From: Bacillus testis
Lineage (GTDB): Bacteria; Bacillota; Bacilli; Bacillales; DSM-1321
Assembly: GCF_001243895.1 (NCBI RefSeq)
Contig: NZ_LN851186.1
Location: 1,380,230-1,444,229, forward strand
Reading direction: 5' to 3'
Length of the DNA stretch: 64,000 bases
Part shown: positions 1-64,000 of the stretch, piece after piece
Numbering within the stretch: position 1 is the first letter of the stretch
Layout: every line of letters begins with the position of its first letter
Position numbers and translations under genes: made by a program
The notes under the pieces: generated by a model
The model's database searches: none
Told to the model about the DNA's origin: nothing
The model's input: only the letters and a program-made list of their open reading frames with translations

Positions 1-47
1 ATTCTATTTGGAGGGGTTCTTTCTAAGTTCAAAATAAATAAAAAAAT

Positions 48-362
48 TCAAATGAACTAAAATTACAAGCCGTTCAAGCCTACTTGCGCGGAGAGAATAG
101 CTATCAAGGAATCGCAGATACTTATGGAATCTGCAATGGTTGCCATGAAAATGCATGAATCGAATCTTTCTTTTTACACTTAAAAAGTAAGTGGTTCTAT
201 CTGTGGCATTGTGAAGCTGGATAGGAATTAATCCAAACAATCGAGGAATACATTTATTATTACAATTACCAGCAATTCTCAGCCACCTAGCTCCGATAGA
301 ATATCGATGCCAGATGGCTGCATAGTTTTTTAGTGCTGTCTAATTGACAGAGGTAAGTCCAA
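48..362 (+). pseudogene. IS3-family (IS150-like) transposase remnant
   Basis: Frame +3 from about 48 to 155 reads like the helix-turn-helix start of an IS3-family OrfA (LQAVQAYLRGENSYQGIADT) and then stops. From about 237 a second frame reads like the end of OrfB (QTIEEYIYYYNYQQF) and, after a frameshift, APIEYRCQMAA. Everything between these two ends of the element is gone. The sequence after it, up to about 362 (CTGTCTAATTGACAG), looks like the terminal repeat zone of an IS150-type element. No start codon or intact ORF survives, so this is non-functional debris. It marks past insertion and deletion next to the sugar-nucleotide genes. Confidence 0.7.
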
Positions 363-398
363 AAATGCAGGCTTTTAAATAAGAGAAGGAGTGTTTCG

Positions 399-1772
399 AT
401 GCGTTTAGTTTTACTATCAGGAGGATCAGGAAAGCGTCTGTGGCCGTTATCTAATGATTCACGTTCAAAGCAATTTTTAAAAGTGTTATCGAATCAAGAA
501 AATGAATTAGAGTCGATGGTGCAACGTGTTTGGGGGCAGTTGGAACGTTTAGGTGTTGCCGAGAATGCTGTTATTGCTACGAGTAAATCGCAAATAGATA
601 TGATAAAGAGTCAAATTGGGGAGCATGTTAAAATAATTGTGGAACCGGAGCGCCGTGATACGTTTCCAGCAATTGCGTTAGCGGCTTCTTTTTTATTATC
701 TGAAGAAGGTGTAGATGAAGAGGAAATCGTGGCTGTTTTACCAGTAGATCCTTATGTAGATGATGCCTTTTTTAAACGAGTTTTAGATTTAGAGGAAGTA
801 TTAAAGACAACAGATGCAGATTTAGCTTTATTGGGTATTAATCCTACCTATCCTTCTTCCAAATATGGCTATATTGTCCCTTCTTCAGTAAGTAATAGTG
901 TAATTACGGTAAGTTACTTTAAAGAGAAACCAACCGAGACAGAAGCTGAATCTTTAATCGAGGAAGGCGCTATATGGAATAGTGGTGTATTTGCATTTAA
1001 ATTAGGTTCTATGATTAATGTGATTAAAAAAAGAAACTTGCCAGTAGTATATAGTGAGTTATTGAAACAATATAGTTCATTACCGAAAATTAGCTTCGAC
1101 TATGAGGTTGTAGAGAAAACAGAAAAAATTGCAGCAATTGGGTATGAAGGATACTGGAAAGATCTTGGAACATGGAATACGTTAACGGAAGAAATGGGTT
1201 CGGACAGTATTGGCCATGTTTATAGGTGGGGAGATTGTCGTGATACACATATTATTAATGAATTACATATTCCAGTAACGGTTATGGATATTCAAAATGC
1301 TGTTGTTACAGTTAGTTCGGATGGTATTTTAGTATCTGATAAAATGGCAAGTCAAAAGATTAAAGAAGTAGTTGAAGGATTAAATCAGCCTCCTATGTAT
1401 AAGGAGCATCGCTGGGGTTATTCCCGTGTTCTTGATTATGCGAAGTATGATGATGGTACACAAAATGTGACAAAGCGCATATTCGTAAAAGCAAGCAAAC
1501 ATATCAGTTATCATTCTCACAAAAATCATGAAAAAGTATGGACAATCGTAAATGGTGAAGGAAACTTTGTTTTAAATGGCAATATTCGTGTTGTTAAAAA
1601 GGGAGATATATTGACCATTCCAGATGGTAAAAATCATGTTTTAAACGCCATTACTGATTTAGAGCTTATTGAGATACAAACAGGGTTTCCGATTGTTGAA
1701 GGAGATGTAGAACGAAAATACTTTGATTGGTCTGACATTGAGGCGGATTGTTATCAAATAAATTATAAATAG
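399..1772 (+). CDS. manC: mannose-1-phosphate guanylyltransferase with C-terminal cupin (type II PMI/GMP-like)
   Basis: 457 residues. The protein makes GDP-mannose from mannose-1-phosphate and GTP for cell-surface polysaccharide. The N-terminus carries the nucleotidyltransferase signature GGSGKRLWPLS (residues 8-18) with the sugar-phosphate uridylyltransferase fold over about 1-260. The last 120 residues (about 345-455) form a cupin like the mannose-6-phosphate isomerase domain of bifunctional PMI/GMP enzymes, with HISYHSHKNHEKVW as metal-site histidines. AGAAGGAG lies just upstream of the ATG. It is followed by its own terminator and then the broken manA, so the C-terminal domain may supply the isomerase activity (inference). 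Codon use is AT-rich compared with the genes after 7 kb. Confidence 0.93.
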   Translation: MRLVLLSGGSGKRLWPLSNDSRSKQFLKVLSNQENELESMVQRVWGQLERLGVAENAVIATSKSQIDMIKSQIGEHVKIIVEPERRDTFPAIALAASFLLSEEGVDEEEIVAVLPVDPYVDDAFFKRVLDLEEVLKTTDADLALLGINPTYPSSKYGYIVPSSVSNSVITVSYFKEKPTETEAESLIEEGAIWNSGVFAFKLGSMINVIKKRNLPVVYSELLKQYSSLPKISFDYEVVEKTEKIAAIGYEGYWKDLGTWNTLTEEMGSDSIGHVYRWGDCRDTHIINELHIPVTVMDIQNAVVTVSSDGILVSDKMASQKIKEVVEGLNQPPMYKEHRWGYSRVLDYAKYDDGTQNVTKRIFVKASKHISYHSHKNHEKVWTIVNGEGNFVLNGNIRVVKKGDILTIPDGKNHVLNAITDLELIEIQTGFPIVEGDVERKYFDWSDIEADCYQINYK

Positions 1773-1800
1773 ACCTTCTTTAAATCATTAAGATTAATAA

Positions 1801-1835
1801 AAAAGCCTTTCGTCATTAGGGACGAAAGGCTTTTT
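1801..1835 (+). terminator. rho-independent terminator after manC
   Basis: A perfect 14-bp stem (1801-1814 with 1821-1834) with a 6-nt loop ends in a T run. It separates manC from the manA remnant, whose own Shine-Dalgarno (GAGGAG) follows directly. Confidence 0.9.
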
Positions 1836-1856
1836 GTGTGATGAGGAGTAATGTAA

Positions 1857-2292
1857 ATGCAGCCGTTATTTATGAAACCAGTTTTCCAAGAGCGTATTTG
1901 GGGAGGAAATGCACTAACCAGTTTGGTTATGAATTACCTAGTGAAAACATTGGCGGATGTTGGGCCGTCAGCAAAAGAAGAATTTATTTCAATGATTCAA
2001 ACAGGAAAATGGAATGAATTGATTCAGCGAGTACCTGTTAAGAAAGGTGCCCTTTTTTATGTAGAGAGTGGTACGATTCATGCCCTGTTCCGGTGTGTTG
2101 GTGTTAGAAACGCAACAAAATTCTGATACAACTTATCGTTATATGACTGTAAGTGTTCTTTCTCGTGAAGGCACTATTACTGTTAATAGGGAAAAGTACC
2201 AATTGAAAAAAGGCAGTCATTTCATTTTGCCAAATAAAGTGAATCCTATTTTAGTTAATGGTTGTTTGGAATGGATTGTATCACATCCATAA
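1857..2292 (+). pseudogene. manA: mannose-6-phosphate isomerase, class I, decayed
   Basis: Bacillus ManA is about 315 residues; here only pieces remain. The start (MKPVFQERIWGGNAL) matches the family N-terminus. It jumps to a segment resembling the middle (EEFISMIQTGKWNELIQRV, then GALFYVESGTIHAL). A frameshift near 2090 moves the reading to a second frame with VLETQQNSDTTYR, and a further deletion precedes the tail KKGSHFILP ... IVSHP. The first frame stops at 2126. At least two internal deletions and one frameshift make it non-functional, although the ribosome-binding site is intact. Loss would be tolerated if the cupin domain of ManC isomerises mannose-6-phosphate. Confidence 0.88.
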
Positions 2293-2321
2293 ATGATATG
2301 TTTTGGGAGGAATAAATAGAA

Positions 2322-4073
2322 ATGTGGAAGCAACAATTAGAAAAATGGGAAAAATATTCTGAATTAAATCAAGAATTAAAAGACTTATTAGCAGACATGA
2401 AAAACGATGAAAAAATACTTGAAGATTGTTTTTATAAATACTTAGAATTTGGTACAGGCGGTATGCGCGGAGAACTTGGACCTGGTACCAATCGATTAAA
2501 TATCTATACAGTGCGTCGTGCCGCGGAAGGTTTGGCTCAGTATATTCTATCAAATGGAGAGGAAGCAAAGAGACGTGGCGTCGTTATTGCCTATGATTGC
2601 CGTCATAAATCTCCAGAGTTTGCGATGGAGGCAGCTTTTGTATTAGGGAAGCATGGGATTAAGGTATATGTATTCGATGAACTGCGTCCAACACCGGAAT
2701 TATCTTTTGCTGTCCGTTATTTAAACGCCTTTTCGGGAATTGTTTTGACGGCGAGTCATAACCCGCCACAATACAATGGATTTAAAGTGTATGGTGAAGA
2801 TGGCGGTCAAATTGCATTGGAGGTTGCAGATACAATCATTCGTTATGTAGAGAATATAAAAAATGAATTAACAATTGAAGTAGCAGAGGAAGAGATTTTA
2901 CGTGCTTCTGGTTTGTTAGTAACAATCGGAGAAGAAATAGATGCAGCCTATAATGATCAATTACAAACATTGATTTTGGATAAGAAATTAGTCCAACAAC
3001 ATGGAGCAGATTTAAAGATTGTCTTTACTCCACTTCATGGAACATCAAATAAACCGGTTCGCCGTGGGTTAACTTCTATGGGATTTTCCAATGTGACCAT
3101 TGTAGAGGAACAAGAGTTGCCTGATCCGATTTTTTCCACAGTTAAATCACCAAATCCAGAAGAGCATGAAGCGTTTGAATTAGCTATTCGATATGGAGAA
3201 CGAGTTGATGCGGATATTTTAATAGGAACAGATCCGGATTCTGACCGATTAGGTGTAGCGGTTAAAAATCCTAAAGGTGAGTATGTCATTTTAACAGGCA
3301 ATCAAACAGGTGCCCTAATGTTACATTACTTGCTAATGAAGAAACGTGAAAATGGGACGTTGCCTAAGAATGGTATTATTGTTAAAACAATTGTTACGTC
3401 TGAGATCGGTCGTGAAATTGGTAAAGAATTCGGTCTGCCGACAATTGATACATTGACAGGATTCAAATTCATTGGCGAGAAAATCAATGAATTTGAACAA
3501 AATAAAAATCATACTTTCTTGTTTGGATATGAAGAAAGTTACGGTTATTTAATTGGAGACTTTGTACGCGATAAGGATGCAGTCCAAGCTGCTTTATTCA
3601 TCTGTGAAGTAGCGACGTATTATAAATCTCTGGGGAAAACGTTATATGAAGGATTGTTGGAAATCAATGGAAAATACGGATGGTTCCGAGAAGATTTGGT
3701 ATCAATGACGTTAAAAGGACGAGAAGGTGCTGAGCAAATCCATCGTATGATGGAAGAATTCCGCAATAATCCACCAAAAGAAGTTGCAGGTAAGACCGTA
3801 GAAGCAGTAGAAGATTATCATTCTAGTGAACGTACCTTACTGGCAACTGGAGAAAAGATTCCGTTAAGGTTACCAAAATCTAATGTCTTGAAATATACAT
3901 TCTCTGATGGTTCTTGGTTTACATTGCGTCCATCTGGTACAGAGCCAAAGATTAAATTCTATTTTAGTGTTGTTGGAGAGAATTTAGTGGACAGTCAAGA
4001 AAAATTAGCATCAATGCGTGAGGATGTATTGAAACGAGTGATGCGTGAAGATGTATTGGAGCTAGTTGGATAA
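2322..4073 (+). CDS. pgcA: phosphoglucomutase / phosphomannomutase (alpha-D-phosphohexomutase)
   Basis: 583 residues, close to the 581 of B. subtilis PgcA. It interconverts hexose 6- and 1-phosphates and so feeds both ManC (mannose-1-P) and glucose-1-P routes. The active-site serine loop is [16 protein letters not shown] (about residue 145), the metal loop is DPDSDRLG (about 305), the sugar-binding loop is GYEESYGYL (about 405), and the phosphate-binding loop [10 protein letters not shown] is near the C-terminus. GGGAGG precedes the ATG by about 14 nt. It follows the manA remnant directly and is AT-rich like its neighbours. A second copy survives only as a tail at 5555-5761. Confidence 0.94.
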
Positions 4074-4126
4074 AAAACAATAAGGAAATTGTAAAAAATA
4101 GAAACATTAATTTAGTATATTTCTGA

Positions 4127-4249
4127 ATATGGTTATGGACATGCTTCAAGAAGTATAGCGATTATACGGAGAATGTAGGTGTAGAATATTATTCTATTGG
4201 ATGTGAGGCAGGAATCCCAATTTTAGAAGTAGAAGAATCCTTAAAATAA
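4127..4249 (+). pseudogene. short reading-frame tail between pgcA and galE, unidentified
   Basis: After an in-frame stop at 4124-4126 there is an open frame with no start codon that ends TAA at 4247-4249. It reads in part KYSDYTENVGVEYYSIGCEA and GIPILEVEESLK. The composition looks like protein rather than random sequence. I do not recognise the family, so this is only a candidate C-terminal scrap of a deleted gene, consistent with the damage on both sides. Confidence 0.3.
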
Positions 4250-4293
4250 TTATTAGATGAATTGAAATTGTACAAATGAATAGGAGAATCATT

Positions 4294-5286
4294 ATGAAAA
4301 TCCTAGTAATCGGCGGAGCCGGCTACGTTGGCTCACATGCAGTAAAAGGATTGTTGGAAAAAGACTACGAGGTTGTTGTTGTGGATAACCTAGAAACCGG
4401 TCATAAGGAAGCTGTTCCTTCAAACGTTTCCTTCTACATCGGGGATATGCGTGACAAAGCATTTTTAGATGAAGTATTTGAAAAAGAAAACATCGATGCT
4501 GTTATGCACTTCGCGGCACACTCACTAGTTGGTGAATCAATGGTGGATCCATTGAAGTATTTCCACAACAATACATATGGCATGTTGGTATTGCTTGAGG
4601 TTTTGAAGAAAAGAAACGTAGATAAAATTGTCTTCTCATCTACAGCTGCGACATATGGAGAGCCTAAATGTATCCCAATTACGGAAAAGGAGCAGACTAA
4701 TCCAACGAATCCATATGGTGAATCTAAACTGATGATGGAAAAAATGATGAAGTGGGCAAATGGAGCATATGGCATCCGTTTCGTATCACTTCGTTATTTT
4801 AATGTAGCTGGTGCTTGTTTAGATGGTACAATCGGTGAGGATCATCGAATCGAAACTCACTTGATTCCATTAGTATTACAAACAGCCCTAGGTAAGAGAG
4901 AAAACATCACTATTTTTGGAGATGACTACGATACAAAGGATGGCACATGTATTCGTGATTATATCCATGTAGTGGACTTAATTGATGCACATATTTTAGC
5001 GTTGGAGTACCTATCAGAAGGTAACGAAAGTAATATCTTTAACTTAGGTAGTGCAACTGGTTATTCGGTGAAGGAAATCATTGATGCGGCAAAAGAGGTA
5101 ACAGGTTTGCCAATCAATGTCGTACAAGGTGAAAGAAGAGCTGGGGATCCTAGTACATTAATTGCTTCTAGTGATAAAGCGAAGACCATTTTAAAATGGA
5201 ATCCGAAGCATACTGATATCTCTCAAATCATCCAAAATGCTTGGGTGTGGCATAAAAACCACCCAAATGGATATTTGGATAAATGA
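4294..5286 (+). CDS. galE: UDP-glucose 4-epimerase
   Basis: 330 residues. It interconverts UDP-glucose and UDP-galactose with bound NAD, supplying galactose units to surface glycans. The Rossmann motif GGAGYVGSH is at residues 6-14, the catalytic serine zone is SSTAATYG and the YxxxK pair lies in NPYGESK. The start at 4294 is chosen because AGGAG at 4282-4286 sits 7 nt upstream; an ATG at 4276 has no such site. A perfect terminator follows. The length is normal for the family. Confidence 0.94.
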   Translation: MKILVIGGAGYVGSHAVKGLLEKDYEVVVVDNLETGHKEAVPSNVSFYIGDMRDKAFLDEVFEKENIDAVMHFAAHSLVGESMVDPLKYFHNNTYGMLVLLEVLKKRNVDKIVFSSTAATYGEPKCIPITEKEQTNPTNPYGESKLMMEKMMKWANGAYGIRFVSLRYFNVAGACLDGTIGEDHRIETHLIPLVLQTALGKRENITIFGDDYDTKDGTCIRDYIHVVDLIDAHILALEYLSEGNESNIFNLGSATGYSVKEIIDAAKEVTGLPINVVQGERRAGDPSTLIASSDKAKTILKWNPKHTDISQIIQNAWVWHKNHPNGYLDK

Positions 5287-5299
5287 AATTGATATTGTG

Positions 5300-5328
5300 G
5301 CCCGTCTCATTGTGAGACGGGCTTTTTT
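5300..5328 (+). terminator. galE terminator and intron insertion target
   Basis: A 10-bp perfect stem (5300-5309 with 5313-5322), a TTG loop and six Ts. The group IIC intron fragment begins 2-3 nt after the T run, the usual target position for that intron class. Confidence 0.93.
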
Positions 5329-5330
5329 AC

Positions 5331-5540
5331 GTGTGTAAGGCATGGCAACTATCTAGAGGGTGAAAGTCCGTTGTGGGGGGTACACATCAACCAACCACTA
5401 AGGAAGCGCAAGGTAATTATCGTGAGGTAGGGGCTGGAGAAAGCATGGAATAAAATCTTGGCTCGACGAACAGAAATCTGATACAAAGGCTCTATAAAGG
5501 GATAAGACTCCGTAACAAGTCAAAGTCCAAAAGATGTGCG
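5331..5540 (+). mobile_element. group IIC intron, truncated 5' domain I fragment
   Basis: The segment starts GTGTGTAAGGCATGG and continues with GAGGGTGAAAGTCC, CGCAAGG, a CATGGAAT segment, GAACAGAAATCTGATAC and AACAAGTCAAAGTCC. Order and spacing match, from memory, the start of domain I of group IIC introns such as that of Oceanobacillus iheyensis. It sits immediately downstream of a rho-independent terminator, the hallmark target of this class. Only about 210 nt remain. The rest of the ribozyme and the maturase ORF are missing, and the fragment runs into the tail of a phosphohexomutase gene. Confidence 0.8.
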
Positions 5541-5554
5541 TAACTTTATGGAGT

Positions 5555-5761
5555 AAATCAGGTGCTATCACACTGCCAAAGTCAAATGTGCTTAAGTTTT
5601 ATTGCGAGGACGGCTCTTGGTTCTGCTTAAGGCCGTCAGGAACAGAACCGAAAATCAAAATTTATTTTGCGGTTCGTGGTGACTCAAATGAAGCAAGTGA
5701 CCTTATGCTAAGTACATTGCAAGAAGCTGTGATACAAAAAGTCGATTCTCTTATAAAATAG
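5555..5761 (+). pseudogene. C-terminal tail of a second phosphohexomutase gene
   Basis: The frame reads [20 protein letters not shown], then [15 protein letters not shown], and aligns with the last 75 or so residues of the intact enzyme at 2322-4073 while differing at many positions. Only the phosphate-binding domain end remains. An in-frame ATG at 5534 lies in the intron fragment and has no ribosome-binding site. This is a paralogue remnant left by the deletion that also removed most of the intron. Confidence 0.85.
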
Positions 5762-5811
5762 ACAGACAAAAGAAATAGGAACTAACGTGATTTTTGAAAG
5801 GGTGACATAGA

Positions 5812-6588
5812 ATGATTGATATTCACTCACACATATTACCTGGTATTGATGATGGCGCTCAAACGTTGGAAGACAGCTTAGCGATGGCAAGGCAAGCGGT
5901 TGAGCAAGGGATTTCAACGATTATAGCGACTCCGCATCATCGGAACGGAAAATTTGAAAACGATAAAAACTCTATTTTACTTAAAGTAGAAGAGTTAAAT
6001 AGGGAGATTGAGAGAGCAGGTATACCGATTCGAGTTCTTCCCGGGCAAGAGTGCCGTATTCATGGTGAAGTAATTGATGGATTTCATAATGGCGAAATCC
6101 TGACGATGAATGATAATGGAAAGTATGTATTGATCGAATTCTCTTCGAATCATGTGCCAATGTATGCGAATCAGTTGTTGTGCAATATGCAATTTGAAGG
6201 AATTTTGCCGATCATTGTTCACCCGGAAAGAAATCATAAGCTACTAGAACAGCCGGAGCTTGTTTATGAAATGGTCGAAAAGGGCATTTTCATGCAAGTA
6301 ACAGCGGCCAGTATAGTAGGAGCATTCGGCAAAAAGATTCAAACGTTTTCTATGCAAATGTTTGAAGCGAATCTAGTGCATTTCATTGCATCAGATGCCC
6401 ATAATGTCACAAGCAGGGGTTGCAAAATGAAAGACGCATATAAGGTAATCGAGAAAAAGTTCGGTTCAGAGTATGTTTCCTATTTGAAAGAGAATGCAAG
6501 ATTAGTAATGGAAGGTAAACCTATTTGGAGCAATAATCCTCAGCCAATCAGAAAAAAGCGTTCTTTCTTTAATTTACTCCCATTTTAA
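5812..6588 (+). CDS. CpsB/CapC-family (YwqE-like) PHP-domain tyrosine-protein phosphatase
   Basis: 258 residues; B. subtilis YwqE has 254. These manganese-dependent PHP phosphatases dephosphorylate the bacterial tyrosine kinase that controls polysaccharide export. Metal-binding signatures are visible: HSH at residues 5-7, ATPHH (about 42), HPERN (about 136) and SDAHN (about 194). GAAAGGGTG precedes the ATG. Its partner kinase and modulator are not in the window. Its presence supports reading the left block as the remains of a capsule or EPS locus. Confidence 0.9.
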   Translation: MIDIHSHILPGIDDGAQTLEDSLAMARQAVEQGISTIIATPHHRNGKFENDKNSILLKVEELNREIERAGIPIRVLPGQECRIHGEVIDGFHNGEILTMNDNGKYVLIEFSSNHVPMYANQLLCNMQFEGILPIIVHPERNHKLLEQPELVYEMVEKGIFMQVTAASIVGAFGKKIQTFSMQMFEANLVHFIASDAHNVTSRGCKMKDAYKVIEKKFGSEYVSYLKENARLVMEGKPIWSNNPQPIRKKRSFFNLLPF

Positions 6589-6765
6589 GCAGTTCTTAAA
6601 AACCTTCTTGTAACACATACATATAAACTCGATGTCTTATGGATGATCGAGCTTAGTTTCTTTTTGGAGAATAAGAGGATGTAAAAAAGTTTAGATTTTA
6701 AACAAGAGCTCTTTAGCTTCAAATTTATTATATGTGTACTTATTAGATAAATAGTAATAGCAAAG

Positions 6766-6810
6766 TGAACCCCTAAGTTTGATTAAAAACACAACTTAGG
6801 GGTTCATTTT
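6766..6810. terminator. bidirectional terminator between cpsB-like gene and DUF24 regulator
   Basis: A 14-bp perfect stem (6766-6779 with 6793-6806) with a 13-nt loop. T-rich sequence follows on the plus strand and an A-rich stretch precedes it. The convergent regulator gene ends at 6856. Nothing else is recognisable in 6589-6855. Confidence 0.75.
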
Positions 6811-6855
6811 AATCCTTATTAAGTTAGAGGAGCACGGACTTTTTGCTGCTGATCC

Positions 6856-7188
6856 TCATCCTTTGTCTTCCTCGTCTAAAGTCACCCAGTCTTGGGACCA
6901 CGTCTCCACACACTCAAAGATCGGTTTTAAAGCTCGTCCTTTGTCCGTTAATGAATACTCAATCCGTACGGGCGTTTCCGGGTAGACATCCCTCTTTACA
7001 ATTCCTGATTGCTCCAGATCCTTTAGCCGGTCGGAAAGCACTCTTCCGCTGATCGTAATGCTTGCTTCTATTTCACTGAAACGCTGCGGGCCGCCATTTA
7101 ATAGTTGGTAAACAATAAGGCCGGTCCAACGTTGGCTGATTATACTCATTGCTTTTTCGAACTTGGGACATAAACGTGAATCATACAT
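6856..7188 (-). CDS. HxlR/DUF24-family redox-sensing transcriptional regulator (CatR/YodB-like)
   Basis: 110 residues, winged helix-turn-helix over about 10-100. It starts MYDSRLCPKFEKA, so a cysteine is at position 7, the position used by CatR (Cys7) and almost the same as YodB (Cys6) for thiol sensing of quinones and diamide. The wing region is RIEYSLTDKGR. The ATG at 7188 is preferred because GAGGTGAGG lies just upstream; a GTG at 7197 is the alternative. It is divergent from a catE-like dioxygenase and a nitroreductase, the same target types as in B. subtilis, so it probably represses them and itself. Confidence 0.88.
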   Translation of the reverse strand: MYDSRLCPKFEKAMSIISQRWTGLIVYQLLNGGPQRFSEIEASITISGRVLSDRLKDLEQSGIVKRDVYPETPVRIEYSLTDKGRALKPIFECVETWSQDWVTLDEEDKG

Positions 7189-7263
7189 TGTCCTCACCTC
7201 TTAGGGCTAATTATACAGGATAATTACAAAAAACAAAATAATTACTATTTTTCAACTGCTTAC

Positions 7264-7308
7264 TTGACGTATTAAAATTATAAATGTATACTTACTTACA
7301 TAAAGTAA
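7264..7308 (+). promoter_or_regulatory. SigA promoter with DUF24-type operator for the dioxygenase operon
   Basis: TTGACG at 7264-7269 and TATACT at 7287-7292 are separated by 17 nt. A perfect inverted repeat TTACTT-acata-AAGTAA (7292-7308) overlaps the end of the -10 box, where a repressor would block transcription. Operators of this shape are typical of DUF24 regulators. Operator identity is inferred. Confidence 0.75.
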
Positions 7309-7341
7309 CTAACTTACCCTAGTTAAAAGGGGATGAAGCGA

Positions 7342-8193
7342 TTGGGGTTCCATACATCACCGAATAAATTTATTCAGCATGTAAGATTAAACGTTACTAA
7401 TTTGGAAAAGTCGCTTCTTTTTTATACAGATTTCCTTGGATTTAAAATCGTGGAGGAGTCTGATAAAGAAGTGAAGTTGGGTACAGACGAAGAAAAAGCT
7501 CTTATTATTCTTCAACAGCCAAACGCAGTAGGGCCAAAAGAAAAAAGGGCTACTGGCCTTTATCATTTTGCCATTCTGCTGCCTTCGCGGGCTGACTTGG
7601 GGCGATTCCTGCTCCATCTTGCCAAAAATCGATATCCGCTTGGCGCCGCCGACCATTTAGTGAGCGAAGCCTTGTATTTTAATGATCCGGATGGGAATGG
7701 CATCGAGGTATACAGTGATCGTCCGAAAGAGAGTTGGAAATGGAAGAATGGCCAGGTTGATATGGCGACCATCGAGCTTGACGCTGAAAATGTATTGGCA
7801 GAGGGTGAGGGGAAGCCATGGACAAGGATGCCGGCAGCGACAAAGATGGGGCATATCCATCTGCATGTAGCCGATTTGGCAGAGGCTGAGTCATTTTATG
7901 GCGATGCATTAGGCTATGAAGTAGTCAGCCAGTTTGGCAACGAGGCAGCATTTTTATCAACAGGCAAGTACCACCATCATATTGGCATTAATACGTGGAA
8001 TGGCACGGGTGCTCCGAAGGCCAGTGAGAATAGCGCCGGATTGGCGGAATTCGCCATAGCCATCGCTTCCCACGAAGAGATGGAAAAGGTAAAAGCTGCT
8101 TTAACAGCGTTCGGTGCTCCGTTGGAAATGCAAAATGGCATCTATTATACGGAGGATCCATCTGGGAATCGTATTTCATTAGTGCTTGTGTGA
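7342..8193 (+). CDS. VOC-family ring-cleavage dioxygenase (CatE-like)
   Basis: 283 residues from a TTG at 7342; 286 from the ATG at 7333. The TTG is favoured because AAAAGGGG ends right at the ATG but lies 9 nt from the TTG. Two vicinal-oxygen-chelate modules are visible: about residues 8-120 (HVRLNVTNLEKS) and 165-280 (HIHLHVADLAEAESFYG), with DPDGNGIEVYSD and DPSGNRISLV closing each module. The family includes catechol-2,3-dioxygenase CatE, which detoxifies catechol and quinones. The histidines at each module start and the terminal glutamates suit a metal site. Confidence 0.85.
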   Translation: MGFHTSPNKFIQHVRLNVTNLEKSLLFYTDFLGFKIVEESDKEVKLGTDEEKALIILQQPNAVGPKEKRATGLYHFAILLPSRADLGRFLLHLAKNRYPLGAADHLVSEALYFNDPDGNGIEVYSDRPKESWKWKNGQVDMATIELDAENVLAEGEGKPWTRMPAATKMGHIHLHVADLAEAESFYGDALGYEVVSQFGNEAAFLSTGKYHHHIGINTWNGTGAPKASENSAGLAEFAIAIASHEEMEKVKAALTAFGAPLEMQNGIYYTEDPSGNRISLVLV

Positions 8194-8240
8194 GATGATG
8201 ATTTACAAATTTAATCAACTTAACAAAGGGGAAATGAAAA

Positions 8241-8840
8241 ATGAGTAAAGATATCTATAGTGCACTGAAAGACAGACGTTCTATTTATGCAATTAGCAAG
8301 GAAGCGCCTATTTCTGACGAAAAAATCCAAGAAGCCATTGAGCATGCGGTGAACTATTCACCTTCTGCGTTCAACTCGCAAACATCGAGAGTCCTTGTCC
8401 TTTTGGGGGAACAGCATGACCGTTTATGGGATATAACAAAAGAAACACTCAGAAAGATTGTTCCGGCGGAAGGATTTGCGAGCACAGAGCAGAAAATGGA
8501 ATTGTTCAAGGCTGGATACGGTACTGTTCTGTTCTTTGAAGAACAAGAGACAGTTGCCGCCCTGCAAAAACAATTTGAGGCTTATAGCGATAATTTCCCA
8601 ATTTGGTCCGAACATTCAACCGGTATGCTGCAATTAGCGGTTTGGACAATATTGGAAGCGGAAGGATTCGGGGCTTCACTGCAACATTATAATCCGTTGA
8701 TCGATGAAGCTGTTGCTGCTGAATGGAATGTTCCTTCAAGCTGGAAGCTGACTGCGCAAATGCCATTCGGCAAACCAGTGGCAGAAGCAGGGGAAAAACA
8801 ATTCAATCCAATTTCAGACCGCGTGAAAGTTTATAAATAA
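8241..8840 (+). CDS. nitroreductase-family FMN oxidoreductase (Frm2/HBN1-type)
   Basis: 199 residues. The start MSKDIYSALKDRRSIYAI carries the RRS FMN-phosphate contact of the family, followed by YSPSAFNSQTSRVLVL (about residues 36-51). GASLQHYNP (about 152) is typical of the Frm2/HBN1 branch. It probably reduces quinones or nitro compounds with NAD(P)H. AAAGGGGAAATG precedes the start. It lies 47 nt after the dioxygenase and before a good terminator, so both should share the promoter at 7264 and the DUF24 repressor. Confidence 0.88.
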   Translation: MSKDIYSALKDRRSIYAISKEAPISDEKIQEAIEHAVNYSPSAFNSQTSRVLVLLGEQHDRLWDITKETLRKIVPAEGFASTEQKMELFKAGYGTVLFFEEQETVAALQKQFEAYSDNFPIWSEHSTGMLQLAVWTILEAEGFGASLQHYNPLIDEAVAAEWNVPSSWKLTAQMPFGKPVAEAGEKQFNPISDRVKVYK

Positions 8841-8852
8841 GAACATCTATTA

Positions 8853-8880
8853 AAAGCCGCTATTTGTTAGCGGCTTTTTT
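8853..8880 (+). terminator. terminator of the dioxygenase-nitroreductase operon
   Basis: A 10-bp stem (8853-8862 with 8868-8877), 5-nt loop and a run of Ts. Confidence 0.9.
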
Positions 8881-8924
8881 GCATTACCGGACATTCGATG
8901 ATAATAGGTGGATTAATTGTCTGT

Positions 8925-9107
8925 TCACTCTGGGGCGGCTGTGCCAGCTTGCTTCAAAGGAATAAAGCACAATCCGGTATATAGCATAAACGCCCCAAAG
9001 AGGGAAATGCCACCGATATAGACAGTCATCCACGATGGGGACAGGTAGGCGCCCAGGATAAGCGCTAGAAAAAATACCTTTGTGCGAATATAGCTTTGTA
9101 TTTTCAT
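8925..9107 (-). CDS. small two-helix membrane protein (DUF2892-like)
   Basis: 60 residues with two hydrophobic stretches (about 9-27 and 29-49) joined by a Pro-Ser-Trp turn, and a short tail with GLCFIPLKQ. The pattern resembles DUF2892 / YgaP-type inner-membrane segments. It starts 9 nt after the stop of the upstream membrane-protein gene on the same strand. There is no clear Shine-Dalgarno, so it would depend on translational coupling. Function unknown. Confidence 0.45.
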   Translation of the reverse strand: MKIQSYIRTKVFFLALILGAYLSPSWMTVYIGGISLFGAFMLYTGLCFIPLKQAGTAAPE

Positions 9108-9116
9108 GAGAATCTA

Positions 9117-10208
9117 CTATAGGATGGACAACAGAATAGGCACTAGAATGATTCCGCCCAATATAATCCAAGACAGAGGATGGGCAAAATTGCATGTCCA
9201 GCCGATGCCGAATCTCTTTTCCACGAAGAAGGAAGGATCGTTTTTGTTCCAATAGAAGATTCCTCCTTTCCAATGCTCATCATCATCTGTATTGGTATAT
9301 GCCGTTTCTTTCCCGGCTGCACCCTTAAGCCGGCTTCCGCCTTGACCGGTTTTGAATGATAGGATAATAGCCCCGACGACCAGGAGAAAGGCCAAAGCCA
9401 AAGAGATGTATGTTCCTGCACGTTCAGGGAACATACCGAAAGAGATTAATTCAATCATAAGGAAGAGTGCGGATATGAGAATAGCGGCAATAATTGAATA
9501 CCCCGACCATATTCTTCTGAAGGCCAGATTCTGCTCCAATGATTTACCGGGGTTGGATGAGTCAATCTGTTGTTTGGCTTTCATAATGCCGATATTGACC
9601 CCGACCATAACGACCAGCAGAAAGGCCTGCATAAGCGGAATGGAAGCGACCGACATAGGGGTTTTGGCACTATACCCATCTGCATTTCCCTGGAAATCAA
9701 AATGTGTAGGAATCCGGCTTGGCAATGAATCGTATTTTACATAAGCTAATAGCGCTGTCACTAGTATGACAAGGGCAGGGATAGCAAACCAGTAAAAGGA
9801 ATAGACAGGCTTTTGGGAACGGAAGGAAGTATTCACTATTCTTCTCTCGGTATGTTGATCGGTGAACCATCCTTCTTTAAACTTCAGCTTTTTCAGTTCC
9901 TTATGGGAAGGAACGTAGAAGGCTGCAGGTACAACCACGATGGGGATCAAAATAATGACGGCCATTATGTTCTCCGTTAAATAGGCTGGATAGAGATAAT
10001 GTCCGGCAACGATCAATCCGGTAAGCAGAATGGAAGCAATTCCGGTCCGATATGCATATTGTTTTCTCATGCGGTTGATATCGCTCCTCCTCGATACGCT
10101 TTCTGGGAGCGAAACACCGAATAGCTCAGTCTTCCGGGTAAGGTAAGGAATGGTTGCGGCGAGCAGGATTGCCGGCAACAATAGAATGAACAGCAGTAAA
10201 CCTTCCAT
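9117..10208 (-). CDS. DUF1648 / DUF5808 multi-pass membrane protein
   Basis: 363 residues with about seven hydrophobic segments: N-terminal helix 4-20, then about 57-75, 82-100, 140-160, 193-212, 240-262 and 268-288, with a last helix at 345-363. The central part has DUF1648 features (PSRIPTHFDFQGNADGY). The end has the DUF5808 signature DDEHWKGGIFYWNKNDPSFF. It follows a GntR regulator with a 5-nt gap, a pairing common in Bacillaceae. The family includes proteins linked to antimicrobial immunity (SdpI-like) but the role here is not shown. Confidence 0.8.
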   Translation of the reverse strand: MEGLLLFILLLPAILLAATIPYLTRKTELFGVSLPESVSRRSDINRMRKQYAYRTGIASILLTGLIVAGHYLYPAYLTENIMAVIILIPIVVVPAAFYVPSHKELKKLKFKEGWFTDQHTERRIVNTSFRSQKPVYSFYWFAIPALVILVTALLAYVKYDSLPSRIPTHFDFQGNADGYSAKTPMSVASIPLMQAFLLVVMVGVNIGIMKAKQQIDSSNPGKSLEQNLAFRRIWSGYSIIAAILISALFLMIELISFGMFPERAGTYISLALAFLLVVGAIILSFKTGQGGSRLKGAAGKETAYTNTDDDEHWKGGIFYWNKNDPSFFVEKRFGIGWTCNFAHPLSWIILGGIILVPILLSIL

Positions 10209-10213
10209 TTTCT

Positions 10214-10597
10214 TTACTCCTTTTCAATTGAAATTTGATGGTAGACAGTAGCGGACAGCCGCTGAAAATCCTCTAGAGTGAGGCCTCGGCAAATCGATTC
10301 AAGCATAATTGGGTACATTTTCTCTGCCATTCTCTGCAGCTGGCCCTCTGAAGCTGCCCGAGCTTCCGCACTTTCGATGATGGCCCCTTTTTTTCGATGG
10401 ATCGTTATAAAGCCCTCTTGTTTAAGTTGTTGATAGGCTTTGTTGACAGTCAGCATATTGACCCCAAGATCTCCTGCAAGCGACCGTACAGAAGGCAAAG
10501 CATCACCGGCTTTGAGTTCGCCTGCAGCGATTCCTTTCATGACCGCTTGAACCAATTGCGTATAAATAGGCGTTTCCGATTCAAAATTGATTTCCAT
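10214..10597 (-). CDS. GntR-family transcriptional regulator, YtrA subfamily
   Basis: 127 residues. The N-terminal winged helix (about 5-75) has the GntR pattern ETPIYTQLVQAVMKGI, then LPSVRSLAGDLGVNMLTVNK, followed by a short C-terminal dimerisation helix as in YtrA types. AGGAGG at 10613-10618 is about 15 nt from the ATG at 10597 and about 9 nt from an in-frame TTG at 10603, so the true start may be the TTG. It is co-transcribed with the membrane protein downstream and probably represses that operon. Confidence 0.85.
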   Translation of the reverse strand: MEINFESETPIYTQLVQAVMKGIAAGELKAGDALPSVRSLAGDLGVNMLTVNKAYQQLKQEGFITIHRKKGAIIESAEARAASEGQLQRMAEKMYPIMLESICRGLTLEDFQRLSATVYHQISIEKE

Positions 10598-10681
10598 CCA
10601 CAAGAGCAAGGACCTCCTAGTTGTCTTCATTCATTTTTACTGGCGTTAAGCTAGTGATCAAGCAGCAGCAAGAATCTTATT

Positions 10682-10698
10682 TGTCCAACAAATGGACA
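10682..10698. promoter_or_regulatory. inverted repeat, possible GntR operator
   Basis: Perfect arms TGTCCA and TGGACA with a 5-nt spacer lie upstream of the divergent GntR operon and the DinB-like gene. A GGGG-aaaga-CCCC hairpin follows immediately (10701-10713). Assignment to the GntR protein is a guess from position. Confidence 0.35.
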
Positions 10699-10851
10699 GA
10701 GGGGAAAGACCCCGGGTAAAGTTTTATCTGTTATACTTAATATATAACAAAGTAACAGAATTGTAATTATTTTTTTCTCATTTTCCATAGGATTTCTTTA
10801 CTCTCTTAAAGAATAGGTTAAGTGACAGTGTAAAGAAAGGGGTAGGACGGG

Positions 10852-11352
10852 ATGATTGGAAAAGAATATTTACGCGTGGTCCGTGTGCGGATCAATGACA
10901 TGAAAAAACTGGCGGAGGGCGCTTTCAGCCAGGTAAGCGACAGCGGACTGTTCTGGCATGAGAGCAAACAATGCAATAGTATTGCCGTGATTGTGAAGCA
11001 CTTAAGCGGCAATATGGTTTCGCGCTGGACAGATTTTCTGACAAGTGACGGAGAAAAAGAAAGCCGCAATCGCGATGGGGAGTTCATCCAGCATTTTTCG
11101 AATCGCCAGGATATGCTGCGAAGCTGGAATTTGGGTTGGAATACATTCTTCGCCGCTTTGGAAAGTTTGCGGGATACGGACTTATTGAAGACAGTTACAA
11201 TCCAGCAAGAACCCCATTCCGTAATTGAAGCGCTAGAAAAGCAAATGGTGCATTATTCATATCACATAGGCCAGATTGTTTATATAGCTAAACAGTTGGC
11301 GGGCGATGATTGGACCAGCCTTTCTGTTCCCCTCAAACAGCAAAAAGTGTAA
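10852..11352 (+). CDS. DinB/DUF1572-family protein
   Basis: 166 residues. A four-helix-bundle metal-binding fold is suggested by three histidines in family positions: VKHLSGN (His about 44) and MVHYSYHIGQIVYIA (two His about 130 and 134). These resemble YfiT/DinB-type proteins, some of which use thiol cofactors such as bacillithiol. GAAAGGGGTAGG precedes the ATG. Length is normal for DUF1572. No substrate can be named. Confidence 0.85.
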   Translation: MIGKEYLRVVRVRINDMKKLAEGAFSQVSDSGLFWHESKQCNSIAVIVKHLSGNMVSRWTDFLTSDGEKESRNRDGEFIQHFSNRQDMLRSWNLGWNTFFAALESLRDTDLLKTVTIQQEPHSVIEALEKQMVHYSYHIGQIVYIAKQLAGDDWTSLSVPLKQQKV

Positions 11353-11388
11353 AGCAGCGATACGATCGGCAAAAGGAGTGTTTAGACG

Positions 11389-12510
11389 ATGAGTATAGTA
11401 ATTGCAATCGATTCCTTCAAAGGATCCTTAACGAGCATGGAAGCCGCAGAAGCGGTTAAAGCAGCTTTGCTAGATTATGGAATGGATAACGCCATTACGA
11501 TTCCTATTGCGGATGGCGGGGAAGGGACGGTTGCCGCCTTCCTGGCTGGCGGCCGGGGAGAATGGATTCGGGAAGAAGCCACAGACCCGCTTGGGCGGCA
11601 GATAATTGCTCATTATGGTTGGGTGGAAGAAGATAAAATAGCCATCATAGAATGTGCGGCTGCTTCCGGGATTACATTGTTGAAAGAAGAAGAGCTGGAT
11701 CCATGGGAAGCCACTTCCTATGGTACAGGCCAGCTGATGCAGGCGGCAATTGCCAAAGGAGCCCGGAAAATAATCGTAGGATTGGGAGGAAGCGCCGTCA
11801 TAGATGGAGGCATGGGCATGCTTGAAGCACTGGGAGCTACTTTTTTCGATAAGGAGGGAAGCCGTTTAAAGCCGAACGGAGCTTCCCTCGGAAAAGTTGC
11901 TTCGATTTCGCTCAGCGGACTGCCGGATGTTTCCATCGAAGTTGCATCCGATGTCACCAATCCACTCTTAGGAGAAAAAGGAGCCGTTTCATTTTTTGGC
12001 AAGCAGAAGGGATTGAAGCCAGAAGACAGAGCGGCTTTTGAAAGGAATATGGAACATTACGCCCGGATTGTTGCCGGCGCAGTTCACAAGGATTGTTCGG
12101 GACTTATTGGCAGCGGAGCGGCAGGAGGGCTTGGGTTTGCGTTCCATAGTTTCTTTCCATCCCGCTTCTCAAGCGGCTTTGACTTGTTGGCGGAGAAGAT
12201 AAATTTAGACGGTTTGATTCGAAATGCCAGCTTAGTCATTACCGGCGAAGGCAGAATGGATGAACAATCCCTCCATGGCAAAGTGCCTGGAGGGATAGGC
12301 AAATTGGCCAAAAGGCATGGCAAGCCAGTGGTCGCTTTTACAGGCAAAGTGGATATAGATGCCAATGTGGCGAAACGAGAAGGAATCGATGCCATCCTTC
12401 CGATCGTGAATGGACCGATGTCCCTGGAGGAAGCGATGGAACACGCCCCTGCCCTACTTTATGAAGCGGCCTGCCGGATGTGCCAATTGATGAAGCTCAC
12501 ATTCGATTGA
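11389..12510 (+). CDS. glxK: glycerate kinase (GarK/GlxK family)
   Basis: 373 residues. It phosphorylates D-glycerate using ATP. Family features are AIDSFKGSLTSMEAAEA at the N-terminus, PIADGGEGTVAAF (about residue 38), GLGGSAVIDGGMGMLEALG (about 129) and TGEGRMDEQSLHGK (about 285). AAAAGGAGTG lies just upstream. It sits 36 nt after the DinB-like gene and may share its transcript. The IS1182-family element begins 12 nt after its stop codon, so its original terminator was probably the insertion target. Confidence 0.93.
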   Translation: MSIVIAIDSFKGSLTSMEAAEAVKAALLDYGMDNAITIPIADGGEGTVAAFLAGGRGEWIREEATDPLGRQIIAHYGWVEEDKIAIIECAAASGITLLKEEELDPWEATSYGTGQLMQAAIAKGARKIIVGLGGSAVIDGGMGMLEALGATFFDKEGSRLKPNGASLGKVASISLSGLPDVSIEVASDVTNPLLGEKGAVSFFGKQKGLKPEDRAAFERNMEHYARIVAGAVHKDCSGLIGSGAAGGLGFAFHSFFPSRFSSGFDLLAEKINLDGLIRNASLVITGEGRMDEQSLHGKVPGGIGKLAKRHGKPVVAFTGKVDIDANVAKREGIDAILPIVNGPMSLEEAMEHAPALLYEAACRMCQLMKLTFD

Positions 12511-12521
12511 ATGAATCCATA

Positions 12522-14359
12522 AACAAACGAGGCTGGGACAGAACCCTCCTCTAAAATGAAAAAGCCGGTGAAATTTTACAATGAGTAAAATTTCACCGGC
12601 TTTGATTTTTTTCAAAATAAAATAAGGACATTCTCTGTTAAAATTAAGTTACCACACAAAACCAAACAGAAAGAAGTGTCCTTATGTTTAAAGATTATAA
12701 CATGAATCAATTAATTTTGCCTTTAGATTTAGAAGTCAGATTACAAAAGAATGATATCGCCTTCCATGTACACCACTTAGTTGAAAGTATTCCTCATGAA
12801 GCGTTTGAACCATTTCTGCGGAATGAGGGTTGTCCTGCCTATCATCCACGCATGATGTTGAAAATTATCCTATGTGCCTATACACAATCTGTCTTTTCAG
12901 GTCGGAAAATAGAAGCCCTTTTAAAGGACAGTATTCGTATGATGTGGCTGGCGCAAGGATATGAACCAAGCTACCGCACCATCAACCGTTTCCGTGTTCA
13001 ACCTGAAGTAAAAGAATTAATCCGCCAATGTTTCGTTCAATTCCGTTGCCAGCTCGTCCAAGAAAAAATCATTGATCAAGAAGCCATCTTTATTGATGGA
13101 ACGAAGATTGAAGCGAATGCGAATAAGTTTACGTTTGTTTGGAAGAAATCCATCGAGAAGTATCATCAGGGATTAATCGAAAAATCAAATCATCTATATA
13201 AAGAGCTGCTTAAAAATGAAATCATGCCTCAAATTGTACAGGAAAGTGAAGAAGAGTTAACGTTGGAAGAGCTCACTCAAATCGTTGAAAAAGTAGATGA
13301 AGTGATTTCTGAGTACGATCAAAAAATAGAGGCATCAACGAATGGAGCCGAGCGAAAAGCGTTGAGAAGTGAACGGAAATTCCCAAAACAAGCACGAAAA
13401 CAATTAATGGACCATATCCAACGAAAACAGAGATATCAAAAAGACTTTGAAATATTCGGCACACGAAATAGTTATTCAAAGACAGATCCCGACGCGACCT
13501 TTATGCGTATGAAAGATGATTATATGAAAAATGGTCAATTGAAAGCCGGTTATAATGTACAAGTGGCAACAGAAGGACAATACGCGCTTGCCTACAGCCT
13601 CTTTTCGAATCCAACTGATACCCGTACATTAATCCCGTTCTTAGACCAAATTGAACAACATTATTTTGAGTTGCCAAAGCACATCGTCGCAGATGCAGGA
13701 TATGGAAGTGAACAGAATTATGATGATATCCTTTCAAATCGTAAACGAGAAGCGTTAATTACCTATGGAATGTACGTGAAAGAGCAAAAGAAGAAATATA
13801 AACAAAACCCATTCAATACAGCGAATTGGCAGTATGACAAAGAAAAGGATGTATACACGTGTCCCAACCAACAACAACTTGTCTTTAAAAATTATTCAGT
13901 ACGAACAGATAAAGAAGGCTTCACACGTGAATTTAAGATTTATGAGTGTGAAAACTGTTCAGGATGCCCATTGCGTTCCTCATGTACAAAAGCAAAAGAA
14001 GGAAACCATCGAAAAGTAATGGTGAATGAAAAATGGGAACAACAAAAAGAATACGTAAGAGCGAAGCTTTCAGAAGAAGAAACGAGTTCCATTTATCGTA
14101 AAAGAAAAATAGATGTGGAACCAGTTTTTGGATTCTTGAAGGCTAATTTGCATTTCAATCGATTTTCAGTTCGAGGAAAATCGAAAGTTGAAAATGAAAT
14201 GGGCCTTGCATTAATGGCCGTGAATTTAAGGAAATTCACGGCTAACAGGTAAGGATGATTAGAGAAGAATAGAAAAAAGTGAAATTGAGCGCACTCAATT
14301 TCACTTTTTTCATTACTTTTTTCATTATTGAAGCTAGTTCTGTCCCAGCCTCGTTTGTT
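12522..14359 (+). mobile_element. IS1182-family insertion sequence, apparently intact
   Basis: A 23-bp perfect inverted repeat (12522-12544 and 14337-14359) encloses one full transposase gene. The outer 7 bp (AACAAAC / GTTTGTT) may be target arms rather than element, leaving a 16-bp core repeat starting GAGGCTGGGACAG. Just inside each end is a strong hairpin: 19-bp stem 12561-12579/12585-12603 and 17-bp stem 14273-14289/14294-14310, both T-rich afterwards, which would shield the transposase from outside transcription. No direct target duplication is seen. Confidence 0.9.
12684..14252 (+). CDS. IS1182-family transposase
   Basis: 522 residues, full length. The N-terminal DUF772-type domain (about 1-125) has YHPRMMLKIILCAY and SYRTINRFR. 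The catalytic DDE core has the first aspartate in AIFIDGTKIEANAN (Asp138), the second in HIVADAGYGS and the glutamate in IDVEPVFGFLKANL. A cysteine cluster (CENCSGCPLRSSC) lies before the last catalytic block, as usual in the family. AAGAAGTG upstream is a modest ribosome-binding site. It is AT-rich compared with flanking genes, consistent with recent arrival. Confidence 0.95.
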   Translation: MFKDYNMNQLILPLDLEVRLQKNDIAFHVHHLVESIPHEAFEPFLRNEGCPAYHPRMMLKIILCAYTQSVFSGRKIEALLKDSIRMMWLAQGYEPSYRTINRFRVQPEVKELIRQCFVQFRCQLVQEKIIDQEAIFIDGTKIEANANKFTFVWKKSIEKYHQGLIEKSNHLYKELLKNEIMPQIVQESEEELTLEELTQIVEKVDEVISEYDQKIEASTNGAERKALRSERKFPKQARKQLMDHIQRKQRYQKDFEIFGTRNSYSKTDPDATFMRMKDDYMKNGQLKAGYNVQVATEGQYALAYSLFSNPTDTRTLIPFLDQIEQHYFELPKHIVADAGYGSEQNYDDILSNRKREALITYGMYVKEQKKKYKQNPFNTANWQYDKEKDVYTCPNQQQLVFKNYSVRTDKEGFTREFKIYECENCSGCPLRSSCTKAKEGNHRKVMVNEKWEQQKEYVRAKLSEEETSSIYRKRKIDVEPVFGFLKANLHFNRFSVRGKSKVENEMGLALMAVNLRKFTANR

Positions 14360-14372
14360 ATTTGAAATCCAG

Positions 14373-14600
14373 TTATTTGCCTTTTCTGACGACTATTTTC
14401 CATTGTGCATCGCTGGTTTGTTCGAATTCGGTCACATCATGTCCTTCAGTGGCTGCCCAGCGGGGAATGGTTTCCGTTGCTTGTGTGCAGTCGAAATGGA
14501 TAATCAGCTCATCACCTGCAGATAAGGTTTCCATTGCTTTCTTTGCTTCCACCAATGGGAATGGGCAAACCATTCCTGTTGTTTCCAATACTTTTTCCAT
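14373..14600 (-). CDS. TusA/SirA-family sulfur carrier protein
   Basis: 75 residues with the CPxP motif: GMVCPFPLVEAKKAM, cysteine at residue 12. Such proteins accept persulfide sulfur. Adjacent on the same strand is a YeeE/YedE transporter, and this pair (TsuA-TsuB) takes up thiosulfate and passes its sulfur on. The gap to the transporter is about 50 nt with AAAGGAGGAAAAAGGG before the ATG. The C-terminal VVRKGK ends at the normal place. Confidence 0.92.
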   Translation of the reverse strand: MEKVLETTGMVCPFPLVEAKKAMETLSAGDELIIHFDCTQATETIPRWAATEGHDVTEFEQTSDAQWKIVVRKGK

Positions 14601-14648
14601 CCCTTTTTCCTCCTTTAAAAATGGGGAGATAACCCCTTTATTCTTCTT

Positions 14649-15716
14649 TTAAGATGCTTGGGCTGTTGTTGCTGGCGATTGGGCTGCTTTTTTGCTTTTC
14701 CGGATAATAGTAAAGTAGACAGCGACCCATGTGCCGATCAAAAAGAACACGATGGATGCCCAGCCCTGCCAGGTGAAGATGGCGGAGTTCACCAAGCCGT
14801 TACCGATGGTGCAACCGCCTGCCAGTGTAGCGCCGAATCCCATAGCGAGACCGCCGATGGCATTGTTTCTAAGCGTTTTTTTATCAGGAAGGCGGAAACG
14901 GAATTCGCCGCTTCCTTTCGCTGCGATAAAGGAACCAATAAAAATACCGATCACCAGGAACACGCCCCAATCCAGCAAGGCTTTGTCGCCTGTCACTGCA
15001 TATTGAAGGACTTTCGCGCTCGGTGTTGTGATGCCCAAACCGTGCATCCGTCCGGTTGCTTCACTCAGCGGCCAGGCGAGTATGGCAATCAAGCCGACAA
15101 GCAATGCAGTGAAGAAGGGATGCCAGGACCGTTCAAAAAGCAGATGGGCAATGCCCGTCTTTTTCGGCTTTAAGCGGGCCACTTTTATTTTTGGTTTCTT
15201 CATTTCACGAAAAACGAAGCCCCCCACAATGAGAGTGATCAATAAAACTAAAAGCCAAGGCGACACACGGAATGTTTGAAAGATATAAGTGTCCTTCATC
15301 TGATAAGAAAGGACCTTATTGGCGGTTGGTGATAGAACACCAAATTTAGACATTGCTGCCCCGAGCATGTAGCCAAACAAAGCAACCCAGCTGCCGATCA
15401 ACCCTTCGCCGGCTCGGTACCAAGTACCGGTTGCACAGCCCCCGGCGAGCACCATGCCGATACCGAAAATCAAGCCGCCAATCAGCGTGCCTGCCCAAGG
15501 GAACGGCCCCGCTTCCAACGAGATATATCCAGCATCCTTAAGCAGGAAGACACCAATGCTTTGGATGGCAATGACAATGAAAGTCGCCAGGAACATTCTC
15601 CCGTCCCGCGCGATCAATAAATCCCTATATGCCCCGACAACGCAAAAGCGCCCTCTTTGCAGGACAAATCCTAATAATAAGCCGCAAATAATACCAGTAA
15701 TAATCATTTGAACCAT
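14649..15716 (-). CDS. YeeE/YedE-family thiosulfate transporter
   Basis: 355 residues from ATG 15716, chosen because AAAGGAG is 8 nt upstream; a longer frame to 15773 has no such site. About nine or ten membrane helices. Family cysteine motifs are visible: GRFCVVGAYRD (about 24), GGCATGTWYRAGEG (about 92) and GGCTIGNGLVNS (about 310), which correspond to the cysteines lining the thiosulfate path in YeeE. Paired with the TusA-like gene downstream, suggesting thiosulfate import for cysteine synthesis. Confidence 0.9.
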   Translation of the reverse strand: MVQMIITGIICGLLLGFVLQRGRFCVVGAYRDLLIARDGRMFLATFIVIAIQSIGVFLLKDAGYISLEAGPFPWAGTLIGGLIFGIGMVLAGGCATGTWYRAGEGLIGSWVALFGYMLGAAMSKFGVLSPTANKVLSYQMKDTYIFQTFRVSPWLLVLLITLIVGGFVFREMKKPKIKVARLKPKKTGIAHLLFERSWHPFFTALLVGLIAILAWPLSEATGRMHGLGITTPSAKVLQYAVTGDKALLDWGVFLVIGIFIGSFIAAKGSGEFRFRLPDKKTLRNNAIGGLAMGFGATLAGGCTIGNGLVNSAIFTWQGWASIVFFLIGTWVAVYFTIIRKSKKAAQSPATTAQAS

Positions 15717-15841
15717 ATAGACAGCTCCTTTTGTTTTCCAGGATAAAACAATAATACAATAATCCTTATCCAATTACTAGGTTTTAGCGTTTGTTTTTTG
15801 AAAAATGGGCATTTTGACCATGTTTTAAAGAGTGGGAAATA

Positions 15842-15929
15842 TCATTTCAGAAAAACGGAATAAGCGAATAACGATGCCGAGAAAATAAGAAGAATAGACC
15901 TTGAAGATTATTGTGTAATAATTTATAAT
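15842..15929 (+). promoter_or_regulatory. dpp operon promoter with possible CodY box
   Basis: TTGAAG at 15901-15906 and TATAAT at 15924-15929 are separated by 17 nt, a strong SigA promoter about 40 nt upstream of dppA. At 15842-15856 TCATTTCAGAAAAAC matches 10 of 15 positions of the CodY consensus AATTTTCWGAAAATT, with a perfect core. The B. subtilis dpp operon is CodY-repressed, so similar nutrient control is plausible but not shown. Confidence 0.65.
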
Positions 15930-15971
15930 TATATGAATTATCAGTTAAATAAGAAGGGAGTGGAAGGAGCA

Positions 15972-16796
15972 ATGAAAATCTATCTAAGTGTTGATATGGA
16001 AGGAATTACTGGTTTAGTAGATTACACGCACGTGTTTTCCAACCAGCATAATTATGAAAGAGGCAGGGCTATTATGACTGCCGAAGCAAATGCGGTCATT
16101 TCAGCCGCGTTTGAGGAAAAAGCAGCGGAAGTCATTGTCAATGACAGCCATTCAAAAATGAATAATCTGTTGATTGAGCAAATCCATCCAGAAGCCAAAC
16201 TGATTTCCGGCGATGTGAAGCCATTTTCAATGGTCCAGGGGCTTGATGGCTCATATGATGGAGCTATTTTTGTAGGATACCATGCCCGGGCATCCGCTAA
16301 AGGAGTCATGTCCCATACGATGGTATTCGCTGTCAAAAAAATGTACATAAACGAAGTGGAGGTCGGGGAGTTAGGCTTCAATGCCTATGTTGCCGGCCAC
16401 TATGGCGTCCCGGTCATCATGGTCGCGGGCGATGACGGAGCCGCGGATGAAGCGGGCGAACTCATCCCCGGCATTACAACGGCCATTGTCAAAAAAACCA
16501 CATCCAGATCCTCGGCATTATCACTCACACCGCAGAAAGCGCATCAGTTACTGCAAGAGAAAACCGTCCAAGCAATCCGCAACAAAAAGAATGTCAAACC
16601 ACTCATCCCGCCAGAACATCCATTGCTGACAATCGAATTTAATAACCAAGGCCAAGCAGAATGGGCCAGCCTTATGCCGGGCACCGAATGGCACGAAGGG
16701 ACGACAAAAGTGTCATTCAAGGCGAAAGATATTCTAGAAGCCTATCAAGCCATGCTTGTGATGACAGAATTAGCTACGAACTCGACTTTCAATTAG
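15972..16796 (+). CDS. dppA: D-aminopeptidase DppA
   Basis: 274 residues, the same as B. subtilis DppA. This zinc enzyme forms a ring-like decamer and releases D-Ala from peptides such as D-Ala-D-Ala. All five metal ligands known for DppA are in place: Asp8, Glu10, His60, His104 and Glu133. The start at 15972 is set by GGAAGGAG; an in-frame ATG at 15933 lacks a site. First gene of the dpp-ykf operon. Confidence 0.95.
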   Translation: MKIYLSVDMEGITGLVDYTHVFSNQHNYERGRAIMTAEANAVISAAFEEKAAEVIVNDSHSKMNNLLIEQIHPEAKLISGDVKPFSMVQGLDGSYDGAIFVGYHARASAKGVMSHTMVFAVKKMYINEVEVGELGFNAYVAGHYGVPVIMVAGDDGAADEAGELIPGITTAIVKKTTSRSSALSLTPQKAHQLLQEKTVQAIRNKKNVKPLIPPEHPLLTIEFNNQGQAEWASLMPGTEWHEGTTKVSFKAKDILEAYQAMLVMTELATNSTFN

Positions 16797-16809
16797 GAAG
16801 TGAAAAGAG

Positions 16810-17742
16810 ATGTCCGGATATATCGCTAAACGATTTACAGCCATGCTTTTAACATTATGGGTTATTATGACACTCACCTTTATTTTAATGCACAGCATCC
16901 CAGGATCTCCTTTCAATAATGAAAAAACGACCAGTGAACAAGTAAGAAAGAATATGGAGGCGTTTTACCATTTGGATGAGCCCTTGCCTGTCCAATATGT
17001 CTATTATTTAAAGTCGTTGGTGACATTGGATTTTGGGCCATCGATCTCTAAGTCATCGCAGGATGTCAACGACATGCTGGGCGCTGGATTTCCGGTTTCC
17101 TTTGAATTGGGGGCTCTGACTTTGCTGGTGGCTACCGTCTCAGGAATTGCGCTTGGCACCTTGGCGGCTCTTCGGCATAACGGTGTCATTGATTATTTGG
17201 CAATGGGGTTTGCGGTGTTGGGGATATCGGTGCCCAACTTTGTCCTCGCCACTCTTTTGATTCAGGTACTCGCCGTCCACTGGCCTATTTTTCCGCCAGC
17301 CACATGGACAAGCCCGCTCCATATGGTACTGCCGACTTTGGCGCTTGCCACGGGACCGATGGCGATCATCGCCAGGCTGACCCGGTCGAGCATGCTTGAA
17401 GTATTGACACAGGATTATATTAGAACAGCCCGGGCAAAAGGGCTGTCGCCTGTAAAGATTGTCATCAGGCATGCCCTTAAAAACGCATTAATGCCGGTCA
17501 TTACCGTGCTGGGATCCCTTGCAGCGGGCATCCTTACGGGAACTTTCGTCATTGAAAAAATCTTCGCTATCCCGGGAATGGGACGCTATTTTGTGGAAAG
17601 CATCAATACACGGGATTATCCGGTGATTATGGCGACAACGGTCTTTTATGGCGGCCTGTTGATCATTATGCTTTTCTTGGTCGACTTGGCCTACGGATTA
17701 GTGGATCCACGCATCAAGCTACATAAAAAGGAGGGCCGATAA
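16810..17742 (+). CDS. dppB: dipeptide ABC transporter permease DppB
   Basis: 310 residues with six membrane segments. The binding-protein-dependent transport signature (EAA loop) is near RTARAKGLSPVKIVIRHALK (about 205-224). The N-terminus (GYIAKRFTAMLLTLWVIMT) is typical of the DppB/OppB family. It starts 13 nt after dppA and pairs with DppC to form the membrane channel for imported peptides. Confidence 0.94.
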   Translation: MSGYIAKRFTAMLLTLWVIMTLTFILMHSIPGSPFNNEKTTSEQVRKNMEAFYHLDEPLPVQYVYYLKSLVTLDFGPSISKSSQDVNDMLGAGFPVSFELGALTLLVATVSGIALGTLAALRHNGVIDYLAMGFAVLGISVPNFVLATLLIQVLAVHWPIFPPATWTSPLHMVLPTLALATGPMAIIARLTRSSMLEVLTQDYIRTARAKGLSPVKIVIRHALKNALMPVITVLGSLAAGILTGTFVIEKIFAIPGMGRYFVESINTRDYPVIMATTVFYGGLLIIMLFLVDLAYGLVDPRIKLHKKEGR

Positions 17743-17744
17743 CC

Positions 17745-18698
17745 ATGTTGGTCCAAAAAGAAGATAAGAGCACAGAGGAAATTCCTTATGAATGGTTTTT
17801 GCCTTCAGATCCCGGTATGGCAGAAGCTGAAGCCATTGTACGGCCGAGCCAGTCTTTTTGGCAGGATGTCTGGCGGCGGCTTAAGGCCAATAAGCTGGCG
17901 ATGGCAGGATTGTTTTCTTTAGTTGTATTGATTGTGATGGCGGTCATCGGGCCATACATTTCTCCCCATAGCGGAGGGGTTGGCGCCCAGCAGCTGACCA
18001 AACAGAATCTGCCGCCTTCTTCTGAATATTGGTTTGGCACGGATGATCTGGGAAGGGATGTATTCACCAGAACATGGTACGGAGCCCGAATCTCTCTTTT
18101 CGTAGGGTTTATGGCCGCTTTGATCGATTTCTTCATTGGAGTGATTTATGGAGGCATTGCCGGCTACAAGGGAGGGAAAACGGACTCCGTCATGATGAGG
18201 ATCGTGGAGGTGCTGTACGGCCTTCCTTATTTATTGGTTGTCATTTTATTGATGGTCGTTATGGGGCCGGGAATGGGCACAATCATTCTAGCTCTGTCTG
18301 TCACCGGCTGGGTCGGTATGGCCCGAATGGTTCGCGGACAGGTGTTGCAAATCAAAAACTATGAATTTGTGCTCGCTTCTAAAACATTTGGGACAGGAAC
18401 AGGCAGAATCATTCGGAAAAACCTGCTGCCGAATACAATGGGCTTGATCATTGTGCAGATGACGTTGACTGTCCCTTCGGCTATTTTCGCCGAAGCTTTT
18501 CTCAGCTTTCTCGGGCTTGGAATCCAGTCGCCGATGGCAAGCTGGGGGTCAATGGCCAATGATGCACTGCCGGTGATCTTGTCGGGTTATTGGTGGAGAT
18601 TATTTTTTCCTGCATTCTTTATTTCATTGACGATGTTCAGCTTTAATGTGCTCGGAGACGGCTTGCAGGATGCGCTAGATCCAAAGCTTAGGAGGTAA
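17745..18698 (+). CDS. dppC: dipeptide ABC transporter permease DppC
   Basis: 317 residues. An N-terminal cytoplasmic stretch (about 1-45) precedes the first helix, then OppC-type features WFGTDDLGRDVFTRTWYGAR (about 92-111) and the EAA loop near FVLASKTFGTGTGRIIRKNL. Six membrane helices. Begins 2 nt after the dppB stop with AAAAGGAGGG inside the dppB end, so translation is coupled. Confidence 0.94.
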   Translation: MLVQKEDKSTEEIPYEWFLPSDPGMAEAEAIVRPSQSFWQDVWRRLKANKLAMAGLFSLVVLIVMAVIGPYISPHSGGVGAQQLTKQNLPPSSEYWFGTDDLGRDVFTRTWYGARISLFVGFMAALIDFFIGVIYGGIAGYKGGKTDSVMMRIVEVLYGLPYLLVVILLMVVMGPGMGTIILALSVTGWVGMARMVRGQVLQIKNYEFVLASKTFGTGTGRIIRKNLLPNTMGLIIVQMTLTVPSAIFAEAFLSFLGLGIQSPMASWGSMANDALPVILSGYWWRLFFPAFFISLTMFSFNVLGDGLQDALDPKLRR

Positions 18699-18703
18699 GG
18701 CAG

Positions 18704-19693
18704 ATGACAGTTATATTGCAAGTGGAGGACCTCCACGTTTCATTCAAAACATATGGAGGCCAGGTGAAGGCGGTCCGGGGAGTCTCATTTTGTTTGCATA
18801 AAGGGGAAACACTGGCGGTGGTCGGTGAATCGGGCTGCGGCAAAAGCGTTACATCGCAAAGCATCATGGGACTCCTGCCTGCTTATACAAGTGAAATCAC
18901 GAATGGAAGAATCCTGTTTGGCGGCAGCGACCTGGCAAGCATGGATGACCGTTCCATGAGGAAAATACGAGGCGCCGATATTTCGATGATTTTCCAGGAT
19001 CCTATGACCGCCTTGAATCCCACCATGACGATTGGCCGGCAAATGACAGAAGGGATCATGGAGCACCGCAAGCTCTCGAAGCAGCAGGCCAAAGCAAAAG
19101 CCTTGGAGATGATGAAGCTCGTAAGCATACCGAATGCAGAGCTGCGCATGAAACAATACCCACATGAATTCAGCGGCGGGATGCGGCAAAGAATTGTCAT
19201 AGCTATGGCACTGGTATGCGAGCCGCAGATTCTGATTGCCGATGAGCCGACTACCGCACTTGATGTAACCATACAAGCGCAAATACTAGAGCTCTTCAAA
19301 GACATCCAGAAAAAGACAGGTGTCAGCATCATTTTGATCACACATGACCTTGGGGTTGTAGCTTCAGTAGCCGACCGAGTGGCTGTGATGTACGCCGGCA
19401 AAATAATTGAAGAAGGCACCAAGCGGGATATTTTTTATCGTCCCCATCATCCTTATACACAAGGATTGCTTCATTCAGTTCCCCGGCTTGATGATGAGGC
19501 CAAAGAATTGCTTCCCATCCCCGGCACGCCTCCGGATTTGTTTGCGCCACCGATTGGATGTGCGTTTGCAAGCAGATGTCCACATGCGATGGTCGTCTGC
19601 GGCAAGTTATATCCGGGAAGCAGGGAAGTTGCCAAAGGCCATTATGCGGATTGCTGGTTGCTTGATGAGAGGGCAAAAGTACTTCATCGATGA
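18704..19693 (+). CDS. dppD: dipeptide ABC transporter ATPase DppD
   Basis: 329 residues. Walker A GESGCGKS (about 43), signature FSGGMRQR (about 157) and Walker B ILIADEPTTALD (about 176) are all intact. The C-terminal oligopeptide extension has CAFASRCPHA, the cysteine pattern shared by OppD/DppD proteins. AGGAGGTAAGG precedes the ATG, 5 nt after dppC. In B. subtilis one ATPase sits here and the second, YkfD, lies further down the operon; that layout is repeated here. Confidence 0.95.
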   Translation: MTVILQVEDLHVSFKTYGGQVKAVRGVSFCLHKGETLAVVGESGCGKSVTSQSIMGLLPAYTSEITNGRILFGGSDLASMDDRSMRKIRGADISMIFQDPMTALNPTMTIGRQMTEGIMEHRKLSKQQAKAKALEMMKLVSIPNAELRMKQYPHEFSGGMRQRIVIAMALVCEPQILIADEPTTALDVTIQAQILELFKDIQKKTGVSIILITHDLGVVASVADRVAVMYAGKIIEEGTKRDIFYRPHHPYTQGLLHSVPRLDDEAKELLPIPGTPPDLFAPPIGCAFASRCPHAMVVCGKLYPGSREVAKGHYADCWLLDERAKVLHR

Positions 19694-19731
19694 AATACAA
19701 CATATATATTTCATATTGAGGGGGTTTACGT

Positions 19732-21342
19732 ATGAAGAAAGCGATGTTGCTATTGATCATGTCTTTGCTGGTCTTTACGATGGCTGCCTGTACGGCGAAC
19801 GAGAAAGCAGGCACAAAAGAAAAAGAGGGGAACGCTAAAAAGATTCTGTATTTGAATAATGGAGATTCTCCGAAATCCTTTGACCCGCCCATCGGGTTCG
19901 ACTCTGTTTCTTGGAATCCATTGAATAATCTAATGGAAGGCATGGCCCGCTTGGATAAGAATGATAAACCCCAACCGGCCATGGCTGAAAAATGGGACGT
20001 GAGTGAGGATGGGACGCACTATACGTTCCATATCCGCGGCGATGCCAAATGGTCGAACGGTGACCAGGTGACTGCACAGGATTTTGAATATGCCTGGAAG
20101 CGCCTGCTTAATCCGGAAACGGGATCTCCAGCTTCTTTTCTCGGTTATTTCATCAAGGGAGGGGAAGCTTACAATAGCGGTAAAGGAAAGGCTGAAGATG
20201 TCGCTGTAAAGGCAAAGGACGACCAAACGTTGGAAGTGACACTGGAAGCGCCGCAAGCGTATTTCATCAATGTGATCACAAATCCTGCGTTCTTCCCGAT
20301 TAATCAAAAAGTGGCGGAGAAGGATCCGAAATGGTTCAATTCCGCTGAGACATTTGTTTCTAACGGACCTTTCAAGCTCAGTGAATGGAAGCAAGGAACC
20401 TCTTTCAATATGGCCAAGAATAAAGAGTATTGGGATGCCAAAAACGTGAAGCTGGACGAAGTGCATTGGGCAATCATCAGCGATCCGACAACCGAGTACC
20501 AAATGTTCGAACGGGGTGAACTAGACAGCAGCTCTGTCCCCTCTGAAGTAAGCGAAAAGCTGTATAAAGAAAACAAAGTCGACGTTGTGGACCAAGGCGG
20601 CATCTATTTCTATCGATTGAATGTCAATAAGCCGCCTTTCCAGAATAAAAATATACGCAAGGCTTTTGCCATGGCGATCGACCAAAAGCAAATTGTCGAC
20701 TTTGTGACGAAGAATAAAGAAAAGCCGGCATATGGCTTTGTTTCATACGGTCTGAAAGATAATGAAGGAAACGATTTCCGCGAAACAAATGGCGATCTTT
20801 TGAAATCCGATCCCTCAGAAGCGAAGAAGCTGCTGGAGGCGGGGATGAAGGAAGAAGGGTACAGCAAACTGCCTGCCATTACACTCACATACAGCACATC
20901 GCCTAACCACCAAAAAATAGCGGAGACGATCCAACAGATGCTCAAACAAAACCTGGGTGTGGATGTAAAGCTGGCCAATATGGAATGGAATGTCTTCAGC
21001 GAAAAGCAATCGAATCTGGAATTCCAATTCAGCAGAAGTTCGTTCCTGCCGGATTACGCCGATCCAATCAATTTTCTTGAAAGCTTCCAAACGGGCCACA
21101 GCATGAACCGTACAGGCTGGAGCAATGCCCAGTATGACTCGCTCATTAAATCCGCCAAGGCTGAAGGAGATGAAACGAAGCGGTTTGCAGATATGTATGA
21201 GGCCGAAAAAATATTGATGGATGAAATGCCGATCATACCGATTCACTTCTACAACCAGCCGCACCTGGTCAATGAAAAAGTGAAAGGGATTGTCTACCAT
21301 CCTGTCGGCTACATGGACCTTAAGTGGGCAGAAAAGAAATAA
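19732..21342 (+). CDS. dppE: dipeptide-binding lipoprotein DppE
   Basis: 536 residues. The signal peptide ends in a lipobox with Cys20 (MAAC). Solute-binding family 5 features include LNNGDSPKSFDPPIGFD after the linker and SDPTTEYQMFERGELD (about 250). It captures peptides outside the membrane and hands them to DppBCD. GAGGGGG lies before the ATG. A weak hairpin follows between this gene and ykfA. Confidence 0.95.
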   Translation: MKKAMLLLIMSLLVFTMAACTANEKAGTKEKEGNAKKILYLNNGDSPKSFDPPIGFDSVSWNPLNNLMEGMARLDKNDKPQPAMAEKWDVSEDGTHYTFHIRGDAKWSNGDQVTAQDFEYAWKRLLNPETGSPASFLGYFIKGGEAYNSGKGKAEDVAVKAKDDQTLEVTLEAPQAYFINVITNPAFFPINQKVAEKDPKWFNSAETFVSNGPFKLSEWKQGTSFNMAKNKEYWDAKNVKLDEVHWAIISDPTTEYQMFERGELDSSSVPSEVSEKLYKENKVDVVDQGGIYFYRLNVNKPPFQNKNIRKAFAMAIDQKQIVDFVTKNKEKPAYGFVSYGLKDNEGNDFRETNGDLLKSDPSEAKKLLEAGMKEEGYSKLPAITLTYSTSPNHQKIAETIQQMLKQNLGVDVKLANMEWNVFSEKQSNLEFQFSRSSFLPDYADPINFLESFQTGHSMNRTGWSNAQYDSLIKSAKAEGDETKRFADMYEAEKILMDEMPIIPIHFYNQPHLVNEKVKGIVYHPVGYMDLKWAEKK

Positions 21343-21374
21343 AAAAGATGGCATCCAAATGGATGAAGCATGGC

Positions 21375-21406
21375 AAGGGATGTTCTGTTAACTGCGGACA
21401 TCCCTT
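21375..21406 (+). terminator. hairpin between dppE and ykfA, weak attenuator
   Basis: A 9-bp stem (AAGGGATGT 21375-21383 with 21398-21406) followed by CTTGCTT rather than a full T run. It may lower expression of ykf genes relative to dppE or stabilise the upstream mRNA end. Confidence 0.5.
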
Positions 21407-21435
21407 CTTGCTTATAGAGGAAGGAGAACGGTCAT

Positions 21436-22365
21436 ATGCACATTAAACCATCAAGGCTACAGAAAGGCGATACGGTCGGAATCATTGCCCCTGCCAGTCC
21501 GCCGGATCAGCTCCAATTAGAGATTGGCATAAAGTACTTGGAACAGATGGGGCTGTCTGTGAAAAAAGGCAGGCATTTATTTGCCCAAAAGGGATATTTG
21601 GCCGCAAGCGATGACGAGAGAGTTTCTGACTTGCATGATATGTTTTTGGATAATGAGGTGAAGGCCATTATTTCAGCGTGCGGAGGATATGGAACCGGAA
21701 GAATCGCCTCTCTGCTGGATTATAACTTAATACAAAAGCATCCTAAGATTTTTTGGGGATACAGTGATTTGACTTTCCTGCACACCAGCATCAGGCAAAA
21801 TAGCAATCTGGTCACCTTCCACGGCCCCATGGTTTCATCTGATATGGGAAAAGCGACTTGGAATTCTGTGTCCTCCCGGTATTTCCAGCAATTGTTCAAT
21901 CATAAACCGGTTGTATACGACGAGCAGGTCGCCCCGATTGAAACGGCTTTCGAAGGGAGTGCTCGAGGAGAGCTTGTTGGCGGTAATCTCTGTCTGCTCG
22001 TCAGTACACTGGGAACACCATTTGAAATCGAGACGGATGGCAAAATTCTTTTCCTAGAGGATATTAATGAAGAGCCCCGCAATATTGACAGGATGCTGAA
22101 TCAATTATGGATGGCCGGGAAGCTGAGCAATGTGGAAGGCATCATTCTAGGAGACTTTTGTGATTGTACGCCGGGAGAACGAGCAAAATCCTTCACTCTT
22201 CAAGAAGTGTTGGATGAGTATGTGAAGAAAATCGGCAAGCCTGCCATCAGCGGCTTGAAAATCGGCCATTGCTCGCCGAATGTTGCCATCCCGCTTGGCA
22301 CAACGGCTGAGTTCAATACGGGAACCAAGCGATTGCTGATTGAATCCGGGCTGTCATCTTATTAA
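21436..22365 (+). CDS. ykfA: LD-carboxypeptidase YkfA (peptidase family S66)
   Basis: 309 residues. Family S66 removes the terminal D-Ala from murein tetrapeptides. The start (GDTVGIIAPASPPD) and the nucleophile region FWGYSDLTFLH (Ser about 114) match the family. The Glu-His partners would be in ILFLEDINEEPRNIDRML (about 208) and the late IGHCSPN segment (about 275). AGAGGAAGGAG precedes the ATG. No signal peptide, so it acts on imported peptides in the cytoplasm. Confidence 0.93.
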   Translation: MHIKPSRLQKGDTVGIIAPASPPDQLQLEIGIKYLEQMGLSVKKGRHLFAQKGYLAASDDERVSDLHDMFLDNEVKAIISACGGYGTGRIASLLDYNLIQKHPKIFWGYSDLTFLHTSIRQNSNLVTFHGPMVSSDMGKATWNSVSSRYFQQLFNHKPVVYDEQVAPIETAFEGSARGELVGGNLCLLVSTLGTPFEIETDGKILFLEDINEEPRNIDRMLNQLWMAGKLSNVEGIILGDFCDCTPGERAKSFTLQEVLDEYVKKIGKPAISGLKIGHCSPNVAIPLGTTAEFNTGTKRLLIESGLSSY

Positions 22366-22395
22366 AAAACAGATCTGTTTGCTGGAGGTTACAGA

Positions 22396-23499
22396 ATGAT
22401 TATCGAAAACATAGAAACGTTCAAACAATGCGTCCCTCTCACGAAACCATTCAAAACAGCGTTACGTACGGTTGCTCAGGCAGAAAGCATCATTGTGAAA
22501 ATAACCTGCGACAACGGGATCATCGGTTGGGGGGAAGCTCCGCCAACCCATGTTATAACGGGCGATAGCATGGGAAGCATAAACGGTGCCCTCCTGCATG
22601 TGATAAAGCCAGTCTTGCTAGGAGGCTCGCTATCGGCCTATGAACGGTTATTTTCTTTGCTGGACAACAGCATCATCGCCAACCCATCAGCGAAAGCTGC
22701 AGTCGATATGGCCATTTATGATTGTTTATCGCAATCTGCCAATCTGCCGCTCTATCAGTATTTGGGAGGATACAGGGATACACTTGAAACTGATTTTACA
22801 GTCTCTGTCAATGATCCGGACGAAATGGGGGAAGATGCCCTCCGTTATGCCAAGAAGGGATTCAATGTCCTGAAAGTTAAGGTGGGCAAGGATGATCCTG
22901 ATTTGGATTTCCAGCGGATCAGAGCCATCCGGCAAAGGGCCGGCAGAGAAATCAAACTCCGTCTGGATGCAAATCAAGGCTGGTCTGTAAAGGAAGCTGT
23001 CAGGATCATCCGCCGCTTGGAAGATGCCCAATTGGATATAGAACTGATCGAACAGCCTGTCCACCGCACGGACATACGGGGGCTGAAGGCAGTCAGCGAT
23101 GCGGTAGATATCCCTATAATGGCGGATGAAAGTATATTCAGCCCGCAGGATGCCTTTGAACTTTTGCGGACAAGAAGCACAGATCTTATCAATATAAAAT
23201 TGATGAAATCAGGCGGCATACATAAAGCCCTCCTCATCAATAAAATGGCTGAAATGTGCGGAGTCGAATGTATGGTCGGAAGCATGATCGAATCCAAACT
23301 TGGATTGACAGCCGCAGCCCATCTGGCAGCAAGCCAAAAAAATATAACACGCTGCGATCTGGATGCAGCATTGATGCTGGACTACGATCCAGTGGACGGC
23401 GGCATCATCTATCAAGGCAGGGACATATCGTTTCCAAAACAACCAGGCTTGGGCATTGCGAATTTAAAAGGATTGAGAGGGATCGTTTATGAAGGATGA
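22396..23499 (+). CDS. ykfB: L-Ala-D/L-Glu epimerase YkfB
   Basis: 367 residues, one more than B. subtilis YkfB. Enolase-superfamily enzyme that epimerises the Glu residue of L-Ala-D-Glu. The catalytic pair KVKVG (about 161) and the opposite lysine in INIKLMKSGGI (about 268) are present. Metal ligands are in LRLDANQGW, ELIEQP and IMADES. GCTGGAGG precedes the ATG. It overlaps ykfC by 11 nt. Confidence 0.95.
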   Translation: MIIENIETFKQCVPLTKPFKTALRTVAQAESIIVKITCDNGIIGWGEAPPTHVITGDSMGSINGALLHVIKPVLLGGSLSAYERLFSLLDNSIIANPSAKAAVDMAIYDCLSQSANLPLYQYLGGYRDTLETDFTVSVNDPDEMGEDALRYAKKGFNVLKVKVGKDDPDLDFQRIRAIRQRAGREIKLRLDANQGWSVKEAVRIIRRLEDAQLDIELIEQPVHRTDIRGLKAVSDAVDIPIMADESIFSPQDAFELLRTRSTDLINIKLMKSGGIHKALLINKMAEMCGVECMVGSMIESKLGLTAAAHLAASQKNITRCDLDAALMLDYDPVDGGIIYQGRDISFPKQPGLGIANLKGLRGIVYEG

Positions 23500-24409
23500 C
23501 AGAAGAGTAATCTCGGTGCCGGTTGCCACTGTGTGGACGTCTTTTGACAGTCCGAGGAAAGAAGACCACAGCTATCTGTCGGCAAACTCTAAAGTAGATT
23601 GTTGGATTAAGAGCCAATCGTATGATCAACTTCTGAATCTGTGCGAAGACAATAGAGTGCAGACTCAAGTATTGTTTGGGGAAGAAGTCATCGTTCAAGA
23701 AGAAAGAGGGGAGTGGTGCTCGGTCTTGATACCAGGACAGCCATCTTCCAAACATGTTGCCGGTTATCCAGGCTGGATTCCGACTTCGTTGCTCAGCCAT
23801 AGAAAAGGAGAAAGCGAAGAACTGCCGCTTGCCATAGTAGAAAGTAAACAGGCGGCTTTATTGTTTAATGATGGAACTGAATGGAAAGTCAGCTATGCGA
23901 CTTTCTTTGGTGTGGCAGGAATGAATGGGGATCAAGTGATTGTCCATACTGCAAGAGGATTAGCACAGGTTCTGAAAAAGGATGTATCCCTTTATCCATC
24001 TTATGAAACAATAGAGGGTAAAACGGGAAAGGATCTGATTTTATCCGCGGAGGCCTTTCTTGGCTTGCCTTATTTATGGGGCGGAACAAGCGGGTTCGGA
24101 TATGATTGTTCCGGTTTCACCTATAGCATCTGCCGGGCCAATGGGAAAATAATCCCGCGGGATGCACATGACCAGGCTGGACAGGGGAAAACAGTTCCTC
24201 TTGATCGGCTGGAACCGGGTGACCTATTGTTCTTTGCGTATGAAGAAGGCCAAGGCGCTATCCATCATGTAGCCTTCTATTATGGCGACGGCCGGATCAT
24301 CCACGCCCCAAAGACAGGGAAGACGGTCGAAATCATTCCGCTTGCGGGGATGGAATATGAAAGGGAATTATGCGCTGCCAGAAGATATATTGCGGAGGGA
24401 TTGCAGTGA
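23489..24409 (+). CDS. ykfC: gamma-D-Glu-diamino acid endopeptidase YkfC (NlpC/P60)
   Basis: 306 residues. Two SH3b-like regions (about 10-165) precede the NlpC/P60 catalytic domain (about 180-305). The catalytic Cys207 is in GYDCSGF, the base His260 in HHVAFYYG and the third residue is His272. It cleaves between D-Glu and the diamino acid in murein peptides. No signal peptide, as in B. subtilis YkfC. Overlaps ykfB at its start and ykfD at its end, so translation is coupled. Confidence 0.95.
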   Translation: MKDDRRVISVPVATVWTSFDSPRKEDHSYLSANSKVDCWIKSQSYDQLLNLCEDNRVQTQVLFGEEVIVQEERGEWCSVLIPGQPSSKHVAGYPGWIPTSLLSHRKGESEELPLAIVESKQAALLFNDGTEWKVSYATFFGVAGMNGDQVIVHTARGLAQVLKKDVSLYPSYETIEGKTGKDLILSAEAFLGLPYLWGGTSGFGYDCSGFTYSICRANGKIIPRDAHDQAGQGKTVPLDRLEPGDLLFFAYEEGQGAIHHVAFYYGDGRIIHAPKTGKTVEIIPLAGMEYERELCAARRYIAEGLQ

Positions 24410-25419
24410 ACAGAGACATTCTTTTAAAAGTAAATCATCTGAAAAAACATTTTCCCCTTGGAAAAGGCAAAGCAGTCAAAGCGGTAGATGGTGTGAGCCT
24501 GCATATGTATAGAGGAGAAACACTTGGGATTGTGGGAGAATCCGGCTGCGGTAAGTCGACACTCGGTAGGAGCTTGATCGGTTTATACCAACCGACAGAA
24601 GGGGAAGTGATTTATGGAGGTCGGAATCTGAAGGATATGAATGAAAAGGAGCGTTTTGCCTTTCACCGTAATATGCAGATGGTTTTCCAAGATCCTTATG
24701 CTTCTCTAAACCCCAGATCAACGGTCGCAGAGTTGATTGCCGAGCCAATGGATGTGCATGGTATGTACAAAAATAAACAAGAAAAGATGCGGGCGATTGT
24801 TCGGCTGCTTGAGGATGTAGGCTTGAACGGAGAGCATGCGAACCGCTACCCTCATGAATTCAGCGGCGGGCAAAGGCAGCGGATCGGCATTGCCCGGGCG
24901 CTGGCGCTGAACCCGGAATTCATCATTGCCGATGAGCCTATTTCTGCTCTGGATGTTTCGGTGCAGGCTCAGGTTATCAATCTGCTGAAAAGGCTGCAGA
25001 AAGAGAAAGGGCTAACGTTTTTATTCATCGCCCACGATCTGTCCATGGTCAAACAAATCAGCGATCGAATCGGAGTGATGTACTTGGGGCATATGGTGGA
25101 GATGGCCGACAGCCGCGCGTTGTATGAACGCCCTTTTCATCCTTATACACAAGCCTTGCTTTCTGCCGTGCCGATTCCTGATCCCGACAAAGAAGAACAG
25201 CGGGAACGCATCATATTGAAAGGCGAAATTCCGAGCCCCATCGACCCGCCTAGTGGATGTACATTCAGGACAAGATGCCGCTACTCGATGGAAGCTTGCG
25301 CAACCATGGCCCCACGCTTTCAGGAGGTAGGCCAGGGCCATTATGCGGCCTGCCATCTATATGACAGCGACGTGGTCGATGCCGGCAAAAGACAAAAGAT
25401 ATTGGCGGTGAAAGGATGA
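24406..25419 (+). CDS. ykfD: peptide ABC transporter ATPase YkfD
   Basis: 337 residues from a GTG at 24406, which overlaps the ykfC stop by 4 nt and has GGAGGG just upstream; the ATG at 24370 lies inside ykfC with no site. Walker A GESGCGKS, signature FSGGQRQR and Walker B FIIADEPISALD are intact, and the OppF-type C-terminal motif CTFRTRCRYS is present. It should be the second ATPase next to DppD in the DppBC transporter. Confidence 0.94.
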   Translation: MNRDILLKVNHLKKHFPLGKGKAVKAVDGVSLHMYRGETLGIVGESGCGKSTLGRSLIGLYQPTEGEVIYGGRNLKDMNEKERFAFHRNMQMVFQDPYASLNPRSTVAELIAEPMDVHGMYKNKQEKMRAIVRLLEDVGLNGEHANRYPHEFSGGQRQRIGIARALALNPEFIIADEPISALDVSVQAQVINLLKRLQKEKGLTFLFIAHDLSMVKQISDRIGVMYLGHMVEMADSRALYERPFHPYTQALLSAVPIPDPDKEEQRERIILKGEIPSPIDPPSGCTFRTRCRYSMEACATMAPRFQEVGQGHYAACHLYDSDVVDAGKRQKILAVKG

Positions 25420-26207
25420 GCCTTGAACAACTGAAAGCTGAATTATCAAAGGCACTGGCTGGGTTCCAAGGCAGCATCGCATACGCCATATATGATGGTG
25501 ATGGCTGCATAGCAATGAACGCCGGCCAAAGGATGAAAGCCGCCAGCACGATTAAATTGCCTTTATTGTTAATGGCTTTTCGGCTGTATGAGCAGGGACG
25601 GCTGGATATACACAGGGAAATCCCATTCACAGACTTAGATATCGTGCCGGGTTCAGGCGTCCTGCAATCTATGAAGCAGAGATCCATCCGGCTGGAGGAT
25701 GCATTATCCCTCATGATCACAGTGTCCGATAATACGGCAACCAATTTGGTGATTGATGCTATCGGCCTGGACAGATGTAAGGATGGATTTAGGGATATTG
25801 GTTTGAAGACTGCATCGCTTCAGCGGAAAATGATGGATTACGAGGGCAGGGAAGCGGGCAAGGAAAACTGGATATCCGCCGAAGATCTGATCGTTTCCTT
25901 GAAAAGGATACAGAACGAGGGCTCGTTTTCCGAAGAGAGCAGGAAAGCCATGAGGGAGATGCTCATCAATCAACAATTTCGGGACAAGCTGCCTTATTTG
26001 ATTGATGAAAACCTGATTGCAGTCGCTAATAAGACTGGAGAGATAGAGGGTGTTGAGAATGATTGCGCCATCTTCTTCTACAAAAATCACGTTTTATATG
26101 CGGCCGTTCTATGCGGCAACCTAAAAAAAGAAGGAGAAGGTCAAAGGATTATTCGACATATTGGCGACAAAATCGGCAAATATCTGTTGGCGAAAGACGC
26201 GATGTAA
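25416..26207 (+). CDS. cytoplasmic class A beta-lactamase-fold serine hydrolase
   Basis: 263 residues. All three active-site motifs of class A beta-lactamases / DD-peptidases are present: SxxK as Ser44-Thr-Ile-Lys47, SDN at 104-106 and KTG at 206-208. There is no signal peptide or membrane anchor, unlike true beta-lactamases. The ATG overlaps the ykfD stop by 4 nt (ATGA), so it belongs to the dpp-ykf operon. A role in cutting imported D-amino-acid peptides is an inference from context. It is not part of the B. subtilis operon as I know it. Confidence 0.85.
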   Translation: MSLEQLKAELSKALAGFQGSIAYAIYDGDGCIAMNAGQRMKAASTIKLPLLLMAFRLYEQGRLDIHREIPFTDLDIVPGSGVLQSMKQRSIRLEDALSLMITVSDNTATNLVIDAIGLDRCKDGFRDIGLKTASLQRKMMDYEGREAGKENWISAEDLIVSLKRIQNEGSFSEESRKAMREMLINQQFRDKLPYLIDENLIAVANKTGEIEGVENDCAIFFYKNHVLYAAVLCGNLKKEGEGQRIIRHIGDKIGKYLLAKDAM

Positions 26208-26334
26208 TACAATTAGAGAGTAATAGTTTCATAAATGAGACTTTTCAGCCAACTACTTCTTACTTCGTAAAGAAACATCAAGAAGAATCGACCTTTACTG
26301 GCTTTAAAGGTAAAAATTGAAGGAGGACATACTG

Positions 26335-26658
26335 ATGAGCTTAAACGATGAGATGAAAAAAGTATTGCTTGCGGGTATCGGGGCAGTTGCCGCCACCTAT
26401 GAAAAATCGCAAGAAGTTGTGAATACATTGGTGAAAAAAGGTGAAATCACAGTAGAACAGGGCAAAGTCCTGAATGAAGAACTAAAGAGAAGTGCTAAGG
26501 AATCATCAAAATACAAACAGACTGGGGACGATGGACAAGCGGACGGCCAGCAGGATGAAGAGAACAGCCGCCAGCAGTCACTAATTGACCAATTGAACCA
26601 AATGAGCGAGGAGGAACGGGCTGTCCTTAGACGCAAATTAGCTGAAATGGAGAATTAA
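26335..26658 (+). CDS. phasin-like / PHA-granule regulator-like coiled-coil protein
   Basis: 107 residues. The N-terminal helix (KVLLAGIGAVAATYEKS) and NTLVKKGEITVEQGKVLNEE resemble PhaF/phasin-type small proteins. A Gln-rich linker (about 60-80) leads to a second helix at the end. GAAGGAGGACATACTG supports the ATG at 26335. It ends 1 nt before the UbiB-like gene, a pairing often seen in Firmicutes. Confidence 0.75.
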   Translation: MSLNDEMKKVLLAGIGAVAATYEKSQEVVNTLVKKGEITVEQGKVLNEELKRSAKESSKYKQTGDDGQADGQQDEENSRQQSLIDQLNQMSEEERAVLRRKLAEMEN

Positions 26659-26659
26659 T

Positions 26660-28273
26660 ATGAGCAAGGAAAAGCGGCTGAAAACAAAAAAACAGGAAGA
26701 GAGCACGACGGCCCGCCTGAAGGAAATCGTAAATGTGCTGAAGCGCCATGAAATCATCCATGGCATGACTCCAGTAAAATTACGTTTGATTCTTGAAGAT
26801 TTGGGTCCAACCTATGTGAAAATCGGACAAATCATGAGCATGCGTTCGGATGTCCTGTCGCAAAGGTATTGTGATGAACTCGCAAAGCTTCGAGGAGATG
26901 TGAAGCCGCTTGACTTCAATACGATTACCGAGCTGATAGAGCAAGAATATGGACTGCCCGCCGAAGAGGTTTTTCCTAAAATCGAGGAAAAACCTCTTGG
27001 TTCTGCTTCTATGGCCCAAGTCCATAAGGTCATCATGAAAGATGGAAGGCAGGCAGTGATCAAGGTGCAGCGCCCCGGCATCAAAGAGACGATGGCACGG
27101 GATATTTCATTGATCAGAAAGGCAGCCAAGCTTTTGAAACTGGTAGACAGCCCGATCGATGCCATCGATTTTAACGGCGTGCTGGAAGAAATGTGGATCG
27201 TCGCCCAGCAGGAGATGGATTTTATCCTGGAGGCCAACCATTGCCGCGAGTTAACCGAGTTGAATGAAGGAATTCGTTATATCGGCTTTCCGCAGGTGGA
27301 ATATCATCTATCCACCTCAAAAATATTGGTGATGGAATATGTCGAAGGAATTGAAATCAATCAATTAGACCGGCTTCGTGAATTAGGTTATGACCTACAT
27401 GAAATAGGCATTAAGCTGGCGGCCAATTATGTCAAACAAGTATTGGATGACGGCGTATTCCATGCCGATCCCCATCCAGGGAACATTTGGATCAGGGACG
27501 GGAAAATCATGTGGCTGGACTTGGGAATGGTCGGCCGGTTGGGAAAAAGAGATCAGCAGCTGATCACCAATGCCGTCAAAGCAATTGTCGACCAGGATAT
27601 ATTCGAACTGAAAAATGTAGTTGTCAGCTTAGGGAACACTTCAGGCCGCATCAACCATAGCCTGCTGTATGAAGACATCGAAGATTTGCTGAACAAGTAC
27701 CGCGAGCTCGATTTTGGCAACCTGAACCTTGGGGATTTGGTCAGTGATATGCTCGATCTGTGCCATTCGCATAAAATACAGGCTCCATCCGGCGTAACGA
27801 TGCTGGCAAGAGGCATATTGACCATTGAAGGCGTGCTAAGAGATTGTTGTCCGGAAGTGAATTTTATGGAGATCGCCGTCAACCATCTGACAGCAAATAC
27901 CCTGAAGGATTTTGATTTGACGAAAGAAATGCAAAATAACGGCAAGTCGATTTATCTCTTTGCCAAAAAAGCGAGCCAGATTCCGGGCCAGCTGTCTGAT
28001 CTTCTGAAGGTACTTTTAAAGGGGCAGGCCAAGTTCAATCTGGATGTCACAGGGGCCGAAGAACCTACAAGGCAATTGGACCACATGGTAGATAAGATGA
28101 TTATTTGCATCATTTCCGCCTCTCTCTTAATCGGTTCCAGCCTGATTTCCACCACACAAATGAAGCCGTTGGTATTGGATATCCCTCTTTTCGGGATCAT
28201 GGGCTTTCTTGCTTCCACAGTGCTTAGCGGTTTTTTGCTAGTGGGCGTCATCAAGAAAAGATGGAAAAAATAA
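26660..28273 (+). CDS. UbiB/ABC1/AarF-family atypical kinase
   Basis: 537 residues. Atypical kinase features: KIGQIMSMRSDVLS (KxGQ motif, about 52), the A-rich-like loop GSASMAQVHKV (about 113), VIKVQRPG with the family lysine, and FHADPHPGN (about 268) followed by WLDLGMVG. Two membrane helices at the C-terminus (about 473-492 and 503-525). UbiB-type proteins bind isoprenoid-quinone intermediates or move lipids. The start overlaps the phasin-like gene end region (GGAGAATTAAT). Confidence 0.88.
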   Translation: MSKEKRLKTKKQEESTTARLKEIVNVLKRHEIIHGMTPVKLRLILEDLGPTYVKIGQIMSMRSDVLSQRYCDELAKLRGDVKPLDFNTITELIEQEYGLPAEEVFPKIEEKPLGSASMAQVHKVIMKDGRQAVIKVQRPGIKETMARDISLIRKAAKLLKLVDSPIDAIDFNGVLEEMWIVAQQEMDFILEANHCRELTELNEGIRYIGFPQVEYHLSTSKILVMEYVEGIEINQLDRLRELGYDLHEIGIKLAANYVKQVLDDGVFHADPHPGNIWIRDGKIMWLDLGMVGRLGKRDQQLITNAVKAIVDQDIFELKNVVVSLGNTSGRINHSLLYEDIEDLLNKYRELDFGNLNLGDLVSDMLDLCHSHKIQAPSGVTMLARGILTIEGVLRDCCPEVNFMEIAVNHLTANTLKDFDLTKEMQNNGKSIYLFAKKASQIPGQLSDLLKVLLKGQAKFNLDVTGAEEPTRQLDHMVDKMIICIISASLLIGSSLISTTQMKPLVLDIPLFGIMGFLASTVLSGFLLVGVIKKRWKK

Positions 28274-28286
28274 TAACGTGCATTGC

Positions 28287-28315
28287 GGGTTGGGCTTCAG
28301 AGCCAGCCCTTTTTT
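28287..28315 (+). terminator. terminator after the UbiB-like gene
   Basis: An imperfect GC-rich hairpin (28287-28297 with 28301-28309) followed by six Ts. Confidence 0.75.
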
Positions 28316-28405
28316 GTTTGCGGACAGAGGCATATACTTAATGAAGAAATCATACAAACATACATAAAACAGTTTTTTCAAAGCGGTTTGTTTTTCCCTG
28401 TTCAC

Positions 28406-28532
28406 ACTGGTGTTTAGTGAGTGATGGTCAAAAAAGGATTAGCGGGAGGTTCAGCACCAGTAAAAATCTGATTGGAGGGAACGCTCCCTGATGAAGCTTT
28501 CACTTTACCGGGATAGTGTTTACACTGCCCTT
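28406..28532 (+). promoter_or_regulatory. possible structured mRNA leader of the amino-acid ABC operon
   Basis: ACTGGTG at 28406-28412 can pair with CACCAGT at 28455-28461. AGGGA-acgc-TCCCT makes a second hairpin near 28476-28489. A terminator-like stem GGGATAGTG-ttta-CACTGCCC followed by TTTT sits near 28512-28533. The rest of the 28316-28665 gap shows no gene. I could not match the shape to a riboswitch class I know. Confidence 0.35.
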
Positions 28533-28665
28533 TTGGGTAGTTATAAGTTAAAAACGTGTGGTGTTATTATGGCGAAAAAATGAATAAAGAGGTTTGAAAA
28601 ATGTAAACAGGGATATTAAATAATATCCAGCAAAGATATTTTTAAGAAAAAAAGGGGGTAACGGT

Positions 28666-29445
28666 ATGAAGAAAGCGTGGTCAGCCGCACTGGCAATGAT
28701 TGTATTGCTTGTGCTTTCTGCATGTGCAGATAAAGACCAGACAGAGAGCGGCGCCAAATTGATCCATAAGGATGAATTTGTATTTGCTGCCTCCGGAGAA
28801 TTCAAACCGTTCAGTTATGTGACTGACGATATGAAAATAACGGGGTTTGATGTGGAAGTCGGAAGAGCGGTAGCGAAAGAGCTTGGCCTGAAGCCTGTGG
28901 CCAAAAGAATTAAATTTAAGGGGATTATTGAAGGTGTCAAATCAGGAAGAGCGGATGCCGCAGTCGCTAGCCATACAGTAAACGAACAACGGCAAAAACA
29001 TATGCTATTCTCGACGCCATACTACTATTCGGGTCCGCAGATTTTTACGCGTCCTGATAGCGACATAAAAACGGTTGATGATCTGAAAGGGAAAGAAGTA
29101 GCAGTAGCCAAAGGATCTACATATGCCGATACGGCCTCGAAGTATTCAAACAATATCAAAATGTATGACAGTGATATCACGGCGTTGAAAGCGTTGAGTA
29201 TCGGAAGACATGATGCGGTAATCACTGACTTTGTAACAGGGAAAACCGCCAAGAAGGAAGGGTTTAAAATCAAGGGCCAGCAATTGATTGAGCGCAGTGA
29301 ACAAGGAATTGTTGTGCCAAAAGACAACCCGCAATTAATCAAAGACATAAACAAAGCGCTCGAACATCTTCGCGAAGATGGAACGCTTGCAAAAATCAGT
29401 AAGAAATATTTTGGTGAAGATATCACCCAAAAACCGAAAAATTAG
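28666..29445 (+). CDS. amino-acid ABC transporter substrate-binding lipoprotein
   Basis: 259 residues. Lipobox Cys20 in VLSACAD. Solute-binding family 3 pattern: GEFKPFSYVTDDMKITGFDV, then VEVGRAVAKELGLKP and the closing EDGTLAKISKKYFGEDI, which resembles the end of cystine-binding TcyA. It is first in a three-gene operon with a permease and ATPase. AAGGGGGTAACGG precedes the ATG. Polar amino acid, possibly cystine; exact substrate not fixed by the sequence. Confidence 0.9.
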   Translation: MKKAWSAALAMIVLLVLSACADKDQTESGAKLIHKDEFVFAASGEFKPFSYVTDDMKITGFDVEVGRAVAKELGLKPVAKRIKFKGIIEGVKSGRADAAVASHTVNEQRQKHMLFSTPYYYSGPQIFTRPDSDIKTVDDLKGKEVAVAKGSTYADTASKYSNNIKMYDSDITALKALSIGRHDAVITDFVTGKTAKKEGFKIKGQQLIERSEQGIVVPKDNPQLIKDINKALEHLREDGTLAKISKKYFGEDITQKPKN

Positions 29446-29461
29446 TTAGGTAAGAAAGGAA

Positions 29462-30127
29462 GTGTTGAGGTTGGGCCATTTTTTTCAAACATTATATGAT
29501 ACAAAAGGCGTCTTTTTAGATGCGATGTGGCTAACGCTGGAATTGACAGTAGTAGCACTTATAATAGGGATTATCGTAGGCTTGTTTTTTGCCTTATTGA
29601 AGCTTACTAAAAACAAATTATTATGTCTTATTTCGGATGCATATGTGTATTTGATAAGAGGAACACCTCTAATTGTTCAAATTTTCATACTTTACTTCGG
29701 GATCAGTAAAATTTTTCTTATTCCTGATTTTTGGGCGGCATCCTTGGCGTTGGCGCTCCATAACGGTGCCTATATTGCCGAAATCTTCCGTGGAGCCATT
29801 CTAGGCGTTGATGCCGGACAGACGGAAGCAGGACGGTCACTTGGGATGTCTAAAGCTTTGACCATGCGGCGGATTATCCTGCCCCAGGCATTCAGAAGCG
29901 CTTTGCCTCCACTAGGCAATCAATTCATCATTGCTTTGAAAGACTCCTCTCTTGCCGCTTTCATATCTATGGATGAGTTATTCAATGTATCGACTACACT
30001 TGGAAGCAATAACTTCGACGAAATGACATACCTACTGATTGTAGCGGTTTATTACCTCATTTTGGTTGCTATTCTAACGATTGCAGTCAACTTTATGGAA
30101 AAACGGATGTCAGTCTATGATCGATAA
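29462..30127 (+). CDS. amino-acid ABC transporter permease
   Basis: 221 residues from a GTG at 29462; TTG codons at 29465 and 29471 are alternatives, since AAAGGA lies only a few bases before the GTG. Five or so membrane helices. The EAA loop reads [21 protein letters not shown] (split about residues 121-141), and the family signature [14 protein letters not shown] is present. Belongs to the HisM/GlnP type. Confidence 0.9.
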
Positions 30128-30140
30128 GGGGGAAGCCGGC

Positions 30141-30881
30141 ATGGCACATGAATTAATACGAATAGAAAAATTGAACAAGTCTTTTGGCGATCTGCATGTT
30201 TTGAAAGACGTAAACCTGACAGTAAATGAAGGCGACGTGGTCTGCCTCGTGGGCTCAAGTGGCTCCGGGAAAAGTACATTGCTTCGCTGCATCAACTTCC
30301 TTGAGAAGAAAGATAGCGGCAAGATTATCATCGATGATATGGAAATTTCGCCGAAATCCCAGGACATAAACAAGGTCCGCCAACGTGTAGGGATGGTGTT
30401 CCAACATTTTAATCTTTTTCCGCACCGTACCGTGCTAGAAAATGTGATTGAAGGACCGGTCATGGTGAAGAAAATTAAAAAAGATATAGCTATTGCGGAA
30501 GGAAGAGAGTTATTGGCTAAGGTTGGATTAGAGGACAAAGCCGACGTATATCCCAATAAATTATCCGGCGGGCAGAAACAAAGGGTGGCAATTGCCCGTG
30601 CCTTGGCGATGAAACCTGACATCATGCTGTTCGACGAGCCAACGTCTGCATTGGATCCGGAGCTTGTCGGGGAAGTGCTGACAACCATGAAGGAGCTCGC
30701 TGAAGAGGGAATGACGATGGTGATCGTTACCCACGAAATGGGCTTTGCCCGCGAGGTTGCCGACTGTATGGTCTTCATGCATGAAGGAAGAATCATAGAA
30801 ACCAGCGAACCTGATGAGTTTTTTGAACATCCGAAAGAAGAGCGTACAAAAGAATTTTTGAGCACTACAGGACTTAAATAA
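30141..30881 (+). CDS. amino-acid ABC transporter ATPase
   Basis: 246 residues from the ATG at 30141, supported by AAGGGGG upstream; a frame opening at 30081 lies in the permease. Walker [10 protein letters not shown], signature LSGGQKQR and Walker [15 protein letters not shown] are intact, with the polar amino-acid uptake hallmark [16 protein letters not shown]. Followed by a strong terminator, ending the operon. Confidence 0.94.
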
Positions 30882-30895
30882 GATCTATATCAATG

Positions 30896-30932
30896 AGCAT
30901 GCGGCCATCTATAATGGCAGCATGCTTTTTTT
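30896..30932 (+). terminator. terminator of amino-acid ABC operon
   Basis: A 13-bp stem with one mismatch (AGCATGCGGCCAT with ATGGCAGCATGCT), loop CTATA and seven Ts. Confidence 0.92.
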
Positions 30933-31303
30933 GTGGAATGAAGGTAACTGCTATTTAACGGACGGGGCTATTCCAAGGAAAGCCTTTAGCGGTTGTTTCT
31001 GTTAGGGGTCCCCTGTTTGTTCTAGAACACATATCTTTAAAAGATAGTTACACATTCTCCTTGAAATCTATCTTCAAAAACAGCATGTATCTGTTTAATT
31101 TTTCGTCAATAGTATGGAAATCCATTTCTATCCATCGCCAATCATTCGTTTACCGCCGCACTTGAATATATACTAACTTTAGTGAATTAGGGTAAAAATT
31201 ACCAATTCAAAATAGGTTTATTTTCAATTAATATGGTATATACTGTTTTACGAAATAATAGAATATTATATATTCTTTAAAAATAGAAAAGAAATAAAGG
31301 GCG
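30933..31303. other. 370-nt gap without a recognisable gene
   Basis: AT-rich towards the right. I see short inverted segments (GATAG 31040s with CTATC 31065s) and a TATACT at 31239-31244 that could be the -10 box for the next gene, without a good -35. No ORF with a ribosome-binding site. Confidence 0.5.
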
Positions 31304-31309
31304 ATGAGA

Positions 31310-31705
31310 ATGAGTCAACAACACCTATACCAACTTTGCGAAGTTGTAAATACACTAGGCGGGAATGTGAATTTTACGGACGAAAAACCGCTGAGTTTCA
31401 ATAGTGATACATTAACGATTACTGTGCCGTTTAAATGGGAACTCGAAGATCTATATGGATTGGCGCATGAAATCGGTCATTTAAAAGATCATCTGGACAG
31501 TGAGCTGGATTACGGACTATGGAGAGACAACTCTGCTTATAGATTGAGTGTGGAAATGCGTGCTTGGACTTTTTCATATGATATTCTGACCAGGGTTGGA
31601 ATCAATACGACGAATTGGAGCAACCATGTAAACCAAAAACTGTCTTCGTATCTGAATTTCCCTTATCAATCACTTGATCAACTTGATGAAGCAACTGCCG
31701 TATAG
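31310..31705 (+). CDS. small HExxH zinc-metallopeptidase-like protein (ImmA/IrrE-type)
   Basis: 131 residues from the ATG at 31310, 8 nt after AAAGGG; an ATG at 31304 is too close to that site. The centre has AHEIGHLKDH (about residue 59), the HExxH zinc motif, and SVEMRAW about 30 residues later offers a third ligand, as in ImmA/IrrE-type proteases. Much shorter than IrrE, with no helix-turn-helix part. Alone between two terminators. Substrate unknown. Confidence 0.7.
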   Translation: MSQQHLYQLCEVVNTLGGNVNFTDEKPLSFNSDTLTITVPFKWELEDLYGLAHEIGHLKDHLDSELDYGLWRDNSAYRLSVEMRAWTFSYDILTRVGINTTNWSNHVNQKLSSYLNFPYQSLDQLDEATAV

Positions 31706-31729
31706 GATTAAATAGATGAATATATGATT

Positions 31730-31769
31730 AAATACCCTTCTGGATGCCTGGTCCTGAGGGGTATTTTTT
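31730..31769 (+). terminator. terminator after HExxH gene
   Basis: AAATACCC (31730-31737) pairs with GGGGTATTT (31758-31766), followed by Ts. Confidence 0.75.
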
Positions 31770-31828
31770 ATGGAAGCGGTCAATAATTTTCCTGCAGGAG
31801 AAACATACTACCTTTTGAGGTGAAAAAT

Positions 31829-33004
31829 ATGTATACATTACTGACCCATACCGATTTGGACGGTGTCGGCTGCGGCATTTTAGCAAAGCTTGCTTTTGAT
31901 CAGAAAGTCAAGGTGAGATACAACTCCATTGCCTCCCTAAACCATGAGATTGAATTTTTTTTGGAGAATGGATCCAAGGACACCTTTTTGTTTATAACGG
32001 ACTTATCTCCCAATACAGAGAATGAAGCGAAACTCAATGAGTTTTATAGTAAAAATGGGAATGTACAGTTAATTGACCACCATAAGACCGCTTTGCATTT
32101 GAATGACTATGAGTGGGGATATGTCTTGACAGAAGATGATCAAGGACAATTGGCCTCAGCCACATCGTTATTCTTCCACTATCTCGTTGACCGTGGCTTG
32201 TTGGCGGCTACCGATGCTATCGCTGAATTTGTTGAGATGGTCAGGCAATATGATACATGGGAGTGGGAAAAGAACGGGAACCGGCAAGCACATCAGTTGA
32301 ACTCACTTTTCTTTTTGGTATCGATCGATGAATTCGAGGAAATGATGATCCGTCGCCTTCAGACATCCGATCATTTTGATTTTGATGATTTTGAAAAGAA
32401 GCTGCTGCGCATGGAAGAAGAGAAAATCGAACGATACATCCGCCGGAAAAAAAGAGAGTTGGTGCAAAAAGAAATAGAGGGACGCTTAGCGGGTGTTGTC
32501 TTTGCGGAATCCTACCATTCCGAGCTCGGAAATGAATTGGGGAAGGAATATGAACAGCTTGACTATATTGCCATTGTGAATATCGGCGGCAAAAAAATCG
32601 CATTCCGGACCATCCATGATTATATGGATGTATCGGCAGTTGCCGGGCAGTTCGGCGGCGGAGGGCACGAAAAAGCATCCGGCTGTTCTTTGTCGGCTGA
32701 CGCTTACCATCTGTTCGTAGAAGGGACCTTTCATTTGGAACCGCTGCGGGAAGATGCAAAACGGAACCGTTTTAATGTAAAAAAGTCCTCATTCGGTACG
32801 CTTTACACCAATCATAAAAAAGACATTATTTTGTTAACTCCCCTGAGTGAAGGCTCTTGGGGAATTGAAAAAAATAAAGAAGAAGTTGGTGATATTTTCT
32901 TAAGCTTTCATGAAGGGGAACGTTACCTGAAAAGGGCATTTACAGCCTGGTTGGCCCGAGACGAGCAATTTGTGGATTATTTAATGAAAGAGGCCAAGAA
33001 GTAA
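31829..33004 (+). CDS. nrnB: DHH-family oligoribonuclease NrnB
   Basis: 391 residues from ATG 31829, 6 nt after GAGGTG; a GTG at 31820 is part of that site. The N-terminus has HTDLDGVGCG and the DHH motif is LIDHHKT (about 80). The C-terminal DHHA1 motif is GGGGHEKASGCS (about 283). Matches YngD/NrnB of B. subtilis (about 400 residues), which degrades short RNA fragments (nanoRNAs) with Mn. Confidence 0.88.
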   Translation: MYTLLTHTDLDGVGCGILAKLAFDQKVKVRYNSIASLNHEIEFFLENGSKDTFLFITDLSPNTENEAKLNEFYSKNGNVQLIDHHKTALHLNDYEWGYVLTEDDQGQLASATSLFFHYLVDRGLLAATDAIAEFVEMVRQYDTWEWEKNGNRQAHQLNSLFFLVSIDEFEEMMIRRLQTSDHFDFDDFEKKLLRMEEEKIERYIRRKKRELVQKEIEGRLAGVVFAESYHSELGNELGKEYEQLDYIAIVNIGGKKIAFRTIHDYMDVSAVAGQFGGGGHEKASGCSLSADAYHLFVEGTFHLEPLREDAKRNRFNVKKSSFGTLYTNHKKDIILLTPLSEGSWGIEKNKEEVGDIFLSFHEGERYLKRAFTAWLARDEQFVDYLMKEAKK

Positions 33005-33179
33005 GTGGCTGTATAGTTGAGGAAAAAAGCTTCTTCTGTTGGATCCTAATCTGAAAAGATAGCCATGCTAAACCGAAAGTTCAAATGAAGAAGTGTTTAC
33101 ATGAATTAAGCGTCCAAATAGGTGGGGAATGAAAATCCCCCACTAATCAAAGTTTTGCTTTCTTGAGGAGATTAGAATC

Positions 33180-33983
33180 ATGCCGACATTGAAACAGGAA
33201 AATGGCAGCATCTATTATCGAGTGAAGGGCGAAGGAATTCCGCTTATCTTTATCCATCCGCCTATGCTGACAAGCGCAAATTTTTATTATCAAGCAGAAG
33301 AATTGTCCGGGATATGCAAAGTCATAAGATTCGATATTAGGGGCCACGGAAGAAGCAGCACTTCAAAACGGCCAATCACATATCCATTGATTGTTGAAGA
33401 TATGAGACAGCTGCTCGACCATTTAGGAATAGAAAAAGCATATGTTTGCGGTTATTCAACTGGCGGCTCGATTGCGTTGGAATTTTTACTGACCTATCCC
33501 GAACGTTCTTATGGAGGAATCATTGTCAGCGCTATGCCGGAAGTGAATGATTTGTATTTGAAACAAAGAATCGCTATGGCCATAAAACTTGCCAATACAA
33601 AATCATTTCCGCTCCTGTCACTTGCCATTGCATGGGGGAATGCCGATACCACAGCTATATTCAGAAAGATGCATAAAGAAAGCTTATACGGCCATGCACT
33701 CAATATCCAACAGTATTACCGATACAGCATGGGATACAATTGCACGGAACGGCTTGCAGCAATCGATTTGCCTGTTCTGCTCGTTTACGGAGAGAAAGAC
33801 CGATCCTTCCATTCATATGCACGTCTGCTTCACAAGAACTTGCCAGATAACCAATTGATTTTTCTGGAAAAAGAGAAGCATCAAATCCCTACAAAGGCAG
33901 CAGGCAAATTAAATAACGCCATCCGTACGTTTATTCAATGGCAAAGCAATAGGGAAAACGGAGAAGCGGGAATTATAATCTAA
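33180..33983 (+). CDS. alpha/beta hydrolase
   Basis: 267 residues. Nucleophile elbow GYSTGG with Ser93, oxyanion region FIHPPML (about 24), and the late acid/base in VYGEKDRSF (about 205) and EKEKHQIP (His about 230). TTGAGGAG lies before the ATG. No signal peptide. Single-gene unit with a bidirectional terminator. Substrate cannot be named from sequence. Confidence 0.87.
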   Translation: MPTLKQENGSIYYRVKGEGIPLIFIHPPMLTSANFYYQAEELSGICKVIRFDIRGHGRSSTSKRPITYPLIVEDMRQLLDHLGIEKAYVCGYSTGGSIALEFLLTYPERSYGGIIVSAMPEVNDLYLKQRIAMAIKLANTKSFPLLSLAIAWGNADTTAIFRKMHKESLYGHALNIQQYYRYSMGYNCTERLAAIDLPVLLVYGEKDRSFHSYARLLHKNLPDNQLIFLEKEKHQIPTKAAGKLNNAIRTFIQWQSNRENGEAGIII

Positions 33984-33988
33984 TATAA

Positions 33989-34026
33989 AAAAACAGTGGG
34001 CGATGAAGAAATGCCCACTGTTTTTA
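33989..34026. terminator. bidirectional terminator
   Basis: A 13-bp perfect stem (33989-34001 with 34013-34025), A run before and T run after, between the convergent hydrolase and PAP2 genes. Confidence 0.92.
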
Positions 34027-34029
34027 TGT

Positions 34030-34539
34030 TCACTTTATCATTTTCATCCCAGCCAAACGGGCAAATAAACTCATGAAACTGCCAAGAAAGGCGCTTCCGG
34101 CGATATCTGAAGGATCATGCTGCCCCATCCAAATGCGCGAGAGCCCGGTTAACAAGGATAGCACATACATTACGCTGCCAAGGAGGCGATTATAAAAGAT
34201 AATGGAAGTCGCCGCCATAAAAGCCAGAGCAGTGTGTTTACTGGGGAATGAAGAACTTTCTCTTGGAGGGACCGGCGGCAAGAGACGGACCATACGGCGA
34301 ACAAACGGACGAGGCCTATAGTAAAACGGCTTTATAAGCAATCCTGCCAAAACAGTCAAGATGCTTCCAAGACCTGCTATGTACACGGCTTTTCTGTACA
34401 CTTTATTGCGGAACCATAGAAAAATGAAAATTAGAAGAAACACATAGCGCATTTTCTGGGAAACGCTGACCATGAGGTAATCAAACAATCGATTGCTTCC
34501 AGCTAATTGATTAATGGCCTTAAACAGTTTATCATCCAT
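34030..34539 (-). CDS. PAP2-family membrane phosphatase (undecaprenyl-diphosphatase-like)
   Basis: 169 residues, about five membrane helices. The three PAP2 motifs are present: KPFYYRPRP (about 75), SFPSKHTA (about 101) and SRIWMGQHDPSD (about 140). Similar in size to BcrC-type undecaprenyl pyrophosphate phosphatases, which recycle the lipid carrier for cell-wall synthesis and give bacitracin tolerance. AAAGAAAGGCAG lies before the ATG. Confidence 0.88.
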   Translation of the reverse strand: MDDKLFKAINQLAGSNRLFDYLMVSVSQKMRYVFLLIFIFLWFRNKVYRKAVYIAGLGSILTVLAGLLIKPFYYRPRPFVRRMVRLLPPVPPRESSSFPSKHTALAFMAATSIIFYNRLLGSVMYVLSLLTGLSRIWMGQHDPSDIAGSAFLGSFMSLFARLAGMKMIK

Positions 34540-34716
34540 GGGATTTCTGCCTTTCTTTATATTCGTGATAGTTTTTCCTCTTTAAGCAGTAATTATGTAA
34601 ATACCATTGTGGGTTGGAACGCCTTTATATCGCTAACGGGATTGTTTGGTATAAGAAGGAATCAATGATTAAAAGAAGAATAACTAAAGGAATTCTATCT
34701 ATGGAGGAATTTGCCT

Positions 34717-35067
34717 GTGAATAAAAAAAGATTTATTAAAAGTTCTATCTTTTTATTGATTTTTTTGTTTCTAGGCATTCTATATTTTTGGATATCTATC
34801 TCTTCTTATCAAACAGCTGAAGATTTATATGATTTTCCCATTCCTAAGAATGCTCAATTAGTATATAAAAAAGAAAAGGTTAGTGGATATGAATGGGATA
34901 AATCATCATTCGAAAATGGAATTCCTTTTAGCTATAAAATAGTGATAAAACAAAATGGATGGAAAGAAGAAGAACGGGAAGGTGGAAATACAACTTATAC
35001 AAAAGGAGAAAGTAAAATTAATTTATTATCGGACACAGATTATATTGAAATATCTAATGATTTTTAA
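34717..35067 (+). CDS. small single-pass membrane protein, unknown
   Basis: 116 residues from GTG 34717, 9 nt after GGAGG; a TTG at 34711 is too close. One membrane helix (about 10-28) and an outer domain rich in Lys/Glu (KIVIKQNGWKEEEREGG). AT-rich compared with neighbours, which suggests acquisition. I do not recognise the family. An AATCCCC / GGGGATT hairpin at 35150-35182 may terminate it. Confidence 0.65.
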   Translation: MNKKRFIKSSIFLLIFLFLGILYFWISISSYQTAEDLYDFPIPKNAQLVYKKEKVSGYEWDKSSFENGIPFSYKIVIKQNGWKEEEREGGNTTYTKGESKINLLSDTDYIEISNDF

Positions 35068-35274
35068 GCCGCAGTTTTTTGGGGGCAATGATAGAGAATG
35101 ATACTTAAGCGAAAGGAATCTATAGTCGAAGAGTCCATTAAAAAGCATAAATCCCCTACTTTTTGTCTTAAAGCTGGGGATTCTTCGTTGATGAAGGGAT
35201 CTTTGAGAGTTCTTCTAAGTACTTACACTACATTTAAGAGTATTAATTAACAACTTGATATAATTTAAAATCTA

Positions 35275-35676
35275 CTAATTGAAGTCTATTTTAGGATAAG
35301 TTTTCAGATGTTTATAACCAATTAATTTTCCATCTGCCGTTACGACAATTCTATCCTTACCATAGGTAATGTGCGCACGATAATAGGGTGTAACTTTTAA
35401 CGTGATTTCATAAGCACCTCCTATTCCATTAGTTTGTCTAATCTTAAGAATTTCAGTAGCATACGGGGCCCAAGTAAGGTCTTCTGGTGCATTTTTATCT
35501 TTTTTATAAATTTCAGAAATTGCTTGATCAATTGGTTTTCTTAAGCTAATAATAAGTGCATATTTAAACGCGTCACATAGTTCACTATCCGTCTCATTGA
35601 TCGTTGCTGAATAAGCAGGTGCAGTAAAATCATTTAAGAAAATGAGCATTAATATAATAACAAAAAATTTTTTCAT
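35275..35676 (-). CDS. secreted DUF3888-family protein
   Basis: 133 residues from ATG 35676, with AGGTG 9 nt upstream; a GTG at 35688 overlaps that site. Signal peptide of about 24 residues ending PAYSA. The mature part contains SELCDAFKYALIISLRKPID and TYGKDRIVVTADGKLIGYKH, in line with DUF3888 exported proteins of Bacillus. Function unknown. AT-rich like the gene at 34717. Confidence 0.75.
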   Translation of the reverse strand: MKKFFVIILMLIFLNDFTAPAYSATINETDSELCDAFKYALIISLRKPIDQAISEIYKKDKNAPEDLTWAPYATEILKIRQTNGIGGAYEITLKVTPYYRAHITYGKDRIVVTADGKLIGYKHLKTYPKIDFN

Positions 35677-35919
35677 ATCATTTTTCACCTATTATTAGCT
35701 TTCCAACAATTAACTGTACTATTCTACGAACTACCCCTTTAACAGCATAAGAAAAAAACGTCAACTTGACAGTCTTGTTCTTCCGCTATTGCTCCTTATA
35801 GACACATAGAGAATCTTTTTTCATTTAGTACAGGAATACTGCCCCTTCGTATGAACGAAATAGCAAGCGGAGTGATTGGGGGCAATCCATGATGGCAACA
35901 GTTATCAAATAGATTAAAT

Positions 35920-35950
35920 AAAAATGCGTCTGAAAGCAGACGCATTTTTT
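35920..35950. terminator. terminator of the feo operon
   Basis: An 11-bp stem AAATGCGTCTG / CAGACGCATTT with a 4-nt loop and T runs on both strands, 4 nt after the FeoB membrane-part stop. Confidence 0.92.
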
Positions 35951-35953
35951 ATA

Positions 35954-37336
35954 TCAAACCCAGCCGAACCAGCGGGCTATCGATGCTACCAGGAATGTCA
36001 CTCCGACGGCGATGGCTGTCGGTATAATGAATGACATAAAAGTCCATTTGGCACTTTTGGTTTCCTTATAGATATTTAGAAGTGTTGTGCCGCATGGATA
36101 ATGGAGCAGGGAAAACAGCATCATATTTAACGCCGTCAGCCAAGTCCAGCCTTGGTCGAGCAAAATTCTTTTCAATTCGGACATCTCTTCAACTTCTGTC
36201 AATGATCCTGTGGACAGATAGGCCATTAGTAAAACCGGAATAACAATTTCGTTTGCTGGCAACCCAATAATAAATGCCGCCAGAATATAGCCGTCCATGC
36301 CAAGCGCCTTGCCGAATGGATCTAGAAATTGGACAAAATGCATCAAAATACTTGTATCGCCAATGTCAATATTGGCGAGTACCCATGTCAGCAGGGCTGC
36401 CGGTGCTGCAACCTTAACGGCGCGGTTCAGGACGAGCCAAGTTTTATCCACACTGGAGCGGATGATCGTATCCAGAAATTTTGGCCGGCGGTAGGGAGGC
36501 AATTCGAGTGTATAATGTGTCGGGATCCCTTTCAGCGCCGTCTTTGATAAAATCCAGGATACTGTCAGTGTGACAAAGACGCCGATCAAGACAAAACCGA
36601 TCAGTATTGCCGCGGTCATGAAAGTGGCTGATAATCCGGTAAAGCTTGCGGCCATGAACATGGAAGCAAGCAGGATCAATGTCGGCCAGCGTCCGTTGCA
36701 CGGGATGAAATTATTCGTCAGGATGGCCAGCATCCGTTCACGCGGCGATTCGATGATACGTGTGCTCATAATGGCCGCAGCATTACAGCCAAAACCCATT
36801 GCCATCGTCAACGACTGCTTGCCATGGGCACCAGCGGATTTGAACAAGCGGTCCATATTGAAGGCTACGCGCGGCAAATATCCGTAATTCTCCAGGAGAG
36901 CAAACATCGGGAAGAAAATCGCCATCGGAGGAAGCATGACGGAAACGACCCATCCCGTGCCACGGAAGAGCCCGAGAACCAGCATGCCATGCAGCCATTC
37001 AGGAGCATGCATGTAGGCGAATAAAGCCGTTAGCTTGGCTTCCAGGTAATTAAACATGTCAGCAAGAAGCGAAGAAGGGACATTGGCTCCGGCAATCGTC
37101 AGCCAAAGGACGATGCCGAGCATAAGAAACATGATTGGGAAGCCCCATAGTTTGCTGGTCAGAATCTTGTCGATTTTTTCACTTCTATAATCTCTTTCGC
37201 TTTTTGTCGAAACCACTGCCTGCGTAAGCAGACGGGTTTGGCTATAAATGCTTCCGACTACGTCTTCGCGAATGCTGCCGGGGGCCATTTCAGCTGCTTT
37301 GCGTGCAATCCTTTCCAAAGCGTCAGCTGTATTCAT
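35954..37336 (-). CDS. feoB: ferrous iron transporter FeoB, membrane (gate) part as a separate protein
   Basis: 460 residues with about eight to ten helices. It lacks any GTPase domain and starts with a roughly 70-residue soluble segment (ERIARKAAEMAPGSIREDVV). Gate motifs are present: GTGWVVSVMLPPMAIFFP (about 125), MGFGCNAAAIMSTR (about 180) and FIPCNGRWP (about 212), with the conserved cysteines. Its ATG overlaps the stop of the GTPase gene by 4 nt (ATGA), so both halves are made together. This is a naturally split FeoB rather than a fresh frameshift. Confidence 0.88.
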   Translation of the reverse strand: MNTADALERIARKAAEMAPGSIREDVVGSIYSQTRLLTQAVVSTKSERDYRSEKIDKILTSKLWGFPIMFLMLGIVLWLTIAGANVPSSLLADMFNYLEAKLTALFAYMHAPEWLHGMLVLGLFRGTGWVVSVMLPPMAIFFPMFALLENYGYLPRVAFNMDRLFKSAGAHGKQSLTMAMGFGCNAAAIMSTRIIESPRERMLAILTNNFIPCNGRWPTLILLASMFMAASFTGLSATFMTAAILIGFVLIGVFVTLTVSWILSKTALKGIPTHYTLELPPYRRPKFLDTIIRSSVDKTWLVLNRAVKVAAPAALLTWVLANIDIGDTSILMHFVQFLDPFGKALGMDGYILAAFIIGLPANEIVIPVLLMAYLSTGSLTEVEEMSELKRILLDQGWTWLTALNMMLFSLLHYPCGTTLLNIYKETKSAKWTFMSFIIPTAIAVGVTFLVASIARWFGWV

Positions 37337-38034
37337 ACCATCACGCTCTCTTTCTTCGCCAGCCTTTCTTTTAAAGAATGCAAGAGTGCTTCATCGCCAT
37401 CCAAAAGGCGCAGGGCGATCCAGCGGGAAGGATAGCTATTGCCCACAGTTGCTTTGATATCAGCTTCCAATTCTGCTATTTGTTTTTCAATAAGAGGGGG
37501 GTAAGTAACCCGGTATGGATGGACTGATACATTTCCATGCACCATTGCCTGGATTTTTTTTAGTAATTGGTCCAATCCGACTTTATTGCGCGCCGACATT
37601 TTGATGACCGGGACGCCTAATTTTTTTGCAAGCAGTCCGCTGTCCACCTTGATGCCTTTTTTGGTGGCTTCATCGATCAAATTCAGGCAGACAATGACGG
37701 AAGAGGTCATCTCTAGCACCTGGAGCGCCAGATTCATATTCCGTTCCAGGCTGGTCGCATCCACTACGACAAGGGTAACATCCGGCTTTTCAAAAATGAT
37801 ATAATCGCGTGCGACTTCTTCATCCGCCGAATTGGAATACAGCGAGTACGTGCCGGGCAAGTCGATGATCTCATACGTATCCCGTTCATACGAAAAGTAA
37901 CCGCTTGCCTGTTCAACTGTTTTACCGGGCCAGTTGCCCGTATGCTGGTTCATGCCTGTCAGCGCATTAAACAGAGTGCTTTTTCCTGTGTTAGGATTTC
38001 CTGCTAAAGCAATTCTGAAATTATGAGTGTTCAC
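37333..38034 (-). CDS. feoB: ferrous iron transporter FeoB, GTPase part as a separate protein
   Basis: 233 residues from GTG 38034 (GAAAGGG about 10 nt upstream). G1 is GNPNTGKST, G3 is DLPGTYSL and G4 is NLID. A helical guanine-dissociation-inhibitor-like part follows (about 165-233). There are no membrane helices. The start lies 11 nt inside the end of feoA. Full FeoB is normally about 660-770 residues, so this and the next gene together equal one FeoB. Confidence 0.9.
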   Translation of the reverse strand: MNTHNFRIALAGNPNTGKSTLFNALTGMNQHTGNWPGKTVEQASGYFSYERDTYEIIDLPGTYSLYSNSADEEVARDYIIFEKPDVTLVVVDATSLERNMNLALQVLEMTSSVIVCLNLIDEATKKGIKVDSGLLAKKLGVPVIKMSARNKVGLDQLLKKIQAMVHGNVSVHPYRVTYPPLIEKQIAELEADIKATVGNSYPSRWIALRLLDGDEALLHSLKERLAKKESVMV

Positions 38035-38275
38035 GCACAATCACCCTTTCTCCGAATATTTGGTCGCATTCTTCTTTTCTGAGGGCAATGGTCGTTCCGC
38101 TGACCCGGAAGGCAACCGGATCCCCCAAAGGGCTCTTTTGTATCATTTCCACGGCAAATCCAGGGACAAATCCTAAATCAAGCAATCTTCTCCGCATGAC
38201 CGGTTCCATTTGCAGGGAGGCGATAATCAGTTTGTCGCCTGGTTCTATAGAAGAAAGTGGGACTATTTTGTTCAA
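38021..38275 (-). CDS. feoA: FeoA-family SH3-like protein
   Basis: 84 residues from a TTG at 38275, 6 nt after AAAGGAGAGG. FeoA features: LSSIEPGDKLIIASL, RRRLLDLGFVPG (about 28) and GDPVAFRVSGTTIALRKEEC. Needed for FeoB-driven Fe(II) uptake. First gene of feoA-feoB(GTPase)-feoB(membrane). Confidence 0.9.
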   Translation of the reverse strand: MNKIVPLSSIEPGDKLIIASLQMEPVMRRRLLDLGFVPGFAVEMIQKSPLGDPVAFRVSGTTIALRKEECDQIFGERVIVREHS

Positions 38276-38304
38276 TTTGGTCCTCTCCTTTAATTTTTCA
38301 CTTC

Positions 38305-38367
38305 TGAATAAAAGTTTCCTTAGCGCAACTTTTATTCAAATTATATAGTAAGACTGTTAAAAAACAA
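38305..38367 (-). promoter_or_regulatory. feo promoter with DtxR/MntR-like operator
   Basis: On the minus strand TTGTTT (38362-38367) and TATAAT (38340-38345) are separated by 16 nt. Directly downstream is a perfect 12-bp inverted repeat with a 10-nt centre (38305-38316 / 38327-38338). Its core GTTGCGCTAAGGAAAC resembles the MntR box (TTTGCCTTAAGGAAAC) better than a Fur box (TGATAATnATTATCA). Position over the start site suits repression. Confidence 0.7.
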
Positions 38368-38739
38368 ACAGTAATTTTTGATTTTTTATAGACAATTTAC
38401 GTGCCAGCATGTTGGACAGCAGCTGGCAAATGAAGTTGGCTCCTTTTTTCTGTGGCAATATGTGGACGTCAATCTATTTCGTGTTATAAATTTTATGTAG
38501 GGACAGGGAGTAATGTGACTCATTTGTTGCCTTTATGCAACAATTAAGGAAAGCACTATCTTTTTTAGCCGAAAGAAAGGTTGTAGGTCTCTTCCTAGAA
38601 AGTGAAACTTTGATCGGTGTGGGCATTCATTTGTTGAACCAAACAAAGCGTCGGTTAGAAGGGGACAAAAGAAATCCATGGACGTATAGGAGTATAATGT
38701 TTACAATTAAAATGAATATTCAGTCAGAGGAGTGGAGTT
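38368..38739. other. 370-nt gap upstream of ampS
   Basis: Contains a small TTGTTGC / GCAACAA inverted repeat near 38524-38543 and TATAAT at 38693-38698 with no good -35. An open frame at 38535-38789 has no ribosome-binding site and runs into ampS, so I do not call it. Confidence 0.4.
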
Positions 38740-39972
38740 ATGAAGGACTTTCAAAAAAGTTTAGAAAAATATGCAGAGCTAGCTGTTAAAGTGGGCGTTA
38801 ATGTTCAACCAGGACAAACCTTGGTCATCCGGACTACACTGGAGGGCGCAGAACTTGTCCGCATCATCACGAAGAAGGCATATGAAGCAGGGGCCCATAA
38901 CGTTATTGTCCAATGGAGCGATGATACCGTTACCCGCCTTCGTTACGAGCATGCCGGAGACGAAGTCTTTAAAACGTATCCGGAGCATCAGGCAAATGAA
39001 ACAAATGAATTGGCAGAGAAAGGCGCTTCCTTCTTATCTGTTATTTCATCTTCACCGGATTTATTAAAAGGAATTGAACTGGACCGCTTGGCAAATAGCC
39101 AGAAAGCATCAGGGCAGGCATTGAACAAATTCCGGCAAATCATGCAGGCGGATAAGGTTTGCTGGTCTATTGTAGCTGTTCCTTCACAATCATGGGCAGA
39201 TATGGTCTTCCCGGATGCACCAGAGGACCAACGTATAGATATGCTGTGGGAAGCAATCTTCAAAGCGACTCGCATTGATACGGACGATCCTGTGGAAGCC
39301 TGGAAGAAACATGATGAAAACCTACATACCAAAGTGGACTACTTGAATGCCAAGCATTATAAAAAATTGCATTATAAAGCGCCGGGCACAGATTTGACAA
39401 TCGAACTTCCCGAGAAGCATATTTGGTGCGGAGCCGGCAGCATATCTGAAGCAGGCGTAGAATTCATGGCCAATATGCCGACTGAAGAAGTGTTCTCTAT
39501 CCCTTTGAAAACGGGTGTAAACGGGACAGTGGCAAGCACTAAGCCATTGAGCTACGGAGGGAATATCATCGATCGTTTCTCCCTTACATTCAAGGATGGA
39601 CGGATTGTTGACGTAAAAGCGGAAGTAGGAGAAGAAGTCTTGAAAGGCCTAATTGAAACGGATGAAGGTTCTCATTACTTGGGCGAGGTGGCATTGGTTC
39701 CGCATCATTCACCGATTTCTGAATCTAACATTCTATATTACAATACTCTATTCGATGAAAATGCCTCCAACCACCTGGCAATCGGAAGTGCCTACGCATT
39801 CAACCTGGATGGCGGCAAAACAATGTCCCGTGAAGAGTTGAATGAAAACGGAGCGAATGAAAGCATTACCCATGTGGATTTCATGATCGGCTCTGACCAA
39901 ATGGATATCGATGGCATTACCGAAGACGGCAAAGCGGAGCCTATTTTCCGGAGTGGAAACTGGGCATTCTGA
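38740..39972 (+). CDS. ampS: M29-family aminopeptidase AmpS
   Basis: 410 residues, the usual length. Metal-dependent aminopeptidase of family M29. The start (YAELAVKVGVNVQPGQTLVI), the glutamate motif YNTLFDENASNHLAIGSAY (about 335) and the late HVDFMIGSDQMDIDG (about 378) carry the family metal ligands. AGAGGAGTGGAG precedes the ATG. Single gene. Confidence 0.93.
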   Translation: MKDFQKSLEKYAELAVKVGVNVQPGQTLVIRTTLEGAELVRIITKKAYEAGAHNVIVQWSDDTVTRLRYEHAGDEVFKTYPEHQANETNELAEKGASFLSVISSSPDLLKGIELDRLANSQKASGQALNKFRQIMQADKVCWSIVAVPSQSWADMVFPDAPEDQRIDMLWEAIFKATRIDTDDPVEAWKKHDENLHTKVDYLNAKHYKKLHYKAPGTDLTIELPEKHIWCGAGSISEAGVEFMANMPTEEVFSIPLKTGVNGTVASTKPLSYGGNIIDRFSLTFKDGRIVDVKAEVGEEVLKGLIETDEGSHYLGEVALVPHHSPISESNILYYNTLFDENASNHLAIGSAYAFNLDGGKTMSREELNENGANESITHVDFMIGSDQMDIDGITEDGKAEPIFRSGNWAF

Positions 39973-39988
39973 GGCTATCTGAATAATG

Positions 39989-40017
39989 CTGACAATTTTA
40001 TAGAAATGAAGTAAAAT
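39989..40017 (+). promoter_or_regulatory. SigA promoter of the btu operon
   Basis: CTGACA at 39989-39994 and TAAAAT at 40012-40017 with 17 nt between, about 15 nt before the riboswitch. Confidence 0.75.
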
Positions 40018-40029
40018 ATTGGTGTGTGC

Positions 40030-40215
40030 ATGGACAATTCCATATTTTTTAGAGTGCCTTATGAAGAGGATAATAGGGAAACCGGTGAAAGTCCGGTGCA
40101 GCCCCCGCTACTGTAAGCATTATTTGGACGGCCCAAATTGCCACTGGAGAAATCCGGGAAGGCTTGGGCCGGTTGATGCGAAGCCAGGAGACCTGCTCTA
40201 AGAATAGTTGCTTGT
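40030..40215 (+). promoter_or_regulatory. cobalamin (B12) riboswitch aptamer
   Basis: Contains the B12-box landmarks in order: GGGAAACCGGTGAAAGTCC GG, GCAGCCCCCGCTACTGTAAGC, GCCACTGG, and the B12 box GATGCGAAGCCAGGAGACC followed by TGC. It is followed by an intrinsic terminator at 40273 and then btuFCD, so adenosylcobalamin binding should stop transcription early. Confidence 0.96.
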
Positions 40216-40272
40216 TTTTCGGAGGGAAAAGTGAGTCAAGCAGGTTATTTGATGTGACTTACATTTAATAAG

Positions 40273-40302
40273 AGCCTTGACTTTTACCGGTCAAGGCTTT
40301 TT
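40273..40302 (+). terminator. riboswitch-controlled terminator
   Basis: A 9-bp perfect stem (40273-40281 with 40290-40298) and T run, about 60 nt after the B12 box. Confidence 0.9.
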
Positions 40303-40390
40303 CAGCGCTTTCTGAAGCAAATCGTGATAATCCGTGTATTTAAAACTAGGCATCGAAAATGCCAATCATTCAGAAAGAGTGGGATTGAAT

Positions 40391-41371
40391 ATGAAGAAAA
40401 AATGGATGAAATCTCTTCGTATGGTTCTTGTAGCTCTGGCACTCGCCCTCTTAGGCTTAGCGGGATGCAGTACGGAAGAACCGAAAGAGGAAAAAGGCGG
40501 TGCTTCTGGCACAGTTGAAACAGTAAAGGATCAGTTTCCTATTACGTTCAAGGATGAATCCGGCCAAAAAGTGACCATCAAGGAAAAGCCCCAAAAAATT
40601 GTTTCTGTATTGCCAAGTACCACGGAAACCTTATTCGCCCTTGGATTGGATAAGGAAATTACCGGTGTATCCGATTTTGATAATTATCCAAAACAGGCTG
40701 CCGAGAAACAAAAAGTCGGTTCCCAGGATATCAATTTGGAAGCTGTCCTCTCGCTTGCTCCTGACGTGGCTTTCATTTCAGAATACCATGCAAAGAGCCA
40801 TGCCGATATGGTCAAACAAATGCAGGATGCCGGGATTGCCATCGTCGTCAATAAAACCTCTCAGAACTCATTTTCAGATACATACAAAAGCATTGAGATG
40901 ATCGCCAAGGCAACTGGGACTGAAAAACAAGCGGCTGCCATTATCGATCAGATGAAAAATAAAGTTGAGGCAATAAAGGAAAAAGCAAAAGAAGTGAAGG
41001 AAAAGAAATTGGTCTGGACCGAAACCTCTCCTCAGCCGGATATCTATACGGCCGGAAAGCATACCTTTGTCGATGAAATGCTCACGATCATTGGAGCCGA
41101 AAATCTGGCGGCCTCTCAAGATGGCTGGGTGAAGATGAATGAAGAGGAAGTAGTGAAATTGAATCCAGATGTCATTATTACTACTTATGGCTACTATGTG
41201 CCCGATGCCAAGAAACAGGTTTTGAGCAGACAGGGCTGGCAGGAAGTGCAGGCAGTCAAGGACAAGCAAGTCTATGATGTGAATAGCGACCTTGTGTCAA
41301 GGCCGGGCCCTCGGCTTGCTGATGGACTGGAAGCTTTAGCGAAGGCTGTATATCCTGATGTCTACCAATAA
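40391..41371 (+). CDS. btuF: cobalamin-binding lipoprotein BtuF (YvrC-like)
   Basis: 326 residues from ATG 40391. Lipobox LAGC with Cys26. The helical-backbone binding protein fold of the FepB/BtuF type is seen in KIVSVLPSTTETLFALG and EAVLSLAPDVAF. The first gene after the B12 riboswitch, which fixes the substrate as a corrinoid. An upstream ATG at 40334 lacks a signal peptide in the right place. Confidence 0.93.
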   Translation: MKKKWMKSLRMVLVALALALLGLAGCSTEEPKEEKGGASGTVETVKDQFPITFKDESGQKVTIKEKPQKIVSVLPSTTETLFALGLDKEITGVSDFDNYPKQAAEKQKVGSQDINLEAVLSLAPDVAFISEYHAKSHADMVKQMQDAGIAIVVNKTSQNSFSDTYKSIEMIAKATGTEKQAAAIIDQMKNKVEAIKEKAKEVKEKKLVWTETSPQPDIYTAGKHTFVDEMLTIIGAENLAASQDGWVKMNEEEVVKLNPDVIITTYGYYVPDAKKQVLSRQGWQEVQAVKDKQVYDVNSDLVSRPGPRLADGLEALAKAVYPDVYQ

Positions 41372-42404
41372 ACGGCTGGCTGCCGTTTCTGGCATTGCTG
41401 CCTTGGCCGTGGTTGCCAGTATCATTGCCGGCGTCTTCTATGGCAGCGTCCACGTAACCGTTCCGGATATCCTTAAAATTCTTTTGGGGAAAATGACAGG
41501 GCATATTTGGTTTGACGGTGAGAAAAACATGGAAGCGATTATATGGAATATCCGTTTTTCTCGTGTTGTACTAGCATTCCTTGTCGGTGCATCGTTATCG
41601 CTTGCCGGCGCCGCTTTTCAGGGGCTGCTGCGCAACCCGCTGGCGGATCCCTACACAATCGGCGTATCATCAGGTGCATCGTTTGGGGCAGTGCTAGTCT
41701 TGTTTTTGCAGCTGCCCGCCACTTTTCTGGGCGGTTATCTTCAGCCTGCCGCAGCCATTATCTGCGGTTTAGGGACCCTTTTGCTTGTTTTATTCATCTC
41801 CCATTTTTCCCTAGGGAGATTGGCGAATGAAACGATTATTCTGGCAGGGGTGATTCTGTCTTCCTTCATGAGTGCCTTCATTTCCTTGCTCATCTCATTA
41901 TCGCCGAGGGATGATATGGTGAATATCTTGAATTGGACAATGGGGAGCGTTGCCATGAGGGGCTGGAGCCATGTCCAAATGATGGCGCCTTTCTTCGTCG
42001 TTGGATCGGTGCTGATCCTTTTACATGCGCGCGAACTGAATGTACTGGCCCTTGGAGAGCAGTCGGCGCAGTTTTCCGGGATGGACGTAAGAAAGAAGAA
42101 GAAAGTGATCTTAATTGGAGCATCCATCCTGACAGGAGGTGCGGTCGCCGTATCTGGCGCCATCGGTTTTGTCGGCTTGGTGATCCCCCATATTGTCCGT
42201 TTGCTTATCGGGGCAAACCACAAGTATGTCCTGCCTTTTTCATTAGTGATCGGTGGTGCTTATCTGGTGGCAGCTGATTTGCTGGCCAGGATGATCATTG
42301 CCCCGCGGGAATTGCCGATAGGCGTCATTACGGCATTGATCGGTGCGCCGGTATTTGCTTTTTTATTGGTTAGACAACGAATGAAGGCATCAACCAGAAT
42401 ATAA
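41358..42404 (+). CDS. btuC: cobalamin ABC transporter permease BtuC (YvrB-like)
   Basis: 348 residues, about ten helices. FecCD-family motifs RLPRV-like FSRVVLAFLVGASLSLAGAA and GLLRNPLADPYTIGVSSGAS are present, with the closing GFVGLVIPHIVRLLIG. Its ATG lies 14 nt inside btuF, indicating coupled translation. Confidence 0.93.
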   Translation: MSTNKRLAAVSGIAALAVVASIIAGVFYGSVHVTVPDILKILLGKMTGHIWFDGEKNMEAIIWNIRFSRVVLAFLVGASLSLAGAAFQGLLRNPLADPYTIGVSSGASFGAVLVLFLQLPATFLGGYLQPAAAIICGLGTLLLVLFISHFSLGRLANETIILAGVILSSFMSAFISLLISLSPRDDMVNILNWTMGSVAMRGWSHVQMMAPFFVVGSVLILLHARELNVLALGEQSAQFSGMDVRKKKKVILIGASILTGGAVAVSGAIGFVGLVIPHIVRLLIGANHKYVLPFSLVIGGAYLVAADLLARMIIAPRELPIGVITALIGAPVFAFLLVRQRMKASTRI

Positions 42405-42419
42405 AGGGAGGGAAGAGGC

Positions 42420-43754
42420 ATGATTTCGCTAACGAATGTAAGCGGGGGGTACAGCCGGTCTGTCCCGGTTGTCAGGGACTTGACCATCAGCATAGCAAAA
42501 GGGGAATTCTTTTCTCTGATTGGGCCGAACGGGAGCGGGAAAACGACACTCATCCGTTTAATCATGGGTGCCCTATCTATCCATGAAGGAACCATCCAGG
42601 TAGAAGGCCGGGGCATTGACCGATACACACCAAAGGAATTGGCCGCCAAGGTGGCGGTAATGACCCAGGAAAACGAGGTCGGCATGGATTTTACCGTGGG
42701 GGAAATCGTCGGCCTTGGGAGATATCCTTATCAAAAAGGTTTATTATTCAGGGAACACCATTCTGATGATGAGGCTATCATAAAAAAAGCGATGCTTCAG
42801 ACGAATACCTGGCAATTCCGCCACTCTTCATACGGGACATTGAGCGGAGGGCAAAAACAGCGCGTTCTGCTCGCGAAAGCTTTGGCACAGGAACCTGATA
42901 TCCTGCTTCTTGATGAGCCTACTAACCATCTCGATATTCGACATAGCATGGAGTTGCTCGATTTACTGAAAGGCCTGCAATCCAGCCAGGAGCTGACGAT
43001 TGTTGCCATCCTCCATGACTTGAATCTGGCTTCACTCTACAGCGACAGAATCGGAGTGATGGATAAGGGTACTCTCGCCGGCGTGTATGAGGGCCTGTCC
43101 GCTAAAAGCGAGGCAGCCTTTAGCGATATATATGGAGTGGATATGCTATTCCGGGCCCATCCGGCCGTAGCCAAAAAAGCGGTTTTTTTTGAACCGGCAT
43201 ACTTAAAAGGAAAAGAGAGTTCCTTGCTGGCCGGACTGCATGCCGAAAAGGACAGCGGTTCGTTCAGTCTTTTCTCTGCACAGCCATTGCGCACTCTGTC
43301 CATCGGAAAATGGGGCAAGGGATTTACTTGGGAAGATCGCTGGCGGTTTATAGATAGAGAGACCGAAGACAGCCGATTCCCTGAATATATGCAACTGGCG
43401 GCGGATTTGTTTGTGGCGGTCTGTTACGATGCGGCAACAGGCCAATGCCGACTAACAAGTATGGATGAATGCCCACTTTCCGGGACAGATGCTTTTTTAC
43501 TCTTTGCCCAGCGGCCTGAGGGCTATCAGTTGGGTGTCTTCGTTTCCGCTTTTATGGATGAAGCCGGCATGATGAATCTGGCAAACTCACTGTCTGTTGA
43601 TATGGTGCGTTTGGATGGAACTTCAGAAAAGGACGTTCTTCAAGTGTTCATCAGCATCCAGGGGAATAGCGATCATCAACAGGATTGGCAGAATGTCCAT
43701 TCAGGCTGCAAGCGGATGCTTGAATATGCGTTTAGCAACAAGCAGGATGCCTGA
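42420..43754 (+). CDS. btuD: cobalamin ABC transporter ATPase BtuD with C-terminal extra domain (YvrA-like)
   Basis: 444 residues. The first 250 or so form the ATPase: Walker A GPNGSGKTT, signature LSGGQKQR, Walker B ILLLDEPTNHLD. The remaining roughly 190 residues are an extra domain (PLRTLSIGKWGKGFTWEDRW, later ECPLSGTDAFLLFAQ). B. subtilis YvrA, 441 residues, has the same layout. I do not see clear CbiZ amidohydrolase motifs. GGGAGGGAAGAGG precedes the ATG. Confidence 0.9.
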   Translation: MISLTNVSGGYSRSVPVVRDLTISIAKGEFFSLIGPNGSGKTTLIRLIMGALSIHEGTIQVEGRGIDRYTPKELAAKVAVMTQENEVGMDFTVGEIVGLGRYPYQKGLLFREHHSDDEAIIKKAMLQTNTWQFRHSSYGTLSGGQKQRVLLAKALAQEPDILLLDEPTNHLDIRHSMELLDLLKGLQSSQELTIVAILHDLNLASLYSDRIGVMDKGTLAGVYEGLSAKSEAAFSDIYGVDMLFRAHPAVAKKAVFFEPAYLKGKESSLLAGLHAEKDSGSFSLFSAQPLRTLSIGKWGKGFTWEDRWRFIDRETEDSRFPEYMQLAADLFVAVCYDAATGQCRLTSMDECPLSGTDAFLLFAQRPEGYQLGVFVSAFMDEAGMMNLANSLSVDMVRLDGTSEKDVLQVFISIQGNSDHQQDWQNVHSGCKRMLEYAFSNKQDA

Positions 43755-43774
43755 AAGCTCTCAATATCCGAATG

Positions 43775-44096
43775 GTGATTTACATTTTTTTACTTTGGTG
43801 TTATATTTATTGAAAAATAGAAGAATGCGATGAAGAGAAAAAGTAAATTGCCGGTATTTTTTACAGAGAGCTTCGGTTGCTGAAAAGAAGCAAAAATCCA
43901 CAATTGAAAATGGTCTCAGAGCAGCTGCCTGAACGCCGGAAGGGCAAGACAAGAGTTGGTACTTGTTATAAAACCACAGTATACACATGGATTGTGTGTA
44001 CTTGCAGAGGCTGCCCGTGTGAACTGGCAGCGAAGTAAAGTGGAACCGCGAATAAACCTCGCCTTTATCTTGATAGGATAATGGCGGGGTTTTTTA
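43775..44096 (+). promoter_or_regulatory. T-box riboswitch, probable methionine type
   Basis: The T-box AAAGTGGAACCGCG is at 44037-44050. Stem I landmarks upstream: GCGATGAAGAG, AAAGTAA, CAGAGAGC, a GCTGAAAAG distal loop, and the specifier region TTGAAAATGGTC, where ATG at 43910-43912 is the best codon. The terminator stem is 44055-44063 with 44083-44091 plus Ts. The gene it once controlled is lost except for a tail. Confidence 0.9.
44055..44096 (+). terminator. T-box terminator
   Basis: AACCTCGCC pairs with GGCGGGGTT and is followed by TTTTTT; mutually exclusive with the antiterminator formed by the T-box sequence. Confidence 0.85.
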
Positions 44097-44118
44097 TGTT
44101 TAAATCAAAAGAAGGGAG

Positions 44119-44196
44119 TCATTATTTACGCGCATTGATGTAAGCGCCATTGAAGAAGAAGTGGAAAAACTGAATAAAGCAAGCTTTTTAAAATAA
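44119..44196 (+). pseudogene. C-terminal remnant, probably methionyl-tRNA synthetase
   Basis: The frame reads SLFTRIDVSAIEEEVEKLNK and ends ASFLK then TAA. LFTRID near the end of the anticodon-binding domain is typical of methionyl-tRNA synthetases (E. coli has LYNRID). AGAAGGGAG, a likely old ribosome-binding site, sits directly before it, so the deletion took nearly the whole gene between its start and tail. It agrees with an ATG specifier in the T-box upstream. Confidence 0.6.
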
Positions 44197-44252
44197 TTGT
44201 TTATTCCGTACTAACTGGTGCTAAGATGCTCTCTTTATTTGGAGGTAGATTA

Positions 44253-45356
44253 ATGAATGGCTTTTTTGCAACTTTGGATATACTCCGTTGGCAGCACAAA
44301 GAAATCCCTATGGAAAGGATCATGGAAATGGAACCATTAACAGTGGATATTGTGCAAATGAGGGCTTCCCTTTATGAAATCGGCATACGAACAGGAAGCC
44401 TGTTGAAAGGAAAAGCGGTCCTGGATGCATACAGTCAACTTCTCGAAGACAGTCTGGACGCAGAAGAAATAAAACATGTTTATAAAGCTTTTGCCCCTCA
44501 CCTTCTTGAAGAATTGGAAGGGCTGGCGGAAGGGACGGGTTTTTCAGTGGAAAAGTCGCTGAAATTATTCGGCGGATACGGATTGAAGAAACTTCCTATT
44601 ATGGGCTGTACAGCTTTTATGACGGCAAAAAGCTATGTCAGAAATTATGATTTCTCACCTGCCTTATATGACAGTCTGTTCAGTGTCATCCAACATAATA
44701 AAGGGTTTGCTTCAGCAGGTTATAATCAACAAGGGATTGGGCGCTTGGATGGAGTGAATGAGTGTGGATTGGCTGTGGGTCTTCATTTTGTCAGCTTTAA
44801 TGGATATAAAAAAGGACTTTCTGCTTGGAATACGGTACGGATTCTTTTGGAATGCTGCAAATCAGTTGAAGAAGCAATCCTACTTTTGCAGGAACTACCG
44901 CATGCTGCCTGCTACAATTTTTCATTAAGCGATCAGAAGGGTGCTGCTGTAGCTGAAACATGCCCGGAACAAATAGTAATTAGACAAGAAAGCAGGGAAC
45001 TTGGTTGTTTCAATATGTTTGAATCAGCCGAAATGAAACACCGAAATAAAGCCGGGAATGACAGCAGTCAATGCCGGAAAGAATTTGTCGAGACCTTCAA
45101 GAATAGTGGAATGTCAACTGAAGAATGTTTTCGGCTTTTTGCTGATCTACAAAAACCGCTCTTTTTCCAGGAATATACTGAACTATTCGGGACTTTGCAT
45201 ACGATTGCTTATGACAGGGAGACATCATGCTTTATGACCGCCCTGGCCCAAGCGGAGGACACGTTCATATTTTCGATGGATGATTGGAAAGGCGGTTGTG
45301 ATTTTTCGGAAGCCAGATTGGCCGGCATGATTGAAGAAAGAGAGAATACAACCTAA
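44253..45356 (+). CDS. C45-type (acyl-CoA:6-APA acyltransferase-like) Ntn hydrolase
   Basis: 367 residues from ATG 44253, with an ideal TTTGGAGGTAGATTA upstream; an ATG at 44226 lies before that site. The likely nucleophile is Cys119 in IMGCTAFM, which would become the N-terminus after autocleavage, and YVRNYDFSP follows. Related proteins hydrolyse or transfer N-acyl groups. It has no signal peptide. It now lies downstream of an orphan T-box, probably by deletion, and may be read through when that terminator is open. Confidence 0.78.
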   Translation: MNGFFATLDILRWQHKEIPMERIMEMEPLTVDIVQMRASLYEIGIRTGSLLKGKAVLDAYSQLLEDSLDAEEIKHVYKAFAPHLLEELEGLAEGTGFSVEKSLKLFGGYGLKKLPIMGCTAFMTAKSYVRNYDFSPALYDSLFSVIQHNKGFASAGYNQQGIGRLDGVNECGLAVGLHFVSFNGYKKGLSAWNTVRILLECCKSVEEAILLLQELPHAACYNFSLSDQKGAAVAETCPEQIVIRQESRELGCFNMFESAEMKHRNKAGNDSSQCRKEFVETFKNSGMSTEECFRLFADLQKPLFFQEYTELFGTLHTIAYDRETSCFMTALAQAEDTFIFSMDDWKGGCDFSEARLAGMIEERENTT

Positions 45357-45376
45357 AGCTGAAAGAAGTGAACGCG

Positions 45377-45838
45377 ATGGGGTACATTACGGAGCTGCGT
45401 AAAAAAGTGGGAAACATGCCGCTTATCATGGTTGGGGCTGCGGTTATTCTGGTTAGGGGGCCATTTATTCTTTTGCAGCTGCGGACAGATAATGAATGTT
45501 AGGGCTTGCCTTGCGGATCCATGGAGCCAGGGGAAGAGTTGGAACATACGGCAAAACGGGAGTTGAAAGAAGAGACAGGCTTGTCCGCTGTTCATTTAAA
45601 GTTGTTATCAGTGTTTTCCGGAAAGGATTTTTATTATAAATATCCGCACGGAGACGAAGTATACAATGTGATTGCAGCCTATATCTGCGATACCTATGAG
45701 GGTACCAAGCTCGGGCAAGCGGAGGAAGTGAAGGATTCACGTTTTTTTCATTTGAACAATCTGCCTAAAAGAATCAGCCCGCACGACAAGCCTATCCTTG
45801 AAGCATATAAAAAGGCGATTGGCATGATAGCAGATTAG
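45377..45838 (+). pseudogene. Nudix hydrolase interrupted by an amber codon
   Basis: From ATG 45377 the frame encodes 41 residues (ending RTDNEC), hits TAG at 45500-45502 and continues in the same frame with GLPCGSMEPGEELEHTAKRE and LKEETGL, a complete Nudix box (GX5EX7REXXEEXGX). The rest of the domain continues to 45838. In relatives the stop position is tryptophan (WGLPGG), so one G-to-A change explains it. The adjacent GG is also changed to CG. An internal TTG at 45506 has no ribosome-binding site, so the gene is probably dead. Confidence 0.8.
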
Positions 45839-45844
45839 ACAGCG

Positions 45845-45876
45845 GGGCAACCACTTTACATGGTTGCCCTTTTTTT
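45845..45876 (+). terminator. terminator after the Nudix gene
   Basis: GGGCAACCA (45845-45853) pairs with TGGTTGCCC (45861-45869), then seven Ts. Confidence 0.92.
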
Positions 45877-45895
45877 CATATACATGAATCACCTT

Positions 45896-46327
45896 TCACA
45901 ATGAATCCAGTGTTTCTCTCAATGTAGCGACATGGCATGCATTCCGCTCCACAATGTCATCAATCAGTTGTATGTTCTTTTCGCTAAGTTGGCCGTTACT
46001 TTGATTCGCGGCCATTTGGGCCCTATACTTTTCCTCGGACCGAAGGGCATCTTCAAGAATGTCTTCGGTGAGGGTAGGGCTTGTCATTTTACTGAAGAAA
46101 TCTGTGATTGCACGTGTGATTCCTTCATCGTGAATGGGGACCCCTCCCAGATTTTGAATACGCTCAGCTACCCGGATGGTGTTGAATTTATGTTCCTGCT
46201 GTATTTTTTGCAGCGTCTTTTTGACGCTGGGATCGCCACAATTATGTATGTAATGTTCATAGGCGTAAACCCCCATGTATAAGCCTCTTAATAAATCATT
46301 TAATTCTTTTACATCTTGGTTTTCCAT
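45896..46327 (-). CDS. ferritin-like DUF2383-family helical protein
   Basis: 143 residues, almost all helical. His/Glu pairs suit a ferritin-like bundle: YAYEHYIHNCGD (about 22) and IQQEHKFNTIRVAERI (about 43), with EKYRAQMA and NACHVATLRETL later. Resembles DUF2383-type proteins. CATGAGGTGAATACAG precedes the ATG. Function not known. Confidence 0.72.
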   Translation of the reverse strand: MENQDVKELNDLLRGLYMGVYAYEHYIHNCGDPSVKKTLQKIQQEHKFNTIRVAERIQNLGGVPIHDEGITRAITDFFSKMTSPTLTEDILEDALRSEEKYRAQMAANQSNGQLSEKNIQLIDDIVERNACHVATLRETLDSL

Positions 46328-46727
46328 TCTGTATTCACCTCATGTTTTTCCTGCTCTATAAGACTCCCGCCACTCCGGCAAAAGAATGAAGCGGCGCCAG
46401 TAAGAATTCAGGTTGGTTCAATTAATAATTGGGGAATGGACGAAAATCCCTGCGATTAAAGTTCCACTTTATTGTCATCTTATGTAGAAAAAATATTCCG
46501 GCAAGGCCTAAAAAAGAAAAATGGAATGAATTACAATTTTCCTACAATAAGAGTACGAAATAGTGTAATATAGATTTTATGAGAAAAAAATACATTTATT
46601 TAAGTGTTTATTCCTATGCTGATATATCCGTTTGGAAGAATGATAGGTAAGTAGGAATATGAGAAGGCTGGCGAGGATGGTCGGATGGATGCGGAATAAA
46701 TAAAAAGATAAGGGGTAAACAGAGGAA
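46328..46727. other. 400-nt gap upstream of the deacetylase gene
   Basis: Contains GGGGAATGGACGAAAATCCC followed by GATTAAAGTTCCACTTT at about 46431-46468, similar to a hairpin segment at 33122-33153. AT-rich afterwards, with TAATAT near 46567 as a possible -10 box. No gene seen. Confidence 0.4.
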
Positions 46728-47969
46728 ATGAAAAGAAGGGGTAAGCTATTAGCAGCACTAGCAGCATGTTTATTTTTAGGGATTGGAGAGAAAGCATCAG
46801 GGGCGGAACTCAGTTTTGTGTCCATTGCCAAAAATACGCCCATTTTTGATATGATTGATGGCAAGCAAGTGCAGATAGGCACATTATCTGCTGGTCAAAG
46901 CTATTCATTGCGGGGAGAAGATTCGACTCATTATTTCGTTAAATTTGGAAATTATATGGGCTTTTTTTCTAAGTCAATGGGGAAGAAGGTCCCAAAAGCA
47001 ACTTATAAAAATATGAATACACGTTTGCAGAATACAAATACAGCAGTGATCACAAAGTCAACTGCCGCCATTGTGGACATGCCTACAGTTAAGGGAAAAA
47101 CAGTAGCGGTTGTTAACACCAATATCCGTTATCCTATTATTTCGAAGGAGAAAGATTGGTATAAAGTCGATGTGGGGAATCGGATCGGCTACATAGCTTC
47201 AAATAAGACGGTTGAGGATGCGGGTATCCCAATCCTCATGTACCATCATATGTTGGAAGATCCCGAAAATATTGAAGCGGCAAAAGGCAATTCGATGGTC
47301 ATTAAGGTTTCTGCCTTTGAGGAACAAATGAAGTATTTAAAGACTCAAGGATGGAGAACCATTTCGATGGAGGAGCTTGAACAATATATGCTTCGCAAGA
47401 AAAACCTGACTGGAAAAGTGGCCGTATTGACCTTTGACGATGGATTAACTTCTTCGCTGAAGTACGCTTACCCGATTATGAAAATGAACGGCCAGAAAGC
47501 GACCCAGTTCATCATAGGGGGGAAAACGCGCGGATTCGCACCTGAGTGGGACGAAACGCAATTCCAATATGTCGGTTTTCGGGAAATGGCCGAAACGACA
47601 GATATTTTTGATTACCAGCACCATACCTTAGGATTGCATTTACGTGAGGCTAAAAAACCTATGAATCCGCTGATGACTGTAAAGTCTTTTGAAGAAATTA
47701 AAAAAGATCTGATTGAAGGAAAAATGTATATCGGACAGTTCGACAACCATCCTGAACGGATCAAATACCTAGCCTATCCATTTGGCCAGCGGAATGAGAC
47801 GTCCATTCGCGCTGCTAAAGCTGCAGGCATCCATATGGCTGTTACAACGGAAACAGGCAATGTTAGACTGGGGGACGACTTCTTGCAGCTGAAACGGCAG
47901 GGAGTGGCTCCAAGGCATAATATGACCGATTTTATTAATAAATTGAACGGAACGTATAAAGAACATTAA
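46728..47969 (+). CDS. secreted polysaccharide deacetylase with SH3-like N-terminal region
   Basis: 413 residues. A signal peptide of about 26 residues ends at ASGA. Two SH3b-like regions (about 30-160) may bind cell wall. The NodB deacetylase domain (about 165-400) has ILMYHHML, VLTFDDGLTSS (metal-binding DD), HHTLGLH and LAYPFGQRNETS. It should remove N- or O-acetyl groups from peptidoglycan or another surface glycan. AGAGGA lies very close to the ATG and AAGGGG a little further. Confidence 0.88.
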   Translation: MKRRGKLLAALAACLFLGIGEKASGAELSFVSIAKNTPIFDMIDGKQVQIGTLSAGQSYSLRGEDSTHYFVKFGNYMGFFSKSMGKKVPKATYKNMNTRLQNTNTAVITKSTAAIVDMPTVKGKTVAVVNTNIRYPIISKEKDWYKVDVGNRIGYIASNKTVEDAGIPILMYHHMLEDPENIEAAKGNSMVIKVSAFEEQMKYLKTQGWRTISMEELEQYMLRKKNLTGKVAVLTFDDGLTSSLKYAYPIMKMNGQKATQFIIGGKTRGFAPEWDETQFQYVGFREMAETTDIFDYQHHTLGLHLREAKKPMNPLMTVKSFEEIKKDLIEGKMYIGQFDNHPERIKYLAYPFGQRNETSIRAAKAAGIHMAVTTETGNVRLGDDFLQLKRQGVAPRHNMTDFINKLNGTYKEH

Positions 47970-48181
47970 AACAGGTCCCTATATCATCAGTCTATTTTCT
48001 AAAAGGTGGTTGTTTTTAAATAAGGTGAGTGATTGATCATAAGGTTGATTGATAGAAGCGAGCATCCTGGAGCGGATATCAATCGTCGCTTGCACCTTGG
48101 CTCTTCTTTTTAACCTTTTTCAAAAGGAGATATTGAAGCCGTTTTTCTATTCATTGGAAAGATTGTTTTTCAACACTGTGT

Positions 48182-48211
48182 AAAAAGCATGCTGATCCCA
48201 GCATGCTTTTT
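48182..48211. terminator. bidirectional terminator
   Basis: A 13-bp perfect stem (48182-48194 with 48199-48211), loop ATCC, A run and T run. It ends the minus-strand phosphodiesterase gene and faces the deacetylase gene. Confidence 0.92.
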
Positions 48212-49016
48212 ACGTATACCATTCCGGATAATCGGTTGCAATTCCGTCCATTTTTTTATAGGCAAGCCGTGCGCGGTCTTGTTCGGTATGGACGGTCCAT
48301 ACGACACATTTGCAGCCGGCTTTCTGAATCAATTCGATGTTTGCAGGGGTTGCCACTGTGATTTTGGGGTTGATATAGGCAGCGAATGGCCGCAGTGAGT
48401 TTACCAGACTGGAATTAACCTTCCGGACAAGAACCCCCACTGCAATATCAGGCATAAGTGTATGGAAATATTCTATAAAAGAACGGTCAAAGCTTTGGAT
48501 AATGATGCGATCGCCGTCTGGTAGGGAATGCTTATGCAATTCTTCAGCCAATAAGGCAGCTGTTTTTTTTATGTCCTTGATATGTTTCACTTCGATAAGC
48601 AATGATATTTTAGGCAGATAGGCGCTGAGCACTTCAGGCAGCGTCATCATGACTTCCCCTTTGTAGGCGGCATTTTTCCAGGTGCCCATGTCCAGTTGTT
48701 TCAATTCCTGTTCAGAAAAGCCGTTTACTTCTCCTGAATCATTGGAAGTTCTGTCGATTGTGGCATCATGTATGACCATAAAACAATTATCTTTTGATAA
48801 CTGTATATCAAGTTCCAAATAGTCTGCGCCAGCATTCACTGCAGCATCAAAGGCTGCTTTCGTATTTTCAGGGTATACACCTGAAGAACCGCGGTGGGCG
48901 ATAATCAACGGTTTTTCTTTGTTGGAAGCAAATTCTATTGTTTTTAGTCTGCGGTGATACAGGGCATAGATGCCAAGCACGCATATAACTCCGATTCCAA
49001 GCAATAATTGTGGCAT
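48210..49016 (-). CDS. membrane-anchored glycerophosphodiester phosphodiesterase
   Basis: 268 residues. N-terminal membrane helix (about 2-20), then the GDPD domain with IIAHRGSSGVYPENTKAAF (His of the HRG motif about 41) and LELDIQLSKDNCFMVIHDAT (about 73). It cleaves glycerophosphodiesters to glycerol-3-phosphate and alcohol. GAAAGGGGGC precedes the ATG. Confidence 0.92.
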   Translation of the reverse strand: MPQLLLGIGVICVLGIYALYHRRLKTIEFASNKEKPLIIAHRGSSGVYPENTKAAFDAAVNAGADYLELDIQLSKDNCFMVIHDATIDRTSNDSGEVNGFSEQELKQLDMGTWKNAAYKGEVMMTLPEVLSAYLPKISLLIEVKHIKDIKKTAALLAEELHKHSLPDGDRIIIQSFDRSFIEYFHTLMPDIAVGVLVRKVNSSLVNSLRPFAAYINPKITVATPANIELIQKAGCKCVVWTVHTEQDRARLAYKKMDGIATDYPEWYT

Positions 49017-49105
49017 ATTTTAGCCCCCTTTCTAAAAAACTTTACCACAAGCGCTACTTTTTATGCTTCTTTTTGTATAAGAAGTGTGAAAGGGAGGTGA
49101 AAGAA

Positions 49106-49324
49106 ATGGCTACTGAAACACTATTATCTAAGCAATTGCGTTTATGCCTACAGTCGGGGATTGATACCCAAGGCAATCCGGTGGTGAAAAGAAAATCTTT
49201 CTCGAATATCGAAGGAAATGCCACGGTTGCCCAACTTGTTGCCACAGCTCAAGCGATTGCGGAACTGCAGACATTGCCGTTGTTGTCCATCGAACAGCAA
49301 GAAATTCAGAACTTGGAAAACTGA
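49106..49324 (+). CDS. DUF1659-family small protein
   Basis: 72 residues from ATG 49106, with AAGGGAGGTGAAAG upstream. The sequence (QLRLCLQSGIDTQGNPVVKR, then SFSNIEGNATV) fits DUF1659. First of three tiny genes with strong ribosome-binding sites, followed by DUF2922 and YvrJ. Function unknown. Confidence 0.85.
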   Translation: MATETLLSKQLRLCLQSGIDTQGNPVVKRKSFSNIEGNATVAQLVATAQAIAELQTLPLLSIEQQEIQNLEN

Positions 49325-49353
49325 TAAAAAATGAAAGGGAGAGGTGAACGTAG

Positions 49354-49578
49354 ATGGGCAGTAAAGTCAAAACATTGGAGTTATCCTTTGTGACAGAGCT
49401 GAATAAAACAGCGACGATCAGCATAGAGCAGCCAAAGGAACCTATTGATGTCGAACGAGTGAAAGCAGCCATGGATACCATTATTCAACAGGGAGCGTTG
49501 ACATCAAAAAGCGGGAAGTTAGTTGCCAAGAAGGATGTACGCTTGATTGAAAGAACCGTAAACGATTACAGCCTGTAA
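49354..49578 (+). CDS. DUF2922-family small protein
   Basis: 74 residues. TLELSFVTELNKTATISIEQ at the start and VKAAMDTIIQQGA in the middle fit DUF2922. GGGAGAGGTGAACG precedes the ATG, 30 nt after the DUF1659 gene. The two proteins look like related small beta-alpha folds. Confidence 0.85.
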   Translation: MGSKVKTLELSFVTELNKTATISIEQPKEPIDVERVKAAMDTIIQQGALTSKSGKLVAKKDVRLIERTVNDYSL

Positions 49579-49587
49579 AAACAAACA

Positions 49588-49630
49588 GCAGCCATGCCGG
49601 ATAAGTAAACACTTTTCCGGTATGGCTGCT
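49588..49630 (+). terminator. long hairpin between DUF2922 and yvrJ genes
   Basis: A 14-bp stem with one G-T pair (49588-49601 with 49617-49630), no proper T run after it. Probably an attenuator or mRNA stabiliser rather than a full terminator. Confidence 0.5.
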
Positions 49631-49670
49631 TCTTAAAAAGGAAGGATCTTGTTAGAGAGGAGAAGAACCA

Positions 49671-49829
49671 ATGGATGAATGGATTTCTTTAATCAGTGAT
49701 GTGGGTTTTCCGATTGTGGTCACTCTGTATTTGCTTTATCGGATTGAGAATAAATTGAATACACTGAATGACACCATGCAAAACCTGCCTGCACGTTTTA
49801 GAGAAGCGATGACAGATCGGTTCTTATAG
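49671..49829 (+). CDS. yvrJ: YvrJ-family small membrane protein
   Basis: 52 residues, MDEWISLISDVGFPIVVTLY then LLYRIENKLNTLNDTM. One membrane helix (about 10-26) and a polar helix after it. Matches the YvrJ family. GAGAGGAGAAGAACC lies before the ATG. It ends the DUF1659-DUF2922-YvrJ cluster. Too short for common gene callers. Confidence 0.85.
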   Translation: MDEWISLISDVGFPIVVTLYLLYRIENKLNTLNDTMQNLPARFREAMTDRFL

Positions 49830-49847
49830 CGGCGATGGACATAAAAA

Positions 49848-49872
49848 GACGTTACTACATTGTAGTAACGTC
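49848..49872 (-). terminator. terminator of the cold-shock gene
   Basis: A 25-nt near-perfect palindrome (11-bp arms, 3-nt loop). On the minus strand it is followed by TTTTT, so it mainly ends the csp transcript; it also closes the yvrJ side. Confidence 0.85.
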
Positions 49873-49897
49873 CCATCACGTAAGTGAAATTTAAAAA

Positions 49898-50101
49898 TTA
49901 AAGTTTTACCACGTTTTTAGCTTGTGGTCCGCGGCTGCCATCTTCGATTTCGAATTCAACTTCTTGGCCTTCGTCAAGAGTTTTGTATCCTTCGCCTTGG
50001 ATAGCTGAGAAGTGTACGAATACATCATTTCCGCCTGGTACTTCGATGAAGCCAAAACCTTTTTCGCCATTAAACCATTTTACTTTACCTGTAACTGTCA
50101 T
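49898..50101 (-). CDS. csp: cold-shock protein
   Basis: 67 residues. A single cold-shock domain with RNP1 KGFGFIEV and RNP2 [11 protein letters not shown] chaperone. TAGGAGGATTT precedes the ATG and a leader of about 140 nt lies upstream, as in regulated Bacillus csp genes. Numbering cspB/C/D cannot be settled from sequence. Confidence 0.95.
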
Positions 50102-50279
50102 ACTATAAATCCTCCTAAATGTTAAACAAAAATTAATATGCTAGTTTATTACTTCCCAGATGAAAGAATAAAATTCACACATTATCAAACATCAAAAAGG
50201 TACTTTTGGTCCTTGGTAATAAGTGAATGTCTTTTAATAATTATACTGTAATTATACATGATGATTTTTTAAATAACAA
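50102..50279 (-). promoter_or_regulatory. csp promoter and long 5' leader
   Basis: TTGTTA (50274-50279) and TATAAT (50251-50256) on the minus strand, 17 nt apart, place the start near 50244. The roughly 143-nt AU-rich leader is typical of temperature-responsive csp mRNAs. Confidence 0.75.
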
Positions 50280-50314
50280 GATGCTTGATAAAAAAATCTG
50301 AAACTTGCAAAGAG

Positions 50315-50355
50315 TTTACAAACCTTTACATAGGTTGTCGATAAAGGTTTGTAAA
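50315..50355. repeat. 14-bp inverted repeat between csp and GNAT genes
   Basis: TTTACAAACCTTTA at 50315-50328 and its exact complement at 50342-50355, with a 13-nt spacer. It lies 9 nt after the GNAT stop codon on the minus strand. No T run follows directly, so it is not a standard terminator. Confidence 0.6.
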
Positions 50356-50364
50356 CGCTGTCTG

Positions 50365-50823
50365 TTAAAGTGCCTTCTCGTAGCAATCGACACTTTTGCC
50401 ATTAACACTGGCTGTCTGGTAGCGGAGGTATCCAAGTCCTTCCCAGAATCTTTTTCCGGCCGTATTATTTACGAGGACGCCTAATCTGATTTTTTCCTTC
50501 CCTTGCTGTCTCCATTCCTCTTCAAACTGGAAATATGCCTGTGTCCCGTACCCGTAACCTTGGTAGTCCTTATGGATCATAAATAAGCCAATCCAAGGGC
50601 AGCTGTCTTTGGGATTGATGTCGAGAAAGCTGATCAGCCCTATATACGTATCATCAGCTTTAATGAATGCATGGCTATCTCTGCCTTCAAGGAATTCTTT
50701 GGCGATTTCTGCTTCGCTTCGTTCAGCTTTTCCGTGTTCAAGCAGATTATAGTCAGCATTGGAATGAACGATTTCTTTAGCGATGAAGAGTGTTTGTTCT
50801 GTCAATGGTTCAAACGTAATCAA
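50365..50823 (-). CDS. GNAT-family N-acetyltransferase
   Basis: 152 residues from a TTG at 50823, 6 nt after GGAGGG. Acetyl-CoA binding pattern KDYQGYGYGTQAYF (about 88) and VLVNNTAGKRFWEGLGY (about 117) are typical. Substrate unknown. Confidence 0.87.
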   Translation of the reverse strand: MITFEPLTEQTLFIAKEIVHSNADYNLLEHGKAERSEAEIAKEFLEGRDSHAFIKADDTYIGLISFLDINPKDSCPWIGLFMIHKDYQGYGYGTQAYFQFEEEWRQQGKEKIRLGVLVNNTAGKRFWEGLGYLRYQTASVNGKSVDCYEKAL

Positions 50824-50905
50824 TCGGTTCCCTCCACTTAGTTGTATTTCTTACTAATTGTAGATAAAATTTGCTTCTTCCACAAGGCTCATTTGCCGAT
50901 GAAAT

Positions 50906-50944
50906 AGGAAAAACCGTCTCCTCATGTAAGGGACGGTTTTTCCT
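50906..50944 (-). terminator. terminator of the first nucleoside transporter gene
   Basis: A 13-bp perfect stem (50906-50918 with 50932-50944) with T run on the minus strand, 2 nt after the transporter stop; also usable on the plus strand. Confidence 0.9.
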
Positions 50945-50945
50945 G

Positions 50946-52169
50946 TCAACCAATTAACATTCCGGCTATCGCTGCGCTTAAACAGGAAGCAAGCGCTCCT
51001 GCAATGACGGCTTTTACACCCATTTTGGCAATTTCAGGCCGTCTTGCGGGAGCCAAGTTTCCAAGCCCGCCCAGTAAAATCCCTAAAGAAGAGATGTTGG
51101 CAAATCCACATAGCGCAAAAGAGATGATCGCCACTGTCTTTGGAGAAAGGTTCGGTATTTCCGGTGCAAATGCAGTGTAGGCGACAAATTCATTCAAAAT
51201 CAGCTTTTGTCCAATGAAGTTTCCGGCAATAAGTGCTTCATCCCAAGGGACGCCGATCACAAAAGACAGAGGGGAAAAAATATACCCTAGAATCAGTTCC
51301 AATGAAATGTTTCCTGCCCCGAACCATCCCCCAATAAGACCGAGCAGCCCGTTGATTAATGCAATCAGAGCTATGAATGCCAAGAGCATCGCTCCAATGC
51401 TGAGTGCGAGCTTGAGGCCGTCTGCAGCGCCATTCGCCGCTGCGTCGATGATATTCGTAGACTGGCCGTCACTTTCAAGTTGGGTGTAGTCTTCCTCAAC
51501 CGATTCAGGCTCAGTTTCCGGAAAGATGATTTTGGCCATAACTAATCCTGCTGGAGCCGACATAAAGCTTGCTGCCAACAGGTATTCCAGCGGCACGCCA
51601 AGGAGGGAGTAACCTACTAATACACTGCCTGCTACTGATGCAAGCCCACAGACCATTACAGCGAATAACTCGGATTTGGACATTTTAGGGATGTAGTAAC
51701 GAATGACCAATGGAGCTTCCGTTTGGCTTACAAAAATATTCGCCGTCGCAGAAAATGTCTCCGCTTTTCTTGTGCCTAGAAGCTTCGCAAGCCCTCCACC
51801 AATATATTTGATGATAAATTGCATGACTCCAAGATAATAAAGGACAGAGATCAACGCTGAGAAAAAGATAACAATCCCCAAAACATTAAAGGCAAATACA
51901 TAAGTGATGCCTGACTCAGGCGTATAAATTCCGCCAAATAGAAAATTGATTCCCTCATTTGCATAGGTAATGATAGCATTGACGCCATCCGTCAATTTCT
52001 GCAACGCCCATTTTCCCCAAGGCCATTTCAGGACCAGGAAAGCAAACAACAGCTGGATTCCCAAGCCTACTGCAACGGTTCGAATATTTATTTTTTTCTT
52101 ATTGTTTGAAAGGATAAAGGCGATTCCAAGAATGCACGCAATGCCGATGAATCCCCATATGTAATTCAT
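50946..52169 (-). CDS. CNT-family nucleoside transporter, pyrimidine-type motif
   Basis: 407 residues, NupC-like, about nine helices plus re-entrant hairpins. The substrate-binding hairpin HP1 reads NIFVSQTEAPLVI. Ser-Gln before TEAP matches the pyrimidine-selective human CNT1 (Ser319-Gln320). The central loop contains an acidic stretch (PETEPESVEEDYTQLESDG). TTTGAGGTG precedes the ATG. It lies 114 nt after a paralogue on the same strand. Confidence 0.92.
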   Translation of the reverse strand: MNYIWGFIGIACILGIAFILSNNKKKINIRTVAVGLGIQLLFAFLVLKWPWGKWALQKLTDGVNAIITYANEGINFLFGGIYTPESGITYVFAFNVLGIVIFFSALISVLYYLGVMQFIIKYIGGGLAKLLGTRKAETFSATANIFVSQTEAPLVIRYYIPKMSKSELFAVMVCGLASVAGSVLVGYSLLGVPLEYLLAASFMSAPAGLVMAKIIFPETEPESVEEDYTQLESDGQSTNIIDAAANGAADGLKLALSIGAMLLAFIALIALINGLLGLIGGWFGAGNISLELILGYIFSPLSFVIGVPWDEALIAGNFIGQKLILNEFVAYTAFAPEIPNLSPKTVAIISFALCGFANISSLGILLGGLGNLAPARRPEIAKMGVKAVIAGALASCLSAAIAGMLIG

Positions 52170-52283
52170 AAAAACACCTCAAATAACAAATTTGGGTAAC
52201 CGATTGTCTGTCAAAAAGACAAGTGGATATTTCCGTTTACCTATAGAGTAAAACGTTCATCTGTGGTGGAATATAGTCGCTTC

Positions 52284-53510
52284 TCACCCTAAGATCATAC
52301 CGGCAATCGCTGCGCTTAAACAGGAAGCGAGCGCGCCTGCAATAATGGCTTTCATGCCCATTCTGGCGATATCGGGCCTTCTTTCCGGGGCAAGCTTACC
52401 CAATCCTCCCAATAGAATTCCCAACGAGGAAAGATTGGCGAACCCACACAGGGAGAAAGAGACGATTGCTACGGTCTTGTCGGACAATGAAGGGATTTCT
52501 GGCGCGAAAGCGGAATAGGCGACAAATTCGTTAATAATTAATTTCTGGCCAATGAAATTTCCTGCTTGTAGCGCTTCTTCCCAAGGAACGCCAATTAAAA
52601 AGGCGAGAGGGGAGAATACATAGCCCAGAATCAATTCAAGTGACAGATTTCCTAAACCAAACCAGCCTCCAATCAATCCAAGGAGACCGTTGATTAAAGC
52701 AATCAACGCTATGAATGCGAGTAACATGGCACCGACATTCAATGCCAGTTGCAGCCCTGTAGAAGCTCCATTGGCGGCTGCGTCAATCACATTTGCCGAA
52801 TGCTCATCTTCAGCCATTTCGATTTTTCTTTGTCCGTCATCCATACTTTTTTCCGTTTCCGGCAAGATCATTTTTGAAAGCAGCAGCCCGGCGGGAGCAG
52901 ACATAAGGCTGGCGGCCAGCAAATACTCAAGCGGAACACCAATCAGTGCATAGCCAGCCAGAACACTGCCGGAAACAGATGCCAATCCGCATACCATGAC
53001 AGAGAATAATTCTGATTGCGTCAATTTTGCGATATACGGTTTGATCACCAAAGGCGCTTCAGTCAACCCCACGAAAATATTGGCTGTTGCCGAAAAGGAT
53101 TCCGCACGCCTTGTGCCCAGCAATTTTGCCAACGCCCCGCCGATATATTTAATAATGAATTGCATGACGCCCAAGTAATAAAGCACAGATATAAGGGAAG
53201 AGAAGAAAATGATGATGCAGAGAACATTAAATGCAAATACATAAGAAATGCCTGATTCAGGCGTATAAATCCCGCCAAACAGGAAAGAGATGCCTTCATT
53301 CGCAAATGTGATAATGGCATTCACTGCATCGGTTAGTTTTTGCAAGGCGGACCGTCCGAGCGGCCATTTAAGGACGATAAAAGCAAAGCCTACTTGGATG
53401 GCCAATCCGACTCCCACAGTGCGCAAATTGATTTTCCGCCGGTTATTTGATAGCAGGAGCGCAATGCCAAGAACCGTCGCAATGCCAATCAATCCCCATA
53501 AATAGTTCAA
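52284..53510 (-). CDS. CNT-family nucleoside transporter, purine-type motif
   Basis: 408 residues, very similar to the neighbouring gene along its whole length, so the pair arose by tandem duplication. HP1 here reads NIFVGLTEAPLVI. Gly-Leu before TEAP resembles human CNT2 (Gly313-Met314), which is purine-selective, so a purine nucleoside role like NupG is inferred. Starts with TTG at 53510 after AGAGGTGA. A possible attenuator hairpin is in its leader. Confidence 0.92.
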   Translation of the reverse strand: MNYLWGLIGIATVLGIALLLSNNRRKINLRTVGVGLAIQVGFAFIVLKWPLGRSALQKLTDAVNAIITFANEGISFLFGGIYTPESGISYVFAFNVLCIIIFFSSLISVLYYLGVMQFIIKYIGGALAKLLGTRRAESFSATANIFVGLTEAPLVIKPYIAKLTQSELFSVMVCGLASVSGSVLAGYALIGVPLEYLLAASLMSAPAGLLLSKMILPETEKSMDDGQRKIEMAEDEHSANVIDAAANGASTGLQLALNVGAMLLAFIALIALINGLLGLIGGWFGLGNLSLELILGYVFSPLAFLIGVPWEEALQAGNFIGQKLIINEFVAYSAFAPEIPSLSDKTVAIVSFSLCGFANLSSLGILLGGLGKLAPERRPDIARMGMKAIIAGALASCLSAAIAGMILG

Positions 53511-53527
53511 TACAATTCACCTCTGTT

Positions 53528-53556
53528 AAAAAGGGCGCTAGAGATAGAAGACGCCC
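53528..53556 (-). promoter_or_regulatory. possible attenuator in the leader of the second nucleoside transporter
   Basis: On the minus strand GGGCG pairs with CGCCC around a 14-nt loop and is followed by TTTTT, only about 10 nt before the Shine-Dalgarno. Upstream TTCAT / ATGAA can also pair. I found no purine riboswitch consensus here. Confidence 0.4.
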
Positions 53557-53619
53557 GTTCATGTAATAGACTGTCTTTCCTAGTGTGATTTATGAAGCGG
53601 GATATTATTCCTGAGAAAC

Positions 53620-53644
53620 GTTTTTATGATAAAAGTTGGGGTAA
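53620..53644 (+). promoter_or_regulatory. SigB-like promoter
   Basis: GTTTTT at 53620-53625, 13-nt spacer, GGGTAA at 53639-53644. The SigB consensus is GTTTAA-N12-14-GGGTAT. It lies about 25 nt before a strong ribosome-binding site and a tiny ORF. Confidence 0.55.
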
Positions 53645-53675
53645 AGGAACAATAAAGAATATATTGGAGGTAAAA

Positions 53676-53789
53676 ATGATGAAAAAAATAATAAAACGTG
53701 TAGCAGTAGCCCTTTTGCCAATTATTCTAAAGGGAGCTAAAGAGTATATCAGCAATAAAATGCATGATAAAAAAATGGCGAAACGCTGA
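53676..53789 (+). CDS. 37-residue cationic amphipathic peptide, unknown
   Basis: GGAGGTAAAA lies before ATG 53676 (a second ATG follows at once). The peptide begins MMKKIIKRVAVALLPIILKG and goes on AKEYISNKMHDKKMAKR: a hydrophobic helix flanked by lysines, strongly positive overall. No family recognised. Could be a stress peptide at the membrane, a type I toxin-like peptide or a peptide of another kind. Preceded by a SigB-like promoter. Confidence 0.6.
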   Translation: MMKKIIKRVAVALLPIILKGAKEYISNKMHDKKMAKR

Positions 53790-53927
53790 GTTGAAAAGTG
53801 GAATGATGGTCATAAATCCGGGAACAATCCATATTTTAAAAAGATAGCCAACCCCCTGGTGATTATGATATATTCGTTAAGTTAAGGCTATGAACGGCTA
53901 GATTTTTATAGATAAGGATGTAGAACA

Positions 53928-55508
53928 ATGAACACATCACTTCAAAAGGAAGTACAATCAAGAAAGACATTTGCCATCATTTCCCACCCGGATGCTGGTA
54001 AAACAACCATGACTGAAAAGCTGTTGTTATTTGGAGGCGCCATTCGCGACGCAGGGACAGTCAAAGCGCGTAAAACCGGAAAGTACGCCACGTCCGACTG
54101 GATGGAAATAGAGAAACAGAGAGGGATTTCTGTTACTTCTTCCGTCATGCAATTCGAGTACAGCGGCTGTAAAATTAATATTTTGGATACACCGGGGCAC
54201 CAAGACTTCAGTGAAGACACATACCGTACACTGACAGCCGTTGACAGTGCTGTGATGATCGTGGACAGCGCAAAAGGGATCGAGGATCAAACAATCAAGT
54301 TGTTCAAGGTCTGCCGTATGCGGGGCATTCCTATTTTTACGTTCATCAACAAGATGGACCGTCAAGGGAAGGAACCTCTTGAATTATTGGCAGAGCTTGA
54401 AGAGGTATTAGGGATTGAATCCTACCCAATGAACTGGCCGATCGGAATGGGCAAAGATTTTGAAGGGATTTATGATCGTTTCAACAATCGGATTGAGCAG
54501 TTCAAAAGCGAGGAAAATGAACGTTTTCTTCCATTGAATGAAGAGGGTGAATTGGAGATCGACCATCCGTTGAAGTCATCTCCTCTTTATGAACAGACAT
54601 TAGAAGAAATCATGCTTCTGAATGAGGCAGGCAATGAATACAGTTTGGAAAAGATTGCCCAAGGGCAGCTTACCCCTGTTTTCTTTGGCTCTGCGTTGAC
54701 AACATTTGGTGTGCAAACCTTCTTGGATGCATTCCTTCAGTTTGCACCTTCTCCTCAGCCAAGAATGTCAAGCGCTGGCAGCATCGACCCATTAAGCGAT
54801 GAATTTTCAGGGTTTATCTTTAAAATCCAAGCAAACATGAATCCGAAACACCGAGACCGTATAGCATTCCTGCGTATTTGCTCCGGCAAATTCGAAAGAG
54901 GGATGAACGTGAACTTGAGCAGAACAGGCAAGTCCATCAATTTGTCATCCTCTACGCAATTTATGGCAGATGACCGCAATACGGTAAACGAAGCAGTCAG
55001 CGGAGATATCATCGGTTTGTATGATACAGGGAATTACCAGATCGGCGATACACTGACAACGAGCCGGGAAATGTACCAATTTGAGAGATTGCCTCAATTT
55101 ACGCCTGAATTGTTCATGAAGGTATCCGCTAAGAATGTCTTGAAGCAGAAACACTTCCATAAAGGGATTAATCAGCTTGTCCAGGAAGGGGCAATCCAAT
55201 TGTTCAAGACGGCTACCATGGAAGAATATGTACTCGGCGCTGTCGGGCAATTGCAATTCGAGGTATTTGAACACCGGATGAAAAATGAATATAATACCGA
55301 CGTTATTATGGAATTCATGGGCCATAAAATTGCGCGTTGGGTAGATAGCGACGTTGTCGATGAACATTTATCAAGCGGCAGAAGCATCTTGGTTAAAGAC
55401 CGTTATGAGAAGTATGCTTTCTTATTCGAAAACGAATTTGCATTGCGATGGTTCCAAGATAAGCATCCGGATTTGGTGCTATATAATCCAATGGACGGCA
55501 AAGAATAA
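53928..55508 (+). CDS. prfC: peptide chain release factor 3
   Basis: 526 residues, standard length. A GTPase that recycles RF1/RF2 from the ribosome. G1 is [16 protein letters not shown]3 is [15 protein letters not shown]4 is NKMDRQG, and the RF3 C-terminal domain includes [27 protein letters not shown] lies before the ATG. Single gene. Confidence 0.96.
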
Positions 55509-55744
55509 GGCTCTTTAAGCTTTAGTCCGGTTTGAACGGAAGATGCAAGGATTCCTGTTTAGTACAGAGGAAAAACGAGCATCCGGAAATGAAATGGACT
55601 TTGCTTATCAAATTAAGTATGTAAAGAACAGCATATCTTTCATGTGAAGGTATGCTGTTTTTCATTTTTCGCAAAAACTGAATTTTATGATATAAATATT
55701 AGTTATTGACTTCTTTGGTGCGAAGCATTAGAGTATACATTAGC

Positions 55745-55990
55745 TTTAGCACTTAAAAGCGTTTAAGTAAAAAAGGAAATTTGTTGGGCAGTTTTAGTAG
55801 TGTTCTTTCAGGCAGCAGACAGAGACAGGATGGGAGCTGAAAATCCTGGCGGGAAGAAACATGAATTACACCTGCATGTAAGAACAGCAAATGACAATGA
55901 AGTGGGCAAGCTTTTCTTGTCAAATAGGGTGGTACCGCGAAGTGATTTCGTCCCTATAAGAAGAAAGGCTTTTTGTGTTTTCATAAAATG
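55745..55990 (+). promoter_or_regulatory. T-box riboswitch, probable tyrosine type
   Basis: The T-box AGGGTGGTACCGCG is at 55926-55939. Upstream are AGTAGTG, CAGAGACAGG, a GGGAGCTGAAAATCC distal loop and the specifier region CATGAATTACACC, in which TAC followed by AC is the best codon. Sequences flanking the T-box (AGCTTTTCTT with AAGAAGAAAGGCT, then TTTTT) can form the terminator. It precedes an NhaC-family transporter. 55509-55744 holds no gene. Confidence 0.92.
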
Positions 55991-56034
55991 TTTTCTTAAG
56001 TCTTGCTGAGTGTGAACGCCAAGGAGGAGGAAAA

Positions 56035-57417
56035 ATGCTACATTCATCAAAATTAAAGCTCCCTGTGTGGGAAGCAGCCCTTATTTTATTTTTGATCATT
56101 GCTTTATTGAGTACAGGAATCATCTATTTTTCCGTCTCACCCCATCTGCCGATGATTTTCAGCATCATGTTGCTGTTGGCATTTGGATTTATCAAGAAAG
56201 TGCCGATCAAGGAAATGGAACGAGGTCTTTTAGAAGGAGCTTCGTCAGGCCTTGGAGCCATTTACATCTTTTTCTTCATCGGAATGCTGATCAGCAGCTG
56301 GATGATTAGCGGCACGATTCCGACACTGATGTATTATGGTTTTCAATTGTTTTCAGAGATGCCGCTATATTTTTCTGCTTTTATTGTTACATCGATTGTA
56401 GGCATCTGCATCGGAAGTGCGTTTACAACCTCAGCGACAATCGGGGTGGCTTTCCTCGGCATGGCATCTGCGGTTGATGCATCATTGGCTGTCACTGCCG
56501 GCGCAATCGTATCGGGGGCTTTTCTAGGAGATAAAATGTCCCCTTTATCCGATACGACGAACCTTGCATCCGAAACAGTAGGCGTGCCCTTGTTTGAGCA
56601 TATCAAGAATATGCTATGGACGACTGTGCCAGGTTTCGTTATTTCGGCGGCAATCTTTTTCGTTTTATCGCCGGCAGCTGGAGAGAAAACAGGCGATATT
56701 GCAGCGTTCCTGCATGCATTACAAGAGAATAGTTTTATTTCCCCTCTAGCATTGCTGCCTTTTGTTGTGGTGGCCTTAATGGCAATTTTAAGAGTCTCTG
56801 CTATCCCCACGCTAAGCTTCGGTATTCTGTCGGCGATTATCATCGCTTTCTTGCAGGATTCAGCAGTCACTGTCCAACAGATGGCAGATATCTTGTTTTC
56901 CGGGTTTGTCATGGAGAGCGACCTGCCCCAGCTGAATGATGTTCTTTCCCGTGGAGGCATAGAGAGCATGATGTTTTCTGTTTCCCTTGTCTTGTTGGCT
57001 TTGGGAATGGGCGGATTGCTATTCCGGTTGGGTATCATTCCCTCATTGCTGAATGCTATTGAAGCTTCTTTGAAGAATGTCTTTTCCTTAATTACAGCAA
57101 CAGCATTGACAGCGATTGGCATCAATTTCTTCATTGGGGAGCAATACTTATCCATCTTGTTGACGGGAAAAACATATGAGGGCCAGTACGATAAGCTGGG
57201 CTATGCCCGCAAGACGCTGGCACGTGTTTTGGAAGATACGGGGACAGTGATCAATCCCTTGATTCCATGGGGAGTCTCTGGTGTATTTGTTTCCGGTGTC
57301 CTTGGCGTTTCAACTCTTGACTACTTGCCTTTCGCTTTCTTTTGTTTGATGGGGCCGGTTCTGACGTTCTTCTCAGCTATCACAAAGATCGGGCTTGCCA
57401 AAACGGAAAAAAACTAA
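56035..57417 (+). CDS. NhaC-family transporter under T-box control, likely tyrosine uptake
   Basis: 460 residues, about eleven helices. NhaC-type motifs: EASSGLGAIYIFFFIGMLI-like segment (about 66), TSATIGVAFLGM and LGDKMSPLSDTTNLASETVG (about 165-185). Annotated as Na+/H+ antiporters by family, but members behind Tyr T-boxes have been predicted to carry tyrosine. AAGGAGGAGG precedes the ATG. A terminator follows. Confidence 0.88.
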   Translation: MLHSSKLKLPVWEAALILFLIIALLSTGIIYFSVSPHLPMIFSIMLLLAFGFIKKVPIKEMERGLLEGASSGLGAIYIFFFIGMLISSWMISGTIPTLMYYGFQLFSEMPLYFSAFIVTSIVGICIGSAFTTSATIGVAFLGMASAVDASLAVTAGAIVSGAFLGDKMSPLSDTTNLASETVGVPLFEHIKNMLWTTVPGFVISAAIFFVLSPAAGEKTGDIAAFLHALQENSFISPLALLPFVVVALMAILRVSAIPTLSFGILSAIIIAFLQDSAVTVQQMADILFSGFVMESDLPQLNDVLSRGGIESMMFSVSLVLLALGMGGLLFRLGIIPSLLNAIEASLKNVFSLITATALTAIGINFFIGEQYLSILLTGKTYEGQYDKLGYARKTLARVLEDTGTVINPLIPWGVSGVFVSGVLGVSTLDYLPFAFFCLMGPVLTFFSAITKIGLAKTEKN

Positions 57418-57421
57418 ACAG

Positions 57422-57450
57422 AATGCGTTCCTGATGGTGGAACGCATTTT
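57422..57450 (+). terminator. terminator after the NhaC-family gene
   Basis: TGCGTTCC (57424-57431) pairs with GGAACGCA (57439-57446), then T run. Nothing further recognised up to 57685. Confidence 0.88.
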
Positions 57451-57685
57451 TTATATGTTTGTCCATGAGAGCGAGGTGTCTATGTTTCGCCAGGCTTCTT
57501 TCTTCCGATTTTGGTAGTCTTGAATTGTAAACGGGTATGGCGTCGAGTATAGTGTAATTATGGAATACAATAGTTATGGACGGTTTACAGGAAGAAGGTA
57601 GAAGCAGCTTTTCAAAAGCTGTTTTAGGTATGTTTAAAAAGCTTAATCATCGGATTGGGCTGACGAATTTAGGGGAGGGATTTAC

Positions 57686-59230
57686 GTGAAATCACTCAAG
57701 GAACCTTGGAAAGTATATTCTCCTGCCACGGGGGAACAGATATATGCGATGCATGGCACGGATAACAGTCAAGTGGAAGAGATGGTACAGGTTGCTAGAT
57801 CGGCATTTACAAGGTGGAGTTCCTTCACAGTGGAAGAACGTCTGCCGTATTTCTCTTCATTACGGAATATTCTGCTTAAGGAGATGGGCCAAACCGTTGA
57901 TGTCATTTCCGGAGATGCCGGAAAAGTGCCATTGGATGCTCTTGTGGCCGATATTATGCCAGTCCTCGATTTTATTAGAACAATCGAGAAAGATGCCGTA
58001 AAAAATCTGGCCAGACAAAAGGTGAAAACACCTATACTATTTCTAGGGAAAAAATCCTACATCGAGTATATGCCAAGAGGTGTGGTCCTTGTCATTTCAC
58101 CCTGGAATTATCCGTTCCAATTGAGCATGGTGCCCATTTTAAGCGCGTTGATTGCAGGAAACAGCGTTATTGCCAAGCCGTCTGAAGTGACTCCTTATGT
58201 TGGCAAATATATGGAAGAGCTCTTCAGCAAGGCCGGTTTTCCTGAAGGAGTTGTCCAATTTGCACATGGGGGAAAAGAGCTTGGCCAAAGCTTGGTTTCC
58301 TCTAAGCCTGATTACATATTTTTTACTGGTTCGGTGGCAGCTGGGAGGAAAATTGCTGCTCAGGCTGCCGGCGACTTGATTCCTGTTACCTTGGAACTTG
58401 GCGGGAAGGATCCGATGATTGTCTGCCATGATGCCAATTTAGCCAGGGCCGCCAAGGGGGCGGTCTGGGGCGCTTTCACCAACAGCGGACAAGTATGCAT
58501 GAGTGTGGAGAGACTGTATGTGGATCAGAAAGTCCATACATCATTCGTGGAGGCGGTCTGCAGGGAAGTGAATGCTATTACACAGGGGGCCACGAAGGAA
58601 GATGACATCGGGTCGATGACTTATCCCCATCAAATCGAAATCGTCAGGGAACATGTCCTTGACGCGCTCTCGAAAGGGGCAATCCTGCAAACGGGCAAGC
58701 ATCCTGACGAGTGGGAGGAAAACAGTATGTTCCTTGAACCGATGGTGTTGACTTCCGTAAACGCCAGCATGAAAATCATGAATGAAGAAACGTTCGGTCC
58801 CGTTTTGCCGATTATCCCGTTCAACGATGAAACAGATGCTGTAGCGATGGCCAATGACAGTATGTATGGCCTGAATGCCAGTGTGTGGTCGGCGGACATA
58901 ACACGTGCAGAAGCCTTGGCTTCGCAGCTTGTATCAGGAGCAGTCATAATCAATGATGTAATTATTTCCGTGGCAAACCATCACCTTCCCTTCGGAGGCG
59001 TTAAAAACAGTGGAGTCGGCCGCTATCATGGTGAAAATGGCTGGCGCATGTTCTGCCATGAAAAATCGGTGATGTCCGATCGCGGCAAGAAAGACAGCGA
59101 GATTCAATGGTACCCTTATGGAGGCAAATATACGAATTTCGTTGGATTGCTGCAATCCTATTTTGGCGACCGGAAGAAATGGGGCTCTTTCTTAAGGCAT
59201 TACTTGACCTTATTGAAGAAAAGTAAATAA
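57686..59230 (+). CDS. aldehyde dehydrogenase
   Basis: 514 residues from a GTG at 57686 with GGGGAGGG upstream. NAD(P)-binding WNYPFQLSMVP (about 148), catalytic Glu in VTLELGGKDP (about 240) and catalytic Cys in FTNSGQVCMSVER (about 274) are intact. The C-terminus has extra basic residues (HYLTLLKKSK) as in membrane-associated class 3-like enzymes. Substrate probably medium/long-chain aldehydes; not proven. Confidence 0.92.
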   Translation: MKSLKEPWKVYSPATGEQIYAMHGTDNSQVEEMVQVARSAFTRWSSFTVEERLPYFSSLRNILLKEMGQTVDVISGDAGKVPLDALVADIMPVLDFIRTIEKDAVKNLARQKVKTPILFLGKKSYIEYMPRGVVLVISPWNYPFQLSMVPILSALIAGNSVIAKPSEVTPYVGKYMEELFSKAGFPEGVVQFAHGGKELGQSLVSSKPDYIFFTGSVAAGRKIAAQAAGDLIPVTLELGGKDPMIVCHDANLARAAKGAVWGAFTNSGQVCMSVERLYVDQKVHTSFVEAVCREVNAITQGATKEDDIGSMTYPHQIEIVREHVLDALSKGAILQTGKHPDEWEENSMFLEPMVLTSVNASMKIMNEETFGPVLPIIPFNDETDAVAMANDSMYGLNASVWSADITRAEALASQLVSGAVIINDVIISVANHHLPFGGVKNSGVGRYHGENGWRMFCHEKSVMSDRGKKDSEIQWYPYGGKYTNFVGLLQSYFGDRKKWGSFLRHYLTLLKKSK

Positions 59231-59235
59231 AGGGG

Positions 59236-59438
59236 TTGCCAATCTAATCAATACACCATATAATAAACTCATAAATTAATACGGTGTTCCTTTTCAAAGG
59301 GGAGTAGCATTAGGGTGTTGGCCCTAAAACAAAGTCGTCAGTTCGTGGGTGTATACATATTCACCGGCTTTGTTAAGCAATCTATATTTGCTCAGCGAGA
59401 CCTTTGCCATTGTAGTGAGTAATGGCAGGGGTCTTTTT
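59236..59438 (+). promoter_or_regulatory. promoter and yybP-ykoY manganese riboswitch
   Basis: TTGCCA (59236-59241) and TATAAT (59259-59264) are 17 nt apart. The aptamer starts near 59285 with the landmark AAAGGGGAGTAGC and ends with GCGAGACCTTTGCC (59395-59408). A terminator with stem GACCTTTGCCATT / AATGGCAGGGGTC and TTTTT (59399-59438) overlaps the aptamer end, so Mn should open transcription of the TerC-family gene. Confidence 0.94.
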
Positions 59439-59513
59439 CTATTGCCTCTAATCCATAATTTAACTCATTACAATTGGTGTGAAAGTAGAACACTAGTAAT
59501 GGAGGTTGAATAA

Positions 59514-60284
59514 ATGGAAGCAACAGTGTTACTGGAATATGGCTGGGTATTGCTGGTGTTGATCGGTCTTGAAGGAATCCTTGCGGCCGATAATGCAGTT
59601 GTGCTGGCCGTCATGGTAAAGCATTTACCGGTTGAGGACAGGAAAAAAGCCCTTTTTTATGGATTGTTGGGTGCCTTTATCTTTCGGATTGGAAGTTTGT
59701 TCCTCATTTCTTATTTGGTCAATGTTTGGCAAGTACAGGCGATTGGCGCCGTTTACTTGATCTTTATCGCCATGCACCATCTTTATAAAAAATATACAAG
59801 CAAAGATCAGTTGCCTGAAGCCCATATGCCGGCTGCCAAAGGCTCCGGCTTTTGGATGACTGTTGTTAAGGTGGAGGTTGCAGATATCGCTTTTGCGGTG
59901 GATTCCATGCTGGCTGCCGTTGTGCTGGCAAAGACATTGCCTACCACTGGCTGGTTTTCGGTAGGAGACATCGATGGAGCCCAATTCATTGTCATGTTCC
60001 TGGGAGGATTTATTGGTGTAGTCATTATGCGGTTTGCTGCGCATATGTTCGTTGATTTATTGCAAAAGCGCCCAAGTCTGGAAACCGCAGCATTCTTTAT
60101 TGTCGGTTGGGTAGGTGTGAAGCTCGCTGTCTTCACGTTAGCACATCCATCCATTGGGGTTATTCCTCATGAATTCCCTGAATCGACGTTATGGAAGCTG
60201 ATTTTCTGGGGGGTACTGCTCGGCATCGTGGCAGCTGGTTTCCTGTTCTCGAAAGATAAAAATAAGGTTCAAGAAGAAGTATAA
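59514..60284 (+). CDS. TerC-family membrane protein (YkoY/MeeY-like manganese exporter)
   Basis: 256 residues, about seven helices. TerC motif GLEGILAADNAVVLAVM (about 19) and VEVADIAFAVDSMLAAV (about 117), with acidic residues that bind metal. Mn riboswitch control and the family point to Mn export for exoenzyme metallation. GGAGGTTG precedes the ATG. Confidence 0.92.
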   Translation: MEATVLLEYGWVLLVLIGLEGILAADNAVVLAVMVKHLPVEDRKKALFYGLLGAFIFRIGSLFLISYLVNVWQVQAIGAVYLIFIAMHHLYKKYTSKDQLPEAHMPAAKGSGFWMTVVKVEVADIAFAVDSMLAAVVLAKTLPTTGWFSVGDIDGAQFIVMFLGGFIGVVIMRFAAHMFVDLLQKRPSLETAAFFIVGWVGVKLAVFTLAHPSIGVIPHEFPESTLWKLIFWGVLLGIVAAGFLFSKDKNKVQEEV

Positions 60285-60297
60285 GTTTAAGCATAAG

Positions 60298-60329
60298 AAA
60301 CGGGTTCCCAGAGGGTACCCGTTTTTTTG
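60298..60329 (+). terminator. terminator after TerC-family gene
   Basis: AAACGGGT stem with GTACCCGTTT and seven Ts. Confidence 0.9.
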
Positions 60330-60454
60330 TGTGTAAATTATCGGATATGAGAAAACAAAGAGGTGTGGGAAATCCTGCAGTAAGCATCTAATTGTTTTAT
60401 CTACTGTTCGGCGGGCGTGGAAGGAATGAAGACCCCATATTTCCTAGTTTCACT

Positions 60455-61261
60455 TTACTTTTCCCAAATCAATTGATTATAGGCGATTTGCATACCGGCT
60501 CTTTGCATATTGCGCATTGAGGAGCTGCCATAGGCGGCTTGGGAGGTAATGGTTGTACAGCCTATATGAAGGGCCATTGATAGTCTTTCGCGCAGCAGAA
60601 AGCTATGTATGCCTTTTTGGCGATAGGCGGGCAATACGCCGGCTGCAGACAAATAAGCTTGGTTGCCCTGCATATAGAGAATGGCAACGCCGGCCGGAGC
60701 CCCTTGATAGCTGGCAATGTAGAAAGCCCACCGGGTACTGTCCAGGCTGCGATTGTTATCGGCAAGTCCAGGAGCGAGAAAGGATGGCATGTGAAAGCAC
60801 TCTGTATACAATGAGGTGAATACATCCATTTCTTCGTTGCTTATTTTCTTTGCCGTGACCGCTTCATCGTCGGACCTGCCATTTTGCAGGGATAGGCCAG
60901 GCAGATACATGGTTGTGTGGATGTTTGTTTGCTTCAGGCCTAAACGTGTGAGCTCGTCGAAGGTTTCGAATGACACATTACCAGGGCATAATTCAAAACG
61001 CAGGGGGATGGTCAAGCTTTTATAGTAGGCGATTATTTCTGAGAGGAAAGGCAAATCATCATCGGTAAATCCTTTTACCGTATTGAATGCAGGCCCCGGC
61101 ATGTTCTTGGCGGCCAATCCGGTCGCTTTTCTAAAAGACTGGATGCTGATACCCATGGGGTTTTTAGGGCGTCGTTGGATACTTTCCATTTTATCGATAG
61201 TTGCCTGTATTTCCACTTCTTGTATTGAGCGGATGCGTGTGTTGGTTAACACTGGATTCAC
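60455..61261 (-). CDS. GNAT-family acetyltransferase, two-domain
   Basis: 268 residues from GTG 61261, which has GGGGGA 7 nt upstream; the frame extends to 61312 and an ATG at 61276 is the alternative. A roughly 110-residue N-terminal part precedes the GNAT domain, whose acetyl-CoA loop is LPAYRQKGIHSFLLRERL (about 205). Substrate unknown. Single gene. Confidence 0.82.
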   Translation of the reverse strand: MNPVLTNTRIRSIQEVEIQATIDKMESIQRRPKNPMGISIQSFRKATGLAAKNMPGPAFNTVKGFTDDDLPFLSEIIAYYKSLTIPLRFELCPGNVSFETFDELTRLGLKQTNIHTTMYLPGLSLQNGRSDDEAVTAKKISNEEMDVFTSLYTECFHMPSFLAPGLADNNRSLDSTRWAFYIASYQGAPAGVAILYMQGNQAYLSAAGVLPAYRQKGIHSFLLRERLSMALHIGCTTITSQAAYGSSSMRNMQRAGMQIAYNQLIWEK

Positions 61262-61450
61262 AGCTGATTCCCCCATTGTATTGTTTATACCTATATTTCG
61301 CCAAAGACACAAGATATCCTTCTCTTTTTATCCCGTTCCGACTGGTGCTAAGACCTTCTTAATCAGGAGCAAAAGCGAGGAAAGTATAAGAGGGAGATTA
61401 CGCGCTAGAAGAATCCGATTGGTCTAATTGAGGGGAGTGAAGATGAGCAT

Positions 61451-61480
61451 AAAAAAGGCACCCAGTGTGGTGCCTTTTTT
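61451..61480. terminator. terminator of the SASP gene
   Basis: A 12-bp perfect stem with A and T runs (61451-61462 with 61469-61480). Confidence 0.93.
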
Positions 61481-61496
61481 TAGCCAGTGTATGAAA

Positions 61497-61688
61497 TTAG
61501 GATTTATTAGAAAGCTGGGATTGGGCTTGTTGCACTAGCCGTTTGGTTATTTCCCCGCCAACAGAGCCGTTCGCCCGTGAAGTAGTATCGGAACCCAAAG
61601 AAACGCCGAACTCCTGGGCGATTTCGTATTTATATTGGTTAAGCATCTGTTCAACGCCTGGCACTAAAAGTTGATTTCTCGATGACAT
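61497..61688 (-). CDS. ssp: alpha/beta-type small acid-soluble spore protein
   Basis: 63 residues. The family core is clear: [20 protein letters not shown], where GPR protease cuts within EFGV/SLG, then [16 protein letters not shown]. These proteins coat spore DNA and give UV and heat resistance. AAAGGAGGACAAACAGC precedes the ATG. A SigG-type promoter is visible upstream. This gene shows that the organism makes endospores. Confidence 0.96.
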
Positions 61689-61735
61689 GCTGTTTGTCCT
61701 CCTTTGTAGGTTTTACAGAGTTTCCTCTGTATTTC

Positions 61736-61765
61736 TAGTATGGATGTCCAATGGGTTTATATGAA
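61736..61765 (-). promoter_or_regulatory. SigG-like forespore promoter
   Basis: On the minus strand TTCATA (61760-61765), 17-nt spacer, CATACTA (61736-61742), matching the SigF/SigG pattern (GNATR, CATNNTA). About 50 nt upstream of the SASP start. Confidence 0.7.
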
Positions 61766-61891
61766 GGCAGTTTAGTGGGAAAAGTCCCTTTAAATGAAAG
61801 CGGTGGAAAAAATATTGCAGCTTAAAAAAGGTTTGTCATTTACGTAAAAACGGAAATAGAGAAATATAGATCAGGAAGAGGAGAATGATTG

Positions 61892-63121
61892 ATGGACTTA
61901 TCTAGTGGAAAAACGTATTGGGATCATACATACAAAGGATTTACCTATCCAGTATTGGAGAACGATGTGGAATGCGACGTATTAATTGTAGGCAGCGGAT
62001 CTTCGGGGGCTCACTGTGCCTATTTCCTTGCCGATCAAGGCGTATCGGTCACCCTGGTCGATAAACGGACAATTGCGTCTGGAAGTACAGTTGCCAACAC
62101 GGGGTTGCTGCAATACAGCAATGACAAAATGCTGAGCGCAATGATCCGAAGTTTTGGGGAAAAGGCGGCGGTAAGGCATTATCAATTGGGATTGGAAGCA
62201 ATCCAGACGTTAAATGAGGAAGTAGTTCCATCCCTTGCCGAGAATTCTGATTTTAAAATCAGGAAAAGCCTTTATTTCGCTAGTTCTAAAGAGGATGTCG
62301 CTTCACTCCAAGAAGAGTTCAAAACGCTAAAGAAATATGGTTTCCCTGCTGACTATTTCACAAAGTCGCAGATTGAAAAATATTTTTCATTCAGTAAGGA
62401 AGGGGCTATTGTAACAGGAAATGATGCTGAAGTTAATCCTTATAAGCATGCCCATTTGTTAATCCACTATGCGGAGCAAAAGGGAGTTAAGATTTATGAG
62501 CATACAAAAATAAACGGCCGGAAGCATACCAAGGAAGGTGACATTCTTTACACCGATAAAGGGCATTCTATAAAAGCAAAATATATCATCTATGCGACAG
62601 GTTATGAAGCGCAGGAAGAAGTGCGCGATCCGAATGGTTCAATCATTAGTTCGTATGCTTTAGCAACTAATCCGGTGGGAAATATAGATGGCTGGTACGA
62701 TGATATGATGCTTTGGGAGACGGCAAGGCCTTATATATACGCGAGAAGAACAGCGGATGGCCGTATTGTATTCGGCGGTCTCGATGAAGCTACAACCAAA
62801 GTGGATAAGAGAGATACAAAGCTGATCCATAAACGGGATTTACTCATGCAGACGATTTACGATATGTTCCCTGAATTAAAAGGGAAAACGATGGCAGAGT
62901 ATTATTGGGGAGCTTTTTTCGGAGAAACACATGACGGATTGCCGACAATCGGCACGTATGAAGACTATCCTAACAGCTACTTTTTGCGCGGATATGGAGG
63001 GAATGGCACAGTATATAGCGTGATCCTCTCACAGATTATCAGAGATCTGATTCTTAAAGGAAAGAACGATAATTCGTATATCTATTTAAAGGAACGTCCG
63101 ATGCTTGAAAGGATTATGTAA
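61892..63121 (+). CDS. FAD-dependent oxidoreductase (DAO family)
   Basis: 409 residues from ATG 61892 with AGAGGAG upstream; a TTG at 61889 is the alternative. FAD-binding LIVGSGSSGAHCAYFLADQG (about 31) and the ribose glutamate/aspartate VTLVDKR follow the Rossmann pattern. STVANTGLLQYS and a late FGETHDGLPTIGTY (about 345) fit the DAO / amine oxidase fold. Substrate unknown. Confidence 0.87.
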   Translation: MDLSSGKTYWDHTYKGFTYPVLENDVECDVLIVGSGSSGAHCAYFLADQGVSVTLVDKRTIASGSTVANTGLLQYSNDKMLSAMIRSFGEKAAVRHYQLGLEAIQTLNEEVVPSLAENSDFKIRKSLYFASSKEDVASLQEEFKTLKKYGFPADYFTKSQIEKYFSFSKEGAIVTGNDAEVNPYKHAHLLIHYAEQKGVKIYEHTKINGRKHTKEGDILYTDKGHSIKAKYIIYATGYEAQEEVRDPNGSIISSYALATNPVGNIDGWYDDMMLWETARPYIYARRTADGRIVFGGLDEATTKVDKRDTKLIHKRDLLMQTIYDMFPELKGKTMAEYYWGAFFGETHDGLPTIGTYEDYPNSYFLRGYGGNGTVYSVILSQIIRDLILKGKNDNSYIYLKERPMLERIM

Positions 63122-63315
63122 AAGGTTGGGCAGCAAAGAAAGGGAGAGGTTTGTATGCCTCTTTTCCTATTGCCCCGTTCTAACTTGTACTAAGGCTACC
63201 ACCGAAGACGAGGTGGTAAATAGAAGAATATCGGTTGAAAAATGGACAAACCCTCGCTATTCCATCTACAATAGAAGAAGTTTGTTAAGTCATTGGTAAG
63301 ATAGAGGGTATACAT

Positions 63316-64000
63316 ATGAAAATTACTGAAAAAAAATACACAAATCAGTTAACGCCAGCACAGCTTATTGTCATCTTTTATCTGATTGCTGTAACGGTAT
63401 CCACATTATTACTGATGCTTCCGATTGCGAAGAAACCGGATGTGGATTTGCCTTTTATCGATGCCCTGTTTGTTGCTGCAAGCGCAGTAAGCGTCACGGG
63501 TTTGACACCGGTTGATATTCCTTCGACTTTCAGTATTCCGGGGATTTTTATCCTGATGTTCGTCCTGCAGTTCGGAGGGATTGGCATCATGACTTTAGGA
63601 ACGTTCATGTGGCTGCTATTCCGAAAAAAGATTGGCTTTAAAGAGCGTAGATTAATTATGATGGATCAGAACCAATATTCGCTATCTGGACTGGTGGCTC
63701 TCCTGCGGCAGGTGCTTTTCATCATTATGACGATAGAAGCGGCCGGAGCGCTTATCCTCGGCGTTTACTTCCTAAAATATTACGACAATATCCCGGAAGC
63801 CTTTCTGCACGGGCTTTTCATGTCTGTAAGTGCAACCACTAACGGAGGCTTTAATATTACAGGAAACTCATTGGTTCCATATGCCCAAGACTATTTTGTT
63901 CAATTTATCAATATCGTGCTTATTATTTTGGGCGCGATCGGCTTTCCTGTCTTGATTGAAGTCAAAAATTTCTTATCCAGGAAATCGGCAGATCGAAAAT
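63316..64000 (+). CDS. KtrB/KtrD-type potassium transporter, 5' part
   Basis: The first 228 residues; the gene runs past the window end. Selectivity-filter loops are SVTGLTPVD (about 60) and SATTNGGFNITG (about 175), with the K+-transporter glycines. GAGGG precedes the ATG. The integral membrane half of a Ktr system; its regulatory RCK partner (KtrA/KtrC) is not in the window. Confidence 0.92.
   Translation, partial: MKITEKKYTNQLTPAQLIVIFYLIAVTVSTLLLMLPIAKKPDVDLPFIDALFVAASAVSVTGLTPVDIPSTFSIPGIFILMFVLQFGGIGIMTLGTFMWLLFRKKIGFKERRLIMMDQNQYSLSGLVALLRQVLFIIMTIEAAGALILGVYFLKYYDNIPEAFLHGLFMSVSATTNGGFNITGNSLVPYAQDYFVQFINIVLIILGAIGFPVLIEVKNFLSRKSADRK

Follow-up and report, generated by a model that had tools for sequence, protein, structure and literature searches.

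An intact methionine T-box leader in Bacillus testis followed by the last codons of a methionyl-tRNA synthetase gene probably lost by deletion

The locus lies in a 64,000-nt stretch of the Bacillus testis genome (the window; contig NZ_LN851186.1 of assembly GCF_001243895.1), in which a T-box leader is followed by an orphaned ribosome-binding site, a fragment of a methionyl-tRNA synthetase (MetRS) gene, and an acyltransferase gene, all on the + strand. When the window was scanned against Rfam (cmscan), model RF00230 was matched at 43821–44069 with 115.9 bits (gathering score 93; E = 6e-25) and over its full length (model positions 1–219; Stem I, Stem II/IIAB, Stem III, and antiterminator), bearing out the full T-box architecture claimed in an earlier sequence-only reading. 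Aligned to RF00230, the specifier loop has GAAA-AUG-G as the eight nucleotides of its 3′ side, so the specifier is AUG (methionine) at 43910–43912; the covariance model, named in that reading as a possible refutation of its ATG specifier, thus leaves the specifier where it had been put. The host carries tRNA-Met CAU genes, so this codon has a matching tRNA. Upstream, a likely sigma-A promoter (43779–43807; TTTACA, 17 nt, TATATT, with TG 5′ of the second hexamer) agrees with 10 of 12 consensus positions and is located suitably for the T-box start, in a scan that overall returned 2 sites against 1.7 in shuffled sequences. At the other end, an intrinsic terminator is predicted by folding at 44055–44095 (−20.4 kcal/mol and z = −5.8 for 44055–44097) and is followed by TTTTTT. 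Judged by its sequence, the element is a full transcriptional leader, specific for methionine and equipped with a strong terminator.

Several other elements surround it. The Met T-box comes after an operon headed by a cobalamin riboswitch (40035–40214, + strand, 120.4 bits) and encoding a substrate-binding protein, a FecCD permease, and an ATPase, likely a B12 transporter. A further T-box (55775–55958, + strand) scores 72 bits, which is below the gathering score, and precedes an NhaC-like transporter gene; its loop suggests UAC (Tyr), and its bulge reads UGGU. A Group II intron D1-D4-3 match (99.2 bits) is found at 5416–5589 (+ strand). Elsewhere in the genome (C9:1940893–1941172, − strand), a second Met T-box lies 5′ of a SAM hydrolase gene; its bulge, UGGC, is likewise unpaired with A73 of tRNA-Met, and the SAM-hydrolase leaders of four relatives have UGGU. 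A plasmid search returned Stem I matches alone.

Behind the terminator, the ribosome-binding site AGAAGGGAG (44110–44118) lies at the same place behind the terminator as its counterparts in relatives, where a synthetase gene follows. Similarity to the leaders ends after this site, and similarity to MetRS begins three bases on, at 44122, which puts the approximate deletion junction at 44119–44122. The frame after the ribosome-binding site reads ESLFTRIDVSAIEEEVEKLNKASFLK, with its stop codon at 44194–44196. Against a profile HMM built from the C-termini of the relatives' short MetRS proteins, here called metS2, LFTRIDVSAIEEEVEKLNKASF scores 33.2 bits (E = 4.4e-9). Nothing else in the window is a significant match to this profile: of 3,211 frames read from stop to stop, the runner-up has E = 2. 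The stretch 44122–44196 is therefore read as the C-terminal end of metS2 with its stop codon, the remaining codons (44122–44193) carrying an LFxRID-IEEE-L motif directly 5′ of the stop codon, and the old ribosome-binding site fused to a MetRS tail that had been noticed earlier holds up from 44122 onward. Because no in-frame ATG, GTG, or TTG precedes the match at 44122, the remnant is probably not translated. The housekeeping MetRS was considered as the source of the tail and rejected: that enzyme reads EPIFPRLDMEEEVAFIKEKM at this point and then continues for more than 100 residues with a further domain. MetRS thus stands as the identity of the lost synthetase, narrowed to the short second-copy enzyme.

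In relatives, this second, short MetRS (∼545 residues) occurs beside a housekeeping MetRS of ∼660 residues; of 397 genomes taken from the order, 98 give a match at 1e-170 or better. An Rfam scan of 20 metS2 loci placed an RF00230 T-box that exceeds the gathering score on the same strand as the synthetase in every one. Within the host's own family, the same holds for four of five metS2 loci, and in the fifth (L044) the core motif of a T-box lies at a greater distance upstream. Of 33 metS2 leaders, 32 contain the specifier motif GAA(N)AATGG, with AUG at the position that it has in the window. The host genome encodes a single MetRS, of 660 residues; the catalytic and anticodon-binding domains of metS2 are absent from both the locus and the rest of the genome, and metS2 is therefore taken to have been lost from this host.

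Leader, AUG specifier, terminator, and tail are all in place, and no other metS2 exists in the genome. We consider it highly probable that the leader is the intact Met T-box of a former metS2 gene and that a single deletion took out the body of this gene, from the start codon to about codon 515 of 545. Such a deletion would have joined the leader, just 3′ of the ribosome-binding site, to the last ∼24 metS2 codons. With breakpoints set after the ribosome-binding site and before the final LF.RID motif, and with relatives as the reference, we estimate that ∼515 codons, or ∼1.5 kb, were lost. The earlier proposal of a deletion that took the synthetase and spared the sensor is well supported, since the tail corresponds to the C-terminus of a MetRS whose gene, in relatives, follows a homologous Met T-box, and the host lacks that MetRS. 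Because the genus is represented by one genome, the deletion is deduced from more distant relatives. The loss of metS2 would be tolerated because the housekeeping MetRS remains.

As for the state of the leader, the T-box core AAAGTGGAACCGCG (44037–44050) contains A44044, the base that contacts the tRNA discriminator. The host tRNA-Met genes have A73; the UGG of the bulge can pair with CCA, but the N position cannot, so that the discriminator part of the UGGN-NCCA pairing, reported for the majority of cases in TBDB (PMC7778990), does not form here, and the response of the leader to tRNA-Met could therefore be weak. All 33 metS2 leaders first compared have U here, and A44044 was accordingly considered as a sign of decay. 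This idea was dropped: three Planomicrobium leaders 5′ of an intact metS2, which are also the best matches to the window leader (74% over 282 nt), have an identical core, so A44044 is better regarded as a lineage variant than as a scar, and discriminator pairing is not a strict feature. Among 61 columns conserved at ≥95% in a comparison set of 79 leaders with an intact synthetase, the window leader departs at three (median of the set 0, 90th percentile 6). Two departures, 44039 and 44064, are partners in antiterminator helix A1 (G-C to A-U), and the third is A44044; all three also occur in Planomicrobium leaders with an intact synthetase. By these comparisons, the leader appears free of decay.

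The first intact gene downstream (44253–45356, + strand) encodes, as proposed from the sequence earlier, a C45-family autoproteolytic acyltransferase (PF03417, E = 1e-46; NCBIfam C45_proenzyme NF040521, E = 4.4e-60, 203.7 bits against a cut-off of 85). Its homologues (41–48% identity) begin near window position 44328 rather than 44253. The ∼25 N-terminal residues encoded by 44253–44327 (+ strand), preceded by a good ribosome-binding site, have no counterpart in the homologues compared; perhaps translation begins at 44328, or perhaps foreign sequence was fused to the N-terminus. Behind the acyltransferase gene lies a NUDIX hydrolase gene (45368–45838, + strand) with an in-frame TAG at 45500–45502; the part past the stop matches PF00293 (E = 1e-14), and the gene is probably a pseudogene. 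Relatives with the acyltransferase directly behind the T-box, which the sequence-only reading had named as counter-evidence, did not turn up, as none of 19 loci with acyltransferase homologues has a T-box within 1.5-kb flanks. Nor do metS2 and the acyltransferase lie close together on one contig in any of the listed genomes, and a regular partnership between the two genes was rejected on these grounds. A contig scan with the acyltransferase as the query found no relative.

In the proposed scheme, which builds on the established T-box mechanism (reviewed in PMC7583486), the leader would still sense uncharged tRNA-Met. With charged Met-tRNA, transcription would stop at 44055–44095; with uncharged tRNA-Met, the anticodon would contact AUG and the tRNA 3′ end the bulge UGG, the antiterminator would be stabilized, and RNA polymerase would pass into the untranslated remnant and on into the C45 acyltransferase gene. 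Read-through transcripts would reach this gene because a scan found no terminator-like site between the remnant and the gene. Control of the acyltransferase by Met-tRNA is thus plausible from the layout of the locus; a promoter of its own is possible.

Losses of metS2 behind a kept T-box are also seen elsewhere in the order. A metS2-leader query found matches in 117 of the same 397 genomes, and where a matching genome had no good metS2 match, the loci were extracted and classified. Most of these T-boxes precede a SAM hydrolase gene, often together with an ECF-S gene; the remainder are broken metS2 loci, which brings the number of other genomes that keep the T-box before a broken metS2 to at least 11. 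The gene is frameshifted or split in G402, G395, G154, G117, G103, and G212, carries a ∼4-kb insertion in G294, has an internal deletion in G310, has lost its 3′ part in G354 and G397, and is gone completely in G378. Single frameshifts are weaker cases than deletions, since draft genomes may contain frameshifts that arose in assembly. At the G294 locus (L298), the split metS2 shows a short repeat of codons 113–115 of the kind that a mobile element leaves behind. G397 keeps 96 metS2 codons, which lead into a gene for a GNAT acetyltransferase; its congener G378 has the T-box (114.2 bits) directly 5′ of the same GNAT gene. These independent disruptions count in favor of the deletion reading. That a dispensable synthetase copy is deleted and the T-box then passes to the next gene and is kept as its working control, with the C45 acyltransferase here and GNAT elsewhere, is a tentative idea that we think rather doubtful.

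Two other readings of the locus concern what the leader does today. It might be a pure relic, dead or dying and acting on no gene; we give this substantial but minority weight. No functional methionine-metabolism gene follows the leader, A44044 faces A73 at the discriminator contact, and the in-frame stop of the NUDIX gene farther downstream speaks of decay in the neighborhood. However, all other elements are kept, including the antiterminator pair 44039–44064, in which both partners have changed, and the three Planomicrobium genomes have the A44044 core before an intact metS2. Conversely, the acyltransferase might have become a member of the Met T-box regulon, with selection maintaining the deletion because induction at low Met-tRNA charging is useful, which we hold to be unlikely. 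The leader has not decayed, but a recent deletion would equally leave it intact; the sole promoter-like site on the + strand between 43600 and 44400 lies before the T-box, and the scan showed no further terminator up to the gene, but a −10-like TGCTAAGAT just 5′ of the gene could be a promoter of its own. The GNAT case in another genus offers a parallel, whereas the acyltransferase has no known methionine link and its homologues are not under T-box control.

The remaining alternatives question the parts of the locus themselves. If the 26-codon tail were a chance frame, the T-box would have arrived in another way, for instance by duplication of the SAM-hydrolase T-box, the genome having a second Met T-box of that kind. 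This is already contradicted by the tail match (E = 4.4e-9 against E = 2 for the next frame) and by leader similarity, which is 74% over 282 nt to the Planomicrobium leaders but 76% over only 105 nt between the host's two leaders; we regard it as extremely improbable. Hardly more credible is a non-Met specifier, in which a shifted frame would read GGU (Gly), two bases past AUG, and the U73 of the host tRNA-Gly would fit A44044; the covariance-model alignment and the loop position give AUG, and MetRS genes follow the homologous leaders that share this core. Loss of the metS2 body by deletion behind an intact Met T-box thus remains our preferred reading.

Among known systems, a Met T-box is listed for Bacillus cereus metS, and for the Met T-box of Staphylococcus aureus metICFE, tRNA binding has been shown, with initiator tRNA preferred (PMC3771891). 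The present leader resembles the Bacillales Met T-boxes of MetRS genes in RNA class, AUG specifier, and terminator design, but here the synthetase is cut to its last ∼24 codons. It shares the specifier and a similar Stem I with the Met T-boxes of SAM hydrolase genes, with or without ECF-S, found in the host (L010/L174) and many relatives; these have an intact methionine-related target and no synthetase tail behind them. Closest in layout are the G378 and G397 loci (L288, L290), where an intact Met T-box (114–115 bits) has lost its metS2 and an unrelated acyl/acetyltransferase gene comes next, although genus, breakpoints, and downstream gene differ. The class I lysyl-tRNA synthetase gene (lysK) of Bacillus cereus is likewise a second-copy synthetase with a T box (PMC2916919), but there the synthetase is present and the amino acid is another.

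The leader RNA belongs to a known class; what is uncommon is the history of the locus, an RNA regulator that has outlived its gene, with intermediates in relatives that range from frameshift through insertion and partial deletion to full loss. A preceding Met T-box alone is consequently no ground for giving a gene a methionine function. If read-through into the acyltransferase gene is tRNA-Met dependent, riboswitch regulons would gain unrelated members by simple deletion. What is of most interest is that the synthetase has been lost repeatedly while its sensor was kept.
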